Positions 1 to 64,000 of a stretch of 64,000 nt of DNA are shown piece by piece. Numbering within the stretch: position 1 is the first letter of the stretch; every line of letters starts with the position of its first letter. The position numbers and the translations under genes are program-made. Under the pieces are notes generated by a model. That model ran no database searches. It had not been told where the DNA came from and saw only the letters and a list, made by a program, of their open reading frames with translations. Source of the DNA: Flavobacterium geliluteum (lineage in GTDB: Bacteria; Bacteroidota; Bacteroidia; Flavobacteriales; Flavobacteriaceae); NCBI RefSeq assembly GCF_017948595.1, contig NZ_JAGFBV010000014.1:1-64000 (forward strand), in the 5' to 3' direction.

Positions 1-37
1 TCTAAAAAGTCTTATGATTACACGTAAAAGATACAAA

Positions 38-73
38 AAAAGGAGCAGAAAACTTTTAGCTTCTACTCCTTTT
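38..73 (-). terminator. Probable terminator of the TonB receptor gene
   Basis: A 13-bp stem (with one mismatch) and a 10-nt loop lie downstream of the minus-strand receptor gene. Read on the minus strand the hairpin is followed by a run of T. The stem has T-rich or A-rich flanks on both sides, so it may act in both directions. Confidence 0.6.
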
Positions 74-254
74 AATTAATAATTATTCTTGAAAAAGAAT
101 TTTGAAAAGACTTTTTCAGTGCCCTCCATTTCCGAACGAGGTTTTTTGAGTAAAGGCTGGTATTCTTTGATTGTAATGCAAATACTTTTGGCATTAAAAA
201 CAAGCAAGAGGCTTTTATTTATTATTATCTTTAGTAAAACAGATAAACGTTTTT

Positions 255-2549
255 TTATAATTTATATTTTAAACTTACCATAAACTGGCGAGGTGCAATT
301 GGGTTAACACTATAATTTTCATGCACGGTATAATTCAATTCATCTGTAATGTTTGATAATTTACATAAAATAGAAATCTTTTTCCATTCGTAACCTACCG
401 AAGCATCCACAGTAGCATAACCTTCTAAAGGGATGTCACGGTCTCTGATCGTGATTGTATAGGTAGCTGGTGTAGTAGCTGGCTTAACAGCCGTCCATAA
501 ATAATCATCGTTCCAGCCACCTGTACGGTCGCCAATATAGTTTCCGATAGCTCCAAAAGTAAGCCCTTTTAATGTACCTGTAGGTAATTTGTAGAAAAAG
601 CTCAAGTTGGCAGTATGTCTAGGAGTTCTGGCCAAAATATCGCCAACAATAAGGCTACCGTTTGTACCAGATGATTTAGAAACTTTGGTTTCGTTAAAAC
701 TATATCCAGCCATGATGTCTAAACCTTCGGTAGGTCTGGCCGTAATGTCTATTTCTAGACCTTTTCCTTTGGTGGCTCCAACTAATTCTTTAAAATTGTT
801 GTTAACATTTTGTGTAACACCATCTGGTAAAAATTGCGCAGTTTGTGCCAGGTTGTTATTCGCTATTTGATAAACGGTAACGTTTGTACTCAAAAGACCT
901 TTCCAGAAATCTTTTTTGATACCCACTTCGTATTGATCAATAATAGATGGATCTAAAGGTTTTGAATCTACTGTTGTACCAGTATTAGGAGTAAAAGAGT
1001 TCGAGTAACTTGCAAAAATCGACAAATCGGTTGTTGGCTGAATTACCAATCCTGCTTTAGGTGAATAGGCTCTGTTTAACATCTTTGCTCCGGTTACAGG
1101 AACTGCATTTTCATAAGCCGTTGTAATGACATTTACATTATTCTTTTTCTCAATTACTTCTTTTGTAGTGGTAGCTTCGCTTTGTTGCCAAGACCAACGT
1201 AATCCTGCCAAAACTTTTACATATTGATTGATCGAAACTAAATCCTGAAAATAAGCTCCAAAACGTTGCGTTTCAGTACTTATTAATTGAGTAGTTCTTG
1301 TTGGATAAGGAATTACAGTACTTTGCGTACTGTAATCGTAAGTATATAAGTTTATAGCGTCATCTTCTGTAGTTTTAAGGTCTCCAGGTGTTGCAGGATC
1401 ATAAAACCCAAAAGTATAATTAGGAGCAATAGAATTTTCGTAGTCAACACCAGTAAAAATTTGGTGTTTAATACTTCCTGTATTAAAAGTTCCCTGCAAG
1501 CTCAATTGATCACCAAATATACGTTCGGCACCATCTGCTTTTGTCAAACCACGTTTCCAGTTTCCATTTGCATCCAAAGTACTAATCTGTGCTGTAGAAG
1601 TCTGAGTTCTGCGGTAGGATTGAAAAGAAGAATTGAAATTTAATTTCCAGTTTTCATTAAAATCATGATTAACCAATACCGAAGCACTAGAAGATTTAGT
1701 ATTTGCCGTTGACCAAAGCGCTCCAAAGAATTGGTTGCGTGGCAAGTCCAAAATAGTTTTACCAATTATTCCGGTACCGAAATCAGGAGTCCAGTCGGCA
1801 CTTAAATAATCTCCTTGTAAGGTAATTTGAGTTTTGTCTGAGACATGAAATAAAAACGAAGGGTTGATATAGATACGCTCATTTTTTACATAATCTCTAA
1901 AGCTTTCAGCATTTTCGTAAGAAGCTGTAAATCGGTATGCAATAACGTTGTTTAAAGGCCCATAAATATCAATTGATGGTTTGTAGAAAGAGTAGCTTCC
2001 CATTTGCATAGACAATTCGCCGCCTTGAGTAAATTTTGGGGTTTTAGTAACCAAGTTTAAGATGCCTCCTGGGGCAACGTTTCCATACAATAAAGCAGAG
2101 CCTCCTTTTAAGAATTCTACTTTTTCTAAAGAAGAAACTTCTGGAATAGAACCTGCATTATAACGAAAGCCGTTTTTAAACATATTATTAGCCGACATGT
2201 CATATCCTCTTGAAAAGAAAGATTCTTGTGCGCCACCGCGAGCAGAACCCACATAAACACCGTTGGCATTTTTGATTACTTCACTCAAACGAATCGCTTG
2301 TTGCTGCTCGATCACCTCGTTATTAATGACCTGAACACTTTGAGGTAAATCCATTACTTTTATGCCTGAACGAGCCACCGAAATTGGTTTTTTAGACTTG
2401 TTTGCGGTTACCGTAACTTCGTTAAGGACTTCTCCTTTTTTATTTTTTACCGTATCATTTATAGCTTCACTTGTATCGTTGCTAGAAAAATCTTGACTAT
2501 AGGCGCTGAAGGTAAAAAGCATTATTCCTAAGAGTAAAATATGTTTCAT
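255..2549 (-). CDS. TonB-dependent siderophore-type outer membrane receptor
   Basis: Outer membrane receptor that would import a ferric siderophore or similar ligand using TonB/ExbBD energy. Residues 1-18 are a signal peptide ending FSAYS-Q. Residues about 45-170 form the plug, with LNEVTVTA at its start, FFSRGYD and the PGGILNLVTK motif typical of siderophore receptors (FhuE/FpvA type). The remainder is a barrel rich in aromatic-ended strands, finishing FMVSLKYKL. It lacks the N-terminal carboxypeptidase-regulatory-like domain of SusC-type receptors, which argues against a glycan transporter. 764 residues is normal for the family. A DUF4198 protein gene lies upstream on the same strand, separated by a terminator, so the two are not obviously one operon. 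The ligand cannot be told from sequence. Confidence 0.93.
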   Translation of the reverse strand: MKHILLLGIMLFTFSAYSQDFSSNDTSEAINDTVKNKKGEVLNEVTVTANKSKKPISVARSGIKVMDLPQSVQVINNEVIEQQQAIRLSEVIKNANGVYVGSARGGAQESFFSRGYDMSANNMFKNGFRYNAGSIPEVSSLEKVEFLKGGSALLYGNVAPGGILNLVTKTPKFTQGGELSMQMGSYSFYKPSIDIYGPLNNVIAYRFTASYENAESFRDYVKNERIYINPSFLFHVSDKTQITLQGDYLSADWTPDFGTGIIGKTILDLPRNQFFGALWSTANTKSSSASVLVNHDFNENWKLNFNSSFQSYRRTQTSTAQISTLDANGNWKRGLTKADGAERIFGDQLSLQGTFNTGSIKHQIFTGVDYENSIAPNYTFGFYDPATPGDLKTTEDDAINLYTYDYSTQSTVIPYPTRTTQLISTETQRFGAYFQDLVSINQYVKVLAGLRWSWQQSEATTTKEVIEKKNNVNVITTAYENAVPVTGAKMLNRAYSPKAGLVIQPTTDLSIFASYSNSFTPNTGTTVDSKPLDPSIIDQYEVGIKKDFWKGLLSTNVTVYQIANNNLAQTAQFLPDGVTQNVNNNFKELVGATKGKGLEIDITARPTEGLDIMAGYSFNETKVSKSSGTNGSLIVGDILARTPRHTANLSFFYKLPTGTLKGLTFGAIGNYIGDRTGGWNDDYLWTAVKPATTPATYTITIRDRDIPLEGYATVDASVGYEWKKISILCKLSNITDELNYTVHENYSVNPIAPRQFMVSLKYKL

Positions 2550-2583
2550 GACTTTTATTTAGAATAGTTAAATATAATTGGCG

Positions 2584-2616
2584 CAAATATAATTACCAAT
2601 TTTTGGTTACACAAAG
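2584..2616 (-). promoter_or_regulatory. Bacteroidota-type promoter of the TonB receptor
   Basis: On the minus strand, TATATTTG (2584-2591) matches the TAnnTTTG -7 element, and a TTTG (2612-2615) lies about 20 bases upstream as the -33 element. The start codon is 35 bases downstream. No clear Fur-box palindrome was seen by eye. Confidence 0.6.
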
Positions 2617-2787
2617 TTTATTTAGATTAATTATTAATAATTACGTAATTAATTGTTTGTTAGTTTTTTGAAAGTTAACTTATCAAGCAAAAAAGGGTTT
2701 ATTTGTTGTTTTTTGACTCTTTTACGCTGATTTATTTCTGTAATTAAGGTGCTAAAGACGGTTATTTAGCATCTGGATCTGGATTGA

Positions 2788-2819
2788 ACAAAAAAAAACC
2801 TTGCTTTTGGAGCAAGGTT
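2788..2819 (-). terminator. Rho-independent terminator of the DUF4198 gene
   Basis: A perfect 9-bp stem (AACCTTGCT / AGCAAGGTT) with a 5-nt loop is followed on the minus strand by nine T. It ends the transcript of the DUF4198 gene and insulates it from the receptor gene. Confidence 0.8.
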
Positions 2820-2868
2820 GTATCAAAAATGAATTTCTTTCTAAGTTAAGATAAAAAATAGTTTCTTT

Positions 2869-3594
2869 TTATTTAACGGTAATCATATAGGTAGCCATTT
2901 TCCAGATTTCATCGTATTTTTTGCCGTTATGTTCTCCCGAAGTTTTCTCTGTATAAGCAAATTCTACCATGTAATTTCCAGACCAAATTGGTGTAAAACT
3001 AATTTCACCCTTATCATTGCTCCATAATTCTTTTTCCCAACCGTTTGGGGCAATTACTTTCATCTTTTGTTCTTTTGCGATTTTGCCTTCATACAAAGCA
3101 CTTACGTTTATTTTGGTGTCTTTTTTTGCTGTAGTGACATCTTTAGCAAACAAACTAATGATGTTGGTATTTGCGTTGGCTTCATTTCCTTTTACAGCGT
3201 TTCCAACCGTAACAGTAGCGCTCGAGTTGTAATCTAATACCATCGTTCCGTAAACGTCTTTTACTTTATGATGCATCGCAATTGTGTAAACTCCATCCTC
3301 GTCAGGAGTAAAAAACGCCTGATATTTATTTTCTAAAGCAGTTGCTGTAAGTTTGGTTTCTTTTTTTGAAGGTGAAATTACCACTAATGAAAAATCTTTT
3401 AAGTCCGAGAACCATTTCGCGGAAGCGGTAATATCATTTTCTGAAAATTCACCAAAATAAACTGAAATTTCCTGTGCTTTTCCTTTTGTTCCCACAGCTT
3501 TTGTCTCAATCCAGAGTGCGTGAGCAAATAGTTGAGGCGCTGTTACGAGCATTAAAAATAAAAAGCTGATGTTTTTAAAGTGAATTGATTTCAT
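2869..3594 (-). CDS. DUF4198-type periplasmic protein
   Basis: 241 residues with a signal peptide (residues 1-25, ending LFAHA). HALWIETK right after the cleavage site and the two beta-rich halves (about 26-130 and 135-241) are typical of DUF4198 proteins, periplasmic proteins often encoded next to TonB-dependent metal or siderophore receptors. The C-terminal half (DTKINVSALYEGK, then WSGNYMVEFAY) resembles an immunoglobulin-like carboxypeptidase-regulatory fold. Its upstream position relative to a TonB receptor suggests a shared metal-uptake role, which is inference. It has its own terminator and a likely TAAATTTG -7 element at 3634-3641. Confidence 0.8.
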   Translation of the reverse strand: MKSIHFKNISFLFLMLVTAPQLFAHALWIETKAVGTKGKAQEISVYFGEFSENDITASAKWFSDLKDFSLVVISPSKKETKLTATALENKYQAFFTPDEDGVYTIAMHHKVKDVYGTMVLDYNSSATVTVGNAVKGNEANANTNIISLFAKDVTTAKKDTKINVSALYEGKIAKEQKMKVIAPNGWEKELWSNDKGEISFTPIWSGNYMVEFAYTEKTSGEHNGKKYDEIWKMATYMITVK

Positions 3595-3633
3595 AAGATC
3601 AAGATTTAATAGTGTTACACAAAATATTTTTCA

Positions 3634-3641
3634 CAAATTTA
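3634..3641 (-). promoter_or_regulatory. -7 element for the DUF4198 gene
   Basis: TAAATTTG on the minus strand, 40 bases before the start codon, matches the Bacteroidota TAnnTTTG consensus. The -33 element is not clear. Confidence 0.45.
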
Positions 3642-3727
3642 TATTTTATTTAGAATAATTAAAAATAAAACTCTAAGATTAACTTTTTAAATACATAAAA
3701 TATAAGAGAGATGCTCTGCAAAAGCCT

Positions 3728-3735
3728 TAAATTTG
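3728..3735 (+). promoter_or_regulatory. -7 element for the MFS transporter
   Basis: TAAATTTG on the plus strand lies 20 bases before the ATG at 3756 and matches TAnnTTTG. It is divergent from the DUF4198 promoter in the same 160-bp gap. Confidence 0.5.
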
Positions 3736-3755
3736 CGGTCTGAAAAAGCGACTTC

Positions 3756-4916
3756 ATGATTTTACCCTTCTTAAAAAAAATGCAGGATTCACCGAGAGGA
3801 TATAGAATCGCTAATACCGTTTTTTTTTTCGTTTCCGGATTTGGATATTCTTCTTGGGCGTCACGAATTCCGGATATTAAGGCACAATTACATTTAAGTG
3901 AAGCTCAATTTGGAGCCGTTTTATTTGCCTTTCCGATAGGTTTAATGTTTACGATGCCTTTTACAGGAAAATTATTAAACAAGTACAGCAGTCGTTATTG
4001 CATGCTTTTGGGAGCCGTTTTGTTTAATATTGTTTTATCAATGCCTGGTTTTACTGCGTTTGTTTGGCAATTGATTATCATATTGTTGCTATTTGGAGCA
4101 TCACGAAATATTTTTAATTTATCGATAAATGCACAAGCTCTTGAAGTGCAGAAATTGTATCCAAAATCGATCATGACCCGTTTTCATGCGGTTTGGAGTC
4201 TGGCAGGATTTGCCGGAGCAGGTTTAGGATATGTAATGGTAACACAAAATATTGCCCCATCTTATCATTTACTTGGTATAAGTGTTGCCATGTTAGCGGT
4301 TACGGCATTTTTTTATCCAATGAGCATTCATACCGAGCCTGTACCAGTAAAAAAGAAATTCTTTTCTGTACCGGATAAAAATCTAATTAAGTTTGCCTTA
4401 ATCTGTTTTGTTTCGATGGCTTGTGAGAATACTATGTACGACTGGAGCGGTATTTATTTTCAAAATATTTTGCATGCTTCGCCAAAATTAAGCACGGCAG
4501 CTTTTGTTTTTTTTATGACTGCAGTTACCTTAGGACGCTTTTTAGGGGACTATGGAGTAATGAAATTTGGCATCAAGCAAATTTTATTCTACAGCGGAAT
4601 TTTAATTACATTAGGATTTTTGGTTTGTTTTCTTTTGCCCTTTGTTTACCCAACAATATTTGGCTATGTGCTAATAGGAGTGGGGGTTTCCTGTGTTGTT
4701 CCTTTGGTTTTTAGTATCGCAGGAAAATCCAAAAGTCTGAGTAGCGGCAGTGCGCTAACTTCTATTTCTACAATTGGGTATCTTGGATTTTTAGTGGTGC
4801 CGCCAATGGTGGGCTTTATATCTGAATTTCTAAGTATGAAATGGGCGTTTCTGGTAATGGCTGTTTTGGGTGGAATTATGATTTTGATGGTTAATAAAAT
4901 AGGAGAAGAAGAGTAA
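3756..4916 (+). CDS. MFS transporter, YbjJ-like
   Basis: 386-residue inner-membrane protein with about 12 hydrophobic segments. The start is followed by a family-typical stretch (FFVSGFGYSSWASRIPDIK, about residues 26-44), then the loop 2-3 region (FTGKLLNKYSSRYC). Overall it resembles the YbjJ/FucP-like branch of the major facilitator superfamily. The substrate is unknown; sugars or small metabolites are plausible from the family. An alternative ATG lies 24 bases downstream (3780). The upstream one fits the promoter, but neither has a clear ribosome site, as is common in Bacteroidota. It stands alone, with a minus-strand gene starting 8 bases after its stop. Confidence 0.88.
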   Translation: MILPFLKKMQDSPRGYRIANTVFFFVSGFGYSSWASRIPDIKAQLHLSEAQFGAVLFAFPIGLMFTMPFTGKLLNKYSSRYCMLLGAVLFNIVLSMPGFTAFVWQLIIILLLFGASRNIFNLSINAQALEVQKLYPKSIMTRFHAVWSLAGFAGAGLGYVMVTQNIAPSYHLLGISVAMLAVTAFFYPMSIHTEPVPVKKKFFSVPDKNLIKFALICFVSMACENTMYDWSGIYFQNILHASPKLSTAAFVFFMTAVTLGRFLGDYGVMKFGIKQILFYSGILITLGFLVCFLLPFVYPTIFGYVLIGVGVSCVVPLVFSIAGKSKSLSSGSALTSISTIGYLGFLVVPPMVGFISEFLSMKWAFLVMAVLGGIMILMVNKIGEEE

Positions 4917-4923
4917 AAAACAC

Positions 4924-5445
4924 TTATTTGTATTGTTCTTTTTCAAGTATTTTCATTCTAAGTCTATAATTGTGTACTCTGTGATGTATTTTATTGTGCA
5001 ATATCCAACAAATTGTAATTCCAAAAAGAAGCGAAAGTACGATTGAAACCAAGTGTATTTCCAAGACAATATAAATCACAATTAGTATTATTATCAAAAG
5101 TATTTCGATAAAGTATTTGTCTTTTTCTTCGTTGCGTTCTTTCAGGACAAGAAGGTTTCCGAGCTTTTTCTCTATCCTTTCCTGAATCTTTTTTGTCATA
5201 CTGTTCACACTGTAATATTTATCTAAATCGTACGGCGTAAAACAAATGGCAAATTCGAGTTCAAGTTTGCCCATAAAGCGGTAGTATTTTCGAACTCCCA
5301 GAAATGAATTTTTAATGGTATCTCTTGAATGCGCGGGATAGGTAAGGAAATCTAAAAAGTGAGATTCATCAAATTCAGAATCGGGTTTGCTTCTTTCTTT
5401 TTTAAATAGCTCTAAAACTTTGTCTCTTATCGCTGCGTCGGTCAT
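4924..5445 (-). CDS. Hypothetical protein with a C-terminal membrane anchor
   Basis: 173 residues, no recognised family. The first 110 residues are soluble and charged, ending in a helical, probably coiled segment (KKIQERIEKKLGNLLVLKERNEEK). Two hydrophobic helices follow at about 112-131 and 133-150, then a basic tail. The topology suggests an inner-membrane protein with a cytoplasmic N-terminal domain. It converges on the MFS gene (7-base gap) with no terminator between. No function can be assigned. Confidence 0.7.
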   Translation of the reverse strand: MTDAAIRDKVLELFKKERSKPDSEFDESHFLDFLTYPAHSRDTIKNSFLGVRKYYRFMGKLELEFAICFTPYDLDKYYSVNSMTKKIQERIEKKLGNLLVLKERNEEKDKYFIEILLIIILIVIYIVLEIHLVSIVLSLLFGITICWILHNKIHHRVHNYRLRMKILEKEQYK

Positions 5446-5688
5446 TTTAGTTATTTTATTTTAAATAAAAACAGGTATCAAACCTTTTATTCCTGAAATT
5501 ATCGATGATCTTCAACCGTTTGTTTGTTCTATATACTGAAAAAAGTGTTTTATTTATTTGTAAATGGATTTCAGTTGGCGCAAAAAAAATCTAAGCTGCG
5601 CTGGTTCTATTAAAAAAGAAACAACATAATGATTTTGCTGTTATCATTTTTATGAAATGTATTCAGTTAGGTTTTGATAAATAGAAAT

Positions 5689-6171
5689 TTACTTTTTTAC
5701 CATAATAAATCTCTCGGTAGTCATTTTACCTTCTAACTTTCCAGAAATTTCTGCGGTCAAAGTATTATTTGCGCCTTTGGTATACATAATTTTCTGAGGA
5801 TAATCGTGTTTTATATTTTCAAAAACCAATTGTTTTTCAGTTTCAAGTACAGATGGAAAAGCGACTGGTTTATCATTATTTTGACCTTTCACAGTAGCAA
5901 AATAGGTTAGTGTTTCGCCTTTTTGTACCAAACTTATGTTCTCAAAATGTACAGTATCTTTTCCTTTTATAAAGTATGAAACCGCGTTAAAAGTACTGTC
6001 ATTTATTTTTTCCCAGTTTTCGGTCAGTACACCGTCAGGATTTTTATTTTCCCAGTTTCCAATGAGCCAATCTGCAGCTTTGATTTTGCCTTTTTCTGCA
6101 GTTTCTGTTTTTTTACAAGAGAAAATAGCCAGTAAAAGCAGTAAAAGAGTTATTTTTTGAAATATTTTCAT
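5689..6171 (-). CDS. DUF6265-like lipoprotein
   Basis: 160 residues. The N-terminus is a lipoprotein signal ending FSC19KK. The mature part begins ADWLIGNWEN and contains LTENWEKINDSTFNAVSYF and later VFENIKHDYPQ, a pattern I associate with the DUF6265 family of small lipocalin-like beta proteins in Bacteroidota. Biochemical function is unknown for the family. It is monocistronic, with 240-bp gaps on both sides. Confidence 0.7.
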   Translation of the reverse strand: MKIFQKITLLLLLLAIFSCKKTETAEKGKIKAADWLIGNWENKNPDGVLTENWEKINDSTFNAVSYFIKGKDTVHFENISLVQKGETLTYFATVKGQNNDKPVAFPSVLETEKQLVFENIKHDYPQKIMYTKGANNTLTAEISGKLEGKMTTERFIMVKK

Positions 6172-6245
6172 AACGATTTGGTTTTTAATAGAATTGCTAA
6201 AGTATAAAAAAATAACATAGAGAGAATGTGTAGCGGCAAAAATGT

Positions 6246-6336
6246 TAAAATTTGAGAGGCGAAATGTTAAAATGTTAAATGTTAAATGTAAAAAGTGAAA
6301 AGTGAAAAGTGAAAAGTGTAAAAAGTAAAAAGTAAA
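6246..6336. repeat. Tandem low-complexity repeat
   Basis: Reiterated 7- to 9-base units related to AATGTTAAA, then GTGAAAA (at least four GTGAAAA copies in a row) and GTAAAAA. It lies between the DUF6265 lipoprotein and topB. A partially complementary TTTCACTTTT tract follows at about 6390-6405, so the two may fold together. Confidence 0.75.
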
Positions 6337-6423
6337 ATTATTTGATACTACGAAGAAGTTTGATGATCAACGCTTTGAATTTTACCTCTCACATTTCACT
6401 TTTCCTATCTCGTATTCTCATAT

Positions 6424-8721
6424 TTAGCCACAAAGAATGGCGTATACCAGTTCTTTGGTAGGTTTCTGATCTTTTAGTTCGGCTCTTACCACATCAAAAG
6501 TTACTTTAAAATCACAGCCCGATTTATAATCGCTGCAACCATAAGCCGTTTTTCCTTTCAAAATAGAACCTTTTTTACATTTCGGACACATTAATACATC
6601 TGATGTTGTTACTGGTTTTATTTTCGAAATTGTTTTTTTAGTTTCTAATTTGAGTTTAAAATTTTCCTCAAACCGAATTAAACCTTCTACCGAGCCAGCA
6701 TCAGTTTTAAAGTCTTTCAAATTTACGGTTGAGCCTTTTTGAAGCAATCGTAAATACTGGTTCTCTGATATTTTTTTTTCTGCAAAAATATATGGCAAAA
6801 TAAAATCACAGCCTGCTTTGTAATTGCCACAGCCATAAGCAGATTTTCCTTTTATTAACGTTGCTTTTTGGCATTTCGGACACATTTTGGCCAAGATTCC
6901 GGCAGCTTTCTTTTGCTCGGTTTTTACTACTTCTTTCTGAATACTTTGTGCGTGTGAAATATTGGCGTGTCTGGTTTCACTTCGTACTTCGGTGACCAGA
7001 GACGCAACCATTTGCTTCATGTTTTTAATAAAAGAGGCGGCGGTAAAAGTGCCTTTTTCAATATCCTTCAACTGCTTTTCCCAAGATCCAGTGAGTTCTG
7101 CCGATTTTATCAATTCGTTCTGGATGGTGTCAATCAATTGGATGCCGGTAGGGGTTGGCAGTACCTGCTTTTTATTTCGAACAATATACTGACGCTTAAA
7201 AAGTGTTTCGATAATATTCGCCCTTGTGGACGGGCGGCCAATTCCATTTTCTTTCATCAACTCGCGTAAATCTTCATCATCGACTTGTTTACCCGCAGTT
7301 TCCATTGCACGCAATAAAGTAGCCTCTGTAAACTGATTGGGTGGTTTGGTTTCTTTTTCTAAAAAAGATGGCTCATGCGGGCCTTTTTCTCCTACAACAA
7401 AACGGGGTAAAATATCAGCTTCTTTTTCTTTAGTATTCGGATCTTCAAAAACAACACGGAATCCTTTTTTTAAGATTTCCTTTCCAGTTGTCTTAAAGGT
7501 AACATCAGCTGCTTTTCCAATCACGGTGGTGTTGGCGACCAGACAATCGTCATAAAATACGGCAATAAAACGTTTGGTAATAATGTCATACACCTGCTGC
7601 TGATTGTGTTGCAAATTACTTTCTATTCCAGTCGGAATAATGGCGTGGTGATCGGTTACTTTTTTATCGTTAAAAACTTTAGGAGACTTTTTAATCTTTT
7701 TCCCTAAAAGAGGCTGTGTTAATTCGGCATACTTCGTTAGTTTTTGCAGAATCCCGGGCACTTTCGGGTAAATATCATTGGGTAAAAAAGTAGTATCAAC
7801 TCTAGGATAGGTCACTACTTTTTGCTCGTAGAGCGTTTGTACAATTTTAAGCGTTTCATCTGCCGAAAATCCAAATTTGGTATTGCAATACACCTGTAAA
7901 CCAGTCAAATCAAACAGTTTTGGAGCATATTCATTTCCATTCTTTTTTTCAACAGAAACAATTTCAAAGTCACTTTCTTTGACTTTATTTGCCAAAAGTT
8001 CGCCGTCTTCTTTTTTCAAAAAGCGGCCGTCTTCATAGCTAAAAAGCGTTTCTCTGTATAATGTCTGCAACTCCCAGTAGGGTTGAGGTTTAAAATTTTC
8101 GATTTCTTTAAAACGATCTACAACCATTGCCAATGTTGGGGTTTGCACTCGCCCAATAGACAAAACCTGCTTGTAACCGCCATGTTTTACGGTGTACAAA
8201 CGTGTGGCATTCATCCCCAATAACCAGTCGCCAATCGCTCTCGAAAATCCTGCGTAGAACAAATTGTCGTAATTGGCAGAGGGTTTTAAGTTTTCAAAAC
8301 CTTCTTTGATAGCTTCAGTGGTTAAGGACGAAATCCACAATCGTTGTACTTCGCCTTTATAATGTGCCTCATTCATCACCCAACGCTGAATAAGTTCTCC
8401 TTCTTGACCAGCATCCCCACAGTTGATGACCACTTCGGCTTTGTCAAAAAGACTTTTTACGATTTTAAATTGCTTCTGAATACCTGAATTCGCTACAACT
8501 TTGGTTTCAAATTTTTCAGGAAGCATCGGCAAGTTGTTCAAGTCCCAACTTTTCCAGTGCGGTTTGTAATCATTAGGTTCTTTTAAGGTACATAAATGTC
8601 CAAAAGTATAGGTTACGGCATAACCGTTGCCTTCGTAATATCCGTCATGTTTGGTATTGGCTCCCAAAACGGATGCGATTTCGCGTGCTACACTTGGTTT
8701 CTCGGCAATACAGACCTTCAT
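6424..8721 (-). CDS. topB: DNA topoisomerase III (type IA)
   Basis: Relaxes or decatenates DNA by transient single-strand cleavage. The 765-residue protein starts with the Toprim fold (EKPSVAREIA at 7-16, acidic motif GDAGQEGEL at 102-110). The body carries SIGRVQTPTLAMVVDR (188-203), and the catalytic tyrosine is Tyr305 in VTYPRVDTTF. GRPSTRANIIETLFKR follows. The C-terminus has two zinc-ribbon-like repeats (CPKCQKATLIKGKSAYGCG and CPKCKKGSILKGKTAYGCS), each with four Cys. Length and domain order are normal for Bacteroidota TopB. It is not next to conjugation genes, so it is probably a chromosomal copy rather than one from an integrative element. Confidence 0.95.
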   Translation of the reverse strand: MKVCIAEKPSVAREIASVLGANTKHDGYYEGNGYAVTYTFGHLCTLKEPNDYKPHWKSWDLNNLPMLPEKFETKVVANSGIQKQFKIVKSLFDKAEVVINCGDAGQEGELIQRWVMNEAHYKGEVQRLWISSLTTEAIKEGFENLKPSANYDNLFYAGFSRAIGDWLLGMNATRLYTVKHGGYKQVLSIGRVQTPTLAMVVDRFKEIENFKPQPYWELQTLYRETLFSYEDGRFLKKEDGELLANKVKESDFEIVSVEKKNGNEYAPKLFDLTGLQVYCNTKFGFSADETLKIVQTLYEQKVVTYPRVDTTFLPNDIYPKVPGILQKLTKYAELTQPLLGKKIKKSPKVFNDKKVTDHHAIIPTGIESNLQHNQQQVYDIITKRFIAVFYDDCLVANTTVIGKAADVTFKTTGKEILKKGFRVVFEDPNTKEKEADILPRFVVGEKGPHEPSFLEKETKPPNQFTEATLLRAMETAGKQVDDEDLRELMKENGIGRPSTRANIIETLFKRQYIVRNKKQVLPTPTGIQLIDTIQNELIKSAELTGSWEKQLKDIEKGTFTAASFIKNMKQMVASLVTEVRSETRHANISHAQSIQKEVVKTEQKKAAGILAKMCPKCQKATLIKGKSAYGCGNYKAGCDFILPYIFAEKKISENQYLRLLQKGSTVNLKDFKTDAGSVEGLIRFEENFKLKLETKKTISKIKPVTTSDVLMCPKCKKGSILKGKTAYGCSDYKSGCDFKVTFDVVRAELKDQKPTKELVYAILCG

Positions 8722-9182
8722 TTTCTCTTTCTAATTTGAAAGCGAAATTAGGAATTTAGAATTTGGTATCGAAATTAGAAAGGCACAAAGATGGAAAGAT
8801 GCAGAGTCGCAAAGTTTTTTTTATTAAATTTTGAAATTTATTTTTTAATCCTATAAAACCTTTTCATTGACTTCATCTGATCTACCTAGTTGTCAAGCAA
8901 TGTTTTTTATAATTTTAGCCTTATTTTATTCCGATGTAGCAATTTACTCCTCTTTACTAACAATCTCCTGAAAAAAAAGTATCAATTTTTTCTTACTTCG
9001 TGTTTCTGTAAAATATTTCTACCGATCGTCAATCTTTTAGAATCCCTTATAAAATTATCGTTAACAAATTTTTAAAAAAAGTTAGGGCATAAAAACGTCA
9101 AATATTAGCTGATTTTTATAGATTTGTAAAATCTATATAGTACCAAAAGTTACTTGGGAAACAATTATAAAATCTAAAGACA
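8722..9182. other. 461-bp intergenic region
   Basis: Between divergent topB and the secreted-protein gene. It holds a short low-complexity tract related to AAAGGCACAAAGATG (8785-8815), similar to the tracts beside prfA. A TAGATTTG -7 element at 9119-9126 probably drives the gene at 9183. The only open frame (8890-9075) needs a TTG start and has biased composition, so I do not call it a gene. Confidence 0.6.
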
Positions 9183-9818
9183 ATGAAATCGATTGCTTCA
9201 ACATTTTTATTTTTCATGTTTGTTTGTTCCACTTCTTACTCGCAACTGAGTTCAGATCAAATATTTGAAAGCTTTAAACAAGGAGAGCGCACCAACTGTT
9301 CCTCAATTGCTTTTATCAAAGCTTCTTTAAATGTATACGGATTAGACAACCTTTTTGTAACCGAAAAAATAAACGACAGTCTCTATAAAATAACACTAAA
9401 AAACAAAGCCACCTTACATCTTAATAACCATGAAATCGATAAGGCCAAATATTCTGCCGATTTTATATTTATCAAAGACAATTGTGACAGCGAAAGAATA
9501 ACCAACTACGCAGTATTGACTTATGCGGTAATGGCAAAATACAAGCAAATTATCGACAAGGAAGAAACTTTTGACAAAGCATTGGAAGATCTGGAAGATG
9601 GCGCTGTATATACTCCAACTATTTACAAATATTTAGGATTTGAAAAAGGCAAACAGATACAAAAGTTAAAGCGACTATCCGGAAGCGAATATTGTGGAGT
9701 AGTAGCATGGTCAACCGCTCATGCCGTATTTATTAGTCAAGAGTACATGGATTATTATGGCAACAAAAAAAGTGTTTGGGCAGAATATCCGGGACGTTTT
9801 AGAATAATCAAGTCTTAA
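9183..9818 (+). CDS. Secreted protein with papain-like Cys/His motif spacing
   Basis: 211 residues, exported (signal peptide 1-20, TSYS-Q). I do not recognise a named family. The segment FKQGERTNCSSIAF has Gln33 and Cys39 separated by five residues. This is the spacing between the oxyanion Gln and nucleophile Cys in papain-clan (clan CA) cysteine peptidases. Near the C-terminus, STAHAVFIS (His180) resembles the catalytic HAV segment of the same clan, followed by VWAEYPG where an Asn/Asp would be expected. A secreted cysteine peptidase or an inactive relative is my inference. It is probably monocistronic, with its own -7 element at 9119-9126. Confidence 0.72.
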   Translation: MKSIASTFLFFMFVCSTSYSQLSSDQIFESFKQGERTNCSSIAFIKASLNVYGLDNLFVTEKINDSLYKITLKNKATLHLNNHEIDKAKYSADFIFIKDNCDSERITNYAVLTYAVMAKYKQIIDKEETFDKALEDLEDGAVYTPTIYKYLGFEKGKQIQKLKRLSGSEYCGVVAWSTAHAVFISQEYMDYYGNKKSVWAEYPGRFRIIKS

Positions 9819-9870
9819 AAGCACAAAGTACCCAATATATAGCTAATTTTTATACGAAGTTTTGATTTTT

Positions 9871-9906
9871 ATTGTGTCATTGCGAGGAACGAAGCAATCT
9901 CACAAT
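9871..9906. repeat. REP-like bipartite palindrome
   Basis: Two nested inverted repeats share one centre: ATTGTG/CACAAT outside and ATTGC/GCAAT inside, with a 10-base loop GAGGAACGAA. The CATTGCGAGGAACGAAGC core is a short interspersed repeat type that I have seen in unrelated bacterial genomes. Only one copy is seen here. The rest of the 307-bp gap (9819-10125) shows nothing else. Confidence 0.6.
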
Positions 9907-10125
9907 CAAAAGCAAAGCATTATAATTCATTGTAAGTAAGGTAGTATAGATAATTTGTTTATGTCTTGCTAGAACTTTTTTAGAGAATTAAATTTTTGTT
10001 TATTTTTCTGATGAATTCAGATTTATAATCAAGGTATTAAAAAGAACATACTTCGTGAAGTTTTATAGTTTTTGGGGTCTAACGCAAAACTAAATTTCAA
10101 ATTAAGCCAGTTTTCGATATCAATT

Positions 10126-10620
10126 TTAGAAAGTGTTTGCTATGTTTTGATTTAAATTGAGTAGCAAATTATTTAAGTCTTTACTATCAATTTTGGTTAC
10201 AGTTTCTAGAACTGCTCCATTTTCAAAATTAATAATTAATACCGCTTTTTTTTCTTCTTCGTACCCCACTTTATTTAAAGTAAAATGAATTTTCTCAAAA
10301 TTAAATTCTTTGATTTTATCTTTAAACCATTTGTAATCTGCTATATAAGTTAATTTGTTTTCAGATAGAATTATAATTTCTTTTCCATAAGTATTCCAAA
10401 GAGAAATTCTTAACATAAAGAAAGAAATTAAACCAAAAACTAATAAAAAGACGATGTTTAAAAATTTAAAACCGTCTCCATCTAAGATATTTAAAATAAA
10501 ACCGCTTAATGGTAAAAATACAGAAAGAAAAGTAATGATGTATAAAACTAATCTTCCAAATAAAGGAGATTTTTTTACTTTTAAAATCAATGTATTGTTT
10601 TCGAAATGAATTTGGTTCAT
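10126..10620 (-). CDS. Hypothetical two-helix membrane protein
   Basis: 164 residues, no named family. There are two hydrophobic segments at about 23-45 and 52-72, then a 90-residue soluble domain beginning NTYGKEIIILSENKLTY with alternating beta-like strands. This architecture (two helices then a beta-rich domain) resembles membrane-anchored bacterial PH-like proteins. Function is unknown. Monocistronic. Confidence 0.68.
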   Translation of the reverse strand: MNQIHFENNTLILKVKKSPLFGRLVLYIITFLSVFLPLSGFILNILDGDGFKFLNIVFLLVFGLISFFMLRISLWNTYGKEIIILSENKLTYIADYKWFKDKIKEFNFEKIHFTLNKVGYEEEKKAVLIINFENGAVLETVTKIDSKDLNNLLLNLNQNIANTF

Positions 10621-10787
10621 TTTTTTATAGTTGAGATAAGAGGTAGAAATTTCAGCTCTGGTTATTAATTAATTTTCATCTTCTTCTTGACGTTCTTTAA
10701 CTCTTTAGTCTTTATTGGATGATGTATGTTAGATTATGTTCTTATCCTGATTTCTAAAAAAAAAAAACATTTTATTTAATATTTTGT

Positions 10788-11345
10788 TTATTTTATATCT
10801 GTGGTACAATATTTTAAATAGTCTAATATTTTTTCCCATAGTCTTTTTTCCAAGTACTCATTTCCACCTTTTAGCGAAGTATGTATTAGAACAGCTTGCT
10901 TTTGGTAGGCTGTAATTTTTTCAAAACTCCAATGTTCGGGAGGAGGTTGTAAGTTCGTTATTCTATCGGCTAATTTCACTGCCCAAACTTCTTTTGGTAA
11001 TTCCTTAATGCGATTTAAACTATCAGACATTCTTTCTTCATTATGAATTTTAGAGTTTTTTGTGAGTGCTATTACTGCTTGAGCGATTTCTTTTCCAAAT
11101 TCATCAGCAATTTCATCAAAAGTAGTTGCTGTATCTTCTAAAATATCATGTAATAAAGCAACTTGTACGGCAAATTCTGAATTAAATTTATCTGTTTTTT
11201 CTGCGGCAATTAAAATTTCCATTGCAACATTACTCAAATGAACGACATACGGCAAATTTGTTCCCGGAATTAATTGATTTTTGTCTGCATGCTTTTTTGC
11301 TGCAAACTTTATTGCCTTTTGATATTTGGTTTGTAATTCACTCAT
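10788..11345 (-). CDS. Stand-alone SpoT/MESH1-like HD hydrolase
   Basis: 185-residue HD-domain protein related to the hydrolase half of RelA/SpoT. Metal ligands are visible: His36 (VVHLSNVA), His66-Asp67 (ALLHDILEDT) and Asp127 (KLADRITNL). It has no synthetase, TGS or ACT domain, so it fits the small alarmone hydrolase/MESH1 class. These act on (p)ppGpp or, in some members, other nucleotides such as NADPH; the substrate here is inferred. The ISHP-like motif reads PYVVHLSN. A 64-residue membrane protein is encoded 26 bases upstream on the same strand and may be cotranscribed. Confidence 0.82.
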   Translation of the reverse strand: MSELQTKYQKAIKFAAKKHADKNQLIPGTNLPYVVHLSNVAMEILIAAEKTDKFNSEFAVQVALLHDILEDTATTFDEIADEFGKEIAQAVIALTKNSKIHNEERMSDSLNRIKELPKEVWAVKLADRITNLQPPPEHWSFEKITAYQKQAVLIHTSLKGGNEYLEKRLWEKILDYLKYCTTDIK

Positions 11346-11371
11346 CTCGTTTATTCAAATGTAAATAGCAC

Positions 11372-11566
11372 TTATATTTTCGATTTTTTATTTATTTCAC
11401 GTATGGTTAGAATCATTGCAATACTAATTAATACAGAGCCACCAATTCTTAATAAAAGGGATGTAATTTTTTCGTTCTGAAAATCAAAAGTGACAACATT
11501 TATAATTAAAAGTAGGATACTCGCAATTAGGATACTATATTGTAAAACTGGTTTTTTATTTTTCAT
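11372..11566 (-). CDS. Small two-helix membrane protein
   Basis: 64 residues with hydrophobic helices at about 9-25 and 36-55 and a basic C-terminus (REINKKSKI). No family recognised. It sits just upstream of the HD hydrolase gene in the same direction, suggesting cotranscription. Confidence 0.5.
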   Translation of the reverse strand: MKNKKPVLQYSILIASILLLIINVVTFDFQNEKITSLLLRIGGSVLISIAMILTIREINKKSKI

Positions 11567-11822
11567 TTATTCAGATTTGGATGTACCGATTATTTTACAT
11601 CATTTTTTTAAAGTTTTATTCTTGTGGCGCTATCAGGTCTAAGTTTTCTATGTCTAAGATAAATTTTCTTATTGGAAATACAAGTCCAATTTATTGAAAA
11701 TTAGTAATCACATATTTATAGTTTTTAGGAACAAAAAATCACGAAAAATTAGAGACCCTTGCGAAGTGTTTCTGAACAACACTTCGTAGTGCTGATTGCT
11801 TTTTTGTTCTTATTAAACTGGC
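11567..11822. other. Intergenic region with a REP-like hairpin
   Basis: No gene seen. A perfect 9-bp hairpin (CGAAGTGTT / AACACTTCG, 11762-11786) is followed by GTAGTGCTG. It belongs to the same CTTCG-rich repeat family as copies near 13110-13131 and 14020-14043. This region is the left edge of the accessory island. Confidence 0.55.
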
Positions 11823-11883
11823 TTGTGTGCACGAGCCAGAGGCATCGCGCCAGCACCTGTGTTACCTAATGCTCGGACTAGCT
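11823..11883. repeat. 61-bp interspersed repeat, copy 1
   Basis: Nearly identical to 14043-14103 (I count three differences). Both begin TTGTGTGCACGAGCCAGAGG and end in GGACTAGC. On the minus strand each copy lies directly after the 3' end of a cassette-like unit (this one after the PD40 lipoprotein unit). CAGCACC (11851-11857) and GGTGCTG (11884-11890) make it fold as a stem. Confidence 0.85.
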
Positions 11884-11889
11884 GGTGCT

Positions 11890-12842
11890 GTTGGCGGTAG
11901 TTATATTTTATGTGAAATCATTATTGAGGTCTTAACTGTTCAATGATTTTAGCGTCAACCCAATAATCTTTAGTCTCCCAATATGTACTTCCATCCTCCT
12001 TTACTTTTTCTTCTGACCTTTTAAAAAGCAAATATTTTCCGTCAGGTGTTAACCTCGCACCATTTTCTACTAATTCTGAATTTATCTTATCTCCCATATT
12101 AATAGCTGAACCCCATGAACCATCTTGCTGTCGAAAACTGATATAATTGTCAGACTTACCATATCCATCTTCTCGCTCGCTATCCCATATTAAGTAGGAT
12201 TCATCAGGTGCTATAAAGGGGTGGGCGACCAATTTCCCTGAGTTAATCTCCTTGCCGAGTAGTTTTGGTTCTTCACGTTTACCGTCTTTAATCCTTGATA
12301 TACGGATTCCGTTATCGGTTTTATAATCATCAAAAACAATAGTCCCATTAGCGGATATTGACAACACCATAATGCCCAAATCTTTGCTGTCAAACATTGG
12401 ACCAAGGCTTTTTAGCTTTGACCAACCAGAAGCTGTACGTTCAATATAGTTATGCCTTGAGTATAAGATGTTGCTATTTTCAGTACCACTGGCGTGAAAA
12501 GTATATTTACTGGTTTTATAATAATTTTCTTCTTGCCGATAAACAACAACGGCAGGCTGAAAAGGGTCATTACCTGAGTAAGTAAAGTAAAACTCTTTCA
12601 TATCAAAAGAGTCCTTGTTTCCTAGTTTCCAATCTTCAGAAGTACTCTTTTTAGGAACAAAAACTTCAGGATTTAATCCTGGTGGCTTATACCCAAAGTA
12701 TAGATTTTCCGCTATCGAAGAATTATTCTTTTTTGTTTCTGGTTTCTTAGCATTGCAAGCATTTGACAATATTACAAATGCCAGTGCTAAAAGTTTAATC
12801 ATGTTTTTTTTCATTGTTCAATTAGCTTTAATTACCGCCAAC
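11890..12842 (-). mobile_element. Candidate gene-cassette unit (PD40 lipoprotein)
   Basis: The unit is bounded by GTTGGCGGTA (plus strand 11890-11899) and its exact inverse TACCGCCAAC (12833-12842). The single gene inside is on the minus strand, so the unit reads 5'-GTTGGCGG...gene...CCGCCAAC-3' in the coding direction. Confidence 0.55.
11921..12814 (-). CDS. PD40 / TolB-like beta-propeller lipoprotein
   Basis: 297 residues. Lipoprotein-type signal (VILSNAC20). The mature part has WD40-like PD40 blades: GTIVFDDYK, then AHPFIAPDESYLIWDSERE and GARLTPDGKYLLFKRSEE. These are the P-D-(G/E)-x-Y-L-x-F/W pattern of TolB and OmpA-associated propellers. It probably sits in the envelope. No partner is encoded nearby. 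It occupies a cassette-like unit with inverted GTTGGCGGTA ends and no neighbouring operon genes. Function of free-standing PD40 lipoproteins is unknown. Confidence 0.78.
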   Translation of the reverse strand: MKKNMIKLLALAFVILSNACNAKKPETKKNNSSIAENLYFGYKPPGLNPEVFVPKKSTSEDWKLGNKDSFDMKEFYFTYSGNDPFQPAVVVYRQEENYYKTSKYTFHASGTENSNILYSRHNYIERTASGWSKLKSLGPMFDSKDLGIMVLSISANGTIVFDDYKTDNGIRISRIKDGKREEPKLLGKEINSGKLVAHPFIAPDESYLIWDSEREDGYGKSDNYISFRQQDGSWGSAINMGDKINSELVENGARLTPDGKYLLFKRSEEKVKEDGSTYWETKDYWVDAKIIEQLRPQ

Positions 12843-12930
12843 GTTTCGCCACTTCACGAAGTTGCCAATGAAAGTGGGCGGAGTTCTCTCTGCCAAGATA
12901 ATCTTTCTTCGTGAAACCAAACGTCCAGCT
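12833..12930. repeat. attC-like palindrome P1 (degenerate at one end)
   Basis: Starts TACCGCCAACGTTT and folds back on the arm ending CCAAACGT. CTTCACGAAG (12852-12861) pairs with CTTCGTGAAA (12907-12916). The expected GTTGGC-type box at the far end is missing; the sequence runs into GTCCAGC and then a MITE-like element at 12947. Confidence 0.5.
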
Positions 12931-12946
12931 ACAAAAAAAACTTTAT

Positions 12947-13097
12947 GCTGTGCGAAGTCTCCTGACTTCGTACCCGCATCGTATATCCGTTTTGTATTTC
13001 TCGTTTAAATAAATTTTAAATCGTATTGAAGTAAAATACTAGCCAAGTAGCAATTTGCTTATTGGAATGGGTACGAAGTCGGGAGACTTCGCACAGC
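12947..13097. mobile_element. 151-bp MITE-like element with 29-bp terminal inverted repeats
   Basis: The 29-bp arms 12947-12975 and 13069-13097 are inverse complements with one mismatch. They begin GCTGTGCGAAGTC and end GACTTCGCACAGC. Each arm is itself a small hairpin (CGAAGTC-4 nt-GACTTCG). The 93-bp core has no gene. The right arm plus flank (13071-13131) is repeated at 13983-14043. No clear target-site duplication. Confidence 0.65.
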
Positions 13098-13138
13098 AAT
13101 CATAATATTTAAGAAGAACACTTCGCAGAGCTGGTTCC

Positions 13139-13432
13139 TTACAGTCTGCTTTTTAAATCCATCACTCCATGAAGAATTCTTGCGATTTCTATTTCGTTCT
13201 TTGATATAATTGAGTAGAAGATAATATGTTCACCTGATTTAAAACCTAATATTCCTTTCATAACTATATCATATTTTCTACCAAGTTCTGGATTATTTGC
13301 TAGATCATGACATGATGACATAAGTAAATCATAATACTTTTCAGCTTGCATTTCAGACCAAGTTTCGATTGTATAATCCCAAATTTCAGTTAAGTCATCA
13401 ACAGCTTTATTTGTTAAATAATATTTAGCCAT
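13139..13432 (-). CDS. parE: ParE/RelE-family toxin
   Basis: 97 residues with the ParE fold pattern: YLTNKAVDDLTEIWDYTIETW at the N-terminus, then CHDLANNPELGRKYD and SGEHIIFYSI, ending with a basic RILHGVMDLKSRL. Family members poison gyrase (ParE) or cleave mRNA (RelE); the ParD-type partner makes ParE more likely. It overlaps the antitoxin gene by 8 bases, so the two are translationally coupled. The RILHG.MD tail is intact and nothing suggests decay. Confidence 0.88.
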   Translation of the reverse strand: MAKYYLTNKAVDDLTEIWDYTIETWSEMQAEKYYDLLMSSCHDLANNPELGRKYDIVMKGILGFKSGEHIIFYSIISKNEIEIARILHGVMDLKSRL

Positions 13433-13676
13433 TTGATTTTTTTCTTGCTTTTAAAACGTTAAGATGTTTTTTAGCATCAAAATCTACTGCACGTCCACTT
13501 TCAATTCCATCATTAATCGCTTTTCTTAAAGCTACAATTTTATTTTCTTCATCTTCTAAAAGACGAAGACCGGCTCTTACAACTTCACTTGCATTATTGA
13601 ATCTTCCATTATTTACACTGTGTTCGATAAAACTTTCGAAATGATTGCCAAGCGATATAGAAGTATTTCGTCCCAT
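13425..13676 (-). CDS. parD: ParD-family antitoxin
   Basis: 83 residues. An N-terminal ribbon-helix-helix (NTSISLGNHFESFIEHSVNNGRF) is followed by NASEVVRAGLRLLEDEE, the CopG/ParD signature, and a charged C-terminal tail that would wrap the toxin. It lies upstream of and overlaps the toxin gene. A perfect 9-bp inverted repeat lies 14 bases before its start codon and is a likely autoregulatory operator. Confidence 0.9.
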   Translation of the reverse strand: MGRNTSISLGNHFESFIEHSVNNGRFNNASEVVRAGLRLLEDEENKIVALRKAINDGIESGRAVDFDAKKHLNVLKARKKSNG

Positions 13677-13689
13677 AATTTTTTTAGCT

Positions 13690-13712
13690 AAGTTACCAAA
13701 AAATGGTAACTT
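13690..13712. promoter_or_regulatory. Candidate ParD operator
   Basis: AAGTTACCA and TGGTAACTT are perfect inverse arms around five A, lying between the candidate -7 element (13767-13774) and the parD start at 13676. Ribbon-helix-helix antitoxins typically repress from such sites. Confidence 0.6.
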
Positions 13713-13766
13713 TTCAAATTATTCTGTATTTTTTTGGAATCTCACATAACTTGTATATACTCGCTA

Positions 13767-13774
13767 CAAAGTTA
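13767..13774 (-). promoter_or_regulatory. -7 element for parDE
   Basis: TAACTTTG on the minus strand matches TAnnTTTG, about 90 bases before parD. Confidence 0.45.
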
Positions 13775-13775
13775 C

Positions 13776-13975
13776 GCATATCAACCCTTATTGAGGTGTA
13801 TACACGAAGTTCAGTCTCGTTTTATAGTATGTTTCCGTTTTGAGAATAAAGCATCACAGCTGCCTCATTCATCCTAAAAACAAATATAACAATTCTGGCA
13901 TCATCACCTTTATAGGAAACCGTAATTGGAGATTATTGATTTTGATACAAGTATACCATTAATTAAAAACTGTGG
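13776..13975. repeat. ~200-bp interspersed repeat, copy 1
   Basis: Diverged direct copy of 17919-18140. Shared blocks include GGTGTATA, TTTTATAGTATGTTTC, CTAAAAACAAATATAACAAT and GGTATACCATTAA-like ends. Both copies lie just upstream of a minus-strand gene. On the minus strand both keep a short frame with DDARIVIFVFR, possibly a gene remnant. Confidence 0.7.
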
Positions 13976-13982
13976 AGCAAGC

Positions 13983-14043
13983 TACGAAGTCGGGAGACTT
14001 CCCACAACAAACACGATATTTAAGAAGAATACTTCGTAGAGTT
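13983..14043. repeat. REP-like repeat, second copy of the MITE right half
   Basis: Contains ACGAAGTCGGGAGACTTC (hairpin) and ATATTTAAGAAGAA, as at 13071-13131. It is directly followed by the 61-bp repeat at 14043. Confidence 0.65.
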
Positions 14044-14103
14044 TGTGTGCACGAGCCAGAGGCATCGCGCCAGCGCCTGTGTTACCTAATGCTAGGACTA
14101 GCG
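14043..14103. repeat. 61-bp interspersed repeat, copy 2
   Basis: Near-identical to 11823-11883. On the minus strand it follows the 3' end (GCAGTTAAC) of the unit carrying the 162-residue protein gene. Confidence 0.85.
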
Positions 14104-14118
14104 GGGGGAGAAACAGCT

Positions 14119-14646
14119 GTTAACTGCTGGCTTTTATTTTTTCTATTATTTCTTTCTCAATTGTGTTTATTCTGTCTTTTGGATAAAATAGATTTACACT
14201 TGGATGAAGCTTTATATTTTCAATTTGTATTTTTATCATTTCCAACAAATTTTTTTCTTTAGGTTTTCCTTTAAAAATAAATTCAAAATCATCAAGTAGA
14301 TCAAAGGCAACATTAGTTTCAATTGTAGCAAAAATATATGCAAATAAATGACTTCTTTGGGGTAAATTTATTTCAAGACTTTCTTGATAATACCAACTTT
14401 CATTATCGCATAACGCATTAGCTAGTATTTCTATTTCGTTAGAATTCCATTCTGCAATTTCATTTTTTAATAATTCCCAGGAATTATCAGTGAATTTCAA
14501 AAGCATAGATAAAATTTCAAGATTTCCATGCCCAGAAGACCAAAAGTCAGAATCATAATCCTTATACTTTTGAATGTAATTATATAGTTCAGATTTTCGT
14601 TTAAACATTCGGTTTTAGTTTTCGTTCTGGGAAGCTTGCAGTTAAC
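14119..14646 (-). mobile_element. Candidate gene-cassette unit (162-residue protein)
   Basis: Bounded by GTTAACTGC (14119-14127) and its exact inverse GCAGTTAAC (14638-14646). With two extra matching bases each side the arms agree at 11 of 13 positions. The gene's stop codon lies inside the 3' arm, so gene and unit end together. Confidence 0.6.
14120..14608 (-). CDS. Hypothetical protein of cassette unit
   Basis: 162 residues, acidic and alpha-helical looking, no signal peptide or membrane segment. Motifs include SSGHGNLEILSMLLKF and NAFDLLDDFEFIFKG-like acidic stretches. I do not recognise a family. The composition (small, acidic, helical, single-gene cassette) resembles immunity-type or orphan cassette proteins, but that is only a resemblance. 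Its TAA stop overlaps the unit's GTTAAC end sequence. Confidence 0.68.
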   Translation of the reverse strand: MFKRKSELYNYIQKYKDYDSDFWSSGHGNLEILSMLLKFTDNSWELLKNEIAEWNSNEIEILANALCDNESWYYQESLEINLPQRSHLFAYIFATIETNVAFDLLDDFEFIFKGKPKEKNLLEMIKIQIENIKLHPSVNLFYPKDRINTIEKEIIEKIKASS

Positions 14647-14776
14647 CGTTCCCTTGCTACAAGAGGTTTGGGATTAAATTAAGCCTTATCTTCGGATTTG
14701 CCTAAACTTCCCTAATACAAGACCGTTTTCAAATTAATCCAAATGCCCAAATCTCTTGTAACAAGTGTTGGCGGTT
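14638..14776. repeat. attC-like imperfect palindrome P4
   Basis: Joins the unit at 14119-14646 to the unit at 14767-15312. The inner arms 14654-14672 and 14746-14764 are complementary at 17 of 19 positions around a ~70-nt loop. The outer ends differ (GCAGTTAAC on one side, GTTGGCGGTT on the other), each matching the far end of its own unit. Confidence 0.65.
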
Positions 14777-15312
14777 CGGTTGTTTTCAGTCGAACTTATG
14801 ATTGAAATTTTACTTGTTTTTCATATAATGCGAAATTAGTGCAGTTTGTTTTGTTGGTTATTTTTTTAAAAATTACGCATTACTAAAAAAAACAAATTAT
14901 AAAATAAAATATATAGATAAAGACGTTTTCTTTCTCTTTTAAACATATAAATACTCAACAAAATAAAGATGATATTGAAAATAGAAAAGACATTGTTAGT
15001 TATATAACTTACGTAAAGCACCTTTTCTATTCTGAAGTTTATGTTGTAATATAATTGCAAAAAAGAATTTATTATCGGAAAAACTAATCCCACATAAAGA
15101 ATCCATCTAATAAATTTTATCATAATTATAGTTTTATTTATTCTTATTAATCGACTAAAATTAACTAAAGCGAAATTTTATTCAATCAATTTAGTAAATA
15201 AAATTCAATTTTCGCTTTTCTGTTTTTCACGATTATATTTTCTGTTTTTCTGTGCAACTAAAACCTTCTTTTAAAGTCTTTTGCGTAAGTTCGGTTTCAA
15301 CTGACCGCCAAC
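14767..15312 (-). mobile_element. Candidate gene-cassette unit (small membrane protein)
   Basis: Bounded by GTTGGCGGT (14767-14775) and ACCGCCAAC (15304-15312), exact inverse sequences. One small gene lies inside; about 180 bases upstream of it are non-coding and AT-rich, probably the promoter. Confidence 0.55.
14866..15123 (-). CDS. Small membrane protein of cassette unit
   Basis: 85 residues with two or three hydrophobic helices (about 5-25, 38-58, 68-83) and a short basic RERKRLY loop. No family recognised. Single gene in its unit. Confidence 0.55.
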   Translation of the reverse strand: MIKFIRWILYVGLVFPIINSFLQLYYNINFRIEKVLYVSYITNNVFSIFNIIFILLSIYMFKRERKRLYLYILFYNLFFLVMRNF

Positions 15313-15441
15313 GTTTGGTCGCTTGGCGATGTGGTGGACTAAGGAAGCCTAATCTTTCGGTTAATGACTAATTTTCCAAGTACAAAACCATCTTTAAATT
15401 AAGCCAAATCCCGCCATATTGCCAAACGACGGTTGGCGGTA
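15304..15441. repeat. attC-like imperfect palindrome P5
   Basis: Starts ACCGCCAACG and ends GGTTGGCGGTA. GTTTGG after the left AAC pairs with CCAAAC at 15422-15427. The next arm segment (GATGTGGTGG) pairs with CCGCCATATT through G-T pairs. A block with no partner (TCGCTTGGC) would bulge out. Confidence 0.65.
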
Positions 15442-16969
15442 GTACTAATTGTTGAAATAGAAATCGGCAGTTAATGATGTTGATTCCCAGGGAATTTGTT
15501 CTTCTCTCGATTTCTGCATAACTTCAAGTCTTACTTTTTGAAACATTGTATTGACTGGTGTGGATTTACCATTAATATGATTTAGAAGCGCTTCTGTATA
15601 CAACCCATTATTTCCACTGCCGTCTGATGCAGTTTGACCCGGAGCTGTTGAATAAGCAATTAAAGAACCTTTTGGAGCATTCATCGTTGCTAACCCCCTT
15701 TGTCCAATTCCTCGTCCCCAAGCTCTTTCAAAAGGATTATTTCTACATGCATCTAATACGATAAGATTAACAGAAGTTCTTGCATCTTCCATATGAGCTA
15801 AAACCCTTCCTGCTTCAACACAATCGTACTCAACTAATTTTTCAGAAGTTAAATTAGCATCAATTGGAATTAAGTAATTTAATCCTTGTACTTGAACTCC
15901 ATGTCCCGCGAAATAGAACAATCCAACATCACTACCTTTTAAAACATCACCAAATTCATCAATGACAATTTTTAATTCTTTTTGTGTCGGATCAATTTTT
16001 TTTATTACTTCAAATCCCAATTGTTGCAGAATTTTTTCCATTTCGTTTGCATCATTCAAAGGATTTACTAATACTCCTGAATGTTGATATGTACTGCAAC
16101 CAATAACAAGTGCCTTTTTGATTTCTGGTTTAGATGTGGTAGTAGTTTTAGTTACTTCTGTAGCAATATCAAATTCGAATGCTTTAAAAGTTGGAAAACC
16201 AGCAATTTCTTCAGATTTTTCTAAACCAAAACCATCTCTTTTTAGATTGTTTGTGTATATTTCTAATAAAGTAGTTATTTCTTCACTTTCTTTTCTTACT
16301 GTAGGATGAATTGTCAAGCATAAAAAATCTAAAAAATCTTTATCAGTAGAGTGTAAAATATAAAATCGTTCATCAGTAAAAATCCATTCATCACTCCAAT
16401 CATTGTTTAAAAAAGTGTGTTTATGGATGTCTTCAAGTGCAGTTGTATATCTTGGGTCTAAGGAAGGAAGTAATGAAAGGTCATAAAGTCGTCCAAGAAA
16501 TGATGTTTGTTCAAGATTTCCAAACCAAGGAATTCGTGTAATTAAAAAGCTATCAAGAATATTTCTGCGTGTTGATAATTTTATCTTGTTATCCAATGTA
16601 ATTCTTTTTCGTGGATGCTCTGTAACTTCTGGTTTAGAAATTATTCTGTACATTTCATCGAATTTAAAATCAGTATCTTTTATAACGTATTGGTCACTTT
16701 TTTGTAAATAGTTGGTGACTGCTATATATCTATCTGTTGTGTCAATATATTTTTTATTACCGTTGGTAATGTCAATTTGATAAACATCAACAATATCTGG
16801 GTGAGATAGTATCTCGTAATTTTCTTCTAAATGGTTCGCTAAAATATTCTCTTTCCAATATTGATAGCTACCACTTGATTCTTTATTAACATGCTTTTGT
16901 TTTATTTTCATTTTTTAATTCGGTCTAATTTAATGTCAATTTATGCGATTACGAGGTATTACCGCCAAC
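15432..16969 (-). mobile_element. Candidate gene-cassette unit (AbiJ-NTD-like/caspase gene)
   Basis: Bounded by GTTGGCGGTA (15432-15441) and TACCGCCAAC (16960-16969). The inverse match extends to 13 of 14 bases (GTTGGCGGTAGTAC versus GTTGGCGGTAATAC). The gene fills the unit, with 58 bases upstream and 3 bases between the arm and the stop codon. Confidence 0.6.
15445..16911 (-). CDS. AbiJ-NTD-like / caspase-family (C14) fusion protein, predicted defence effector
   Basis: 488 residues in two parts. Residues about 264-480 are a caspase-like peptidase: KALVIGCSTY strand, catalytic His337 in FYFAGHGVQ and catalytic Cys389 in VLDACRNNPF, with GSLIAYSTAPG and a C-terminal IPWESTSL typical of bacterial C14 domains. 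Residues about 130-235 (TSFLGRLYDLSLLPSLDPRY, DIHKHTFLNNDWSDEWIF, CLTIHPTVR) resemble the AbiJ N-terminal domain 3 found in front of abortive-infection effectors. The first 130 residues are unassigned. I infer a phage-triggered protease that kills or arrests the cell. It is a single-gene unit between attC-like palindromes, with no obvious partner. Protein substrate unknown. Confidence 0.85.
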   Translation of the reverse strand: MKIKQKHVNKESSGSYQYWKENILANHLEENYEILSHPDIVDVYQIDITNGNKKYIDTTDRYIAVTNYLQKSDQYVIKDTDFKFDEMYRIISKPEVTEHPRKRITLDNKIKLSTRRNILDSFLITRIPWFGNLEQTSFLGRLYDLSLLPSLDPRYTTALEDIHKHTFLNNDWSDEWIFTDERFYILHSTDKDFLDFLCLTIHPTVRKESEEITTLLEIYTNNLKRDGFGLEKSEEIAGFPTFKAFEFDIATEVTKTTTTSKPEIKKALVIGCSTYQHSGVLVNPLNDANEMEKILQQLGFEVIKKIDPTQKELKIVIDEFGDVLKGSDVGLFYFAGHGVQVQGLNYLIPIDANLTSEKLVEYDCVEAGRVLAHMEDARTSVNLIVLDACRNNPFERAWGRGIGQRGLATMNAPKGSLIAYSTAPGQTASDGSGNNGLYTEALLNHINGKSTPVNTMFQKVRLEVMQKSREEQIPWESTSLTADFYFNN

Positions 16970-17096
16970 GGTTTGCTGCCAGACGCAGTCGCGGCTTGGC
17001 GACCGAGTTTTCTCCACTAGCACAAAACGAAGTTAAGAAAAAGAAACGAACAATTTACCGAAAACCAGCGATTGCGTTTGACAGCGGTTACCTGAC
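16960..17096. repeat. attC-like imperfect palindrome P6
   Basis: Joins the caspase unit (TACCGCCAAC end) to the SHIIPKF unit (GTTACCTGAC end). The inner arm GCTGCCAGACGCAGTCGC (from 16975) pairs with the segment just before 17087 at 15 of 18 positions; two of the three exceptions would be G-T pairs. The outer ends do not match each other, only their own units. Confidence 0.65.
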
Positions 17097-17889
17097 GTTT
17101 TTATAGTTTAACATATTTTCAACCACCAAATTATTCAATTTTTTCCAGCTCTCATCATTTCCAATAAAAATTCTGAACGTTTCATTTCTTGAGTTTCCAT
17201 AAGTTTTATGTGCGAGTAAGCAGTCATCTTCATTTGTGTAAAAAAATAGCGCATAGTCAACCGTATAAATTGCATATGAATTTTGGCTAAAATTATATGC
17301 ACTAAATATTCCTCGGGTTTTATTTTTTGGTTTTACTAAACACAAGTAATAATTTGGCACGCTTTCAATTTTTTTAGAATGTTCCAATAAATCGCTATGA
17401 AGTTCTTTTAAATTATTATTGAGAAAAATTCTAATTTCTTCTTCGATAGCTTCATTGAACTTGAATGTATCAAATAGTATGTTTTTCGAAACTGAACTTC
17501 TCCAAATTAAAGAGTAGAAAAATAAATAAAATAAAGATGGATTAATTTCCTCACAATGTAATATTTCTTGATTTTCGATTATTTCTAACTTGTACTTTCT
17601 CTTTGCATTTTGTAATGAATTTACCTCCACGAAAACTCGTGCGAAATAGGTTTCTAATTTTTCTAAGCGTTTTTCACACCAACTACATAAAATATGATCC
17701 TCTTTTGGAATATCCTGGAGTTTAGTTTGAATTCCGTCTTTTGATATTTGAACACTATGTCTTGGATTTGTATTTTCAAAAAGTCGCTTACACATAAACT
17801 TTGGAATTATGTGTGAGTTTAGTTTATCAGCAATTCTTTCTTTGCAAAGTTTACAATTCTCCATCGAGTTTTCTAAAATGTCAGGTAAC
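17087..17889 (-). mobile_element. Candidate gene-cassette unit (CxxC/SHIIPKF gene)
   Basis: Bounded by GTTACCTGAC (17087-17096) and its exact inverse GTCAGGTAAC (17880-17889). The stop codon lies in the 3' arm. The 5' arm lies between two in-frame ATGs, so only the downstream ATG (17864) is inside the unit. Confidence 0.6.
17088..17864 (-). CDS. CxxC / SHIIPKF protein, HNH-like zinc fold of unknown function
   Basis: 258 residues from the ATG at 17864. An in-frame ATG at 17906 would add 14 residues but lies outside the cassette boundary, so I reject it. MENCKLCKERI (Cys4, Cys7) is followed by NSHIIPKFMCKRLF and, at Cys60-Cys63, ILCSWCEKRLEKLETYF. The paired CxxC motifs around an SHIIPKF motif recur in many bacterial proteins of unknown function and suggest a treble-clef/HNH-like zinc site. 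No membrane segment. The remaining 180 residues are mixed helix and strand with no catalytic motif I know. A nucleic-acid role is inference only. Confidence 0.75.
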   Translation of the reverse strand: MENCKLCKERIADKLNSHIIPKFMCKRLFENTNPRHSVQISKDGIQTKLQDIPKEDHILCSWCEKRLEKLETYFARVFVEVNSLQNAKRKYKLEIIENQEILHCEEINPSLFYLFFYSLIWRSSVSKNILFDTFKFNEAIEEEIRIFLNNNLKELHSDLLEHSKKIESVPNYYLCLVKPKNKTRGIFSAYNFSQNSYAIYTVDYALFFYTNEDDCLLAHKTYGNSRNETFRIFIGNDESWKKLNNLVVENMLNYKNVR

Positions 17890-17918
17890 TTGTTTATACC
17901 AGCCATAAAATGGCTCCA

Positions 17919-18140
<222 letters not shown>

Positions 18141-18186
18141 TGTTTATACGTGTTTTGAGGGTGTGTTTCGGTTTTGTACTGAAGTA

Positions 18187-18432
18187 TTTAGGTCTACAAC
18201 CTAAAATTTGGGGTTGCGAACCCCTCTGATGAGGTTCGGAACCCCTCGGTTGGGGTGCTGAGGTGCTCGGTTGGGGTTCGGAACCCCAAATTTGACGTTC
18301 GGAACGTCAAATTTGACCCACAAGGACGTCAAATTTGACGTCGGGAACCCCATTTTTGACGTCTGGAACCCCATCGATGGGGTTCGATACCCCAAATTTG
18401 ACATTGAGGACGTCATCGATGGAGCTTAGAAC
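18187..18432. repeat. Dense palindrome cluster
   Basis: About 245 bp built from three palindromic words in varying order: GGGGTTC/GAACCCC, GACGTC and CAAATTTG. Perfect examples are TTGGGGTTCGGAACCCCAA (18271-18289), a 14-bp-arm palindrome with one central base at 18287-18315 and GACGTCAAATTTGACGTC (18325-18342). GC content is clearly above its surroundings. A 71-codon open frame through it is repeat-derived and not a gene. Confidence 0.8.
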
Positions 18433-18836
18433 CCCAAACGAGCTGTTTTTTGAACCTTTATTTGACAATGTTTAACAAACAGTCTAAAGTTGCCCTCGCG
18501 GCTGGCGAAAGAAATTTTATTGACTGTCAGATTTCTGGAGATTTTTAAGTGGGTTAGCTGTCTTTATACGCATACGATTTGTATGGATGTAGGTGCGAGT
18601 GTTGGTGTTCCAGAATAAATTGCTGGTGCGACGCGATGCCCTAGCCCTGATAGAAGCGGCATCCTTTTTTGGCAAACGAAAATAGCTAAATAGAACCGTA
18701 AACAATCTGCCTAAAAAGATAGAGCGGATAGCAGGATTCAGCTCCTGAAAAAGAATCTGATACTCCCGAAAGTGCTGTTGAAATGGAGGCTAAAAAACTC
18801 AAAAGCGGAATGATAGAATTTTCAACAAAAATTTCG
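18433..18836. other. Gene-free region before prfA
   Basis: No convincing gene. It contains a mosaic hairpin repeat (18641-18752) and the prfA promoter at its right end. Short open frames here cross the repeats and have no codon-like composition. Confidence 0.6.
18641..18752 (-). repeat. Mosaic hairpin repeat, copy A
   Basis: On the minus strand: CTTTTTCAGGAGCT, ATCCTGCTATCCGCT, a variable middle, then GGATGCCGCTTCTATCAGGG and CTAG. The two conserved ends also occur at 37240-37302 and 52686-52771, each with a different hairpin in the middle. Confidence 0.8.
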
Positions 18837-18844
18837 TAAATTTG
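18837..18844 (+). promoter_or_regulatory. -7 element for prfA
   Basis: TAAATTTG, 24 bases before the ATG, matches TAnnTTTG. Confidence 0.55.
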
Positions 18845-18868
18845 CACTCCAATAAAAGGATTTAGAAA

Positions 18869-19945
18869 ATGTTAGATAGACTTCAAATAGTAAAACAACG
18901 TTTCGACGAGATTTCGGATTTGATTATCCAGCCGGATGTTATTTCTGATCAGAAACGTTATGTGCAATTGAATCAAGAGTACAAAAACCTAAAAGCATTG
19001 GCTGAAAAGCGTGATGAATATGTGCTTTTGATGGCTAATATAGAGGAGGCAAACGAAATTATTGCCGATGGAAGTGATGCAGATATGACCGAAATGGCCA
19101 AGATGCAATTGGATGAAGCAAAAGAAAGACTGCCGGAACTTGAGGAAGAAATCAAGTTTATGCTGATCCCGAAAGATCCCGAAGATGCCAAAAACGTGAT
19201 GGTCGAGATTCGTGCCGGAACGGGTGGTGATGAAGCGAGTATCTTTGCCGGAGATTTGTTTAGAATGTACACCAAATATTGTGAGAATCAGGGTTGGAGA
19301 ACTTCGGTTGTAGATATGAACGAGGGAACTTCTGGCGGATTTAAAGAGGTTATTTTTGAGGTTTCGGGAGAAGATGTTTACGGAACTTTGAAGTTTGAAG
19401 CCGGTGTACACCGTGTACAACGTGTTCCTCAGACCGAAACTCAGGGTCGTGTGCATACATCTGCGGCTACCGTGATGGTGTTGCCAGAGGCAGAGGAGTT
19501 TGATGTACAGATTGATATGAACGATGTACGTGTTGATTTCTTTTGTTCGTCTGGACCTGGAGGACAATCAGTAAATACGACGAAATCTGCGGTACGTTTG
19601 ACACACATTCCGACTGGATTGGTGGCGCAATGTCAGGATCAGAAATCACAACACAAGAATAAAGATAAGGCGCTGAATGTTTTGCGTTCGCGTTTGTACG
19701 AGCAGGAATTGGCCAAAAAAGAAGCCGAAGATGCTACAAAACGTACCTCTCAGGTAAGTTCTGGTGACAGGTCTGCTAAGATTCGTACTTACAACTACGC
19801 TCAAGGTCGTGTAACCGATCACAGAGTAGGTTTGACTTTGTATGATTTAGGAAATATCATGAATGGTGATATTCAGAAAATTGTGGCAGAGCTTCAATTG
19901 GTGAATAACATGGAGAAACTGAAAGAAGCTTCGGAGGTTTTTTAA
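18869..19945 (+). CDS. prfA: Peptide chain release factor 1
   Basis: Recognises UAA/UAG in the ribosomal A site and triggers peptide release. 358 residues, normal for RF1. The hydrolysis motif GGQ is at 231-233 in [17 protein letters not shown]; its Gln is normally methylated by PrmC. The stop-codon reading tripeptide is P-Q-T (187-189) in [18 protein letters not shown], matching the PxT signature of RF1 rather than the SPF of RF2. [10 protein letters not shown] is at 117-126. Monocistronic with its own -7 element. The next 490 bases hold repeats and terminators. Confidence 0.97.
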
Positions 19946-19954
19946 AAGAAGCTA

Positions 19955-20250
19955 CTAAGTTACTAAGGTTCTGAGTTACTAAGGTGTTTTTGAGGTTCAA
20001 AGGTGCAGAGTTGCAAAGGCTCAGAGGTTTTTAATATATATAAAAAAGGACTGTTTTACTTAATTGTGAAGGCAGTCTTTTTTTTTTGAGGTTCTGAGTG
20101 ACTAAGGTTCTAAGTGGCTAAGTTTTATTTTTGCATAAATTAAAAAGGCTCTGAGCCTTTGCAACCTTGTCCCTTTGTTCCTTTGCACCTTTGTACCTCA
20201 GAACCTTAGCTACTCAGAACCTTAGCTACTCAGAACCTCAGAAGCTTAAA
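19955..20250. repeat. Large inverted low-complexity repeat
   Basis: The left arm (about 19955-20030) is built from CTAAGTTACTAAGGTTCTGAG and AAAGGTGCAGAGTTGCAAAGG type words. The right arm (about 20144-20248) carries their complements (GCACCTTTGTACCTCAGAAC, CTTAGCTACTCAGAACC twice). Related tracts are at 8785-8815 and 31790-31880. It would form a long imperfect hairpin between prfA and the DUF5723 gene. Confidence 0.7.
20045..20091 (+). terminator. prfA terminator
   Basis: AAAGGACTG pairs with CAGTCTTT (one bulged G), followed by a run of ten T. Confidence 0.7.
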
Positions 20251-20279
20251 AAAAAGAAAGAACCTTCTGAGGTTTTTTA
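20236..20279 (+). terminator. Second terminator-like hairpin
   Basis: CCTCAGAAG (20236-20244) pairs perfectly with CTTCTGAGG (20264-20272), then six T. It uses the last word of the large inverted repeat as its stem. Confidence 0.55.
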
Positions 20280-20433
20280 TGGAGAAAAAAAGAATAAAGA
20301 GGCAAGAAATAAAAAGAGTAGAGAAGTCGGGCTAAATTAATTTAGTTCGGCTTTTTTTTCGTTTTTTTTGTTAATATTTGTAAAGACCTTTAAGTGAAAA
20401 AGGGTTAACAGCCAACCATTTAAAAAATAATTT

Positions 20434-21765
20434 ATGAAGAGAACTTTACTATTATGTTGCTTCGCTGGAAGCTTTTTATGTGCACAGGGGCAATCGTATT
20501 TTGGATTTAGAGACGATAATTATGCCGGAATACAGTCGGTTTTGTTTAATCCTTCTGCGGTTGTTGATTCGAAATACAAAGCCGATGTTACACTCTTCTC
20601 TGTAAGTGCAACGGGTCAGAATGATTTATACGGTGTCAATTTTGCGCAGGTATTAGACGGCAGTTTTGACTTGCAGGAAGATGCACGCAGAAACATAAAA
20701 ACCAACAACAGAGGCAATCTTAATGTAGATATTTTGGGACCTTCTTTTATGCTGAATATTACACCTACGCACAGTATTGCTCTTTTTTCGAGAGTGCGAA
20801 GCATAACCAATCTGATAGGCGTAAATGGCGAGCTGTTTGACGAAATCAATAAAGATGTCGATGTATCGAATAGTTTCTTGATAACAGCAGGCAATCCTAA
20901 CGCAGTTACTAATTCCTGGGCAGAAATTGGCGCCAGTTATGGTACAGTATTGTTAGATGATGATCAACAATTTATAAAAGGAGGTATTACATTAAAATAC
21001 TTAATGGCGGGTACCAACGGTTACATCAACGGAACTAATCTGAGTGTTGCTTTTAATAAAAACGATGTCAATCCCGCTTTAAGCGAATATTACTCTACAG
21101 GAACTTTAAAGACGGCTGCAAGCTATGATTATGCAAACGGAGAGAATCAGGAGTTTGATGGAACTTCGGCCGGTGTAGGTATCGATTTGGGTTTTACGTA
21201 TGAGTATCGTACCAACTGTCATTCGTGTGCAGGAAATAGGTATAAGCTGAAAGCAGCAGTGGCAGTAACAGATATTGGAAAGCTAAATTATAAAAATGCT
21301 GTCGAAAACACCTATGATCTAACTGGTAGAGTGACACAAGATGATATTGAAAATGCAGATGATATCTTTGCGTTTTTTGATGCCAACTATACCAAAACGT
21401 CATCAAGAAAAGGGGTAAAGGCAAATTTGCCAACAGCACTGCACACCAACTTTGATTGGAACATTGATAATAGGTTTTACCTGAATCTAAGTACTGATTT
21501 TGGATTGGTAGATGCTAAAAAGCTAAACAGCACCACGATTGCAAATTCGGCAACCCTTACGCCACGATATGAGACCAGACAATTTAGTTTTTATATTCCG
21601 GTGACCTGGATGGAGTACAGCGGTCTTCAAATAGGGACGGGTTTTAGGGCAGGTCCTTTGTTTATTGGTTCGGGATCTTTGGTTTCTAATTTATTTTCGA
21701 ATAATTCTAAGGCCTGTAATCTTTACGTTGGTCTAAAACTCCCTATTTATCAAAATTATAATTAA
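20434..21765 (+). CDS. DUF5723-family outer membrane protein
   Basis: 443 residues with a signal peptide (1-19, LCAQG-Q). The mature N-terminus SYFGFRDDNYAGIQSVLFNP and the body (LGPSFMLNITPTHSIALFSR, then TKTSSRKGVKANLPTALHTN) match closely the first 450 residues of the OmpA-fused protein at 28622-30805. Both are therefore paralogues of the DUF5723 beta-barrel family of Bacteroidota. It ends after the barrel (KLPIYQNYN), exactly where the paralogue continues into calcium-binding-type repeats and OmpA. A Cys pair (NCHSCAGN) sits in a loop. Function unknown; an outer-membrane structural or PorP-like role is plausible. Confidence 0.85.
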   Translation: MKRTLLLCCFAGSFLCAQGQSYFGFRDDNYAGIQSVLFNPSAVVDSKYKADVTLFSVSATGQNDLYGVNFAQVLDGSFDLQEDARRNIKTNNRGNLNVDILGPSFMLNITPTHSIALFSRVRSITNLIGVNGELFDEINKDVDVSNSFLITAGNPNAVTNSWAEIGASYGTVLLDDDQQFIKGGITLKYLMAGTNGYINGTNLSVAFNKNDVNPALSEYYSTGTLKTAASYDYANGENQEFDGTSAGVGIDLGFTYEYRTNCHSCAGNRYKLKAAVAVTDIGKLNYKNAVENTYDLTGRVTQDDIENADDIFAFFDANYTKTSSRKGVKANLPTALHTNFDWNIDNRFYLNLSTDFGLVDAKKLNSTTIANSATLTPRYETRQFSFYIPVTWMEYSGLQIGTGFRAGPLFIGSGSLVSNLFSNNSKACNLYVGLKLPIYQNYN

Positions 21766-21808
21766 AGAATGACCCTTAATTCCTAAAGTTTTCTAGTTCT
21801 TAAAAACA

Positions 21809-21846
21809 AAAAAGCAAAGTCGGCTGATGCAGACTTTGCTTTTTTT
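21809..21846. terminator. Bidirectional terminator
   Basis: AAAAAGCAAAGTC pairs with GACTTTGCTTTTT, with A- and T-runs on opposite flanks. It separates the plus-strand DUF5723 gene from the minus-strand stress island. An open frame across it (21783-21968) is not a gene. Confidence 0.75.
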
Positions 21847-22053
21847 CTAAGGCTCTGACTTTCTACGAAAATCAGATTTATAGGGAAGGATATTAACTGT
21901 TTAACCGTTTTTATAAAACGTATAAAGCAAGTTAGATACCTAGAAATACTCTTGTGTATTCGAGACATTTATAGATATTCGAGTACATGTACACACCATT
22001 TTTCAATACTATTTCGCTTAGTTTTTCCATAATACTTTTATTAAGTTAGACCG

Positions 22054-22392
22054 TTACTCATGTGACGTCTCCTGTTTTTTAGAGACTAAATTGGTTACAA
22101 CAAGCTGCAATAAAGAACCAAAAATGTTTTTGATTTTAGAATCAGATTTACCGATTACAAACTTTTTTGCCAGATAGCCAATGCCGATACTAATCGCTGA
22201 CTGAGCCAAACTACCTTTGAAGCCAACACTTTCGTTTATTTCTTCAACAGTATTTTTGATTAGATTGATAGGTCTTAAATTATCTTTGATCTCATCAATT
22301 TCGGCTACAATAGCATCCCAATCGGCCTTTTGTTGCGCTTTGGTCTGCAAAATCATCTGATTTAATTTGGCGGTATCGTAAACAGTCTCCAT
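22054..22392 (-). CDS. Hypothetical stress-island protein
   Basis: 112 residues. A charged helical N-terminal half (LNQMILQTKAQQKADWDAIV) is followed by a glycine-containing segment (SAISIGIGYLAKKFVIG) that may contact the membrane and a hydrophobic GSLLQLVVTNLVSKK. No named family. It is the last gene of a three-gene run with the DUF1469-like and YtxH genes (gaps 22 and 35 bases), the envelope-stress module seen in many Bacteroidota. Confidence 0.72.
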   Translation of the reverse strand: METVYDTAKLNQMILQTKAQQKADWDAIVAEIDEIKDNLRPINLIKNTVEEINESVGFKGSLAQSAISIGIGYLAKKFVIGKSDSKIKNIFGSLLQLVVTNLVSKKQETSHE

Positions 22393-22414
22393 ATCGGTCG
22401 TTCTTAGTTAGGGT

Positions 22415-22783
22415 TTAATTTGAATTATTTTTTTTATCATTCAGCAAACTGGATATAATCATGTTTCCAATAGGATTCTTAATCCATCGGTGTTGATTGG
22501 TATACAGTACAATTGCAAAAATGAGATAGACAAAAGACATTGCAAAAAAACCATAATAATAAGCGCCCAGAAGTGATCCTATCCATAAACTTAAACCAAC
22601 ATTCAGAAACATTGAAAAAATGGCAACAACAGCGAAAACTGCTATTTTAGAGATTAATGTTGATAAAACATCTGCTGATGCTGCTACCGTTCTTAGTTTA
22701 ACTAATTCTAAACTTGTTCTGGTATAGTTTTCAGCTTTTTCAAAAATGTTCAGATTTTCCGATGTTGTTGCATTTGTTTCCAT
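22415..22783 (-). CDS. Phage-holin/YqjE-like (DUF1469-type) membrane protein
   Basis: 122 residues with a soluble N-terminus (IFEKAENYTRTSLELVKLRTVAASADVLS) and two long hydrophobic helices at about 45-72 and 76-97, the layout of the holin-superfamily III/YqjE proteins. The second helix pair is followed by a conserved-looking KNPIGNMIISSLL tail. Middle gene of the module with YtxH upstream. Probable inner-membrane stress protein; mechanism unknown. Confidence 0.75.
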   Translation of the reverse strand: METNATTSENLNIFEKAENYTRTSLELVKLRTVAASADVLSTLISKIAVFAVVAIFSMFLNVGLSLWIGSLLGAYYYGFFAMSFVYLIFAIVLYTNQHRWIKNPIGNMIISSLLNDKKNNSN

Positions 22784-22818
22784 GGTAGGGATAGTTTATG
22801 ATTTAAAAATTTCACGTA

Positions 22819-23106
22819 TTAATAGTTAGTTTTTACAGTGTTTTTTGCTTCATCTTTAGCAGCGTTAAATTCGTCTTTAACCTGATTAAATTTAGCTTTA
22901 CCCTCTTCAATCATATCTTTTCCATTGCTGGAAAGCGTGTGTAGGATCCCATCTACTTTACCTTTTAAATCATCTCCGTAATCTTTTGATTTGTCTTTGA
23001 TTTTTTTTCTGGTATTCGAACCTTTGTCCGGTGCAAATAATACTCCTAATAATGCTCCTGCAGCTGCAGCTCCTAAAATTCCTAAGATTGTGTTACTCGT
23101 TTTCAT
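22819..23106 (-). CDS. YtxH domain-containing protein
   Basis: 95 residues. An N-terminal glycine/alanine-rich transmembrane helix (ILGILGAAAAGALLGVLFAPDKGSNTRKKIK) is the YtxH signature, followed by an amphipathic, lysine/aspartate-rich helix (KAKFNQVKDEFNAAKDEAKN), like LEA-type stress proteins. Family members are general-stress or cold-stress proteins. First gene of the YtxH/DUF1469-like/hypothetical run. Confidence 0.88.
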   Translation of the reverse strand: MKTSNTILGILGAAAAGALLGVLFAPDKGSNTRKKIKDKSKDYGDDLKGKVDGILHTLSSNGKDMIEEGKAKFNQVKDEFNAAKDEAKNTVKTNY

Positions 23107-23157
23107 AATATTTGATTTAGTAATTAATAATTTTTTTTGTATAATTTTTATTGATGT

Positions 23158-23310
23158 TTAAATACTTCGACCTTTGATAAGTCTAAATAGTATTGCTATT
23201 ACTGCAATTACCAATAAGATATGAATGATGCTTCCAAGACTGTAAACAAAGAATCCAAGGGCCCACAGAATAACTAAAATGACTGCGACTGTGTATAATA
23301 AATTTGACAT
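23158..23310 (-). CDS. lmo0937-family small membrane protein
   Basis: 50-residue protein: MSNLLYTVAVILVILWALGF, then FVYSLGSIIHILLVIAVIAI and LFRLIKGRSI. Two membrane helices are separated by a YSLGSIIH turn and followed by a short basic tail. This matches the lmo0937-type peptides found in stress clusters of Bacteroidota and Firmicutes. The frame is closed on both sides and uses ATG with TAA. It lies between YtxH and the porin-like gene, fitting the stress-island setting. Confidence 0.85.
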   Translation of the reverse strand: MSNLLYTVAVILVILWALGFFVYSLGSIIHILLVIAVIAILFRLIKGRSI

Positions 23311-23344
23311 AATATTTTGGGTTTAAAGGGTTAATTACTTTTTT

Positions 23345-23986
23345 TTAGTTTAATTTGTAAGCTAGATATAACGATAAGTTACTGTTTTTTGCATCTGGAT
23401 AAGTAAAAGTAGTTCCGCCAACGGTTCTTTCTTTTCCTACGGTAGTTAATCCGTAATTGTAACGTAATCCGATACTAATAGGATTAAAATCTACTCCAAC
23501 ACCGGCTGCAATACCAGCATCAAATTTGTTCAGATCGTCGGTATCAATTTCTTCTTCAAAATTAAAATCTCCTTCACCCGTTAATTTAGAACTTACCAAA
23601 TAAGAGGCATAACCACCTGCATGAACATTAAAGTTTTTAGTAATATTTACTCTTACTAATAAAGGAACTTCAATATAGTTTAATTTGAATTTTGAGCTTC
23701 CAGAAGCAAAAGCATTGTTGTACTCTAATTCTGCACCTTTTGTAGTAAACAAAATTTCAGGTTGAATAGCAATAAAATCAGAGATTGGCAATGTGGCGTA
23801 TAGACCTGCATTGAAACCATAAAGGATGTTTTCGTCATCTGCATCATCAGTATAGAGGTTAGACATATTCAGACCACCTTTTATACCAAACTCGGTAGAA
23901 ACAGTATCGTCCTGTGCCTGCATCACTCCAAAAGAAGCGGTCATCAATAAGGTTAAGGCGTATAAAATTCTTGATTGCATTTTCAT
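23345..23986 (-). CDS. Porin-family outer membrane beta-barrel protein
   Basis: 213 residues. Signal peptide 1-24 (GVMQA-Q), then EFGIKGGLNMSNLY, the usual start of the OMP_b-brl_2/PorT-like barrel family. Alternating strands include PLLVRVNITKNFNVHAGGYA and GVGVDFNPISIGLRYNYGL, ending with SLYLAYKLN. An eight-strand barrel is likely. Its place among stress genes suggests envelope stress regulation, by inference. The gene is 35 bases upstream of the lmo0937-like gene. Confidence 0.85.
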   Translation of the reverse strand: MKMQSRILYALTLLMTASFGVMQAQDDTVSTEFGIKGGLNMSNLYTDDADDENILYGFNAGLYATLPISDFIAIQPEILFTTKGAELEYNNAFASGSSKFKLNYIEVPLLVRVNITKNFNVHAGGYASYLVSSKLTGEGDFNFEEEIDTDDLNKFDAGIAAGVGVDFNPISIGLRYNYGLTTVGKERTVGGTTFTYPDAKNSNLSLYLAYKLN

Positions 23987-24025
23987 AGTGTTAAAATTTA
24001 AATGTTAGTTAATTTATAATTGTAT

Positions 24026-24595
24026 TTAATTGATTCTCTCTTTTAATTTTTCTGTTTCTCTTAAAAACTCATACTGTATTGGCAGAATTGAGTTGGCTAA
24101 TTTTAAAATACTAATGTCTCCTGTTTCCTTTGTTATTGTTTGAAGTAAATTAATTTCATCAGACAATGCATTTGTCATATCATTTAAATACAGTTTGTCA
24201 AAATTCTTTTCTTTTGCATTCATCAGTTTGTAGAGATCATCGTTTCCCGCCGCATTGATTTCAGAAATGATAATGAGCTTTTTATTGGCCATTTTCGTGA
24301 TTTCCTGAAAAACATTATTTTGTTGATGCTCTAGTCTTTTACTCAATTCTTTTATATCATGTTGCAACGTTTTTTGCTGTGCAATCTGACTTTTCGAAAC
24401 CATTTTTTTACTGATATTTGCCGTAGCAATAAAAAAATGTGCTTCTCTTTCTTCCTCCGTATTATTTTCTAAAATTTCACTTTTAGTTTCCTCTTCCAGA
24501 GTATCGTTTTCTTTGCAGGATTCAGCAGAAAAAAGAATTAAAACGGAAAGAGCTATTTTGTAAAATAATGATTCCGATACTAATTTAACTCTCAT
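24026..24595 (-). CDS. DUF4142-like lipoprotein
   Basis: 189 residues. Lipoprotein signal ending LFSAESC27. The mature region is almost all helix, with EREAHFFIATANISKKMVSKSQIAQQKT and later NALSDEINLLQTITKETGD. This is the four-helix ferritin-like pattern of DUF4142 proteins, though the metal-ligand His/Glu set of active ferritins is not obvious. DUF4142 genes commonly lie in general-stress clusters. 40 bases upstream of the porin-like gene. Confidence 0.72.
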   Translation of the reverse strand: MRVKLVSESLFYKIALSVLILFSAESCKENDTLEEETKSEILENNTEEEREAHFFIATANISKKMVSKSQIAQQKTLQHDIKELSKRLEHQQNNVFQEITKMANKKLIIISEINAAGNDDLYKLMNAKEKNFDKLYLNDMTNALSDEINLLQTITKETGDISILKLANSILPIQYEFLRETEKLKERIN

Positions 24596-24727
24596 ATTTG
24601 CTTTCTAAAAGATTACATTACAAAGGTGCTAACGAAATGTATCTTTTGCTTTACAGCATAAAAAAGAAACGTTATATAATTCCCATAAAGGACTTATATA
24701 ACGCTGTTTTGCTGGTTTTATGGGTTT

Positions 24728-26518
24728 TTATTCGGGAAGAAAAATAGTAAATACCGACCCTTTGTTTGGTGTACTGTCGGCAATAATATACCCTTTATGG
24801 TTGTCTACAATTTTCTTGCAGATAGCAAGACCAATGCCGGTACCTGGATATTCTGTTTTAGAATGTAAACGTTGAAAAAGAATAAAAATGGTTTCTTTAA
24901 ACTGAGGGTCAAAACCCATTCCGTTATCAGAAAAAGTAATTTTATAAAATTTCTTTACTGATTGATCCAGTAATTCGGGATACAAAGTGGAATGTATTTT
25001 ATCACATTCGATCACAATTTTTGGTGCAATATCATTTTGGCTGTACTTTAAAGAATTTCCAATCAAGTTGATAAAAAGCTGTTCTATTTGATATGGAATT
25101 ACGTGTAGTTTAGGCAATTTTGTGGTGATAATAACGGCCTTTTTTTCTTCGATCGCTTCGTTTAATTCTAATTGCGCATTTTCGAATAATTCCGTCAAAC
25201 TCGATTTTATGAATTCCTTTTTTGTTGTATTGGTTCGGGAAAATAAAAGCAGATCATCAATTAAGACACGCATCCTTTTGGCAGAAATTTCAATTTTAGA
25301 AATATAATTTTTTCCGCTTTCAGACATTACCGCTTTATCGGCATCTGAAACTCTCGAAATAAAAGTCTGAATTTTTCTGAGCGGTTCCTGCAAGTCATGA
25401 CTTGCAACGTGATTAAAGGAAGCCAGTTCTTTATTGCTTTTTTCAAGTTCGCTATTTCGCTCTTGCAGTTCGATATTCAGCAAATGCTCATCTGTTATAT
25501 CAAAATTGATTCCTAATAAAATTTTACTTCCATTTCTGTCCACCAAAAGTTTTCCGGTAGATTTTAAGTACCTAATTTGATGATCGGGACGAACAATTTT
25601 ATAATAAACAAACGGAAGCGATTTGTGGTTGACAATTCCTTCCATTGATTTTTCTATCATCGCTTTATCATCTGCATGCACAAATTCTAGGAAAGTCTCT
25701 TTTGTAGGCACAAACGCTCCGGGTTCATAACCTAACAAACGAAATTGGTTATCAGAATAAATTATTTTGTCGGTCTCTAAGTCCCATTGCCAGGTGCTGA
25801 ATTTTCCAATTTTTTCAGATTCTGCCATTAAACCGGAAGAAATTAAGAGTCTTCGGTTGTATATTTTTAATCGAACAATATCCTTGCTTATTTGTCGGTA
25901 GGCCAGTAAAATAAAAGTCATAGCAGCCAAAAACAAAGAGATAGAAAAGACAGGGCCTAATGAAGTTTCCTGATCGTATATTTTGAGTCTCTTTTGTAAA
26001 TATTTTTTCTCAATATCATTCATTTCATCGACCTGAAACCGAATGTTCTCCATCAGAATTCTGCCGCCAAACATGTGATTGTCTAGTTTTCTTTTATCAT
26101 AAGTGGCAGGTTCGCTGTATTTTAAACAATTTTCGAAAGAAGCAAAACGAAGAATAATGAGTTTGAATAACCGTTGAAGGTTTTGTTGTTGTTTGGGATT
26201 GTCTGCCGTAAGTTTTCGTAAAGCAATAAAAGAGGTGTTTACTTTGTCTCTTGAAAAAAGATAAGGACTCAAGAAGCGGCTGTTTCTGGTAATAATGTAT
26301 CCGCGCTGTCCTGTTTCGGCATCTTTTATCGCAGACATCAAGCGTTCTAGCTGAATGTTTATTTCGTAATTATGCATCAATAGCTTACTGGATTCGTTCA
26401 AATCCCTGTTGTGTTTGTAAGCTATTGATGAAAGAAATAATAAAATGAAAATAGCAATTACAAAAATAACTCTTAATGAGTTTGAAGAATTAAACTTTGG
26501 AATCCACTTCATTGTCAA
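24728..26518 (-). CDS. CHASE3-PAS sensor histidine kinase
   Basis: 596 residues. A transmembrane helix (17-34) precedes a periplasmic four-helix CHASE3 domain (about 40-180, with DAETGQRGYIITRN at 66-79), and a second helix lies at 190-207. A PAS/PAC sensor spans 235-345 (FVHADDKAMIEKSM), then a coiled coil. HisKA has His374 in VASHDLQEPLRK. HATPase has N488 (LIGNSLKYS), DNGMGF (531-536) and GTGIGL (559-564). The closely linked response regulator (6-base gap) and AraC gene suggest one signalling unit governing the surrounding stress genes. The signal is unknown. Confidence 0.93.
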   Translation of the reverse strand: MTMKWIPKFNSSNSLRVIFVIAIFILLFLSSIAYKHNRDLNESSKLLMHNYEINIQLERLMSAIKDAETGQRGYIITRNSRFLSPYLFSRDKVNTSFIALRKLTADNPKQQQNLQRLFKLIILRFASFENCLKYSEPATYDKRKLDNHMFGGRILMENIRFQVDEMNDIEKKYLQKRLKIYDQETSLGPVFSISLFLAAMTFILLAYRQISKDIVRLKIYNRRLLISSGLMAESEKIGKFSTWQWDLETDKIIYSDNQFRLLGYEPGAFVPTKETFLEFVHADDKAMIEKSMEGIVNHKSLPFVYYKIVRPDHQIRYLKSTGKLLVDRNGSKILLGINFDITDEHLLNIELQERNSELEKSNKELASFNHVASHDLQEPLRKIQTFISRVSDADKAVMSESGKNYISKIEISAKRMRVLIDDLLLFSRTNTTKKEFIKSSLTELFENAQLELNEAIEEKKAVIITTKLPKLHVIPYQIEQLFINLIGNSLKYSQNDIAPKIVIECDKIHSTLYPELLDQSVKKFYKITFSDNGMGFDPQFKETIFILFQRLHSKTEYPGTGIGLAICKKIVDNHKGYIIADSTPNKGSVFTIFLPE

Positions 26519-26524
26519 TCACTA

Positions 26525-26971
26525 TTATAGTCGTAACAAAAAGTTATCACGGTTCAAGCCAGATGTTTGATAGTGCCAATTTACTGTTAGGACTTCATTA
26601 ATAATTTTTTTCAAATCATTAAAATCACTTGGTTTTTTGATATAAATATTAGCTCCTTGTACAAAAGTATCTTCTATATCCTGCTCAGAAGAAGAAGTAG
26701 AATAAATGGCGATAATAATATTTTTTAACCGCTCGTTTTGCTTAATTTCTGCTAAACACTCTTTACCAGTTTTTTTTGGCATATTCAAATCCAGAAACAG
26801 TATGTCCGGTAATTTTGCATCTGGTTGCGTTAAATATTCCATTAACTGCATCCCATCAAAAGCAAACTCTACCTTAGTCTGTACTTTTACTTCTTCAAAA
26901 GCATCCTTAAAAAATAAGCGGTCATCTTCATCGTCATCAGCGAGTAAGATATGTAATGCGTTTTTTTGCAT
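26525..26971 (-). CDS. Single-domain response regulator
   Basis: 148 residues, receiver domain only. The acidic pocket is DDDEDD at 12-17, the phosphoacceptor Asp61 in FLDLNMPKKTG, and the conserved Lys113 in IYIKKPSDF. No DNA-binding domain, similar to Rcp1-type regulators paired with CHASE3/PAS kinases. It is encoded directly upstream of the kinase gene with a 6-base gap and downstream of an AraC-type regulator (15-base gap), so all three are probably cotranscribed. Confidence 0.93.
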   Translation of the reverse strand: MQKNALHILLADDDEDDRLFFKDAFEEVKVQTKVEFAFDGMQLMEYLTQPDAKLPDILFLDLNMPKKTGKECLAEIKQNERLKNIIIAIYSTSSSEQDIEDTFVQGANIYIKKPSDFNDLKKIINEVLTVNWHYQTSGLNRDNFLLRL

Positions 26972-26986
26972 TGATTTGTATGGTAT

Positions 26987-27544
26987 TTAGTTTTGTTTTA
27001 AATGTTCTCTTCTTTTCCTGATAATCCTCTGAAAAGCAGATGGTGTAATTCCTGTCGTGTTTTTAAACTGCGTACTCAAATGGGCAACACTTGAGTAGTT
27101 AAGTAAAAAAGCAATTTCGGTTAAGCTCATCTCATTGACCAACATCAATTGTTTGGCTCGCTCAATTTTTTGCAATATGATAAAATTTTCAATTGAAGAA
27201 TACGTTACTTCAGAAAAAATGTTGGATAAATAACCGTAACTATGATTTAACTTCTCTGCTAAAAAAACAGAACTTTTATAATTATTGCTGTCTTCCATGT
27301 ATACGAGCTCAATAATGGCATCTTTTATTTTTTGTACCAAAACGCTTTTTTGATTCTCGACAACCTCGAAACCGTAGGGACTCAAGTTCTTTTTTAAAGT
27401 CTCTAATGCTTCAATACTAAGGTTTTCATCAAGCTCAATTTCTCCAAAGCCTAAAGTGGTAAAATTTACATTTTCTTCCTCTAATTTTTGTTTTAAATAA
27501 AGAGAACAAATAGTATTGATGTCAAACTTGATAAATAATTTCAT
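26987..27544 (-). CDS. AraC-family regulator with HMA-like N-terminus
   Basis: 185 residues. The C-terminal ~100 residues are an AraC/XylS double helix-turn-helix (HSYGYLSNIFSEVTYSSIENF and MSLTEIAFLLNYSSVAHLSTQF). The first ~75 residues (MKLFIKFDINTICSLYLKQ, then LGFGEIELDENLS) look like the ferredoxin-fold, heavy-metal-associated-like domain seen at the front of some Bacteroidota AraC proteins, but the metal-binding CxxC is absent, with one Cys left. It heads the run regulator-receiver-kinase. It may relay the receiver's signal or act separately. Confidence 0.85.
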   Translation of the reverse strand: MKLFIKFDINTICSLYLKQKLEEENVNFTTLGFGEIELDENLSIEALETLKKNLSPYGFEVVENQKSVLVQKIKDAIIELVYMEDSNNYKSSVFLAEKLNHSYGYLSNIFSEVTYSSIENFIILQKIERAKQLMLVNEMSLTEIAFLLNYSSVAHLSTQFKNTTGITPSAFQRIIRKRREHLKQN

Positions 27545-27639
27545 GATAAATAAATAATGGTTAAAGATACTTATTTTATTTTTGGTTTAAAATTTAAAAA
27601 AGGCATGAAAAGTTAAAAGATATAAATGTTTCAAAATCA

Positions 27640-27674
27640 AAAAAATACCGTCTAATTAGCGTATTAGACGGTAT
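27640..27674 (-). terminator. csbD terminator
   Basis: A perfect 12-bp stem (ATACCGTCTAAT / ATTAGACGGTAT) with a 6-nt loop. The minus strand continues with seven T. It lies 20 bases past the CsbD stop codon. Confidence 0.85.
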
Positions 27675-27693
27675 CTTGTTTGAATAAAAAAAG

Positions 27694-27879
27694 TTACAAA
27701 CCTGAGAAAATATCTTGTAATTCCTCTTTGGTTTTTCCTAATTTCTGTTGAATCTTTCCGTATAACTCATCTTCTTTTCCTTCTTCGTACAATAAATCGT
27801 CGTCTGTCAGGTCAGCATATTTTTGTTTTAGTTTCCCTTTTAGCTCGTTCCAGTTTCCTTTTATTTCTGTAGTGTTCAT
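27694..27879 (-). CDS. CsbD-family stress protein
   Basis: 61 residues, highly charged. [20 protein letters not shown] and the [17 protein letters not shown] stretch are the CsbD signature. Family members are small general-stress proteins (sigma-B controlled in Bacillus) of unknown mechanism. Monocistronic, with its own strong terminator, next to dps. Confidence 0.92.
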
Positions 27880-27985
27880 GATCTTATTTTTTTAAAATTA
27901 ATAGTTTTGTAAAATTGCAAATTGTCACTTTAATATGTATTATATTTATTTTTGAGATTCTTCTATAATTCACATTTATTATTTT

Positions 27986-28459
27986 CTAAATAGAATAGCG
28001 GCGTAAAATCCATGCCATTTTCTCGTGTTGTTGTAATAATCCCGTGATAAAATCGGCAGAACCTATGTCATTATTGTCATTTTCAAATTGCGGAATATAA
28101 TCACGAAACTCTGTTACCAATTGCTCGTGATTGTTCAAAAGTTCCTCAAGCATCACTTTTTGAGACACATATTCCTTTGGAGATTCTTTTAGAGTAGAGT
28201 TTTCGATAAACTCTTTCATTGTACCAATTGTTTTTTCGCCCAGTTGACTAATGCGCTCCGCTACTTCATCAATATTTTGTTCTAAAATGCGGTACTGTTC
28301 TTCAAATAATTTATGCAATTCCATAAAACTGTTTCCTGAAATATTCCAGTGAAATTTTCTGGTTTTTACATACAATGTCATTTCATTAGATAAAATAGTG
28401 GCTAATATGGTGGCGCTTTTCTTTAAGTTTTTTGTTGTAATTCCGATGTTTGGGCTCAT
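27986..28459 (-). CDS. dps: Dps-type DNA-protecting ferritin
   Basis: 157 residues. RKFHWNISGNSFMELHKLFEEQY and DEVAERISQLG carry the intersubunit ferroxidase ligands (His, Asp/Glu) characteristic of Dps. The protein forms a dodecamer that oxidises Fe2+ with H2O2 and shields DNA in stationary phase. The minus-strand TAACTTTG at 28485-28492 is a good -7 element 26 bases before the start. It lies in the same stress island as CsbD and YtxH. Confidence 0.95.
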   Translation of the reverse strand: MSPNIGITTKNLKKSATILATILSNEMTLYVKTRKFHWNISGNSFMELHKLFEEQYRILEQNIDEVAERISQLGEKTIGTMKEFIENSTLKESPKEYVSQKVMLEELLNNHEQLVTEFRDYIPQFENDNNDIGSADFITGLLQQHEKMAWILRRYSI

Positions 28460-28484
28460 AATAATTTCATTAAATGTTGTTTTA

Positions 28485-28492
28485 CAAAGTTA
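28485..28492 (-). promoter_or_regulatory. -7 element for dps
   Basis: TAACTTTG on the minus strand matches TAnnTTTG, with the start codon 26 bases downstream. Confidence 0.55.
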
Positions 28493-28582
28493 AACAATCA
28501 ATACGCCCTTTTTCTTACATCATTTTATAAAGATATTATAGAAATTCAATGTTGTCTTAACACATTTCTAAATCTAATGTTG

Positions 28583-28590
28583 TAGTTTTG
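28583..28590 (+). promoter_or_regulatory. -7 element for the OmpA/DUF5723 gene
   Basis: TAGTTTTG matches TAnnTTTG, 31 bases before the ATG at 28622. It is divergent from the dps promoter. Confidence 0.5.
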
Positions 28591-28621
28591 GCGGCAAATA
28601 AAACCAAAATCCTAAATTTTA

Positions 28622-30805
28622 ATGAAAAAAACAGTAATTATTTTAATGCTTTTTGTAGCTACATTATCAGCAAAAGCCCAGTCTTATATGGGGTATTTTC
28701 ATGATAATTATGCTGGAGTTCAAAGTGTGCTTTTTAATCCAGCTTCTATAGCAGATTCTCGTTTTAAAACAGATATCAATCTATTCTCCATTAGTGGTGC
28801 AGTTCAAAATGACTTGTATGGAGTAAAACTTTTTGATGTTTATAAAGACGGTTATGATTTTGATAGGGAGGCTAAGAGATCACCATTAAATCAAAATAAT
28901 GCTCTTGTAAATTTTGATATTATGGGACCTTCCTTTATGTTTAATATCGCTCCAAAACATACAATTGCGGTTTTTACAAGAGCAAGATCAGTTACTAACC
29001 TTAGAAATGTTAACGGAAACCTAATAGATCAGGTGAAAGAAGGTTTAGATGAAGCAAGCGATTTTAACTTTAATGCGGGAAATGTAAATGGAGCTTCTAA
29101 TACTTGGGGCGAACTCGGAATTTCGTATGCAGCAGTTTTGTACCAAAATAATCAACACTTTTTAAAAGGAGGTTTAACAGCCAAATATTTGCAAGGTGGT
29201 GTAAATGGATATGTTAAAGGTCAGGATGTTAATGTAGCTTTTAACGAAAATACAGTAGATCCTGATAGAGGTACCTTGGTTTCAAACGGACAAATTACTG
29301 TTGGTACGAGTCAGGATTTTGAAGCAAATGAAGATTATAAATTTGATTCTAATGCCAATGGTTTTGGTTTTGATTTGGGACTTGTGTACGAATGGAGACC
29401 GGATTACGAACAATATGATTTGAGTAAAGCGAAACGAGCGGATAATAATTTCAGAGATTTAAATAAATACAAATTACGTTTCGGATTATCGGTAACAGAT
29501 ATAGGATCAATTAATTACAAAAAAGCAAGACAAGATACCTATGATGTAAATGGTACGATCACACAGGAAATGATTAATGACGCAGGTAATTTTTATGAAT
29601 TTCTTGAGGATAATTATACCAAAACATCTTCTAAAATTGGTATGAAAACAAATTTACCAACAGCGCTTCATGCCGACGTAGACTGGAACATGTACAGAAA
29701 ATTTTATTTGAATCTTAACGGAGACATTAATATGGTTGCTGCTAATAAAGTAAACGGTTACGGAATTGCAAACCGAGTATCTTTAACACCTCGTTATGAA
29801 AGCAGATGGTTTAGTTTTTATGTACCAATGACTTACATGCAATACAGCGGCATGCAAGTGGGTTCTGGTTTGAGAGTGGGAGCATTTTTTGTAGGATCAG
29901 GTTCTGTGCTTACGAATTTAGTTTCGAAAGAGTCAAAAGCAGTAGATTTTCATTTAGGGATTAAGATACCGGTGTACGAAAAGAAATTTAGAGATAGAGA
30001 CGAAGACGGTGTTATAGATAAGGAAGATACTTGTAAAAAAGTAGCAGGTCCAGTAGAAAATAAAGGTTGCCCATGGCCAGATTCAGATTCAGATGGTGTT
30101 TTTGACAAAGACGATGCATGCGCAGATCTTGCGGGTCCAGTAGAAAATAAAGGTTGTCCTTGGAAAGATTCTGATGGCGATACTTTATTAGATAATGTAG
30201 ATGCTTGTCCTGCAATTTCGGGACCTGTAGAAAACAAAGGTTGTCCTTGGCCTGACACAGACAAAGATGGGGTTTTAGATAAAGACGATGCTTGCCCGAA
30301 CGAAGCTGGATTACCAGAAAACAAAGGTTGCCCGAATCTAGACGCTGATAAAGATGGAATTTCAGATAAAGAAGATAATTGTCCTTTGATTTATGGTCCA
30401 GCAAGTAATAAAGGTTGTCCTGAAGTTTCAAAAGCGACATTAGAGCAATTGAGAGTAGAAGCAAAATCGATCTTTTTTACAACTGGTAAAGCTACTTTAA
30501 GCGATGCAAAAAAAGGAGAAACATCAGGAAGATTAGACGCTATAAAAGAAATTTTGAAGAACTATCCAAATGCTAAATTTGCGATTAACGGTCATACAGA
30601 TAACGTTGGAAATGCAAAAGCAAACCAAAAATTATCTGAGGCAAGAGCTAAAGTGGTTATGGATCTTTTGATAGAGAAAGGAGTAAATCCTGCCAACTTA
30701 ACTTCTAAAGGTTATGGTGCTACAAAACCTGTTAAATCAAACAAAACAGCATCAGGAAGAGCAGAAAATAGAAGAACAGAAATTGTTTATTTAGGCAATT
30801 TGTAA
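28622..30805 (+). CDS. DUF5723 barrel - TSP3 repeats - OmpA domain fusion
   Basis: 727 residues. Signal peptide 1-19 (LSAKA-Q), then a DUF5723 barrel to about residue 455, the paralogue of the shorter protein at 20434-21765. Residues about 458-605 hold five thrombospondin type 3-like repeats (DSDSDGVFDKDDACADLAGP and variants, each ending ENKGCP or SNKGCP), a Ca2+-binding linker. An OmpA peptidoglycan-binding domain closes the protein (FAINGHTDNVGNAKANQKLS, EARAKVVMDLL). It would tether the outer membrane to peptidoglycan. It flanks the stress island on the opposite side to its paralogue. A clean hairpin terminator follows. Confidence 0.92.
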   Translation: MKKTVIILMLFVATLSAKAQSYMGYFHDNYAGVQSVLFNPASIADSRFKTDINLFSISGAVQNDLYGVKLFDVYKDGYDFDREAKRSPLNQNNALVNFDIMGPSFMFNIAPKHTIAVFTRARSVTNLRNVNGNLIDQVKEGLDEASDFNFNAGNVNGASNTWGELGISYAAVLYQNNQHFLKGGLTAKYLQGGVNGYVKGQDVNVAFNENTVDPDRGTLVSNGQITVGTSQDFEANEDYKFDSNANGFGFDLGLVYEWRPDYEQYDLSKAKRADNNFRDLNKYKLRFGLSVTDIGSINYKKARQDTYDVNGTITQEMINDAGNFYEFLEDNYTKTSSKIGMKTNLPTALHADVDWNMYRKFYLNLNGDINMVAANKVNGYGIANRVSLTPRYESRWFSFYVPMTYMQYSGMQVGSGLRVGAFFVGSGSVLTNLVSKESKAVDFHLGIKIPVYEKKFRDRDEDGVIDKEDTCKKVAGPVENKGCPWPDSDSDGVFDKDDACADLAGPVENKGCPWKDSDGDTLLDNVDACPAISGPVENKGCPWPDTDKDGVLDKDDACPNEAGLPENKGCPNLDADKDGISDKEDNCPLIYGPASNKGCPEVSKATLEQLRVEAKSIFFTTGKATLSDAKKGETSGRLDAIKEILKNYPNAKFAINGHTDNVGNAKANQKLSEARAKVVMDLLIEKGVNPANLTSKGYGATKPVKSNKTASGRAENRRTEIVYLGNL

Positions 30806-30825
30806 GCCTAAATGAATATAATACC

Positions 30826-30857
30826 AAAAAGCCATTCTTAATTGAGTGGCTTTTTTT
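30826..30857 (+). terminator. Terminator of the OmpA/DUF5723 gene
   Basis: AAAAAGCCA pairs with TGGCTTTTT across a 12-nt loop, followed by more T, 20 bases past the stop codon. Confidence 0.8.
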
Positions 30858-30918
30858 ATTTTTGCATACTTTCTAAAAAGAATTATTTCTTTGCAATAGA
30901 AGTTCTAAAAAAACAAGA

Positions 30919-31746
30919 ATGACAACACAACAACTACACGAACAAATTTTACAAAAAAAATCATTTTTATGCGTAGGATTGGATCCCGATCTTAGTAAAA
31001 TTCCTCCTCATTTATTAGCAACAGAAGATCCTATTTTCGAATTTAATAAAGCCATAATTGATGCGACACATGATTTGGCAGTAGGCTACAAACCCAATAC
31101 CGCTTTTTTTGAAGCTTACGGAATAAAAGGTTGGATTTCTTTGCAAAAAACAATCGAGTATATCAACCAAAACTTTCCCGAAATTTTTACTATCGCAGAT
31201 GCAAAACGCGGCGATATTGGAAACACTTCAAGCATGTATGCAAAAGCATTTTTTGAAGATTTGAATTTTGATAGTGTAACCGTTGCTCCTTATATGGGCA
31301 AAGATTCGGTCGAGCCATTTTTGGCATTCGAAAACAAGTTTACGATCATGTTGGCCTTGACTTCAAACGAAGGTGCTTTTGATTTTCAAACCTTAATTAC
31401 AAACGGAAAAGAGTTGTACAAACAAGTTTTAGAAACCTCTAAAACATGGAAAAACAGCCACAATTTAATGTATGTAGTTGGCGCGACCAAAGCCGAATAT
31501 TTTACAGAGATTAGAAAAATTGTACCAGACAGTTTCTTACTTGTTCCCGGAATTGGCGCTCAAGGCGGAAGCTTATCAGAAGTGTGCAAATATGGCATGA
31601 ATGATAAAATCGGATTATTGGTCAACTCGGCAAGAGCGATTATTTATGCATCAAAAGGCACTGATTTTGCAGACAGAGCCAGAGAAGAAGCATTGTTGGT
31701 TCAGAAAGAAATGGAAGGGATTCTAAATTCCAAATTTCAGGTTTAA
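30919..31746 (+). CDS. pyrF: Orotidine 5'-phosphate decarboxylase, type 2
   Basis: Last step of UMP synthesis, decarboxylating OMP. 275 residues, the longer type-2 family common in Bacteroidota and Mycobacterium. The catalytic charged network is visible: Lys58 (GYKPN) and DAKRGD (94-99; Asp94, Lys96, Asp99). CVGLDPD is at 18-24 and VPGIGAQGG near the C-terminus binds phosphate. It stands alone, with intergenic repeats downstream. Confidence 0.95.
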
Positions 31747-31915
31747 AGTTTCAAGTTGCATGACTTTGAGACTAATTTTAAATGCAAAGTACACAAAGCT
31801 TTTAATTGATTCTAGCTTTGCGAACTTTACGCTTTTTGAACATACTGTTAGATAAAGACCTTAGCGAACTTTGCGGTTAAATTAATACAATTTAAAAACT
31901 TGAAACTTGAAACAA
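31747..31915. repeat. Intergenic repeat block with inverted ends
   Basis: GTTTCAAGTT-like ends (31750s and 31899-31915, inverse of each other) enclose words such as CTTTGCGAACTTTACG and CCTTAGCGAACTTTGCGG, a low-complexity family common between flavobacterial genes. No riboswitch-like core was seen upstream of the binding-protein gene. Confidence 0.5.
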
Positions 31916-31922
31916 AACAAAG

Positions 31923-32723
31923 ATGAAACAATTTCTTGATCAGCTGGGGACTTTACATTCTTTTGAGACTGCTCCAACTCGTATCATCTCGTTGGTACCT
32001 TCGCAAACCGAATTATTATACGATTTAGGTTTAGAAGAAAAAATAGTGGGAATTACCAAATTTTGTGTACATCCTTATCATTTAAAGGCTACCAAAAAAG
32101 TAGTTGGCGGTACCAAAAAGATTCATTTTGAAAAGATAAAATTATTGCAACCTGATATTATCATTTGTAATAAAGAAGAAAATACCCAGGAAATAGTGGC
32201 TCAATTGAGTATGATTTGCCCCGTTTGGGTCACCAATATTGTTACGATCGAAGATAATTTTCAGATGATTCATGATTTTGGTCAACTCTTCAATTATAGA
32301 ACCGAGGCCCAAAAATGGAACGACAAGTTGACTTTCGCTTTAAGCGATTTTAAAAAATACATTCAGGATATTCCACAAAAAAAAGCGGCTTACTTTATCT
32401 GGAAAAATCCTTATATGGTGGCCGGAAAAGAGACTTATATTAATGAATTATTAAAGCTGAATCATTTTGAGAATATTTATGAGGAGCAAGGCCGTTATCC
32501 CGAAGTTGAACTCAAAAAAATGCGTTTAGAAGGTGATCCTGATTTGGTTTTACTTTCTTCAGAACCATATCCTTTCAAAGAAGAAGATGCTTTTGAGATT
32601 GGTCGTTTTACCCATCATGCCAAAACTATTTTTGTTGATGGTGAAATGTTTTCCTGGCACGGAAGCCGACTGTTAAAGGCTTTTCCGTATTTTAAATTAC
32701 TTCATGAGAGATTAAAAAAATAG
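31923..32723 (+). CDS. TroA/BtuF-like substrate-binding protein
   Basis: 266 residues, helical-backbone metal receptor fold. TRIISLVPSQTELLYDLGLE at the start and VGITKFCVHPYHLK are typical of BtuF/FhuD-type binding proteins (cobalamin, siderophores, haem). ADPDLVLLSSEPYPFKEED-like C-terminal lobe motifs follow. It lacks a signal peptide, which is unusual for a periplasmic binding protein. Cytoplasmic homologues annotated as cobalamin-binding exist in Bacteroidota. No permease or ATPase gene is adjacent. Ligand unknown. Confidence 0.8.
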   Translation: MKQFLDQLGTLHSFETAPTRIISLVPSQTELLYDLGLEEKIVGITKFCVHPYHLKATKKVVGGTKKIHFEKIKLLQPDIIICNKEENTQEIVAQLSMICPVWVTNIVTIEDNFQMIHDFGQLFNYRTEAQKWNDKLTFALSDFKKYIQDIPQKKAAYFIWKNPYMVAGKETYINELLKLNHFENIYEEQGRYPEVELKKMRLEGDPDLVLLSSEPYPFKEEDAFEIGRFTHHAKTIFVDGEMFSWHGSRLLKAFPYFKLLHERLKK

Positions 32724-32815
32724 TTTTACTACAAAAATCACCTTTTTAATTTTTCAATTCTTAAGAAATATGTGTTGTAAAACCCAAAGTGAAGCAAAAA
32801 ATAGTACCAAAAAAA

Positions 32816-32842
32816 ATGCCGGCATCTCGAAGAAGCCGGCAT
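32816..32842. terminator. GC-rich hairpin, terminator-like on the minus strand
   Basis: ATGCCGGC pairs perfectly with GCCGGCAT. The A-run on its left gives a T-run only on the minus strand, where no gene reads into it from the right. It may still end the binding-protein transcript. The rest of 32724-33166 is the katG upstream region. Confidence 0.5.
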
Positions 32843-33066
32843 CATTTAACTAACCAAAACCAAAATAATAAATAACCAGTTTATTACCTTACAAAGGTCT
32901 TATATATCTATATGTTTTGTTGTTAATGTTTTGTTATTACTTTGTTGGGCATAAGTTAAGATTTAAGAAGTGATCATTTTACCTTTTATTGAATGTTTCA
33001 TAATTTTTGGCTATTAAAATATAAAAACAATCAATTTTGTTTATTGAAATAACAGTTATTTGTTTG

Positions 33067-33074
33067 TATATTTG
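33067..33074 (+). promoter_or_regulatory. Candidate -7 element for katG
   Basis: TATATTTG matches TAnnTTTG, about 92 bases before the ATG, implying a long 5' leader. No OxyR-like site was identified by eye. Confidence 0.4.
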
Positions 33075-33127
33075 ATAAAACGTTAAATATCAAGGAAATG
33101 TGATTTTTATGAAAAATTGCGATTTAA

Positions 33128-35359
<2,232 letters not shown>

Positions 35360-35393
35360 GCAGAGACTTAAAGAAGCAAATAGCTTTTAACTC

Positions 35394-35430
35394 AAAAACC
35401 CGACAGATCTTTAAAAATCTGTCGGGTTTT
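35394..35430. terminator. katG/purU bidirectional terminator
   Basis: ACCCGACAGAT pairs with ATCTGTCGGGT around an 8-nt loop, with A-rich and T-rich flanks. It separates convergent katG and purU. Similar hairpins occur at 57322-57354 and in a decayed form near 47275-47305. Confidence 0.85.
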
Positions 35431-35458
35431 ATTTTTTAAGCTTTATAAAAAAATAAAA

Positions 35459-36313
35459 CTACGAAAAAACCACTGTTTTATTTCCATATACCATCGTTTT
35501 GCGTTCGGCATGCAGTTTTATCGCTCTTGCCAAAACAATACGCTCCAAATCACGGCCTTTCATAATAAAATCATCAACAGAATGTATGTGCGAAACCCTT
35601 GCAATATCCTGCTCAATAATTGGTCCTTCATCTAATTCTTCTGTAACATAATGACTGGTTGCACCAATAATTTTTACCCCTCTTTTAAAAGCCGAATGAT
35701 ACGGTTTTGCGCCAGGAAAAGCAGGTAAAAAAGAATGATGAATATTGATAATTTTATTTTCGTAAAGCGAAATCAAATTAGGAGTAATGATTTGCATATA
35801 GCGCGCCAAAACGATAAAATTAATCTGAAATCTTTTCAGCAATTCAATTTGATGTTTTTCGCCTTCTTCTTTATTGTCTTTTGTAAAAGGAACACAGTGA
35901 AACGGAATATCAAATCGTTCTGCTATCGATCGTAAATCGTTGTGATTGCTGATAATCAACGGAATATCAACATTTAGTTCTCCTGCGCTGTAACGTCCTA
36001 AAATATCAAACAAACAATGATCATATTTTGAGACAAATAACGCCATTTTAGGCTTCTGTTCCTGATTGTACAAATCCCATGACATCTCAAAATCGGTGGC
36101 AATAGTTTGTTCAAAATCGGTTTTTAAATTTTCAATCGTAATGCGATGATTGGTTAATTCACATTCCAATCGCATAAAAAACACATTTTGATCCAGTTCA
36201 ACATGTTGGTCGATATAGGTAATATTTCCTTCTACTTTTGCAATAAAAGTTGTTACTGCCGCAATAATTCCCTTTTGGTCTCTACAATGAATCAGAATGG
36301 TTATTTTTTGCAT
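35459..36313 (-). CDS. purU: Formyltetrahydrofolate deformylase
   Basis: Hydrolyses 10-formyl-THF to THF and formate, balancing one-carbon pools and supplying formate to PurT. 284 residues: an N-terminal ACT domain (KITILIHCRDQKGIIAAVTTF) and a C-terminal formyltransferase fold with NIHHSFLPAFPGAKPY, whose Asn/His and the later Asp in EELDEGPIIEQDI form the catalytic set. KIIGATSHYV is conserved. Monocistronic, convergent with katG. Confidence 0.95.
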   Translation of the reverse strand: MQKITILIHCRDQKGIIAAVTTFIAKVEGNITYIDQHVELDQNVFFMRLECELTNHRITIENLKTDFEQTIATDFEMSWDLYNQEQKPKMALFVSKYDHCLFDILGRYSAGELNVDIPLIISNHNDLRSIAERFDIPFHCVPFTKDNKEEGEKHQIELLKRFQINFIVLARYMQIITPNLISLYENKIINIHHSFLPAFPGAKPYHSAFKRGVKIIGATSHYVTEELDEGPIIEQDIARVSHIHSVDDFIMKGRDLERIVLARAIKLHAERKTMVYGNKTVVFS

Positions 36314-36418
36314 TTCGATATAGTGTTTAATCGGTTAATCATTTCATTTGTTTAATCGAAAATTGCTAGAATTTTTAGTGATTATGCGGTCAAACAATTA
36401 ACCGATTAAACATAATTT

Positions 36419-37138
36419 TTATTTTTTGTCCTGCATTGCAAAAACACTTTTCAACAAAGGAGATGTTCTCGCACTAATATTGGTTCTAATTTCTTTTTCT
36501 TCAACTGCAATCATTTTAAAAACGCCCACCAAGGCTTGGTTGGTGGTGTAATCTGTCAAATCTGGATTTACTTTTTTTACTAACGGAATCGTGTTGTACT
36601 TCGTTATAATTTTGGTCCAAACCACATCGGCACCTACTTTTTCAAAAGAACTTTTTATCACAGGATTAAACTTGCTGTACAAAGAAGTTGTAGTGCTGCC
36701 TTGCAAATAGGTCGTTGCGGCGCTGTCATTTCCTAGTAAAATATTCTTAGCATCTTTAAAAGACATGTTTTTTACTGCCGAAACAAATATAGGTGTCGCT
36801 TCTTTTACAGCATCTTCAGCAGCACGATTTAGCACTTTTATTCCCTCGTCTGCAAGTGAGCTCAGACCTATTTTTCTCAAAGTAGCATCTACTTTTTGCA
36901 ACTCCGCAGGCATCAAAATTTTTACCGCTTCATTTTTATAAAAACCGTCCTCAGCGGTCAGTTTACTCACCTGCACCGTAATTCCTTTGTTCAGCGCTTC
37001 TTTAAGCCCCGATGCAATATCCACTCCGCCCATACCTGGTATTTGCGAGGTAATTTGAGGCAACTGATTCAATATTTTCGGCATTTGTGCGCATGATGTT
37101 AACGAAAATGCGAGCATAACTATTACTAATTTTTTCAT
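36419..37138 (-). CDS. DUF4197 lipoprotein
   Basis: 239 residues from the ATG at 37138. An upstream in-frame ATG at 37165 would spoil the lipoprotein signal, so I choose MKKLVIVMLAFSLTSC16. The mature protein contains GLKEALNKGITVQVSKLTAEDGFYKN and later SAVKNMSFKDAKNILLGNDSAATTYL, the DUF4197 signature. The family is helical and periplasmic, of unknown function. Not in an operon. Confidence 0.88.
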   Translation of the reverse strand: MKKLVIVMLAFSLTSCAQMPKILNQLPQITSQIPGMGGVDIASGLKEALNKGITVQVSKLTAEDGFYKNEAVKILMPAELQKVDATLRKIGLSSLADEGIKVLNRAAEDAVKEATPIFVSAVKNMSFKDAKNILLGNDSAATTYLQGSTTTSLYSKFNPVIKSSFEKVGADVVWTKIITKYNTIPLVKKVNPDLTDYTTNQALVGVFKMIAVEEKEIRTNISARTSPLLKSVFAMQDKK

Positions 37139-37239
37139 GTAAATTGGGGGTTTTATCAAATTCAAAAATACTATTTAATCTACAACCAAACTATTATTTT
37201 CTTTCAGGAGCAGTAACATTTTGTTTCATAAGTAACAAT

Positions 37240-37302
37240 TGTCCCGCTGTCCGCTAAATTCCGCGCAGAAAAAGCGCGGGATATCGCTTCCATCAGGGCT
37301 AG
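37240..37302 (+). repeat. Mosaic hairpin repeat, copy B
   Basis: TCCCGCTGTCCGCT, a variable hairpin (CCGCGC / GCGCGG, 37261-37279), then GATATCGCTTCCATCAGGGC and TAG. The two end blocks match copies A and C; the central hairpin is different and shorter. Confidence 0.8.
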
Positions 37303-37336
37303 ATTAGAGGTTTTGTTATCTATAAGACGTATTGTT

Positions 37337-37756
37337 TTATCTTTTAAGCAAATCAATTTCTTCGTCAGTCGCTTTTACATAAACAGACAATTCGCTGTAT
37401 TTCCATTTTACTTTTTTTGTAGCGACTACAAATAAAATCCCTGTACCTTTTGACCCTTTTATCGGAATTTCTAAATTACAATTTCCTGTATTACCACTCA
37501 CATTGATGCTTCCAGAAGTCATTCCATCAGCTTCAATAGGTTTTCCTAGTTTGTCGATCACAAGTTGGTTGTGCTGCGCAGTATTCATGGCACCTTGATA
37601 GGCATCCGAATTCTCCATCATAGAAGTGACACCAAAGAAAATAGCGCTTATAAACAAACCAATGAGTACTAAAATACTAACACATCCTGTGGGTACAAAC
37701 CATTTCCAGTTCCTGTCCCACCAGCTTTTTTTCGGTTGATAGTGATCGTCGTGCAT
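37337..37756 (-). CDS. Coa1/Tim21-like membrane protein
   Basis: 139 residues. A basic, tryptophan-rich N-terminus (KKSWWDRNWKWFVPTG) and a single transmembrane helix (about 19-42) precede a compact domain with GKPIEADGMTSGSINVSGNTG and IPIKGSKGTGILFVVATKK. This matches the bacterial relatives of cytochrome-oxidase assembly factor Coa1. Function in bacteria is not established. Monocistronic. Confidence 0.82.
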   Translation of the reverse strand: MHDDHYQPKKSWWDRNWKWFVPTGCVSILVLIGLFISAIFFGVTSMMENSDAYQGAMNTAQHNQLVIDKLGKPIEADGMTSGSINVSGNTGNCNLEIPIKGSKGTGILFVVATKKVKWKYSELSVYVKATDEEIDLLKR

Positions 37757-38060
37757 ATTTAAAATAAAAAATTAAAAGAATAATAATTGAAAGATACTAG
37801 TATTCTTCTAAATATAAATTCAAATTTTAGTTTTTTAATTCAAAGTAACATTTTCTTTGCGAAAATAAAGTCCAAGTTCATTCTCTCTGATAAACATCTG
37901 TATAAAAGCTAATTTTACCAGATTTATTTATGATTGTTTTAAATTTTTACCCTTATTTGTAAACTAATAGTTGCTTTTTTTATTAACATACGGTTGTAAA
38001 GAAGATACAAATATTAAAATATTTTGTAAATTGCTCCCTTAAAATTATCATATTCATAAA

Positions 38061-41000
38061 ATGGAACAACAAAAACCATATATTCCTAAAAATAAAGTAA
38101 GAATTGTTACCGCTGCTTCACTTTTTGATGGGCATGATGCAGCTATTAATATCATGCGCCGTATTATTCAGTCAACAGGTGTCGAAGTGATTCATTTGGG
38201 TCACGATCGAAGCGTTGAAGAAGTTGTAAATACTGCTATTCAGGAAGATGCCAATGCAATTGCAATGACTTCTTACCAAGGCGGGCATAACGAATATTTT
38301 AAATATATGTTTGATTTGCTTCACGAAAAAGGAGCGGGGCATATTAAGATTTTTGGCGGAGGCGGAGGCGTAATTCTGCCAAGCGAAATTTCAGAATTGC
38401 ACGAATATGGTATTACTCGAATTTATTCTCCAGATGATGGGCGTTCGATGGGTTTACAAGGGATGATTAACGATTTGGTTGAGCGTTCTGATTACCCTAT
38501 TGGAGATCAGTTAAAAGGAGAACTCGATCATATCGAAGATAAAAATCCTACTGCAATCGCTCGTTTGATATCGGCGGCTGAGAATTTTCCAGAAATTGCA
38601 AAACCAGTTTTTGATAAAATACATACAAATAACGAAGACTCTAAGATTCCTGTTTTGGGTATAACTGGAACAGGTGGAGCAGGAAAATCATCTTTGGTTG
38701 ATGAATTAGTTCGTCGTTTCTTAATCGATTTTCCAGAAAAAACAATCGGATTGATTTCTGTCGATCCTTCTAAGAGAAAAACAGGAGGAGCGCTTTTAGG
38801 AGACAGAATACGAATGAATGCAATCAATAATCCTCGTGTTTACATGCGTTCGTTGGCAACTCGACAGTCAAATTTGGCTTTGTCAAAATATGTAGCCGAA
38901 GCCATTCAGGTTTTAAAAGCTGCAAAATACGATTTGATAATTCTAGAAACTTCGGGAATCGGACAATCAGATACCGAAATAATGGATCACTCAGATGTTT
39001 CTTTGTATGTCATGACGCCCGAATTTGGTGCGGCTACACAACTCGAGAAAATCGATATGCTTGATTTTGCCGATTTGGTGGCGCTGAATAAATTTGATAA
39101 AAGAGGTGCCCTTGACGCCATTCGAGATGTAAAGAAACAATACCAGCGCAATCATAATCTTTGGGATAAAAATCCTGACGAGATGCCTGTTTTCGGAACT
39201 ATAGCTTCTCAGTTTAACGATCCCGGAATGAATACGCTGTACAAAGCGATCATGGATAAGATTGTCGAAAAAACCGCATCTGATTTGCATTCGACCTTTG
39301 AAATTACCCGCGAAATGAGTGAGAAAATATTCGTGATTCCTCCTCATAGAACACGTTATTTATCTGAAATCGCAGAGAGTAACCGGAATTATGATGAAAT
39401 AGCTCTTTCTCAACAAAAAGTAGCACAAAAATTATACGGAATTTTCAAAACCATAGAATCGGTTTCGGGAACACTTCCGCAAATCAATAAAGCAGGAATA
39501 GACGATGCAACTGTTTTACCAAATGGAATTCAGGAACATGATGAAAATAGAATTTTCTTAAATCTTTTACTCAATCAGTTTGATAAAGTAAAAATGGATT
39601 TAGATCCTTACAATTGGGAGATAATTTTAAACTGGGATGAAAAAGTAAATAAATACAAGAATCCAGTTTACAGCTTTAAAGTTCGTGATAAAGAAATTAA
39701 AATTGCGACACATACAGAGAGTTTGTCACACCTGCAAATTCCGAAAATAGCTTTGCCTAAATACGAAGCTTGGGGCGATATTTTACGTTGGAATTTACAA
39801 GAAAATGTTCCAGGAGAATTTCCGTTTGCCTCAGGATTATACCCATTTAAGCGCGAAGGCGAAGATCCGTCAAGAATGTTTGCGGGAGAAGGTGGGCCAG
39901 AAAGAACCAACAAGCGTTTTCATTATGTGAGTGCAGGATTGCCTGCAAAACGACTTTCTACAGCTTTTGACAGTGTGACATTGTACGGAAACGATCCCGA
40001 TGTACGTCCAGATATTTACGGAAAAATTGGTAATGCCGGAGTTTCGATTTGCTGTCTAGATGATGCTAAGAAACTGTATTCAGGTTTTGATCTGGTGCAT
40101 GCTTTGACTTCTGTAAGTATGACAATCAATGGTCCAGCACCAATGTTGTTAGGCTTTTTTATGAATGCTGCTATTGATCAACAATGCGAATATTACATTA
40201 AAAACAATGATTTAGAAAAAGAAGTTGATGATAAAATCAACAAAATATATGCAGAAAAAGGTATTAAACGCCCGAAATACCAAGGCGATTTACCCGAAGG
40301 AAATAATGGTTTAGGATTAATGCTTTTGGGTGTTACAGGAGATCAGGTATTGCCTTTGGATGTTTATAACGAAATAAAAGCCAGAACATTATCTCAGGTT
40401 CGTGGTACCGTTCAGGCAGATATTTTAAAAGAAGATCAGGCACAAAATACCTGTATTTTCTCAACCGAATTTGCTTTGCGATTAATGGGTGACGTTCAGG
40501 AATATTTTATTACCAAAAACGTTCGTAATTTTTACTCAGTTTCAATTTCGGGGTATCATATTGCCGAAGCGGGTGCTAATCCTATCACGCAGTTGGCATT
40601 TACGCTTTCAAATGGTTTCACTTACGTGGAATATTATTTGAGCCGTGGCATGAACATTAACGATTTCGGACCAAATTTATCATTCTTCTTTTCAAATGGA
40701 GTAGATCCGGAATATTCTGTTATTGGTCGTGTGGCACGTAAAATTTGGGCGAAAGCCATGAAAAACAAGTACGGAGCCAACGAAAGAGCTCAAATGTTAA
40801 AATATCATATTCAGACATCTGGTCGTTCTTTGCACGCACAGGAAATTGATTTTAATGATATTAGAACGACTTTACAGGCTTTGTATGCTATTTATGATAA
40901 CTGTAATTCTTTGCATACCAATGCGTATGATGAGGCTATTACAACGCCAACCGAAGAATCGGTGCGTCGTGCCATGGCAATTCAGCTGATTATTAATAAG

Positions 41001-41501
41001 GAATTAGGTCTGGCCAAAAACGAAAATCCAATTCAGGGCTCGTTTATCATCGAAGAATTGACAGATTTGGTTGAAGCTGCTGTTTTACAGGAATTTGACA
41101 GAATTACAGAACGTGGAGGTGTTTTGGGTGCAATGGAAACCATGTACCAGCGTTCTAAAATTCAGGAAGAAAGTTTGTATTACGAAACCTTAAAACACAA
41201 CGGAGATTTCCCAATTGTAGGTGTTAATACATTCTTGAGCTCAAAAGGTTCGCCTACTGTTATCCCTGCTGAGGTTATTCGTGCTACCGAAGAAGAAAAA
41301 CAATATCAGATTACGATGTTGGATAATTTGCATCAATTTCACGAAGCAAAAGTAAACGAGCATTTAAATAAATTACAGGAAGCCGCCATTAAAAACGAAA
41401 ACTTATTCGACCACTTAATGGAAGCGACAAAAGTTTGCTCACTGGGCCAGATTACTTCGGCGTTGTTTGAAGTGGGAGGGCAGTATAGAAGGAATATGTA
41501 A
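38061..41501 (+). CDS. icmF: Fused acyl-CoA mutase with G-protein chaperone (IcmF type)
   Basis: 1146 residues, adenosylcobalamin-dependent, interconverting isobutyryl-CoA and n-butyryl-CoA (or related acyl-CoAs). The N-terminal B12-binding domain (about 12-145) has the lower-ligand motif SLFDGHDAA with His25. A MeaI-type G domain follows, with P-loop [12 protein letters not shown] (200-211). The mutase barrel fills the C-terminal half. The active-site segment reads [12 protein letters not shown], with Phe where methylmalonyl-CoA mutases have Tyr, favouring IcmF over methylmalonyl-CoA mutase. The fused order B12-G-mutase is diagnostic. It stands alone, with a strong terminator. No cobalamin riboswitch seen in the 300-bp leader. 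Confidence 0.93.
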
Positions 41502-41513
41502 TTATAAAAAACC

Positions 41514-41542
41514 AAAAGCAGCTCATTGAGCTGCTTTTTTTT
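41514..41542 (+). terminator. icmF terminator
   Basis: AAAAGCAGCTC-ATT-GAGCTGC followed by eight T. Perfect stem, 3-nt loop. Confidence 0.9.
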
Positions 41543-41566
41543 GATCTTGAGGCAAAAAATCAATTA

Positions 41567-41953
41567 TTAGCGACGAAAGGCAGGACTTTCGTTTACAGAT
41601 TGCTCTAATTGAACTGTTTTTGATTTTTTGTTTGAAACAAGAATCTCATGTTTAACAACTTTAGTGTTTTCTTTTACTTCTAAAATATAAGTTCCAGTAG
41701 GATAACCTTCTAAACTTAATGTTTTTGAAATTTCTAATTCGTTTACAGCAGAAACTCCTGTGTACAACAAATTATTATTTTCGTCATAAATGGCAAAACT
41801 TGATTTCTCAACGTTGTTTAAAGTAAAGCTAATTACTTTTCCATTTCCGGTTTTTATATACAAGATATAATCCCCTTTTTCACCAAGTGCATAAGTAAAA
41901 GTTGTTGTTAGAAATAAGGCTACAACAAGCCCCAATTTGAAAATTTGTTTCAT
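41567..41953 (-). CDS. Secreted protein, stand-alone sorting-domain-like, paralogue 1
   Basis: 128 residues, signal peptide 1-22 (TTTFTYA). The mature part is one beta-sandwich-like domain: SSFAIYDENNNLLYTGVS, then LSLEGYPTGTYILEVKENTK. It follows the pattern of type IX secretion C-terminal sorting domains (Por_Secre_tail: ...iyd..Gk.v...., l..lp.G.Yfl.v) but without any cargo in front. More diverged than the two copies at 42325 and 43121. Function unknown. Confidence 0.75.
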   Translation of the reverse strand: MKQIFKLGLVVALFLTTTFTYALGEKGDYILYIKTGNGKVISFTLNNVEKSSFAIYDENNNLLYTGVSAVNELEISKTLSLEGYPTGTYILEVKENTKVVKHEILVSNKKSKTVQLEQSVNESPAFRR

Positions 41954-42220
41954 GTTTTTTTAATTTTAAATAATATTGATGGTGCCACAAACATACAAAT
42001 ACAAATTGAATTATTTGCAAAATTAACTCTTTTATGAAGTGTTAAGTTGCAGAATTTTAAGTATTTACATGTTTTGTTTGATATATGTACGTAATTTTTG
42101 ACTTAATGGATGTTTTTTAGCTATTTTTTTTAATGCCTAAAAATCAGATACTTATAAATTATTAAGAATTGGTTTTCAAAAATTTTAGAAATTAGGATTT
42201 TATCAAAAATAAAAGCATAA
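41954..42220. other. Gap between paralogues 1 and 2
   Basis: AT-rich, no gene. It lacks the ~60-bp block shared by the upstream regions of paralogues 2 and 3. Confidence 0.5.
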
Positions 42221-42254
42221 AAAAACAGCTCAATAACCACAAAGAGCTGTTTTT
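42221..42254 (-). terminator. Terminator of paralogue 2
   Basis: AAAAACAGCTC / GAGCTGTTTTT, 12-nt loop. It is duplicated almost exactly at 43018-43051. Confidence 0.8.
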
Positions 42255-42324
42255 AAAACTGTAAAAGTTTTTAACTTTACTAACTATCGAACCTCATTTT
42301 TATACTTTAAAAAAGTATAATTAA

Positions 42325-42735
42325 TTAGCGTACTACTACGCTCGTGTTTTTTGCAGCACTACCTGTTTTGTTAACTGAAGAAATTGCATTAGATGATAAA
42401 ATAGACTTATCATGATTTACCACAATTTCGTGTCTAACTCTTTTTGCATTATCTTCAATTTCTAAGAAGTAAGTTCCTTCTGGAAATTCTTCTAAGCTAA
42501 AAGTTCTCAAAATTCCATCTTTACCTGAAGCATTTTCAGAGTAAATAAGAGTACCGTCTTTTTCGTAGATCGACAAATTTGCCTTTTTTACATTGTTTAA
42601 TGCAAATGTAATTAGCTTTCCATCACTGTTTCTAATTACGTGAAGAGCAAGATCTCCATTACCGTCAATTGCAAAAGCACTAATTCCTGTGAAAAGTACT
42701 CCGCACACTAAACTTAATTTTAACATCTTTTTCAT
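42325..42735 (-). CDS. Secreted protein, stand-alone sorting-domain-like, paralogue 2
   Basis: 136 residues, signal peptide ending SAFA. Mature domain: DLALHVIRNSDGKLITFALNN, ANLSIYEKDGTLIYSENASG, then FSLEEFPEGTYFLEIEDNAK and HEIVVNHDKS. By eye about three-quarters identical to paralogue 3. The fold pattern is that of a sorting domain of the type IX system, but as an independent protein. An arginine ends the chain (SVVVR). Likely cell-surface or periplasmic; role unknown. Gene, terminator and upstream block are all duplicated with paralogue 3. Confidence 0.78.
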   Translation of the reverse strand: MKKMLKLSLVCGVLFTGISAFAIDGNGDLALHVIRNSDGKLITFALNNVKKANLSIYEKDGTLIYSENASGKDGILRTFSLEEFPEGTYFLEIEDNAKRVRHEIVVNHDKSILSSNAISSVNKTGSAAKNTSVVVR

Positions 42736-42775
42736 AACCTTAATTTTTAAATTAATTAGTTCTAATTCTCTGATG

Positions 42776-42783
42776 CTAAATTA
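42776..42783 (-). promoter_or_regulatory. Near-consensus -7 element, paralogue 2
   Basis: TAATTTAG on the minus strand is one base off TAnnTTTG. The same octamer occurs at 43572-43579 for paralogue 3. Confidence 0.35.
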
Positions 42784-42828
42784 CTTCAAGACTTAGTTTT
42801 TAAGCACGTCTCTATTGATGCATTTCGA

Positions 42829-42892
42829 TGCTATATTCTCATTTACGAAACCGTTATAGGTTAAAATTTGAATTATTTTAAATGTTTTTGTT
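42829..42892. repeat. Shared upstream block, copy 1
   Basis: About 50 bases nearly identical to 43623-43676, including ATTCTCATTTACGAAACCG and TTATAGGTTAAAATTTGAA. It lies about 95 bases before paralogue 2. It may be an operator for the nearby AraC regulator or just part of the duplication. Confidence 0.75.
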
Positions 42893-43017
42893 AATTCACT
42901 TACTATTTTTCAAATTTTAAGAAATTGTAAACTTTGATACAGAACATTTTTTTATAAATAAATTTTTACAGATTTATAAGTCAAACTTGGATCAAAATTC
43001 AAAAAAAATAAGCAAAA

Positions 43018-43051
43018 AAAAACAGCTCGAGAACCACCAAGAGCTGTTTTT
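43018..43051 (-). terminator. Terminator of paralogue 3
   Basis: AAAAACAGCTC / GAGCTGTTTTT hairpin, near-copy of 42221-42254. Confidence 0.8.
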
Positions 43052-43120
43052 AAAACAATCACGTTTTAACTTTACTAACTATCTAACCTCATTTTATACT
43101 TTATGAGAGTATAAAACTAC

Positions 43121-43531
43121 TTAACGTACTGCTACGCTAACATTTTTAGCAGAAGAACCTGCTTTATAAACTGCTGAAATTGCTTTGGTTGATAATGTTG
43201 AGATGTCATTATTTACTACAATTTCATGTTTAATTATTTTTTCATTATTTTCAATTTCTAATAAATAAGTTCCTTCCGGAAATTCTTCTAGGCTGAAAGT
43301 TCTTAAAATTCCATCTTTTCCTGAAGCATTTTCAGAATAAATTAGAGTTCCATCCTGATCATAAATTGATAAGTGTGCTTTTGTAATATTGTTCAAAGCA
43401 AAACTAATTAATTTACCATCATTATTTCTTATTACATGAAGAGCAAGATCTCCATTTCCGTCAATTGCAAAAGTACTGGTTCCAGTGAAAAGCACTGCGC
43501 AAAGCAAACTTAATTTTAACATCTTTTTCAT
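43121..43531 (-). CDS. Secreted protein, stand-alone sorting-domain-like, paralogue 3
   Basis: 136 residues, signal peptide ending STFA, same single beta domain as paralogue 2 (DLALHVIRNNDGKLISFALN, AHLSIYDQDGTLIYSENASG, LEEFPEGTYLLEIENNEK). It is divergent from the AraC gene at 43719. The shared ~50-bp block lies between them, so the regulator may control this gene and its copy. The recent tandem duplication includes promoter and terminator. Confidence 0.78.
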   Translation of the reverse strand: MKKMLKLSLLCAVLFTGTSTFAIDGNGDLALHVIRNNDGKLISFALNNITKAHLSIYDQDGTLIYSENASGKDGILRTFSLEEFPEGTYLLEIENNEKIIKHEIVVNNDISTLSTKAISAVYKAGSSAKNVSVAVR

Positions 43532-43622
43532 GACTTAAATTTTTAAGATTAATAGTTCTAATTCTCTGATGCTAAATTACCTTAATAAAAATGTGTTTTT
43601 CGCAACTCTATTGACTAATTTC

Positions 43623-43685
43623 TATGCTGTATTCTCATTTACGAAACCGTTATAGGTTAAAATTTGAATTATTTTAGGTGTTTTT
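43623..43685. promoter_or_regulatory. Shared upstream block, copy 2 (AraC intergenic region)
   Basis: Same block as 42829-42892, here between divergent paralogue 3 and the AraC gene (start 43719). Candidate binding site for that regulator; inferred from position and conservation only. Confidence 0.45.
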
Positions 43686-43718
43686 GTTAAATTTGCTATT
43701 ATTTTTCAAACAATTCAA

Positions 43719-44591
43719 ATGAAGATAAATGCGCCGGCTCTTGAAGTGATTTCCAACTCGCATGGTAGTTCTTTTGCCTACACAAAACATGCGCAAAAGG
43801 CTAATCTAAAATCGCACTTATGGCATTACCACCCAGAAATTGAATTGGTTTTTATTAATGGCGGTGCGGGAAAAAGACAAATTGGAAGCCATATTTCTTA
43901 TTATACTAACGGAACCTTACTTTTGATTGGGTCTAATTTGCCTCATTGTGGCTTTACTAATGAAAATACGGGAAATACCAATGAGACTGTGATTCATATC
44001 AAACCTGATTTTTTAGGGAATGATTTTTTTGGCGTACCTGAGATGAAAAGAGTGCAAAATATTTTGAATCAGGCCAAAGCAGGAATCGCATTTGGAGGCG
44101 AAACCAAAAGGCGAATAGGGGCTAAGATCGAAATGATGGAAAATCAGGCACCGCTGGAACGATTGTTTGCACTTTTGAGTATTCTGGACGAATTAGAATC
44201 TTCTGTAGAATATACAGTGCTCAATGCTGACGGATTTTCGTTAGGATTGCATGTTCAGGATAACGATCGTATCAATGTTATCTTCAATTATGTAAAGGAT
44301 CATTTTCAAGAGCCTATTTCTGTTGATGAAGTGTCGAGTTTGGTAAGCATGACAACACCTTCTTTCTGCCGTTATTTCAAAAAAATTTCCAATAAAACCT
44401 TTACCGAGTTTGTAAACGAGTACAGATTGGTGCATGCTTCAAAATTATTGGCAGAAAAACCAATCAGCATCAATGATGTTTGTTATGAAAGTGGCTTTAA
44501 TAATTTTAGTCATTTCAGCAAATCTTTCAAACAATACACAGGAAAAAGTGCTTCGCAATACCGTCAGGAGCATAAAACGATTATTATGTAA
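43719..44591 (+). CDS. AraC-family transcriptional regulator with cupin domain
   Basis: 290 residues. The N-terminal cupin sensor has LWHYHPEIELVFINGGAGKR (metal/sugar cupin pattern) and LLLIGSNLPHCGF. The C-terminal AraC double helix-turn-helix has ISVDEVSSLVSMTTPSFCRYF and SINDVCYESGFNNFSHFSKSF. Such regulators respond to sugars or other small ligands. Divergent from the small secreted paralogue and upstream of the esterase gene in the same direction (100-base gap). Confidence 0.92.
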   Translation: MKINAPALEVISNSHGSSFAYTKHAQKANLKSHLWHYHPEIELVFINGGAGKRQIGSHISYYTNGTLLLIGSNLPHCGFTNENTGNTNETVIHIKPDFLGNDFFGVPEMKRVQNILNQAKAGIAFGGETKRRIGAKIEMMENQAPLERLFALLSILDELESSVEYTVLNADGFSLGLHVQDNDRINVIFNYVKDHFQEPISVDEVSSLVSMTTPSFCRYFKKISNKTFTEFVNEYRLVHASKLLAEKPISINDVCYESGFNNFSHFSKSFKQYTGKSASQYRQEHKTIIM

Positions 44592-44692
44592 ACGTTTATT
44601 TGGTAAAAGAAACACCAAGATTCTACTTACTTTTTTTTATGTTTTTATTTTAGAATAGGTATATTTACAAACCTTAATCTGAAAATATAAAT

Positions 44693-45568
44693 ATGAAAAA
44701 TATGAAAAATTTAATAGTTGCAGCACTTTTATTTGCATCAACTTTATCCTTTTCGGCTACAGTTGATACGCTTAAAATAGAGAGTGCGGCAATGAGTAAA
44801 ACCTACAAAGCAGCCGTTGTTTTGCCAAAATCGTATGCTAAAAGCAAAAAAAACCTACCCGTTATGTATTTATTGCATGGGGCTTATGGACATTTTGATA
44901 ACTGGCTAAAAAGTACTCCTAATAAAGACTTAGTAAAAAATCTGGCCGATCAATATAATATTATAATTGTGATGCCGGAAGGCGAAACTTTTAGTTTCTA
45001 TCTGGATAGCCCTGTAAACAAAGAAAGCCAGTTTGAGACTTTTATTACTCAGGAAGTTATTCAGAAAATTGATAAAACCTACCGCACAATAGCCAATAAA
45101 AATGGTCGTTTTATTACAGGACTCTCAATGGGCGGTCATGGAGCTCTTTATTTATCTGCCAAACATCCCGATTTGTTTTGTGCAGCTGGCAGTATGAGTG
45201 GCGCGGTAGATATGAGTGTCATGCTTACGCGCGATCCTAACGCAGCGCAGCAGGTTATAAAACTGATGCAGCCCATTTTAGGAGACAGAAGCAATGATGT
45301 AAAAGCATACGAACCTTATGCTGTTTTGAATTTGTTGGATAAAATAAAAACAAATAAGCTCCCGCTCATAATAGACTGTGGTGTTGATGATTTTTTAATC
45401 GAATCGAATAAAGAATTGCACCGAAGATTGGTTTATAATAAGGTAGATCATGATTATATAGAAAGACCAGGCGCTCATACTTGGGCATATTGGGAAAATT
45501 CTTTACCTTATCATGTGTTATTTTTCAATGATATTTTAATTAAAAATCAGCAGGTTGCAAAAAAATAA
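44693..45568 (+). CDS. Secreted alpha/beta-hydrolase, putative esterase
   Basis: 291 residues, signal peptide (to about SFSA22). Esterase D/tributyrin esterase-like fold: LPVMYLLHGAYGHFDNW (oxyanion region), nucleophile Ser145 in ITGLSMGGHGALYLS, acid probably Asp232 (DCGVDDFL), and His262 in PGAHTWAYW. Similar domains occur as feruloyl or acetyl esterases acting on plant polysaccharides and as FrmB-like S-formylglutathione hydrolases; export favours a polysaccharide or lipid ester. Another ATG three codons later is equally possible. Likely linked to the upstream AraC gene. Confidence 0.9.
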   Translation: MKNMKNLIVAALLFASTLSFSATVDTLKIESAAMSKTYKAAVVLPKSYAKSKKNLPVMYLLHGAYGHFDNWLKSTPNKDLVKNLADQYNIIIVMPEGETFSFYLDSPVNKESQFETFITQEVIQKIDKTYRTIANKNGRFITGLSMGGHGALYLSAKHPDLFCAAGSMSGAVDMSVMLTRDPNAAQQVIKLMQPILGDRSNDVKAYEPYAVLNLLDKIKTNKLPLIIDCGVDDFLIESNKELHRRLVYNKVDHDYIERPGAHTWAYWENSLPYHVLFFNDILIKNQQVAKK

Positions 45569-45588
45569 TAAAAAATTTAGATCACAAT

Positions 45589-45618
45589 AACCAAAAAAGC
45601 TTTTTTTGGTTTGGTTTT
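45589..45618 (+). terminator. Esterase gene terminator
   Basis: ACCAAAAAAGC/TTTTTTTGGT hairpin followed by a T-rich stretch, about 25 bases past the stop codon. Confidence 0.6.
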
Positions 45619-45655
45619 TGAAATACCTTTATAAATCTAAAAAAAAATAAATATT

Positions 45656-46156
45656 ATGAAAAAGATACTTACCCTTTTCGCAGTTGTTGGATTATTTGCG
45701 TTTTCTAGTTGTTCAAATGATGATGTAGATAATGATACAATTAGTGAAGTTTTTGAAAGAACTGTTACATTTAGTGCTGCTAATAATTATAGTGCTTTAA
45801 TTAGCTTGAACCCTGCGATTTTTACTTCAGATATGGTACTTGTTTATAGATTAACAGGTTTCGATAATGGTCAAGATGTTTGGAAATTAGTTCCTGAAAC
45901 GTATTATTTTCCTGATGGTACTTTGAGTTTTGGTTACGAATATGATTTTACAATTAATGATGTAAGTATTAATATGTTTGGATATGATCTTGCTACAGTT
46001 CCTGGTGGTAATAAAGTAAATCAAATTTTCAGGGTAGTAATTGTTCCAGGTTACGTAAGTACTAATAAGTCAGTTAATAAAACTGATTATTCTGATTATT
46101 ATGCGGTAATTAAAAAATATAATCTTGATGATACTAATATCAAAAGATCAAAATAA
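45656..46156 (+). CDS. Hypothetical lipoprotein
   Basis: 166 residues, lipoprotein signal ending FAFSSC19SNDD. The acidic run after the Cys is usual for surface-exposed flavobacterial lipoproteins. The rest is beta-rich with no known motif (DVWKLVPETYYFPDGTLSFG and QIFRVVIVPGYV). Related small lipoproteins with an N-terminal SCSNDDD-type tail are common and uncharacterised in flavobacteria. Convergent with terC, 25-base gap. Confidence 0.75.
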   Translation: MKKILTLFAVVGLFAFSSCSNDDVDNDTISEVFERTVTFSAANNYSALISLNPAIFTSDMVLVYRLTGFDNGQDVWKLVPETYYFPDGTLSFGYEYDFTINDVSINMFGYDLATVPGGNKVNQIFRVVIVPGYVSTNKSVNKTDYSDYYAVIKKYNLDDTNIKRSK

Positions 46157-46181
46157 TAGTATGAATATATGTCTCTAAAAA

Positions 46182-47153
46182 TTATTCTTCTACATCATCA
46201 TCGGTAAGAGTTTTCTCTTCTCCAAATTTTAAGGAAACCAAAATTCCCACTAAAAGCGAAAGTGCAATAAACCCTAAAGAAGCCCATTCTGGAATGTGAA
46301 TGTAGTCATGAAGTAACATTTTAACCCCAACAAAACTTAAAATGGCGATCAGACTATATTCTAAATAACTGAATTTTGCGAGCATGTTGGCAAGGAAAAA
46401 ATACATAGAACGTAGTCCCAGAATAGCAAAAATATTCGAACTAAATACTAGAAAAGGATCTGAGGTTATAGCTAAAATAGCAGGAACGCTGTCTACAGCA
46501 AAAAGAACATCCATTACTTCAATTACAATCAATGCTACAAATAGAGGAGTAGCTGCTTTTTTGGCCGTTTTTGTAGTAATGAAAAATTTCTCATGTTCCA
46601 TTTCAGAGGTAATCGGAATAATTTTGCCTAAAGTCTTGTAAACAAAAGAATCTTTGGGTTGAAAATCTTCTTCTTCTCCTGAGAATAGCATCTTGAGAGC
46701 GGTAAAAATTAGGAAAGCTCCAAATAGATAGGTAGTCCAAGTAAATTTGTTGATGATCATTACGCCAAAGAAAATCATTAATCCACGAAAGATAACGGCT
46801 CCTAAAATTCCCCAAAACAAAACACGGTGTTGGTATTTCTGAGGTATTTTGAAAGAGGCAAAAATAATGGCGATCACAAAAATATTGTCGACACTTAGAG
46901 ATAGTTCTATTAAGTAACCCGTAATAAACTTCATAGAAGCCACTGCTGGTTCTAATTTATCAGGATTTGCAATATAATTTGTAGTATAAAGCCAGTAAAT
47001 AACTCCCGAAAACAGAAATGATAGTGTAACCCAAATTAATGTCCATTTGCTTGCTTCTTTGGTGCTTATAATATGAGGGTTTTTATTAAAAACACCTAAG
47101 TCCAAGGCAAGAATAAAAACGACGGCTAATAAAAAGAGAATCCAGACTATCAT
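46182..47153 (-). CDS. TerC-family integral membrane protein (Alx-like)
   Basis: 323 residues with about nine transmembrane helices. Signature segments: DNIFVIAIIFASFKIPQKYQ, AVDSVPAILAIT and FAILGLRSMYFFLANML, with conserved intramembrane Asp residues (SVDN, AVDS). TerC/Alx proteins act in metal (Mn2+) efflux and metalation of exoproteins, and in pH response. The acidic C-terminus is normal. Monocistronic. Confidence 0.93.
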   Translation of the reverse strand: MIVWILFLLAVVFILALDLGVFNKNPHIISTKEASKWTLIWVTLSFLFSGVIYWLYTTNYIANPDKLEPAVASMKFITGYLIELSLSVDNIFVIAIIFASFKIPQKYQHRVLFWGILGAVIFRGLMIFFGVMIINKFTWTTYLFGAFLIFTALKMLFSGEEEDFQPKDSFVYKTLGKIIPITSEMEHEKFFITTKTAKKAATPLFVALIVIEVMDVLFAVDSVPAILAITSDPFLVFSSNIFAILGLRSMYFFLANMLAKFSYLEYSLIAILSFVGVKMLLHDYIHIPEWASLGFIALSLLVGILVSLKFGEEKTLTDDDVEE

Positions 47154-47404
47154 GTTACTTTTTTTTAATGATTTACAAAGATAGGTTTTGAAGTTTAACT
47201 TAAAAATTAATTATTAGAAAATTCCTGTCATATTTAGTTAATGTTTAAGTCTGTTATTTTGCATAGAGTGCGTTTCGATAAACCGGTCAGATTTTTAAAA
47301 CCGGTCGGGTTTATTATTATTAGGATTTGCGAATCTATTCTCAATTTATGTCATTTGTCATTCGTCGAAAGGACAAGATTGTTTTAAGCTTTTAATCTAA
47401 TAAC
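47154..47404. other. terC-glnA gap
   Basis: No gene. AAACCGGTC occurs twice (47279-47287 and 47300-47308) in a degenerate hairpin of the same kind as the katG terminator. Confidence 0.45.
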
Positions 47405-47436
47405 AAAAAAAAGTGCCATCAATTACGATGGCACTT
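47405..47436 (-). terminator. Type II glutamine synthetase terminator
   Basis: AAGTGCCATC/GATGGCACTT perfect 10-bp stem, 6-nt loop, then eight T on the minus strand. Confidence 0.9.
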
Positions 47437-47460
47437 TCGGGTATAATTTTAAGCTAGAGA

Positions 47461-48474
47461 TTATAACGCTGATTTTACAGTTTTGATAATTCTTGCAGCA
47501 ATTTTGTATGGATCTCCGTTTGAAGCTGGTCTTCTGTCTTCCAACCATCCTTTCCATCCTTTTTGAACCGTCATCAAAGGAATTCTGATAGAACATCCTC
47601 TGTCTGAAACTCCATAAGAGAAATCGTGAATAGAAGCAGTTTCGTGTTTACCAGTCAAACGTTGGTCGTTGTAAGCTCCGTAAACTGCAATGTGCTCAGC
47701 TGTAACAGGACGGAAAGCCTCACAGATTCTTTCGTAAGTCGCTTGGTCTCCACATGTTCTTAATACTTCGTTAGAAAAGTTAGCATGCATACCAGAACCA
47801 TTCCAGTCGGTATCTCCAAGTGGTTTTGGGTGGTATTCGATATAATAACCATATTTTTCAGTCAAACGATCTAATAAGTATCTAGCAACCCAGATTTCGT
47901 CTCCGGCTTTTTTAGCACCTTTAGCAAATAATTGAAACTCCCATTGTCCGCAAGCAACCTCTTGGTTGATTCCTTCAAAGTTAATTCCGGCAGCAATACA
48001 CAAATCAGCATGTTCTTCTACTAATTTTCTTCCGTGTGTGTTTTTTCCACCTACCGAACAATAGTACATACCTTGTGGAGCAGGATATCCTCCAACAGGG
48101 AAACCTAATGGCAATAAAGTTTTAGTATCCATGATGAAATATTCTTGTTCAAAACCAAACCAGAAATCACCATCATCATCAATAGTAGCTCTACCGTTAG
48201 AAGCATGCGGAGTACCATCAGCGTTCATAACCTCTGTCATAACCAAGTATCCATTGATACGGGTTGGGTCAGGGTAAATCGCAACAGGAACTAATAAACA
48301 GTCAGAAGAACCTCCCTCGGCTTGTTTAGTAGAGGATCCGTCAAATGACCAATTTCCAAGTTCTTCTAATGTTCCTTTGAAATTGTCATGCTCTTCAACT
48401 TTAGTTTTACTTCTTAGATTTTGAGTTGGTTCATATCCATCTAACCAAATGTACTCTAACTTAATTTTAGCCAT
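47461..48474 (-). CDS. glnA: Glutamine synthetase, type II
   Basis: Makes glutamine from glutamate, ammonia and ATP. 337 residues, the short eukaryote-like GSII class. Motifs: WSFDGSSTKQAEGGSSDCLL (beta-grasp/catalytic entry), FWFGFEQEYF (metal-binding Glu), GINQEVACGQWEFQ, GSGMHANFSN and GKHETASIHDFSYGVSDRGC. A good TATATTTG -7 element lies at 48513-48520. It is divergent from the type III enzyme gene, so two different glutamine synthetases share one 426-bp intergenic region. Confidence 0.93.
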   Translation of the reverse strand: MAKIKLEYIWLDGYEPTQNLRSKTKVEEHDNFKGTLEELGNWSFDGSSTKQAEGGSSDCLLVPVAIYPDPTRINGYLVMTEVMNADGTPHASNGRATIDDDGDFWFGFEQEYFIMDTKTLLPLGFPVGGYPAPQGMYYCSVGGKNTHGRKLVEEHADLCIAAGINFEGINQEVACGQWEFQLFAKGAKKAGDEIWVARYLLDRLTEKYGYYIEYHPKPLGDTDWNGSGMHANFSNEVLRTCGDQATYERICEAFRPVTAEHIAVYGAYNDQRLTGKHETASIHDFSYGVSDRGCSIRIPLMTVQKGWKGWLEDRRPASNGDPYKIAARIIKTVKSAL

Positions 48475-48512
48475 AATAATATAAATTTATTTTTTTGTTT
48501 TTTTGCTTGGGT

Positions 48513-48520
48513 CAAATATA
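48513..48520 (-). promoter_or_regulatory. -7 element for the type II glutamine synthetase
   Basis: TATATTTG on the minus strand, 39 bases before the start codon. Confidence 0.55.
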
Positions 48521-48845
48521 GATTTATTTTTTTAGTCCTAAAAATTAGGGGGTGTATTTTTATTAAGAACTATAATTTTTTGCAGAAGCATAATTTTATA
48601 AGGGGTATATTTTTAAAAAAGCAATTTTTATAGGATTAGAAAAATAAATTCGTAATTATTCTGGGTGTTTTTTGATTTTCTTCTTGCTAAAATTGAGGAA
48701 AATTGTTTATTTATTGAATTATACTGCGGTATTTTGTTATAAATCTTCAAAACAAAGTTATTATTCTTCAATAAAAGACCGTTATGTTGAAAGATTATAA
48801 TTCAAAAATCGAAAATTTATACTTTTTAAAGGCTCATTATTTGCT

Positions 48846-48853
48846 TATATTTG
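48846..48853 (+). promoter_or_regulatory. -7 element for the type III glutamine synthetase
   Basis: TATATTTG lies 48 bases before ATG 48901, inside the region that a longer open frame (from 48784) would read as protein. This favours the 48901 start. Confidence 0.55.
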
Positions 48854-48900
48854 TTTCTTGTTTTAACTCGAAATTAACTGCAATTTTTAAAAAAATAGAT

Positions 48901-51090
48901 ATGTCAACATTACGTTTTCAAGCTTTAAGAGATGCTTCTACAAGAAAGCTGTTACACTTTGAAGAATTAGATAAAAAATCGACACTTTTTGGCGCCAACG
49001 TTTTCAATGAGAAAGCAATGAAGCAATATTTGACTTCGGATGCTTTAAAAGGAGTGCGGGATGCGATACAGCACGGAACTAAAATAGATAGAAAATTAGC
49101 CGATTATATCGCTATGGGTATGAAAGAATGGGCTCTGGCAAAAGGCGTAACCCATTATACACACTGGTTTCAGCCCTTGACAGGAACTACGGCAGAAAAA
49201 CACGATGCTTTTTTTGAGACTTCGTATGATGGCAGCGATCCAGTAGAAAAATTTGGTGGTGCTCAGTTGGTTCAGCAAGAACCAGACGCTTCAAGTTTTC
49301 CTAATGGCGGAATTAGAAATACCTTTGAAGCTAGAGGTTATACCGCTTGGGACCCAACTTCTCCCGCCTTTATTTATGGCACTACTTTGTGTATTCCGAC
49401 TGTTTTTATTGCCTACACGGGAGAAGCTTTAGATAATAAAATTCCGTTACTAAGAGCTTTGTCTGCCATGGATGAAGCGGCTACAGAAGTGTGTAAATAT
49501 TTTGATAAAAACGTCAAAAAAGTAACCGCAACTTTGGGTTGGGAACAAGAATATTTCTTGATCGACAAAGCTTTGGCTAATTCTAGACCAGATTTGGTCA
49601 TGACGGGCAGAACTTTATTAGGGCACACTTCTGCAAAAGGGCAGCAGTTAGACGATCATTATTTTGGATCAATCCCTACACGCGCGCTTACTTATATGAG
49701 AGATTTAGAGCAAGAATGTATGTTATTAGGAATTCCTGTAAAAACACGTCATAACGAAGTAGCGCCTAATCAGTTTGAGCTGGCTCCTATTTTTGAAGAA
49801 ACCAATTTGGCGGTCGATCATAATTCTCTTTTGATGGATGTGATGCAGAAAGTAGCCGAACGCCATGATTTTAAAGTATTGTTTCATGAAAAACCTTTTA
49901 AAGGCGTAAATGGTTCAGGAAAACACAACAACTGGTCATTGGCAACAGACACAGGAGTCAATTTATTGAGTCCGAGTAAAACGCCAATGAGTAATTTACA
50001 GTTTTTAACATTCTTTATCAACACGATCAAAGCGGTAAACGATTACGAAACCTTGTTAAGGGCTTCTATCGCTACGGCGAGCAATGATCATAGATTAGGA
50101 GCAAATGAAGCGCCTCCGGCCATTATTTCGGTTTTTATCGGAGCGCAATTGACCAAAGTTTTGTCTGAGTTAGAAAGTGTCACAACCGGAAAATTATCTC
50201 CAGAAGAAAAAACCGATTTAAAACTGAATGTAGTAGGCAAAATTCCGGATGTACTTTTAGATAATACCGACAGAAACAGAACTTCGCCTTTTGCCTTTAC
50301 AGGAAATAAATTTGAGTTTAGAGCGGTAGGTTCAAACGCCAATTGCTCAAATGCGATGACTACGCTAAATGCTATCGTAGCCAAACAATTAAAAGATTTT
50401 AAAATTGAAGTTGATGCTTTAATCGAGTCGAAAGACATGAAAAAAGACGACGCGATTTTTAATGTTTTAAGAGAATACATCAAACAGTCTAAAAAAATCC
50501 TTTTTGAAGGTGACGGTTATAGCGAAGCTTGGGAAAAAGAAGCAGCTAAAAGAGGTTTGAGCAATTTCAAAACCACTCCCGAAGCTATTAAAGCCAAAGT
50601 ATCTAAGCAAGCTTTTGATTTATTTGATGAATTGGGTATCATGAATCACGTAGAAGCCGAGGCGCGTTACGAGATCGAATTGGAGGAATACACCAAGAAA
50701 ATTCAAATAGAAGGCAGAGTTTTGGGAGATATTTCAAGAAATCATGTTATCCCGACCGCTATTCGTTATCAAAATACTTTAATTGAAAATGTAAAAGGTC
50801 TAAAAGAAATTTTCGGAAAAGAATTTGAAACCATTGCAAAAGAACAAATTCTTCTGATAAAAGAAATTTCGGGTCATATAGAAGGAATAAGTTCTAAAGT
50901 GGCAGCGATGACCAACGAAAGAAAAAAAGCAAATACTTTAACAGATGCTCAAAAAATGGCAGAAGCCTATTGTAATAAGGTAAAACCGTATTTTGAAGAC
51001 ATTCGTAATCATTGTGATAAACTTGAGTTATTGGTAGACGATCAAACTTGGACTTTGACCAAATACAGAGAATTATTGTTTACGAAATAG
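48901..51090 (+). CDS. glnN: Glutamine synthetase, type III
   Basis: 729 residues from ATG 48901, the usual GSIII length. The in-frame ATG at 48784 would add 39 residues unlike the family and overlaps the promoter. Motifs: LGWEQEYFLIDK (metal ligand), HNEVAPNQFELAPIFEETN and GVNGSGKHNNWSLAT (active site), NDHRLGANEAPPAI and NRTSPFAFTGNKFEFRAVGS. GSIII is a double-stacked hexamer common in Bacteroidota and cyanobacteria. Its C-terminal extension (after about 600) is helical, as expected. Monocistronic, hairpin terminator downstream. Confidence 0.95.
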   Translation: MSTLRFQALRDASTRKLLHFEELDKKSTLFGANVFNEKAMKQYLTSDALKGVRDAIQHGTKIDRKLADYIAMGMKEWALAKGVTHYTHWFQPLTGTTAEKHDAFFETSYDGSDPVEKFGGAQLVQQEPDASSFPNGGIRNTFEARGYTAWDPTSPAFIYGTTLCIPTVFIAYTGEALDNKIPLLRALSAMDEAATEVCKYFDKNVKKVTATLGWEQEYFLIDKALANSRPDLVMTGRTLLGHTSAKGQQLDDHYFGSIPTRALTYMRDLEQECMLLGIPVKTRHNEVAPNQFELAPIFEETNLAVDHNSLLMDVMQKVAERHDFKVLFHEKPFKGVNGSGKHNNWSLATDTGVNLLSPSKTPMSNLQFLTFFINTIKAVNDYETLLRASIATASNDHRLGANEAPPAIISVFIGAQLTKVLSELESVTTGKLSPEEKTDLKLNVVGKIPDVLLDNTDRNRTSPFAFTGNKFEFRAVGSNANCSNAMTTLNAIVAKQLKDFKIEVDALIESKDMKKDDAIFNVLREYIKQSKKILFEGDGYSEAWEKEAAKRGLSNFKTTPEAIKAKVSKQAFDLFDELGIMNHVEAEARYEIELEEYTKKIQIEGRVLGDISRNHVIPTAIRYQNTLIENVKGLKEIFGKEFETIAKEQILLIKEISGHIEGISSKVAAMTNERKKANTLTDAQKMAEAYCNKVKPYFEDIRNHCDKLELLVDDQTWTLTKYRELLFTK

Positions 51091-51369
51091 TTTTTTTGCC
51101 ACTAATTACACAAATTTTCACGAATCTATTTTTTATTTCTAAATAATTTGATTTAAAATTAGCTGTATTTTCGAACAATTATAAAAAGTTTAAACAAACA
51201 AAAATCATCCGCTAAGGATGATTTTTGCTTTATAAAAATTGGTGCTAATTTGTGATAAATAATTCTACGCAATCCCTTAATCCATAAAATTATTTTAATC
51301 TGTGGCTTTTTTGCTTCTCTCCATTTTTAATTAGTGAAAATTAGTGTAATTAGTGGCAAAACTTTTTTT
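51088..51369. repeat. Inverted repeat pair flanking the glnN-purM gap
   Basis: TTTTTTTGCCACTAATTACA (from 51088) recurs inverted at 51330-51369 with a few mismatches, over roughly 32 bases. A related CGAATTTCACGAATTTTCA word occurs at 63330-63350. The 210 bases between include the glnN terminator and an AATCTGTGGC word. Confidence 0.65.
51200..51226 (+). terminator. Type III glutamine synthetase terminator
   Basis: AAAAATCATCC-GCTAA-GGATGATTTTT, perfect 11-bp stem. The A/T flanks would work in both directions. Confidence 0.85.
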
Positions 51370-51412
51370 AGAATCAAGTATCCGAATCATTCAAAGAATT
51401 AAAAAAAGGGAT

Positions 51413-51420
51413 TATCTTTG
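51413..51420 (+). promoter_or_regulatory. -7 element for purM
   Basis: TATCTTTG, 26 bases before the ATG, matches TAnnTTTG. Confidence 0.55.
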
Positions 51421-51446
51421 CACCACATCAACACAAACTAAGTTTC

Positions 51447-52625
51447 ATGAGTTCAGATTCCAGCAAAAGGTACGCACAAAGAGGTGTTTCAGCATCAAAA
51501 GAAGACGTACATAACGCCATAAAAAATATCGATAAAGGTTTGTTTCCTCAAGCATTTTGCAAAATTGTTCCCGATTACCTTACCCAGGATGAGGAGCATT
51601 GCTTGATCATGCATGCAGACGGAGCGGGTACAAAATCGTCTTTGGCGTACATGTATTGGAAAGAAACAGGCGATATTTCGGTTTGGAAAGGAATCGCTCA
51701 GGATGCTTTAATCATGAATATCGACGATTTGTTGTGCGTAGGAGCGACAGACAATATCCTGCTTTCATCAACCATCGGAAGAAATAAAAACTTAATTCCT
51801 GCTGAGGTTATTTCTGCCATTATCAACGGAACAGAGGAACTTATCAACGAGTTAAAATCGTTTGGTGTTACCATTCATTCAACAGGTGGCGAAACTGCCG
51901 ATGTTGGAGATGTCGTGCGTACGATTATTGTAGATTCTACGGTAACGGCCCGCATGAAACGCAGCGATGTGGTCGATAATGCCAACATCAAAGCGGGCGA
52001 TGTAATTGTGGGTCTGGCTTCTTTTGGTCAGGCAACTTACGAAAAAAATTATAATGGCGGAATGGGCAGCAATGGCTTAACATCTGCTCGTCACGACGTT
52101 TTCGGAAAATATTTAGCCAAAAAATACCCAGAAAGTTACGATGCGCTTGTACCCGAAGAATTGATTTATTCAGGTCAGGTAAATCTAACAGATGAGGTAG
52201 AAAATAGTCCTATAAATGCAGGTCAGCTGGTACTTTCTCCAACTCGTACCTACGCGCCAATTATCAAGAAAATTTTAGATAAATATACGCCAGACGAAAT
52301 CCACGGAATGGTGCACTGCAGTGGTGGTGCGCAGACTAAAATTTTACATTTTGTTCAGAATTTGCACATCATAAAAGACAATTTATTTCCAGTTCCGCCA
52401 TTATTCAAACTAATTCAAGAGCAATCAAAAACAGATTGGAAAGAAATGTATCAGGTTTTCAACTGTGGTCACCGTATGGAAATTTACGTTCCAGAAAATA
52501 TTGCGCAGGATATTATTGCAATTTCAAAATCATTCAATGTCGATGCTCAAATCGTAGGTAGAGTAGAAGATGCTGATGCCAAAAAACTGACAATTACCAG
52601 CGAATACGGTACTTTCGAATATTAA
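51447..52625 (+). CDS. purM: Phosphoribosylformylglycinamidine cyclo-ligase
   Basis: Closes FGAM to AIR in purine synthesis using ATP. 392 residues, in the longer Bacteroidota form. Motifs: HADGAGTKSSLAYMYWK (substrate/ATP region), DALIMNIDDLLCVGATDNIL, TGGETADVGDVVRTI, VIVGLASFGQATYEKNYNGG and HCSGGAQTKI. Stand-alone with its own promoter; the other purine genes are not nearby. Confidence 0.93.
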   Translation: MSSDSSKRYAQRGVSASKEDVHNAIKNIDKGLFPQAFCKIVPDYLTQDEEHCLIMHADGAGTKSSLAYMYWKETGDISVWKGIAQDALIMNIDDLLCVGATDNILLSSTIGRNKNLIPAEVISAIINGTEELINELKSFGVTIHSTGGETADVGDVVRTIIVDSTVTARMKRSDVVDNANIKAGDVIVGLASFGQATYEKNYNGGMGSNGLTSARHDVFGKYLAKKYPESYDALVPEELIYSGQVNLTDEVENSPINAGQLVLSPTRTYAPIIKKILDKYTPDEIHGMVHCSGGAQTKILHFVQNLHIIKDNLFPVPPLFKLIQEQSKTDWKEMYQVFNCGHRMEIYVPENIAQDIIAISKSFNVDAQIVGRVEDADAKKLTITSEYGTFEY

Positions 52626-52685
52626 TTTTTGAGATACAAAGGTTTTATACTGAATTTTACAACAGAACTTTTTATTAATAAGTAG

Positions 52686-52771
52686 CTTTTTCAGGAGCTA
52701 ATCCCGCTATCCGCTTGTATCTTTTCCTGGCTAAAGAAGCCAGAAAAAGGATACCGCTACTATCGGGGCTA
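52686..52771 (+). repeat. Mosaic hairpin repeat, copy C
   Basis: CTTTTTCAGGAGCTAATCCC, then GCTATCCGCT, a long central hairpin (GTATC..CTGGCT / AGCCAG..GGATAC), then CCGCTACTATCGGGGCTA. It lies directly before the ATG at 52784 and creates an artificial 23-codon extension of that gene. Confidence 0.85.
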
Positions 52772-52783
52772 AAAACACCAGTT

Positions 52784-53140
52784 ATGTACGAATTACTTTT
52801 TTGGAAATATGTAGAAGAAATTTACCTAAACCACCACGAAGTGTACGAAGCTTTGGTCGAAAAGCAAGAGATCGAGGGATTAGAAATTCTTCCTGTTGAG
52901 GTAATCCTAAACAGGATCGCTTCTGTGTTTTCAGATTGGGAGAAAGTAGACGAAAATAGCTGGCAAAAGACCTCAGGAAAAGGAGCTTTTCAGGTAATCA
53001 CCACGTCACAAAGCATCAAAATTGACTGTTATGGCACCGAAGGAAAAACCATGGATAAATTAGTCGATTTGCTTGCCGAGTTCAAATGCCCGCTTTACGA
53101 TCCTCAAGTTCCAGAACGTTACGACGAAATGTTTGAGTGA
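52784..53140 (+). CDS. Hypothetical protein, start corrected
   Basis: 118 residues starting MYELLFWKYVEEIYLNHHEV. A longer frame opening at 52715 would read through the mosaic repeat (MYLFLAKEARKRIP...), so that N-terminus is repeat-derived and I reject it. The protein is acidic and soluble, mixed helix and strand (SWQKTSGKGAFQVITTSQSI, then CYGTEGKTMDKLVDLLAEF). No named family; it looks like a small conserved flavobacterial protein. It follows purM by 158 bases. Confidence 0.72.
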   Translation: MYELLFWKYVEEIYLNHHEVYEALVEKQEIEGLEILPVEVILNRIASVFSDWEKVDENSWQKTSGKGAFQVITTSQSIKIDCYGTEGKTMDKLVDLLAEFKCPLYDPQVPERYDEMFE

Positions 53141-53181
53141 GATTTATTTCATTAAAAATGAAATTATATCATTTATTTCGG

Positions 53182-53189
53182 TATATTTG
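53182..53189 (+). promoter_or_regulatory. -7 element for the SatD-like gene
   Basis: TATATTTG, 26 bases before the ATG at 53216. Confidence 0.5.
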
Positions 53190-53215
53190 ATATAAACTAA
53201 ATAATTTCACTAAAA

Positions 53216-53845
53216 ATGAAACAGTTTATTCTAATGGCAGACGTCATTTCGAGTGGCAAAAAAGATCAAAATCAGCTCATGATTGCTTTTAAAGAGTTGG
53301 TGCACGAGATCAATCAATTGTATAAAAACGATATTCTATCGCCTTTAACGATCACTTTGGGCGATGAATTTCAGGGTATTCTAAAAGATTTGGCAACTTC
53401 AGTCAAAATTATTTTATCTTTAGAAGAAAATATCATTCATAAAAAGCTTAATTTTCAACTTCGCTATATTTTGCATCAGGGCGAAATAGAAACGCCAATA
53501 AATACTGATATCGCCTACGAAATGTTAGGTTCTGGTTTGACAGACGCACGAGCGAAACTGAATAATTTAAAGAGTGATAAATCTAAATTTGGAGTTTCGA
53601 TTGAGAATACATTACAAAATGATATTTTAAATAATGCGTTTCTAATTTTCGAAAGCATTACACAAAAGTGGGATCTGGAAAGCGATTACGACTTGGTTTC
53701 TAATTTTATAACCTTAGATGATTACAAAATAGTGGCAGAGAAACTCGATAAAACAAGGTCGCAAATCTGGAAACGCAAAAAAACATTAAACATAGAATCG
53801 TATAATGCAACCAAAAAAATAATACAATTGATAACTGAAAAATAA
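53216..53845 (+). CDS. SatD-family protein
   Basis: 209 residues. KQFILMADVISSGKKDQ at the start and SPLTITLGDEFQGILK around 40-60 match the SatD family (named from the acid-tolerance sat operon of streptococci). The family resembles nucleotide-binding or cyclase-like folds, but its role is not settled. The C-terminal third has a helix-turn-helix-like stretch (YKIVAEKLDKTRSQIWKRKK). The next gene, a small membrane protein, begins 6 bases after the stop and is surely cotranscribed, as in other SatD loci. Confidence 0.85.
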   Translation: MKQFILMADVISSGKKDQNQLMIAFKELVHEINQLYKNDILSPLTITLGDEFQGILKDLATSVKIILSLEENIIHKKLNFQLRYILHQGEIETPINTDIAYEMLGSGLTDARAKLNNLKSDKSKFGVSIENTLQNDILNNAFLIFESITQKWDLESDYDLVSNFITLDDYKIVAEKLDKTRSQIWKRKKTLNIESYNATKKIIQLITEK

Positions 53846-53851
53846 AGCAGT

Positions 53852-54199
53852 ATGGATGTGTTAAAATTTATAGTATTGTTGATAACCAGCGAATGTCTTT
53901 TAGGTATTTTCTATTATTTTATTACTCCAAAATCCATTCGAAAAAGACAAATTATCGATTATAAATCACTGCTCAAAGGGTTTGTAGAAAGAATGTTTTT
54001 ACTGATTTCTTTTATCCATGATTATCCGCACGCCCTGACTTTATTCGGAACTTTAAAATTAGCCACACGATTAAAAAGAGATAGCGAAGGCGATAAAGTA
54101 AAAGAATCTTTGTACAATGATTTTTATTTATTTGGTAATTTTATTTCCATAATAATGGCGATTTTGTACTCGTATTTGTACCATCAAATCATTCATTAA
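53852..54199 (+). CDS. Small membrane protein paired with SatD
   Basis: 115 residues with hydrophobic stretches at about 5-24, 46-60 and 93-112, separated by basic loops (PKSIRKRQIIDYK). No family recognised with certainty. SatD-like genes are often followed by a small membrane protein, so the pair may be a functional unit. A GNAT gene follows 14 bases later. Confidence 0.72.
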   Translation: MDVLKFIVLLITSECLLGIFYYFITPKSIRKRQIIDYKSLLKGFVERMFLLISFIHDYPHALTLFGTLKLATRLKRDSEGDKVKESLYNDFYLFGNFISIIMAILYSYLYHQIIH

Positions 54200-54213
54200 A
54201 ACTTATTTTTTTC

Positions 54214-54810
54214 ATGAACTTTACTTTTTCATCCAATATAATCCTCGAAGACGATTCTGTTATTTTACGCCCTTTGCAAGAGTCAGATTTTGATCATTTA
54301 ATTGAAATTTCGATTAACGAGCCTGAAACATGGAAATACTCTTTGGTAGGTGCAGATGGAAAAGAAAATCTTACTCATTATATTCAACTTGCAATAAAAG
54401 CCCGTGATAATCAAAAAGAATTTCCCTTTATTGTTTTCGATAAAAAATCTCAGAAATACGCCGGTTCTACACGTTTTTACGATATAAATTTCGATTTCAA
54501 AACCCTTCAATTGGGCTATACGTGGTACGGTGCAGCTTTTAGAGGTACCGGACTCAATAAACATTGCAAGTTTTTATTGCTGCAATTTGCGTTTGAAACC
54601 CTCGGAATGGAGCGCGTAGAATTTCGTGCTGATAACAATAACGTCCGAAGTATTGCCGCCATGAAAAGTATCGGCTGCAAGGTAGAAGGTATTTTACGCA
54701 GCAATATGCCTACCAGAGAAGGTGCTATCCGTCGCGACTCGATTGTTTTAAGTATTCTTAGGAGCGAATGGTTTGATGAGGTAAAAGAAAATCTCAAGAA
54801 AAAATTATAG
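54214..54810 (+). CDS. GNAT acetyltransferase, RimJ/RimL-like
   Basis: 198 residues. ILRPLQESDFDHLIEISINE opens the fold. The acetyl-CoA pyrophosphate loop lies around WYGAAFRGTGLNKHCKFLLL, and the tail has VRSIAAMKSIGCKVEGILRS, usual for RimJ/RimL N-acetyltransferases of protein N-termini or small molecules. It may belong to the SatD transcript. Substrate unknown. Confidence 0.9.
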   Translation: MNFTFSSNIILEDDSVILRPLQESDFDHLIEISINEPETWKYSLVGADGKENLTHYIQLAIKARDNQKEFPFIVFDKKSQKYAGSTRFYDINFDFKTLQLGYTWYGAAFRGTGLNKHCKFLLLQFAFETLGMERVEFRADNNNVRSIAAMKSIGCKVEGILRSNMPTREGAIRRDSIVLSILRSEWFDEVKENLKKKL

Positions 54811-54975
54811 GCTAGCTCCTTTCTTTTATGAATTTTTTTAAGATTCTCGAATAAAAGCATTTCACGTAAACTCCGCATTGACTGTTCTATCCAAAACATA
54901 GTAGATTTGAGATTTTTGTTTTTTAGAACCATATTTTATTGTAATTTTCAAATAATTTTTTAAATAAACTACTTG

Positions 54976-57309
54976 ATGAATATTCTAAATAGTAAATTTT
55001 TTCTTTTTGTATTATTACTTTTAATACTGGGTTGTGTGCCTGAAATTAATGCGCAGAAAAAAATAGACAATCTTAAGGATTTAATTCAATATGTAGACCC
55101 CATGATTGGTACTGCCAAAATGGGACATACTTATCCGGGTGCAACGGTGCCTTTTGGGAGTGTACAATTAAGTCCGGAAACAGATACCATTGCATACGGT
55201 TTAAACGGAAAATACAACGGAGATGTCTATAAATACTGTGCGGGATATCAGTATGAAGATAAAACAATTGTTGGTTTTAGCCACACTCATTTTAGCGGAA
55301 CCGGACATTCTGATTTAGGAGATTTTCTAATTATGCCCACAACCGGAAAATTAGAGTTGAATCCAGGAGTGGCTTCAAAACCTGAGTCGGGTTATCGTTC
55401 GGCATTTTCTCATTCGACCGAAAAAGCGGAGCCAGCCTATTACAGCGTGCTTTTGGAAGATCATAACATCAAAGCTGAACTGACCGCTACAACGCGCGTT
55501 GGAATGCATCAATATACTTTTCCGAAGTCGGATGAAGCGCATATTATTCTCGATTTGACTTCCGGAATTTACAATTACGATAAAAAAAATGTCTGGACAT
55601 TTGTTCGCGTCGAAAACGATACGCTCATTACAGGATATCGTCAAACATCGGGATGGGCGAGAACTAGAACGGTTTATTTTGCGATGTCTTTCAGCAAACC
55701 AATCAAAAGTTACGGGCAGGCAGCACAAGAAAAAAGTGTGTACAGAGGTTTTTGGGGAAGATTTGATCAAACCAAAAACTTTCCAGAAATGGCAGGTCAA
55801 AACCTAAAATTATTTTTTGATTTTAATACAGAAGAAGGAGAAAAAATCAAAATAAAAATGGCGTTGTCTCCTGTTAGTTCCGCCAGCGCATTAGAAAATA
55901 TGAAAAAAGAAGTTCCTGACTGGGATTTCGAAAAGGTAAAAAAGCAAAGTCAGGAAGTTTGGAATCAAGAGCTGAATAAAATTCAAATAGAAACACTTCA
56001 AAAAGAAGATTTGGTTAATTTTTATACCGCTATGTATCATGCGTTTTTAGGGCCAACAGAATACATGGATGCAGACAGGAATTACAAAGGTTTGGATATG
56101 AATGTTCACAAAGCGGAGAATTTTACCAATTATACCAGTTACTCGTTATGGGATACTTACAGAGCTTTGCATCCTTTATTTAATATTGTGCAGCCAAAAC
56201 GTAATTCGGATATGATTAGTTCGATGTTAGCACATTCCGATCAAAGCGTGCATAAAATGTTGCCGATTTGGTCGCATTACGCAAATGAAAACTGGTGCAT
56301 GATTGGGTATCATTCGGTTGCTGTGGTGGCTGATGCAATTGTAAAAGGCAATACCAATTTTGATCCTGAAAAAGCATTACAGGCATGTGTGAATACAGCA
56401 AAAGTTCCTTATTATGATGGCTTAGAATATTACATGAAAAAAGGCTATGTTCCTGAGGATAAAAATGGTGCTTCGGTTTCAAAAACATTAGAATATGCTT
56501 ATGATGATTGGGCGATTGCACAGGCTGCGAAAAAATTAGGGAAAACCGAAATTTATGATGAATTTATCGAAAGATCTAAAAATTATAAAAATGTTTACGA
56601 TGCTAAGACAGGTTTTATGCGTCCGAAATTAAATGATGGATCTTTCAAAAAAGAGTTTGATCCGCTGGACACACATGGACAAGGTTTTATAGAAGGAAAT
56701 TCATGGAATTACAGCCTTTATGTTCCCCAAGATCCGACCGAAATGATCAAAATGATGGGTGGAAATGATTTGTTTAATGTTCGATTAGACTCATTATTCA
56801 GTATGAATTTGCCTGATAAATATTTTGAAAACACCGAAGATATCACTAGAGAAGGAATTATCGGTAATTATGTACATGGAAACGAGCCTTCGCATCACGT
56901 AGTGTATTTGTACAATTGGACAAACTCGCCTTGGAAAGCCCAAGACAAAATTAGAATGATCTTAAAAAAGATGTACCGCAACGGAGCAGACGGTTTAGGA
57001 GGCAATGATGATTTTGGTCAAATGAGTGCTTGGTATATTTTTAGCAGTTTGGGTTTTTATCCCGTGGCTCCAGGTTCTGAGGATTATGCTTTGGGAAGTC
57101 CTTTGGTGAAAAATGCGATTTTTAATTTAGAAAATGGTAAAACATTTGAAGTAGAAACGGTAAATCAATCGGATAAAAATGTATTTGTGAGCAAAGTGCT
57201 TTTAAACGGAAAACAAATCCATCAGCCTTTTCTAAAACATTCTGATGTTATCAGTGGTGGGAAAATCACTTTTTATATGAGTAATAAGCCCAATAAAAAG
57301 AATTACTAG
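54976..57309 (+). CDS. GH92-family alpha-1,2-mannosidase
   Basis: 777 residues from the ATG at 54976; an upstream TTG is less likely. Lipoprotein-type signal ending LLILGC20, so probably anchored to the membrane. GH92 motifs in order: YVDPMIGTAKMGHTYPGATV, SHTHFSGTGHSDLGDFL, ENWCMIGYHSVAVVADA, EGNSWNYSLYVPQDP, GNEPSHHVVYLYNW and GNDDFGQMSAWYIFSSLGFY. The family removes alpha-mannose by inversion with Ca2+, using acidic residues in the GNDD and neighbouring loops. It is used on N-glycans or fungal mannans. No SusCD pair is adjacent. Confidence 0.95.
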   Translation: MNILNSKFFLFVLLLLILGCVPEINAQKKIDNLKDLIQYVDPMIGTAKMGHTYPGATVPFGSVQLSPETDTIAYGLNGKYNGDVYKYCAGYQYEDKTIVGFSHTHFSGTGHSDLGDFLIMPTTGKLELNPGVASKPESGYRSAFSHSTEKAEPAYYSVLLEDHNIKAELTATTRVGMHQYTFPKSDEAHIILDLTSGIYNYDKKNVWTFVRVENDTLITGYRQTSGWARTRTVYFAMSFSKPIKSYGQAAQEKSVYRGFWGRFDQTKNFPEMAGQNLKLFFDFNTEEGEKIKIKMALSPVSSASALENMKKEVPDWDFEKVKKQSQEVWNQELNKIQIETLQKEDLVNFYTAMYHAFLGPTEYMDADRNYKGLDMNVHKAENFTNYTSYSLWDTYRALHPLFNIVQPKRNSDMISSMLAHSDQSVHKMLPIWSHYANENWCMIGYHSVAVVADAIVKGNTNFDPEKALQACVNTAKVPYYDGLEYYMKKGYVPEDKNGASVSKTLEYAYDDWAIAQAAKKLGKTEIYDEFIERSKNYKNVYDAKTGFMRPKLNDGSFKKEFDPLDTHGQGFIEGNSWNYSLYVPQDPTEMIKMMGGNDLFNVRLDSLFSMNLPDKYFENTEDITREGIIGNYVHGNEPSHHVVYLYNWTNSPWKAQDKIRMILKKMYRNGADGLGGNDDFGQMSAWYIFSSLGFYPVAPGSEDYALGSPLVKNAIFNLENGKTFEVETVNQSDKNVFVSKVLLNGKQIHQPFLKHSDVISGGKITFYMSNKPNKKNY

Positions 57310-57321
57310 CTTTTACGAGCC

Positions 57322-57354
57322 AAACCTAACAAGTTTCTAAAACCTGTTAGGTTT
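57322..57354 (+). terminator. GH92 terminator
   Basis: AAACCTAACA pairs with TGTTAGGTTT around a 13-nt loop, 12 bases after the stop. Confidence 0.75.
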
Positions 57355-57456
57355 GATTTCAACTTCGTTCAGTTCCAACTCAACAATAAAAAAAGAAAAA
57401 GTAGGAGAATTGTAAAAAACTTCCCGAAATTTGTACTTTAAATAAAGATAGTAAAT

Positions 57457-57900
57457 ATGAAAATAAATCTAAAATCGGGAATTGATAAATTGCTTTTCGG
57501 AATGAAGCAAAACGATGTAACAGCAGTTTTTGGTAAACCTGATAAAAATTATAAAGATGAAGATGATAATGTGATTTTTGTGTATAATGCACACAAAATA
57601 AGATTGACTTTTTATCAAGAAGAAGATTTGAAATTAGGATATCTGGTAGCTTCCAGCCATGATTTAGAAGTTTTTGGATTCAAAATAATCGGAAGAAAAA
57701 TTGCAGATGTAAAGAAAGATTTGGCAACAAAAGGACTTACAAAATACACTCAGGAGACTTTTGATACTTTCGAAAATTATTTTGACGAAGAAAATTGGTT
57801 TATTCTTCAAACTGAATTTGACGAAGTGGTAAAATTCGAAATTGGCGCGATCATCAATGACAAAGACGAATTTGATTGGAAATTTCCAGCAAAAAAGTAA
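57457..57900 (+). CDS. Hypothetical cytosolic protein
   Basis: 147 residues, soluble, no signal. KSGIDKLLFGMKQNDVTAVF and GRKIADVKKDLATKGL recur as two half-domains, each with a helix then aromatic strands (IRLTFYQEEDLKLGYL; ENWFILQTEFDEVVKFE), suggesting an internal duplication. Many uncharacterised flavobacterial proteins have this I.KLLFGM..ddV...fG.P pattern. No function known. Confidence 0.72.
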   Translation: MKINLKSGIDKLLFGMKQNDVTAVFGKPDKNYKDEDDNVIFVYNAHKIRLTFYQEEDLKLGYLVASSHDLEVFGFKIIGRKIADVKKDLATKGLTKYTQETFDTFENYFDEENWFILQTEFDEVVKFEIGAIINDKDEFDWKFPAKK

Positions 57901-57912
57901 AACAAAAAACAT

Positions 57913-57946
57913 AAAAAAAACCGACAATCACTTGTCGGTTTTTTTT
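57913..57946. terminator. Bidirectional terminator
   Basis: CCGACAA/TTGTCGG stem with A8 and T8 flanks between convergent genes. Confidence 0.85.
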
Positions 57947-57965
57947 ATTGAATTCACCTTAGACA

Positions 57966-59087
57966 TTATTTCTTTGCTACAGGTTGTGTTTTATAGGTTT
58001 CGATTTCAAAAATCAAAGTAGCGTTTGGCGGAATTACACCTCCGGCACCCGCTGCTCCGTAAGCTAAATCTGAAGGAAGAAAGAAAGTTGCTTTTTCTCC
58101 GTCAGACATCATATTCAAAGCTTCAATAAAACCGGGAATCATTCCGTCTTTTTTGCCCGCTACGAAAGGAAATGCCTGATAACCGTTATTCGCATCTCTA
58201 TTGGCATCGTATTTTCCGTAGGTTCTTGCCACATTAGCTATACTGCTGTCAAAAAGATTTCCATCTTCAAAATAGCCTGCGTAGTGAAAATAAAATGTTG
58301 TTCCTTCTGCTGCTTTTACACCTGTTCCTTTTTGAGTGACAACATATTTCAAGCCAGAAGCTGTAGTTGTGGCTGTTGCTTTAATTTTTGAAAAATAAGC
58401 AGCTTTGATTTCTGCTTTTTTAAATTCGTCAGAGAATACTTTTACGGCGTCAAATTTTTTAGCAGCTGCTCCTTTGCGGGTAATGGTAATTTTTGTAATG
58501 ATATCATCTTGCACAATTTTGTTTACAATGTCCATTCCAGTAACAACATGACCAAAAATAGTATGTTTTCCGTTGAGCCACGGTGTGTCTTTATGAGTAA
58601 TAAAAAATTGACTTCCGTTCGTAGCTGGACCAGAATTAGCCATTGCTAAAATACCGCCTTTTTCAAATTTTAATTCAGGAACAAATTCGTCTTTAAAAGC
58701 ATATCCTGGACCTCCGGAACCATTTCCTTCAGGATCACCTCCCTGAATCATAAAATCGTTGATGACGCGATGAAATTTTAATCCATCATAAAAAGGTTTT
58801 CCTTTTAAGCTTTCCTTTTTTACAGATGGATTTTTTCCTTCTGCCAAAGAAACAAAGTTAGCTACCGTTACGGGTGCTTTTATATATTCTAAAGACAAAA
58901 CAATATCACCTTTTGTGGTTGTTATTGTAGCAAAAATACCGTCGTTTGGATCCACTTTTGGATCTGCTTTTGGAGCAATTTTAGTTACGGACGTTTTAGC
59001 TTTTGGTTTTGCAATAGGTTTTTTTGTGCTTTGCGCCTGAATGTTTAACATCGCCAGGCAAAATAAAAATAAAATTTTAAATTTCAT
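57966..59087 (-). CDS. Exported cyclophilin-FKBP fusion peptidyl-prolyl isomerase, copy 1
   Basis: 373 residues. Signal peptide 1-18 (MLNIQA). Cyclophilin domain about 50-215: HRVINDFMIQGGDPEGNGSG, MANSGPATNGSQFFITHKDT and GKHTIFGHVV. FKBP domain about 245-370: GLKYVVTQKGTGVKAAEGT, VHFHYAG-like FYFHYAGYFEDG, MIPGFIEALNMM and GGVIPPNATLIFEIE. Two isomerase types in one periplasmic chaperone. Paralogue immediately upstream (59128), then gldI; the three form a minus-strand run with 40- and 14-base gaps. Confidence 0.95.
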   Translation of the reverse strand: MKFKILFLFCLAMLNIQAQSTKKPIAKPKAKTSVTKIAPKADPKVDPNDGIFATITTTKGDIVLSLEYIKAPVTVANFVSLAEGKNPSVKKESLKGKPFYDGLKFHRVINDFMIQGGDPEGNGSGGPGYAFKDEFVPELKFEKGGILAMANSGPATNGSQFFITHKDTPWLNGKHTIFGHVVTGMDIVNKIVQDDIITKITITRKGAAAKKFDAVKVFSDEFKKAEIKAAYFSKIKATATTTASGLKYVVTQKGTGVKAAEGTTFYFHYAGYFEDGNLFDSSIANVARTYGKYDANRDANNGYQAFPFVAGKKDGMIPGFIEALNMMSDGEKATFFLPSDLAYGAAGAGGVIPPNATLIFEIETYKTQPVAKK

Positions 59088-59127
59088 TGTGATTCAATTT
59101 AAGTCACTATTTAGTTATTGAAAATAA

Positions 59128-60210
59128 TTATTGTTGCGGCATTTTTTCTAATAATTCAATCTCGAAAATAATATTAGCATTGGGTGGAATTACACCGCCA
59201 GCTCCAGCTTCCCCATACGCTAAATGCGAAGGGATAAAAATGACAGCTTTATCACCAAAAGAAAGTTTTTCGATACCTTCGATAAATCCGGGAATCATGC
59301 CGTCTTTGCGACCAGCTTCAAACGGAAGTGGCTGGTATGCTTTAGCTTCAGCTTTTTTCTGATCAAATTTTCCGAATGTTTTCGCAACACTTTCAATGCT
59401 GGTATCAAATAATGTTCCATCTTCCAAAAATCCCGCATAAGGAATGAATAATGGAGCTCCTTTAGTAGGTTTTTTGCCAGCGCCTTTTTCCGTAATTACA
59501 TACTCTAAACCTGAAGTTGTTTTGATCGCTTTTGATCGTAAAGAAGCATAATAGGCTACTTTTTCTTTCTGAACAGCTGCATATTTTCCTTTTTCTTTTT
59601 CAATTTCTGAAAAATAATCGTGAAATACTTTTACAGCATCAAATTTTTTGGCAGCTTCTCCGTTTCTAATGATTTTTACAGCAATCAGTTGGTCATCTTG
59701 AATCACTTTATTAACCACTTCTTGTCCTTTTTCGACTACATGGCCAAAAATAGTATGTTTTCCGTCTAACCAAGGTGTCTCAACGTGTGTAATAAAAAAT
59801 TGACTGCTATTTGTTCCTGGACCATTGTTGGCCATAGCCAAAACACCCGGTTTATCAAATCGTAAGTCTGATATTTCATCTTTAAATTTATAACCCGTAT
59901 CTCCCGATCCGGTTCCTGAAGGATCCCCTGTCTGGATCATAAAATCTTCTATCACTCTATGAAATTTTAATCCATCAAAAAAGGGTTTGCTTTTAATATT
60001 TTCATCTGTTACAAATTCATTTTTGCCTTCTGCCAATGTTACAAAATTAGCAACGGTAACGGGTGCTTTTTTATAATCCAATTCAACAATAATGTTTCCT
60101 TTATTAGTTTCAATTTCAGCATATAAACCATCAGGTAAATTGCTGTGTTCGTCTTTACAAGAATAAAATGAGGTAACGGCTAATAGCAATAATAGAATAC
60201 TTTTTTTCAT
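59128..60210 (-). CDS. Lipoprotein cyclophilin-FKBP fusion isomerase, copy 2
   Basis: 360 residues, same architecture as its neighbour but with a lipoprotein signal (SFYSC18KDE), so anchored rather than soluble. Cyclophilin about 30-195 (HRVIEDFMIQTGDPSGTGSG, MANNGPGTNSSQFFITHVET) and FKBP about 228-355 (GLEYVITEKGAGKKPTKGAP, MIPGFIEGIEKLSF, GGVIPPNANIIFEIELL). A tandem duplication with divergent membrane attachment. Lies directly downstream of gldI. Confidence 0.95.
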   Translation of the reverse strand: MKKSILLLLLAVTSFYSCKDEHSNLPDGLYAEIETNKGNIIVELDYKKAPVTVANFVTLAEGKNEFVTDENIKSKPFFDGLKFHRVIEDFMIQTGDPSGTGSGDTGYKFKDEISDLRFDKPGVLAMANNGPGTNSSQFFITHVETPWLDGKHTIFGHVVEKGQEVVNKVIQDDQLIAVKIIRNGEAAKKFDAVKVFHDYFSEIEKEKGKYAAVQKEKVAYYASLRSKAIKTTSGLEYVITEKGAGKKPTKGAPLFIPYAGFLEDGTLFDTSIESVAKTFGKFDQKKAEAKAYQPLPFEAGRKDGMIPGFIEGIEKLSFGDKAVIFIPSHLAYGEAGAGGVIPPNANIIFEIELLEKMPQQ

Positions 60211-60224
60211 TTTTTTATACTTTT

Positions 60225-60866
60225 TTATGGGTTTAAAGTGTCTTTTTTTGTTACAGTAATAGGTTTAACAACAGTTGTTTTGGTAATTGGTGTGCCCGAA
60301 GTAACTGTTTTTGATGCTTCTTCCGAAACAAAATTACGAAGCGAAACAGTACACATCAACGATTCGTTGGTACCGATTTTTTTATTGTCACCATGATACC
60401 CGTAAGCAATGTGAGATGGAAATAAAAACGTTACGATTTCGTTTTTGTGCATCAGTTTGATCCCGTCACGCAATCCCATCATAATGTCTTGTTTATCTAC
60501 ATAATAGGTTTGCGGGCCAAGGTCAGCTTCAGAATAAATCACGGCGCCTTTTATATCTCTTATTTCCAGATTATAGTAGGCGATATCTCCTCTTTTAGGT
60601 TTTAAAGTATCGGTTAAATTGCGCTCTTCATAGTGGTACCAATATCCTTTTTTAGAAGCAAAATATTTTACTTTCGGATTGCTTTTAATGATTTTTTTGA
60701 TGATGTCTTCTTCAGTTGCAACCAGTTTTTTGTTTCTGTCAGCCGATTTTTTCATAAAACTTCCCGAAGCTCTGGATATAGGTTTTCTGGCTTCTTCGTG
60801 ATGTTTGCAGCTGGCAAGCAAAACGATAAAAAGCAAGGTATAGATACTTATTTTTAAGTAATTCAT
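60225..60866 (-). CDS. gldI: Gliding motility FKBP-type isomerase GldI
   Basis: 213 residues. Lipoprotein signal LLASC20KH. FKBP-like domain in the middle and C-terminal part (TDTLKPKRGDIAYYNLEIRD, DIMMGLRDGIKLMHKNEIVT, FLFPSHIAYGYHG). In flavobacteria GldI is needed for gliding and for folding of type IX secretion components. The order isomerase-isomerase-gldI-DHH supports the call. The 20-base gap to the DHH gene upstream suggests one transcript. Confidence 0.9.
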   Translation of the reverse strand: MNYLKISIYTLLFIVLLASCKHHEEARKPISRASGSFMKKSADRNKKLVATEEDIIKKIIKSNPKVKYFASKKGYWYHYEERNLTDTLKPKRGDIAYYNLEIRDIKGAVIYSEADLGPQTYYVDKQDIMMGLRDGIKLMHKNEIVTFLFPSHIAYGYHGDNKKIGTNESLMCTVSLRNFVSEEASKTVTSGTPITKTTVVKPITVTKKDTLNP

Positions 60867-60885
60867 ACGGAGTTGTGTTTTCTGG

Positions 60886-61890
60886 TTATATTTTTAGTTT
60901 TGTTACTAAATCTTCAAATTTTTTCAACGTTTCTTCCATAGAAACCTCAGATTTTCCTCCCGCAGCGTTGATATGCCCGCCACCATTAAAATGATCTCTG
61001 GCAAACTGATTCACATCAAACCCATCTTGAGAGCGGAACGAAATCTTGATTATTTTCTCGTCTTTATTTTCTATAAATATAGCAGTAAAAATAATGCCTT
61101 TTATACTTAATCCGTAATTTACGATTCCTTCGGTATCTCCTTTTACATAATTAAAAGAATCTAATTCGTTTTGCGTAAGCGAAGTATAAGAAGTTTTATG
61201 TTCTTCGAAGACTTTCATATTCTGCAAAGCGCGCCCTAATAATTGAAGACGGCTGTACGAACTATTATCGAATAATAAAACAGGGATCTCAGTGTTTTCA
61301 GCACCTAAATCAATTAATTCTGCCACAATTCGATGTGTGTTTCCTGTTGTTTTTGGAAAACGAAAAGATCCGGAATCGGTCAGTATTCCGGTGTAAATAC
61401 AGGTTGCAATGGTTTTGTCAAGATCTTCTTTTTTATCTAAAAATAGAATGAAATTATAAATCATTTCACAAGTCGAACCAAAAGAGGTATCTGAATACGT
61501 ATAAGCCGCATAATCATCAGGTTTTTGATGATGATCAATCATGATAAACGGAGCAGTTAGCTTAGCCAAAGTATGTTCCATTTCGCCTACACGATGTAAA
61601 GCATTGAAGTCAAGCGTAAAAATGAGCTCTGATTCTTGTAATATAGTAGTACAATTTTCGGTGTCTTTTTCAAATATTCTTACCGTTTCTGAGCCCGGTA
61701 ACCAAGCCAGAAAATCAGGAAAATCATTGGGTGCAATCACGGTAGGCTGGTGATTGTTTTTTAGTAAAAAGTGGTATAATGCCAGCGTAGAGCCCATGGC
61801 ATCGCCATCTGGACCTCTGTGCGGAATGATGGCGATTTTTTTTGGACTTGCGAGCAGCAATTTTATCGCCTGAATATCTTGTATTTTCAT
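60886..61890 (-). CDS. DHH-family phosphoesterase, NrnA-like
   Basis: 334 residues. Metal motifs: IPHRGPDGDAMGSTLALYHF (DGD), LDFNALHRVG, the DHH motif in MIDHHQKPDDYAAYTYSDTS and the DHHA1 motif FNGGGHINAAGG near the C-terminus. NrnA-type enzymes degrade nanoRNA, pAp or cyclic dinucleotides such as pApA. First gene of the run DHH-gldI-isomerases. 334 residues is standard. Exact substrate unassigned. Confidence 0.92.
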   Translation of the reverse strand: MKIQDIQAIKLLLASPKKIAIIPHRGPDGDAMGSTLALYHFLLKNNHQPTVIAPNDFPDFLAWLPGSETVRIFEKDTENCTTILQESELIFTLDFNALHRVGEMEHTLAKLTAPFIMIDHHQKPDDYAAYTYSDTSFGSTCEMIYNFILFLDKKEDLDKTIATCIYTGILTDSGSFRFPKTTGNTHRIVAELIDLGAENTEIPVLLFDNSSYSRLQLLGRALQNMKVFEEHKTSYTSLTQNELDSFNYVKGDTEGIVNYGLSIKGIIFTAIFIENKDEKIIKISFRSQDGFDVNQFARDHFNGGGHINAAGGKSEVSMEETLKKFEDLVTKLKI

Positions 61891-62068
61891 AGTGTGCGAA
61901 TTTACATTTTTTTAATGTAATGTTGAAATCATTTTATAGATTAACACACTTTTATAAATTGTGAGTTTTTAGTCGGTGTTTTTGTTGTTTTTTTGCTCTT
62001 TTTTATTGAGCTTTTTTGATTTTATCAAATACTAATGATACCATCAAAAAAATAGATTTTCGATTAGG

Positions 62069-63304
62069 CTAGAGCCATTTTTGATACAATTTATATTTGG
62101 CACCTTTTACAATTTGTGATTTATAAATTCCTACAGAACCTGACGAGAAATACGCAATTGTACACGCAATCGCAATAAAAATTCCGGGTTGTATTCCAAA
62201 TAATTCCAATCCCATGATCGTGCACGCAATAGGCGTGTGGGTAGCACCCGAAAACACAGCAACAAAACCCATTCCTGCCAAAAGTGCTATGGGTAAAGGT
62301 ATAATAAGTGACAGCGCACTTCCTAAGGTGGCTCCAACAAAAAAGAGAGGAGTTACTTCGCCGCCTTTAAAACCGGCACCTAAAGTAAATCCCGTAAATA
62401 AAATTTTAAGTAAAAAATCATACCACGGATTTGGACTCGAAAAAGAAGCAACAATAACAGGAACTCCTAAACCCGAAAATTTAGAAAATCCGAAACCGGC
62501 AATAGCAATGGCTAAAACTATCCCGCCAACAAAAGGACGAAACGGCGGATATTTGATTTTTTTTGAAAAAAGTGAACCCCAAAAATGAGTTGTTCTGGAA
62601 AAAAGCAACGCAGCCAACCCTGATAGAGCACCAATAATTACGGTATAAAGTAAATTAGTAAAAGTAATTTCAGGCACTTCAGGAATGTGATAATGAGTAT
62701 GTTTAATATGCCAAAATTCGACCGTAAAATAGGCCGCATACGCCACTAAAAACGATAAAATCATACTTTTTAAATTGATTTTACTAAAGTATAAAACTTC
62801 CAAAGCAAAAATAGCACCCGCTAAAGGCGTTCCAAAAACCGATGCAAAACCAGCGCTGATTCCAAGAATAATTAGAATTTTTCGCTCGGAATTATTCAAA
62901 TTAAAAAGCTTCGTGAATTGATCAGCAATCGCGCCACCCATTTGTACAGCCGTACCTTCGCGACCCGCAGAACCTCCAAATAAATGAGTGATTAAAGTGC
63001 CTAAAAGTACCAGAGGAGCCATTCTAAAAGGAATGACTTTTTGTGGCTTTTCGTATTCTTCTAGCAATAAATTATTACCTTTTACAACCGATGCGCCCCA
63101 ATAATGGTAACTAAGACCGACCAATAATCCTCCGATGGGCAAAAGCCAAATAATCCAGTCATGCTGAATTCTAAATTGAGTCACCCATTCTAGTGAAATT
63201 AAGAAAAAAGCGGATGCAGAACCTGAAAAAATGCCTATCAAAGCACAAATTAGAATCCATTTGAAAGTTGTAAAAAGTATTTGTTTTGGGTTTTGAAAAG
63301 TCAT
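62069..63304 (-). CDS. ClC-family chloride channel/transporter
   Basis: 411 residues, about ten hydrophobic helices. The gating-Glu motif is GGSAGREGTAVQMGGAIADQ. The GxFxP position reads GGEVTPLFFVGATLGSALS instead of the usual GIFAP type. No CBS domains. Halide or anion exchange is expected; the ion cannot be fixed from sequence. Monocistronic. Confidence 0.88.
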   Translation of the reverse strand: MTFQNPKQILFTTFKWILICALIGIFSGSASAFFLISLEWVTQFRIQHDWIIWLLPIGGLLVGLSYHYWGASVVKGNNLLLEEYEKPQKVIPFRMAPLVLLGTLITHLFGGSAGREGTAVQMGGAIADQFTKLFNLNNSERKILIILGISAGFASVFGTPLAGAIFALEVLYFSKINLKSMILSFLVAYAAYFTVEFWHIKHTHYHIPEVPEITFTNLLYTVIIGALSGLAALLFSRTTHFWGSLFSKKIKYPPFRPFVGGIVLAIAIAGFGFSKFSGLGVPVIVASFSSPNPWYDFLLKILFTGFTLGAGFKGGEVTPLFFVGATLGSALSLIIPLPIALLAGMGFVAVFSGATHTPIACTIMGLELFGIQPGIFIAIACTIAYFSSGSVGIYKSQIVKGAKYKLYQKWL

Positions 63305-63442
63305 TAATAATTTGAAGTTTTTTAGCTGCGAATTTCACGAATTTTCATGAATTTTAATATTTTAAAAGCAGAAATTATAAATCATTTTAATCGTTCGTCT
63401 GTTGTGAAAAAATGATCAGAACAAATGATCAGCAAGAATAAT

Positions 63443-63826
63443 TTACTGGATAACAGCTGTAAATTCAATTTCAACCAAATATTCGGGAGCAACCAATTTA
63501 CTGATTTCATAAAACCCCGTTGTTGGTTTTATTTCTTTAAAAAATGCAGAATGTGCTTTTGCAACGTCTTCAAAAGTGGTAATATCAGTGGTGAAAATGC
63601 GGGTTCGAATTACATCTTTCATTCCAACATTTAAATCTTCCAGCACTTTTTCTACACGTTCCAAAATATTGTAAGTCTGCGCATAGGCATCATCGGCTTT
63701 TACTTTTTCGCCATCAACAATTGCCACAGTGCCCGAAACTTCTATGATATTACCAATTCTTACCGCACGACAATATCCCATTTTGTCTTCCCATGGAGAG
63801 CCTGTTAAGATGTTTTCTCGTTTCAT
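63443..63826 (-). CDS. RidA/YjgF/UK114-family protein
   Basis: 127 residues with the Rid fold: YCRAVRIGNIIEVSGTVAIV, QTYNILERVEKVLEDL and MKDVIRTRIFTTDITTFEDV, ending LVEIEFTAVIQ. Archetypal RidA enamine deaminases have an essential Arg in the P-x-R segment; here it reads KPTTGFYEISKL, without Arg. This one therefore probably belongs to another Rid subgroup and may lack the classical deaminase activity. The remaining 63827-64000 holds no gene that I can see. Confidence 0.88.
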   Translation of the reverse strand: MKRENILTGSPWEDKMGYCRAVRIGNIIEVSGTVAIVDGEKVKADDAYAQTYNILERVEKVLEDLNVGMKDVIRTRIFTTDITTFEDVAKAHSAFFKEIKPTTGFYEISKLVAPEYLVEIEFTAVIQ

Positions 63827-64000
63827 TTGTATTTTTTTTTGAGTTTTTTTTCAAAATAACCAAACAAATTGTAGTTGTTTAATTGGGTTGCAATTTATAA
63901 AATATACTTATTAAAAAGAGTTGAATTTGTATAAAATCAATTGCTAAATATTGCTTTTTTGTGATATTTTAAATCGTTTTATTCTTTAAAATGATGTTCA

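Follow-up and report, generated by a model that had tools for sequence, protein, structure and literature searches.

The window, the whole stretch of 64,000 nucleotides analysed here (positions 1 to 64,000 of contig NZ_JAGFBV010000014.1, C19, of the Flavobacterium geliluteum assembly GCF_017948595.1), carries on its minus strand two cassette arrays, each with an attI-like site and a promoter-like motif of its own, and a cluster of G+C-rich palindromes located between these accessory genes and the core gene prfA (Table 1). The initial annotation had placed the cluster exactly between the island and prfA; the position stands, but a Flavo-1 RNA (RF01705, 65 bits; 18639-18742, plus strand), upstream of prfA, intervenes. 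Further Flavo-1 copies were found beside the platform on contig C47 (L022:2422-2522) and just upstream of the recombinase gene on contig C48 (L120:1112-1190, 42.5 bits). The prfA protein of the window has 100% identical counterparts in named Flavobacterium records, consistent with the genus. The prfA 3' region (19946-20260) holds a different intergenic repeat, in which many words of the CTAAGTTACTAAGGTTCTGAG type stand in direct orientation on one side and in inverted orientation on the other.

Table 1. Features of the two platforms and their cassette arrays, in window coordinates
Feature	Position	Strand	Basis
Outer flank CAAACGAGCTGTTTTTTG..., common to other platform copies	18433-18469	no strand	alignment; BLAST to L021, L022
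21-bp-period palindromic array	18198-18432	no strand	repeat analysis, nucleotide search of genome
Platform 5' segment between palindromic array and cassettes, ~310 bp	17886-18197	−	comparison of genome copies
AAAT tetranucleotide run, 30 nt, upstream of promoter-like motif	18072-18101	no strand	
Promoter-like TATATTTG, reading into cassettes	18020-18027	−	
51-nt attI-like core, with insertion junction G|TT at 17889/17888	17886-17936	−	
Cassette 1 with its attC; ends GTTACCTGACA / CGTCAGGTAAC	16969-17888	−	
Cassette 1 ORF, 272 aa; start inside att core (MAGINKL) or at 17866	17088-17906	−	
attC-like site 1 (AAC..GTT, 123 nt)	16967-17089	−	attC model match
Cassette 2 ORF, Caspase domain and AbiJ_NTD3	15445-16911	−	domain search
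attC-like site 2 (125 nt)	15310-15434	−	attC model match
Cassette 3 ORF, 85 aa; no Pfam or PADLOC match	14866-15123	−	
attC-like site 3 (126 nt)	14644-14769	−	attC model match
Cassette 4 ORF, ending in R''-like GCAGTTAAC	14120-14608	−	
Terminal segment of cassette array 1 (95% identity with 11823-11885)	14043-14105	−	
Second platform, no palindromic array; TATATTTG 13881-13888, att core 13747-13797	13747-13960	−	
ParD/ParE-like pair directly behind second platform	13139-13676	−	
Rest of cassette array 2	11823-12940	−	partial attC 12838-12940; R''-like end; terminal segment 11823-11885
Cassette array 2 ORF, weak PD40 match	11921-12814	−	

Within 18187-18432, 10 inverted repeats with arms of at least 7 nt and loops of at most 4 nt were counted, against a mean of 0.14 in 500 dinucleotide shuffles (maximum 5), the longest perfect one having 14-nt arms (18287-18300/18302-18315) and a spacer of 1 nt. 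The palindrome words and overlapping perfect palindromes with arms of up to 14 bp described in the initial annotation were present, and its remark that the composition is unlike the surroundings also held, with a G+C fraction of 0.508 against 0.342 for the window (51% vs 34%), a value reached by only 0.06% of 246-bp stretches. The palindromes form a tandem array with a 21-bp unit (spacings of 21, 22, 21, 21, 21 and 21 for family D2), each unit consisting of a G+C palindrome of about 15 bp and an A+T palindrome of 6 bp, and the words change (GGGGTTC, GACGTC, TTTAGGT) while the 21-bp phase and the palindromic units persist. Folding of the array gave z-scores of −7.2 and −6.8 against shuffles for the two strands. 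Rfam searches (E ≤ 1) returned no meaningful match for the array or the att core, a CRISPR-DR31 match in the array being below gathering.

A genome-wide search had been suggested in the initial annotation; nucleotide search of the F. geliluteum genome returned 68 pieces matching the array, at about 20 places, one of which (C48:15993) is a 28-nt match only. Among 30 relatives searched in the same way, matches were obtained in 3 of 18 congeners and in none of 12 genomes from other genera. The region upstream of prfA, whose comparison had been suggested alongside, was scanned at lag 21 in 80 other prfA loci, several with only 0.1-0.5 kb upstream; no such array was found ahead of prfA, the sole match (L057, 0.63) lying downstream and being unlike the window array. 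Similarity to the window starts at 18637-18641 in 8 of these 80 loci, and nearer prfA in most others.

All-against-all comparison of the genome copies showed that the array makes up just the outer half of a longer repeat, and a larger platform (17886-18469) was delimited, comprising the array, TATATTTG as a promoter-like motif, and a conserved attI-like site of 51 nt. The inner half (17869-18194) is 92% identical to the copy on C59 and 78-82% identical to those on C68, C47 and C25. In full platform copies the conserved part stops beside a gene start, and the gene differs from copy to copy; most copies, read in gene direction, reach GGTATAAACAAGTTA or similar and then diverge, and one (C25:300547) is truncated before that end. 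On sequence grounds, the cluster of palindromes forms the upstream edge of an integron-like gene-cassette platform, and the earlier suggestion of an island boundary was right as to position, the cluster being the outer edge of the cassette island.

For the att core, segment matches were obtained in 38 of 150 genomes, many covering only the last ~50 nt before the junction, a part that is conserved independently throughout Flavobacterium, and a gapless alignment of 51 columns was built from 24 cores, omitting L022 (repeated core) and the weaker L139, L142, L146 and L153. The arms of the att hairpin covary, with 27 two-sided changes compared with 11.6 in shuffled alignments (0 of 500 as high) and at most 10 in slid controls. 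The resulting model found nine sites in the F. geliluteum genome, one of them weak (29 bits, C25:299621), and sites in 59 of 121 Flavobacterium genomes, which carry as many as 10 each; in a sample drawn from the whole order, 12 of 196 genomes were positive, 11 of them Flavobacterium (F. geliluteum included). Three att sites were also seen in a genome from another genus of the same order (G562; C14, C17 and C33), raising the question of platform transfer beyond Flavobacterium. Some att cores contain ATGGCTGGTATAAACAAG|TT, so that different cassette ORFs have a start codon and MAGINKL in their reading frame (window 17886-17906, minus strand; C68; C59).

The promoter-like motif, which we take to be a Bacteroidetes −7 type element (TAnnTTTG), was found in its exact form upstream of the att core at 29 of 56 sites (7 of them F. 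geliluteum copies), compared with 0 of 56 in a control stretch, and in the form TAnnTTTG at 41 of 56 sites, compared with 7 of 56. TATATTTG starts 35-45 nt upstream of the core in 22 sites of other genomes and 88-91 nt upstream in the 7 F. geliluteum sites; none was present upstream of the recombinase-linked F. geliluteum att site. The AAAT run beside the motif measures 30 nt in the window vs only 5-14 nt in 7 other platform stretches, and phase-variable spacing is possible.

A 21-bp array lies upstream of six of the nine F. geliluteum att sites. At the weak C25:299621 locus, array and promoter segment are present, but a gene precedes the att match, and no array was found at the recombinase-linked att site on C48 or at the second att site of the window. 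Since 14 of the 20 array places (one being the 28-nt match) are away from full-strength att sites and 2 of the 9 att sites lack one, a platform does not require the array. Among 48 att sites of other genomes, one has a clear array upstream (L150, genome G150) and one a degenerate array (L152, G090), the remaining 46 having no similar array in the upstream stretch examined (up to 1.5 kb).

Cassette array 1 comprises four cassettes and three well-formed attC-like sites (lengths in Table 1); behind the ORF of cassette 4, no well-formed attC was found. The protein of cassette 1 gave sub-threshold Pfam matches only, the two small ORFs of this array gave no domain match above cut-offs, and the Caspase-AbiJ_NTD3 protein of cassette 2 is a probable defence protein. 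No intact attC chain was found in cassette array 2, the first attC of which appears disrupted around an inverted repeat (12946-13098), where an attC is expected. This repeat has 30-bp arms (97%; 12946-12975/13069-13098), is MITE- or terminator-like, and has relatives near prfA at four other loci (L057, L060, L064 and L079).

A scan for attC on stem score alone reached a best score of 23.5, compared with 19-25.5 in five plain shuffles, and because this was no better than shuffles, complementarity of each cassette's own end word was adopted. Comparing the first 11 nt of the first cassette with the best downstream complement, at 53 att sites followed by 1 kb or more of sequence, gave matches with at most one mismatch at 17 sites and at most two at 30, compared with 1.3% and 12.7% of trials, respectively, for words swapped from other att sites; own-word matches were missing within one mismatch at 36 of the 53 sites and within two at 23, many sites having only ~1.5 kb downstream. 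The attC-like sites between cassettes are about 112-128 nt long, 31 of 46 candidates fell within the length and stem limits, and 30 of these 31 were aligned (L242:9352-9469 omitted). In their arms, 90.8% of 600 cells were paired, a level favoured by the complementarity and stem rule used to choose the sites, compared with at most 41% when the arms were slid out of register; more telling is the variety of paired types, with 161 two-sided changes compared with 50.9 in shuffled alignments (0 of 500 as high). A sequence-only attC model matched at 34 places in the F. geliluteum genome and in 89 of 101 Flavobacterium genomes, several of the per-genome counts being lower bounds. In judgeable first cassettes, the longest ORF ran in the expected direction in 20 and in the opposite direction in 9. 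A 50-nt attC-like site in genome G121 (stem 24.6), near-identical at L239 (about 2140) and L156 (about 2630), is unlike the ~125-nt class.

A tyrosine recombinase gene (C48:17661-18701) ends 57 bp before an att site that has the same orientation. In 56 of 121 Flavobacterium genomes relatives were found (E ≤ 1e-60, 40-78% identity), in single copy in 54 of the 56. Thirty recombinase loci were fetched, of which three were not judgeable (L197, contig end; L212 and L222, tail not recognised), and a core-like att site lies 52-59 nt behind the last codon in 23 of the other 27, C48 included, taking as core-like a positive score above those of 30 shuffles each; 14 of the 23 score at least 30, and 4 also trained the att matrix. 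Behind the recombinases at L207, L209, L214 and L215, no att-like site was found. Distances tabulated for 14 genomes from the matches listed are 53-60 nt, two of these recombinases being flagged with stops (G090 and a G123 copy). With strict filters and by hand count, 33 Flavobacterium genomes have att sites and recombinase, 26 att sites only and 23 recombinase only, some of the last group having a divergent att site (e.g., L199, L201 and L219).

The recombinase consists of Phage_integrase and SAM-like domains and an N-terminal extension of ~70 aa with no Pfam match. Four recombinases were scored, giving 200-208 bits against the integron-integrase model TIGR02249 (cut-off 265) and 212-222 against NF040815 (cut-off 220), a XerA-type model titled 'tyrosine recombinase/integron integrase', which two of the four pass. 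The best solved relatives are XerA structures (5hxy, 169 bits; 4a8e, 166.6), followed by IntI4 (2a3v, 148) and XerD (1a0p, 121). Aligned with 2a3v, 60 residues of IntI4 stand opposite 18 in the recombinase, and the KGxKDR and HxLRH boxes are 65 aa apart in 10 of 10 recombinases, compared with 106 aa in 6 of 6 IntI proteins, in a comparison in which two F. geliluteum Xer rows did not fit the box pattern. The gap falls where integron integrases carry their I2 domain, and the IntI-specific I2 region is absent from the Flavobacterium recombinase. A tree of 10 of the 27 recombinase rows, 6 of 12 IntI loci and 2 F. geliluteum Xer rows separates the Flavobacterium recombinases from IntI (93/96 and 100/99), the long Xer branches preventing it from telling which group is nearer Xer. 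An earlier tree, with two IntI rows, very long Xer branches and scattered Flavobacterium rows, was set aside.

Canonical IntI above cut-off was found in 0 of 121 Flavobacterium genomes (controls silent), compared with 84 of 296 genomes sampled across the phylum, which shows that the search works; an integron-integrase search of the F. geliluteum genome gave no match on C19. Two of 12 canonical-IntI genomes of the phylum (G256 and G440) also have sites that fit the attC model, so an exchange of cassettes is conceivable. These weak matches, together with an attC anatomy that is that of integrons, would fit cassettes laid down by a canonical IntI that was lost or acts elsewhere, the neighbouring XerA-like recombinase being incidental; the distribution of IntI and the fixed distance between recombinase and att-like site in 23 of 27 loci argue against this, and we consider it improbable.

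Judged from sequence, Flavobacterium very probably has an integron-like cassette system with a non-IntI recombinase and many separate platforms. In the proposed mechanism, the single-copy recombinase, encoded before one att site, would cut att and folded attC sites and would insert circular cassettes, in cis or in trans, at any of the nine att platforms (one weak), and the platform promoter would express the first cassettes. On balance, though by a narrow judgement, we favour an independently evolved (or pre-IntI) integron, in which a XerA-like recombinase that lacks I2 and has its own N-terminal domain would act on single-strand attC hairpins and on many trans promoter-att platforms scattered across the chromosome, providing several expressed first-cassette positions at once, not one.

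The array is probably a minisatellite of the platform edge. Our tentative reading goes further: the 21-bp palindromic minisatellite would be slippage-prone and travel with the platform, and would most likely limit read-through; since both strands form strong hairpins, we propose, with low confidence, that it shields the platform from outside transcription. Somewhat less likely, the array may be a selfish repeat of the REP/MITE type that gene conversion or an unseen transposase has spread, and that is linked to the platform by co-duplication only. Its occurrence at about 20 places, 7 of which have more than the array in common with another copy, and in 3 of 18 congeners is as such a repeat would predict, but the non-platform arrays compared have no common ends, and the unit sets vary per array, which local slippage fits better than copying.

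A binding platform is rather unlikely, on which a dimeric regulator, nucleoid protein or recombinase would control expression or join platforms; 21 bp being two helical turns, a dimeric protein could sit on one DNA face upstream of the platform promoter. The 21-bp phase and palindromic units conserved despite the change of words, and the arrays of this type upstream of att in G150 and, degenerate, in G090, speak for it; against it, the variation of words between arrays leaves no fixed recognition sequence, 46 of 48 att sites in other genomes have no similar array, and the 14 places remote from full-strength att sites are intergenic and, by eye, follow no common gene orientation.

The array itself is not a recombination site. 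The initial annotation had proposed a recombination hotspot, and a cluster that received the island could be imagined from its position at the island edge and from possible cruciform extrusion, but gene content switches at G|TT (17889/17888), at a distance of 309 bp, the intervening segment is conserved from copy to copy, and the C48 att site, with no array, still has a chained cassette; this origin is very improbable, and the array was likewise rejected as the gene-content junction, from which the conserved platform segment separates it. A decayed heptad-repeat protein (the repeat toxin of the initial annotation, or another coding peptide) is scarcely credible, since the 71-aa minus-strand frame with its 7-residue repeat (18201-18416), open in the C59 copy too, is broken by same-frame stops in 3 of 4 homologous copies, as conserved coding sequence would not be, and has no Pfam match at E ≤ 0.1; a 21-bp period by itself keeps a frame open.

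In the parts of the sources drawn on here, integron integrases are described as having a specific domain for single-stranded attC sites that is missing in XerCD (PMC4792948, PMC9668308), and the IntegronFinder 2.0 survey lists one complete Bacteroidetes integron, in Salinibacter ruber, and others in Chlorobi and Ignavibacteriae (PMC9024848), the string 'Flavobacter' being absent from the main text of that paper as accessed. Integrons or intI have been reported in Bacteroidota, with Flavobacterium not named in the passages concerned (PMC8618304, PMC2426708). Among the matches listed in the integron literature, judged by title and start of abstract and with subscription papers and preprints outside the scope, no recognisable account of Flavobacterium chromosomal integrons or cassette arrays was found, and the search on repeats found no paper on such a palindromic array. 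If the proposed system is real, the need for I2 becomes directly testable in an attC-rich genus served by an I2-less recombinase, the case bears on whether cassette systems arose more than once, and a large unread cassette pool is added in Flavobacterium.

Compared with known systems, the array family resembles REP/BIME elements, which are dispersed intergenic G+C-rich palindromes in tandem, but differs in its 21-bp tandem period, in words that vary between arrays and in belonging, here, to a platform. The recombinase has XerA structures as its closest solved relatives, and differs from XerA, XerC and XerD in its tie to a conserved att site and cassette arrays and in its extra N-terminal domain. 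The window arrays resemble CALINs (at least two attC and no integrase in cis) in that cassette array 1 has three attC-like sites and no recombinase match lies adjacent; unlike CALINs, each comes with its own promoter-like motif and attI-like site, and the genome encodes elsewhere (C48) a non-IntI recombinase that has the same att site. The likeness to sedentary chromosomal integrons extends to the attC anatomy (R''-L''...L'-R', with paired R and L boxes and AAC..GTT ends), to self-complementary cassette ends with a G|TT boundary and an R'' complementary to the R' of the same cassette, to an attI-like site adjoining a tyrosine recombinase gene with a promoter-like motif in front, and to a mixture of accessory genes, among them ParDE and a probable defence gene. 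The system is not classed as a canonical integron, because its recombinase lacks the one protein feature by which integron integrases are defined, the additional I2 domain of IntI; it differs further in the ~70-aa N-terminal extension, in a recombinase that reads in the same direction as the cassettes, and in up to 10 att matches per genome, many with no recombinase within the 1.5 kb read.
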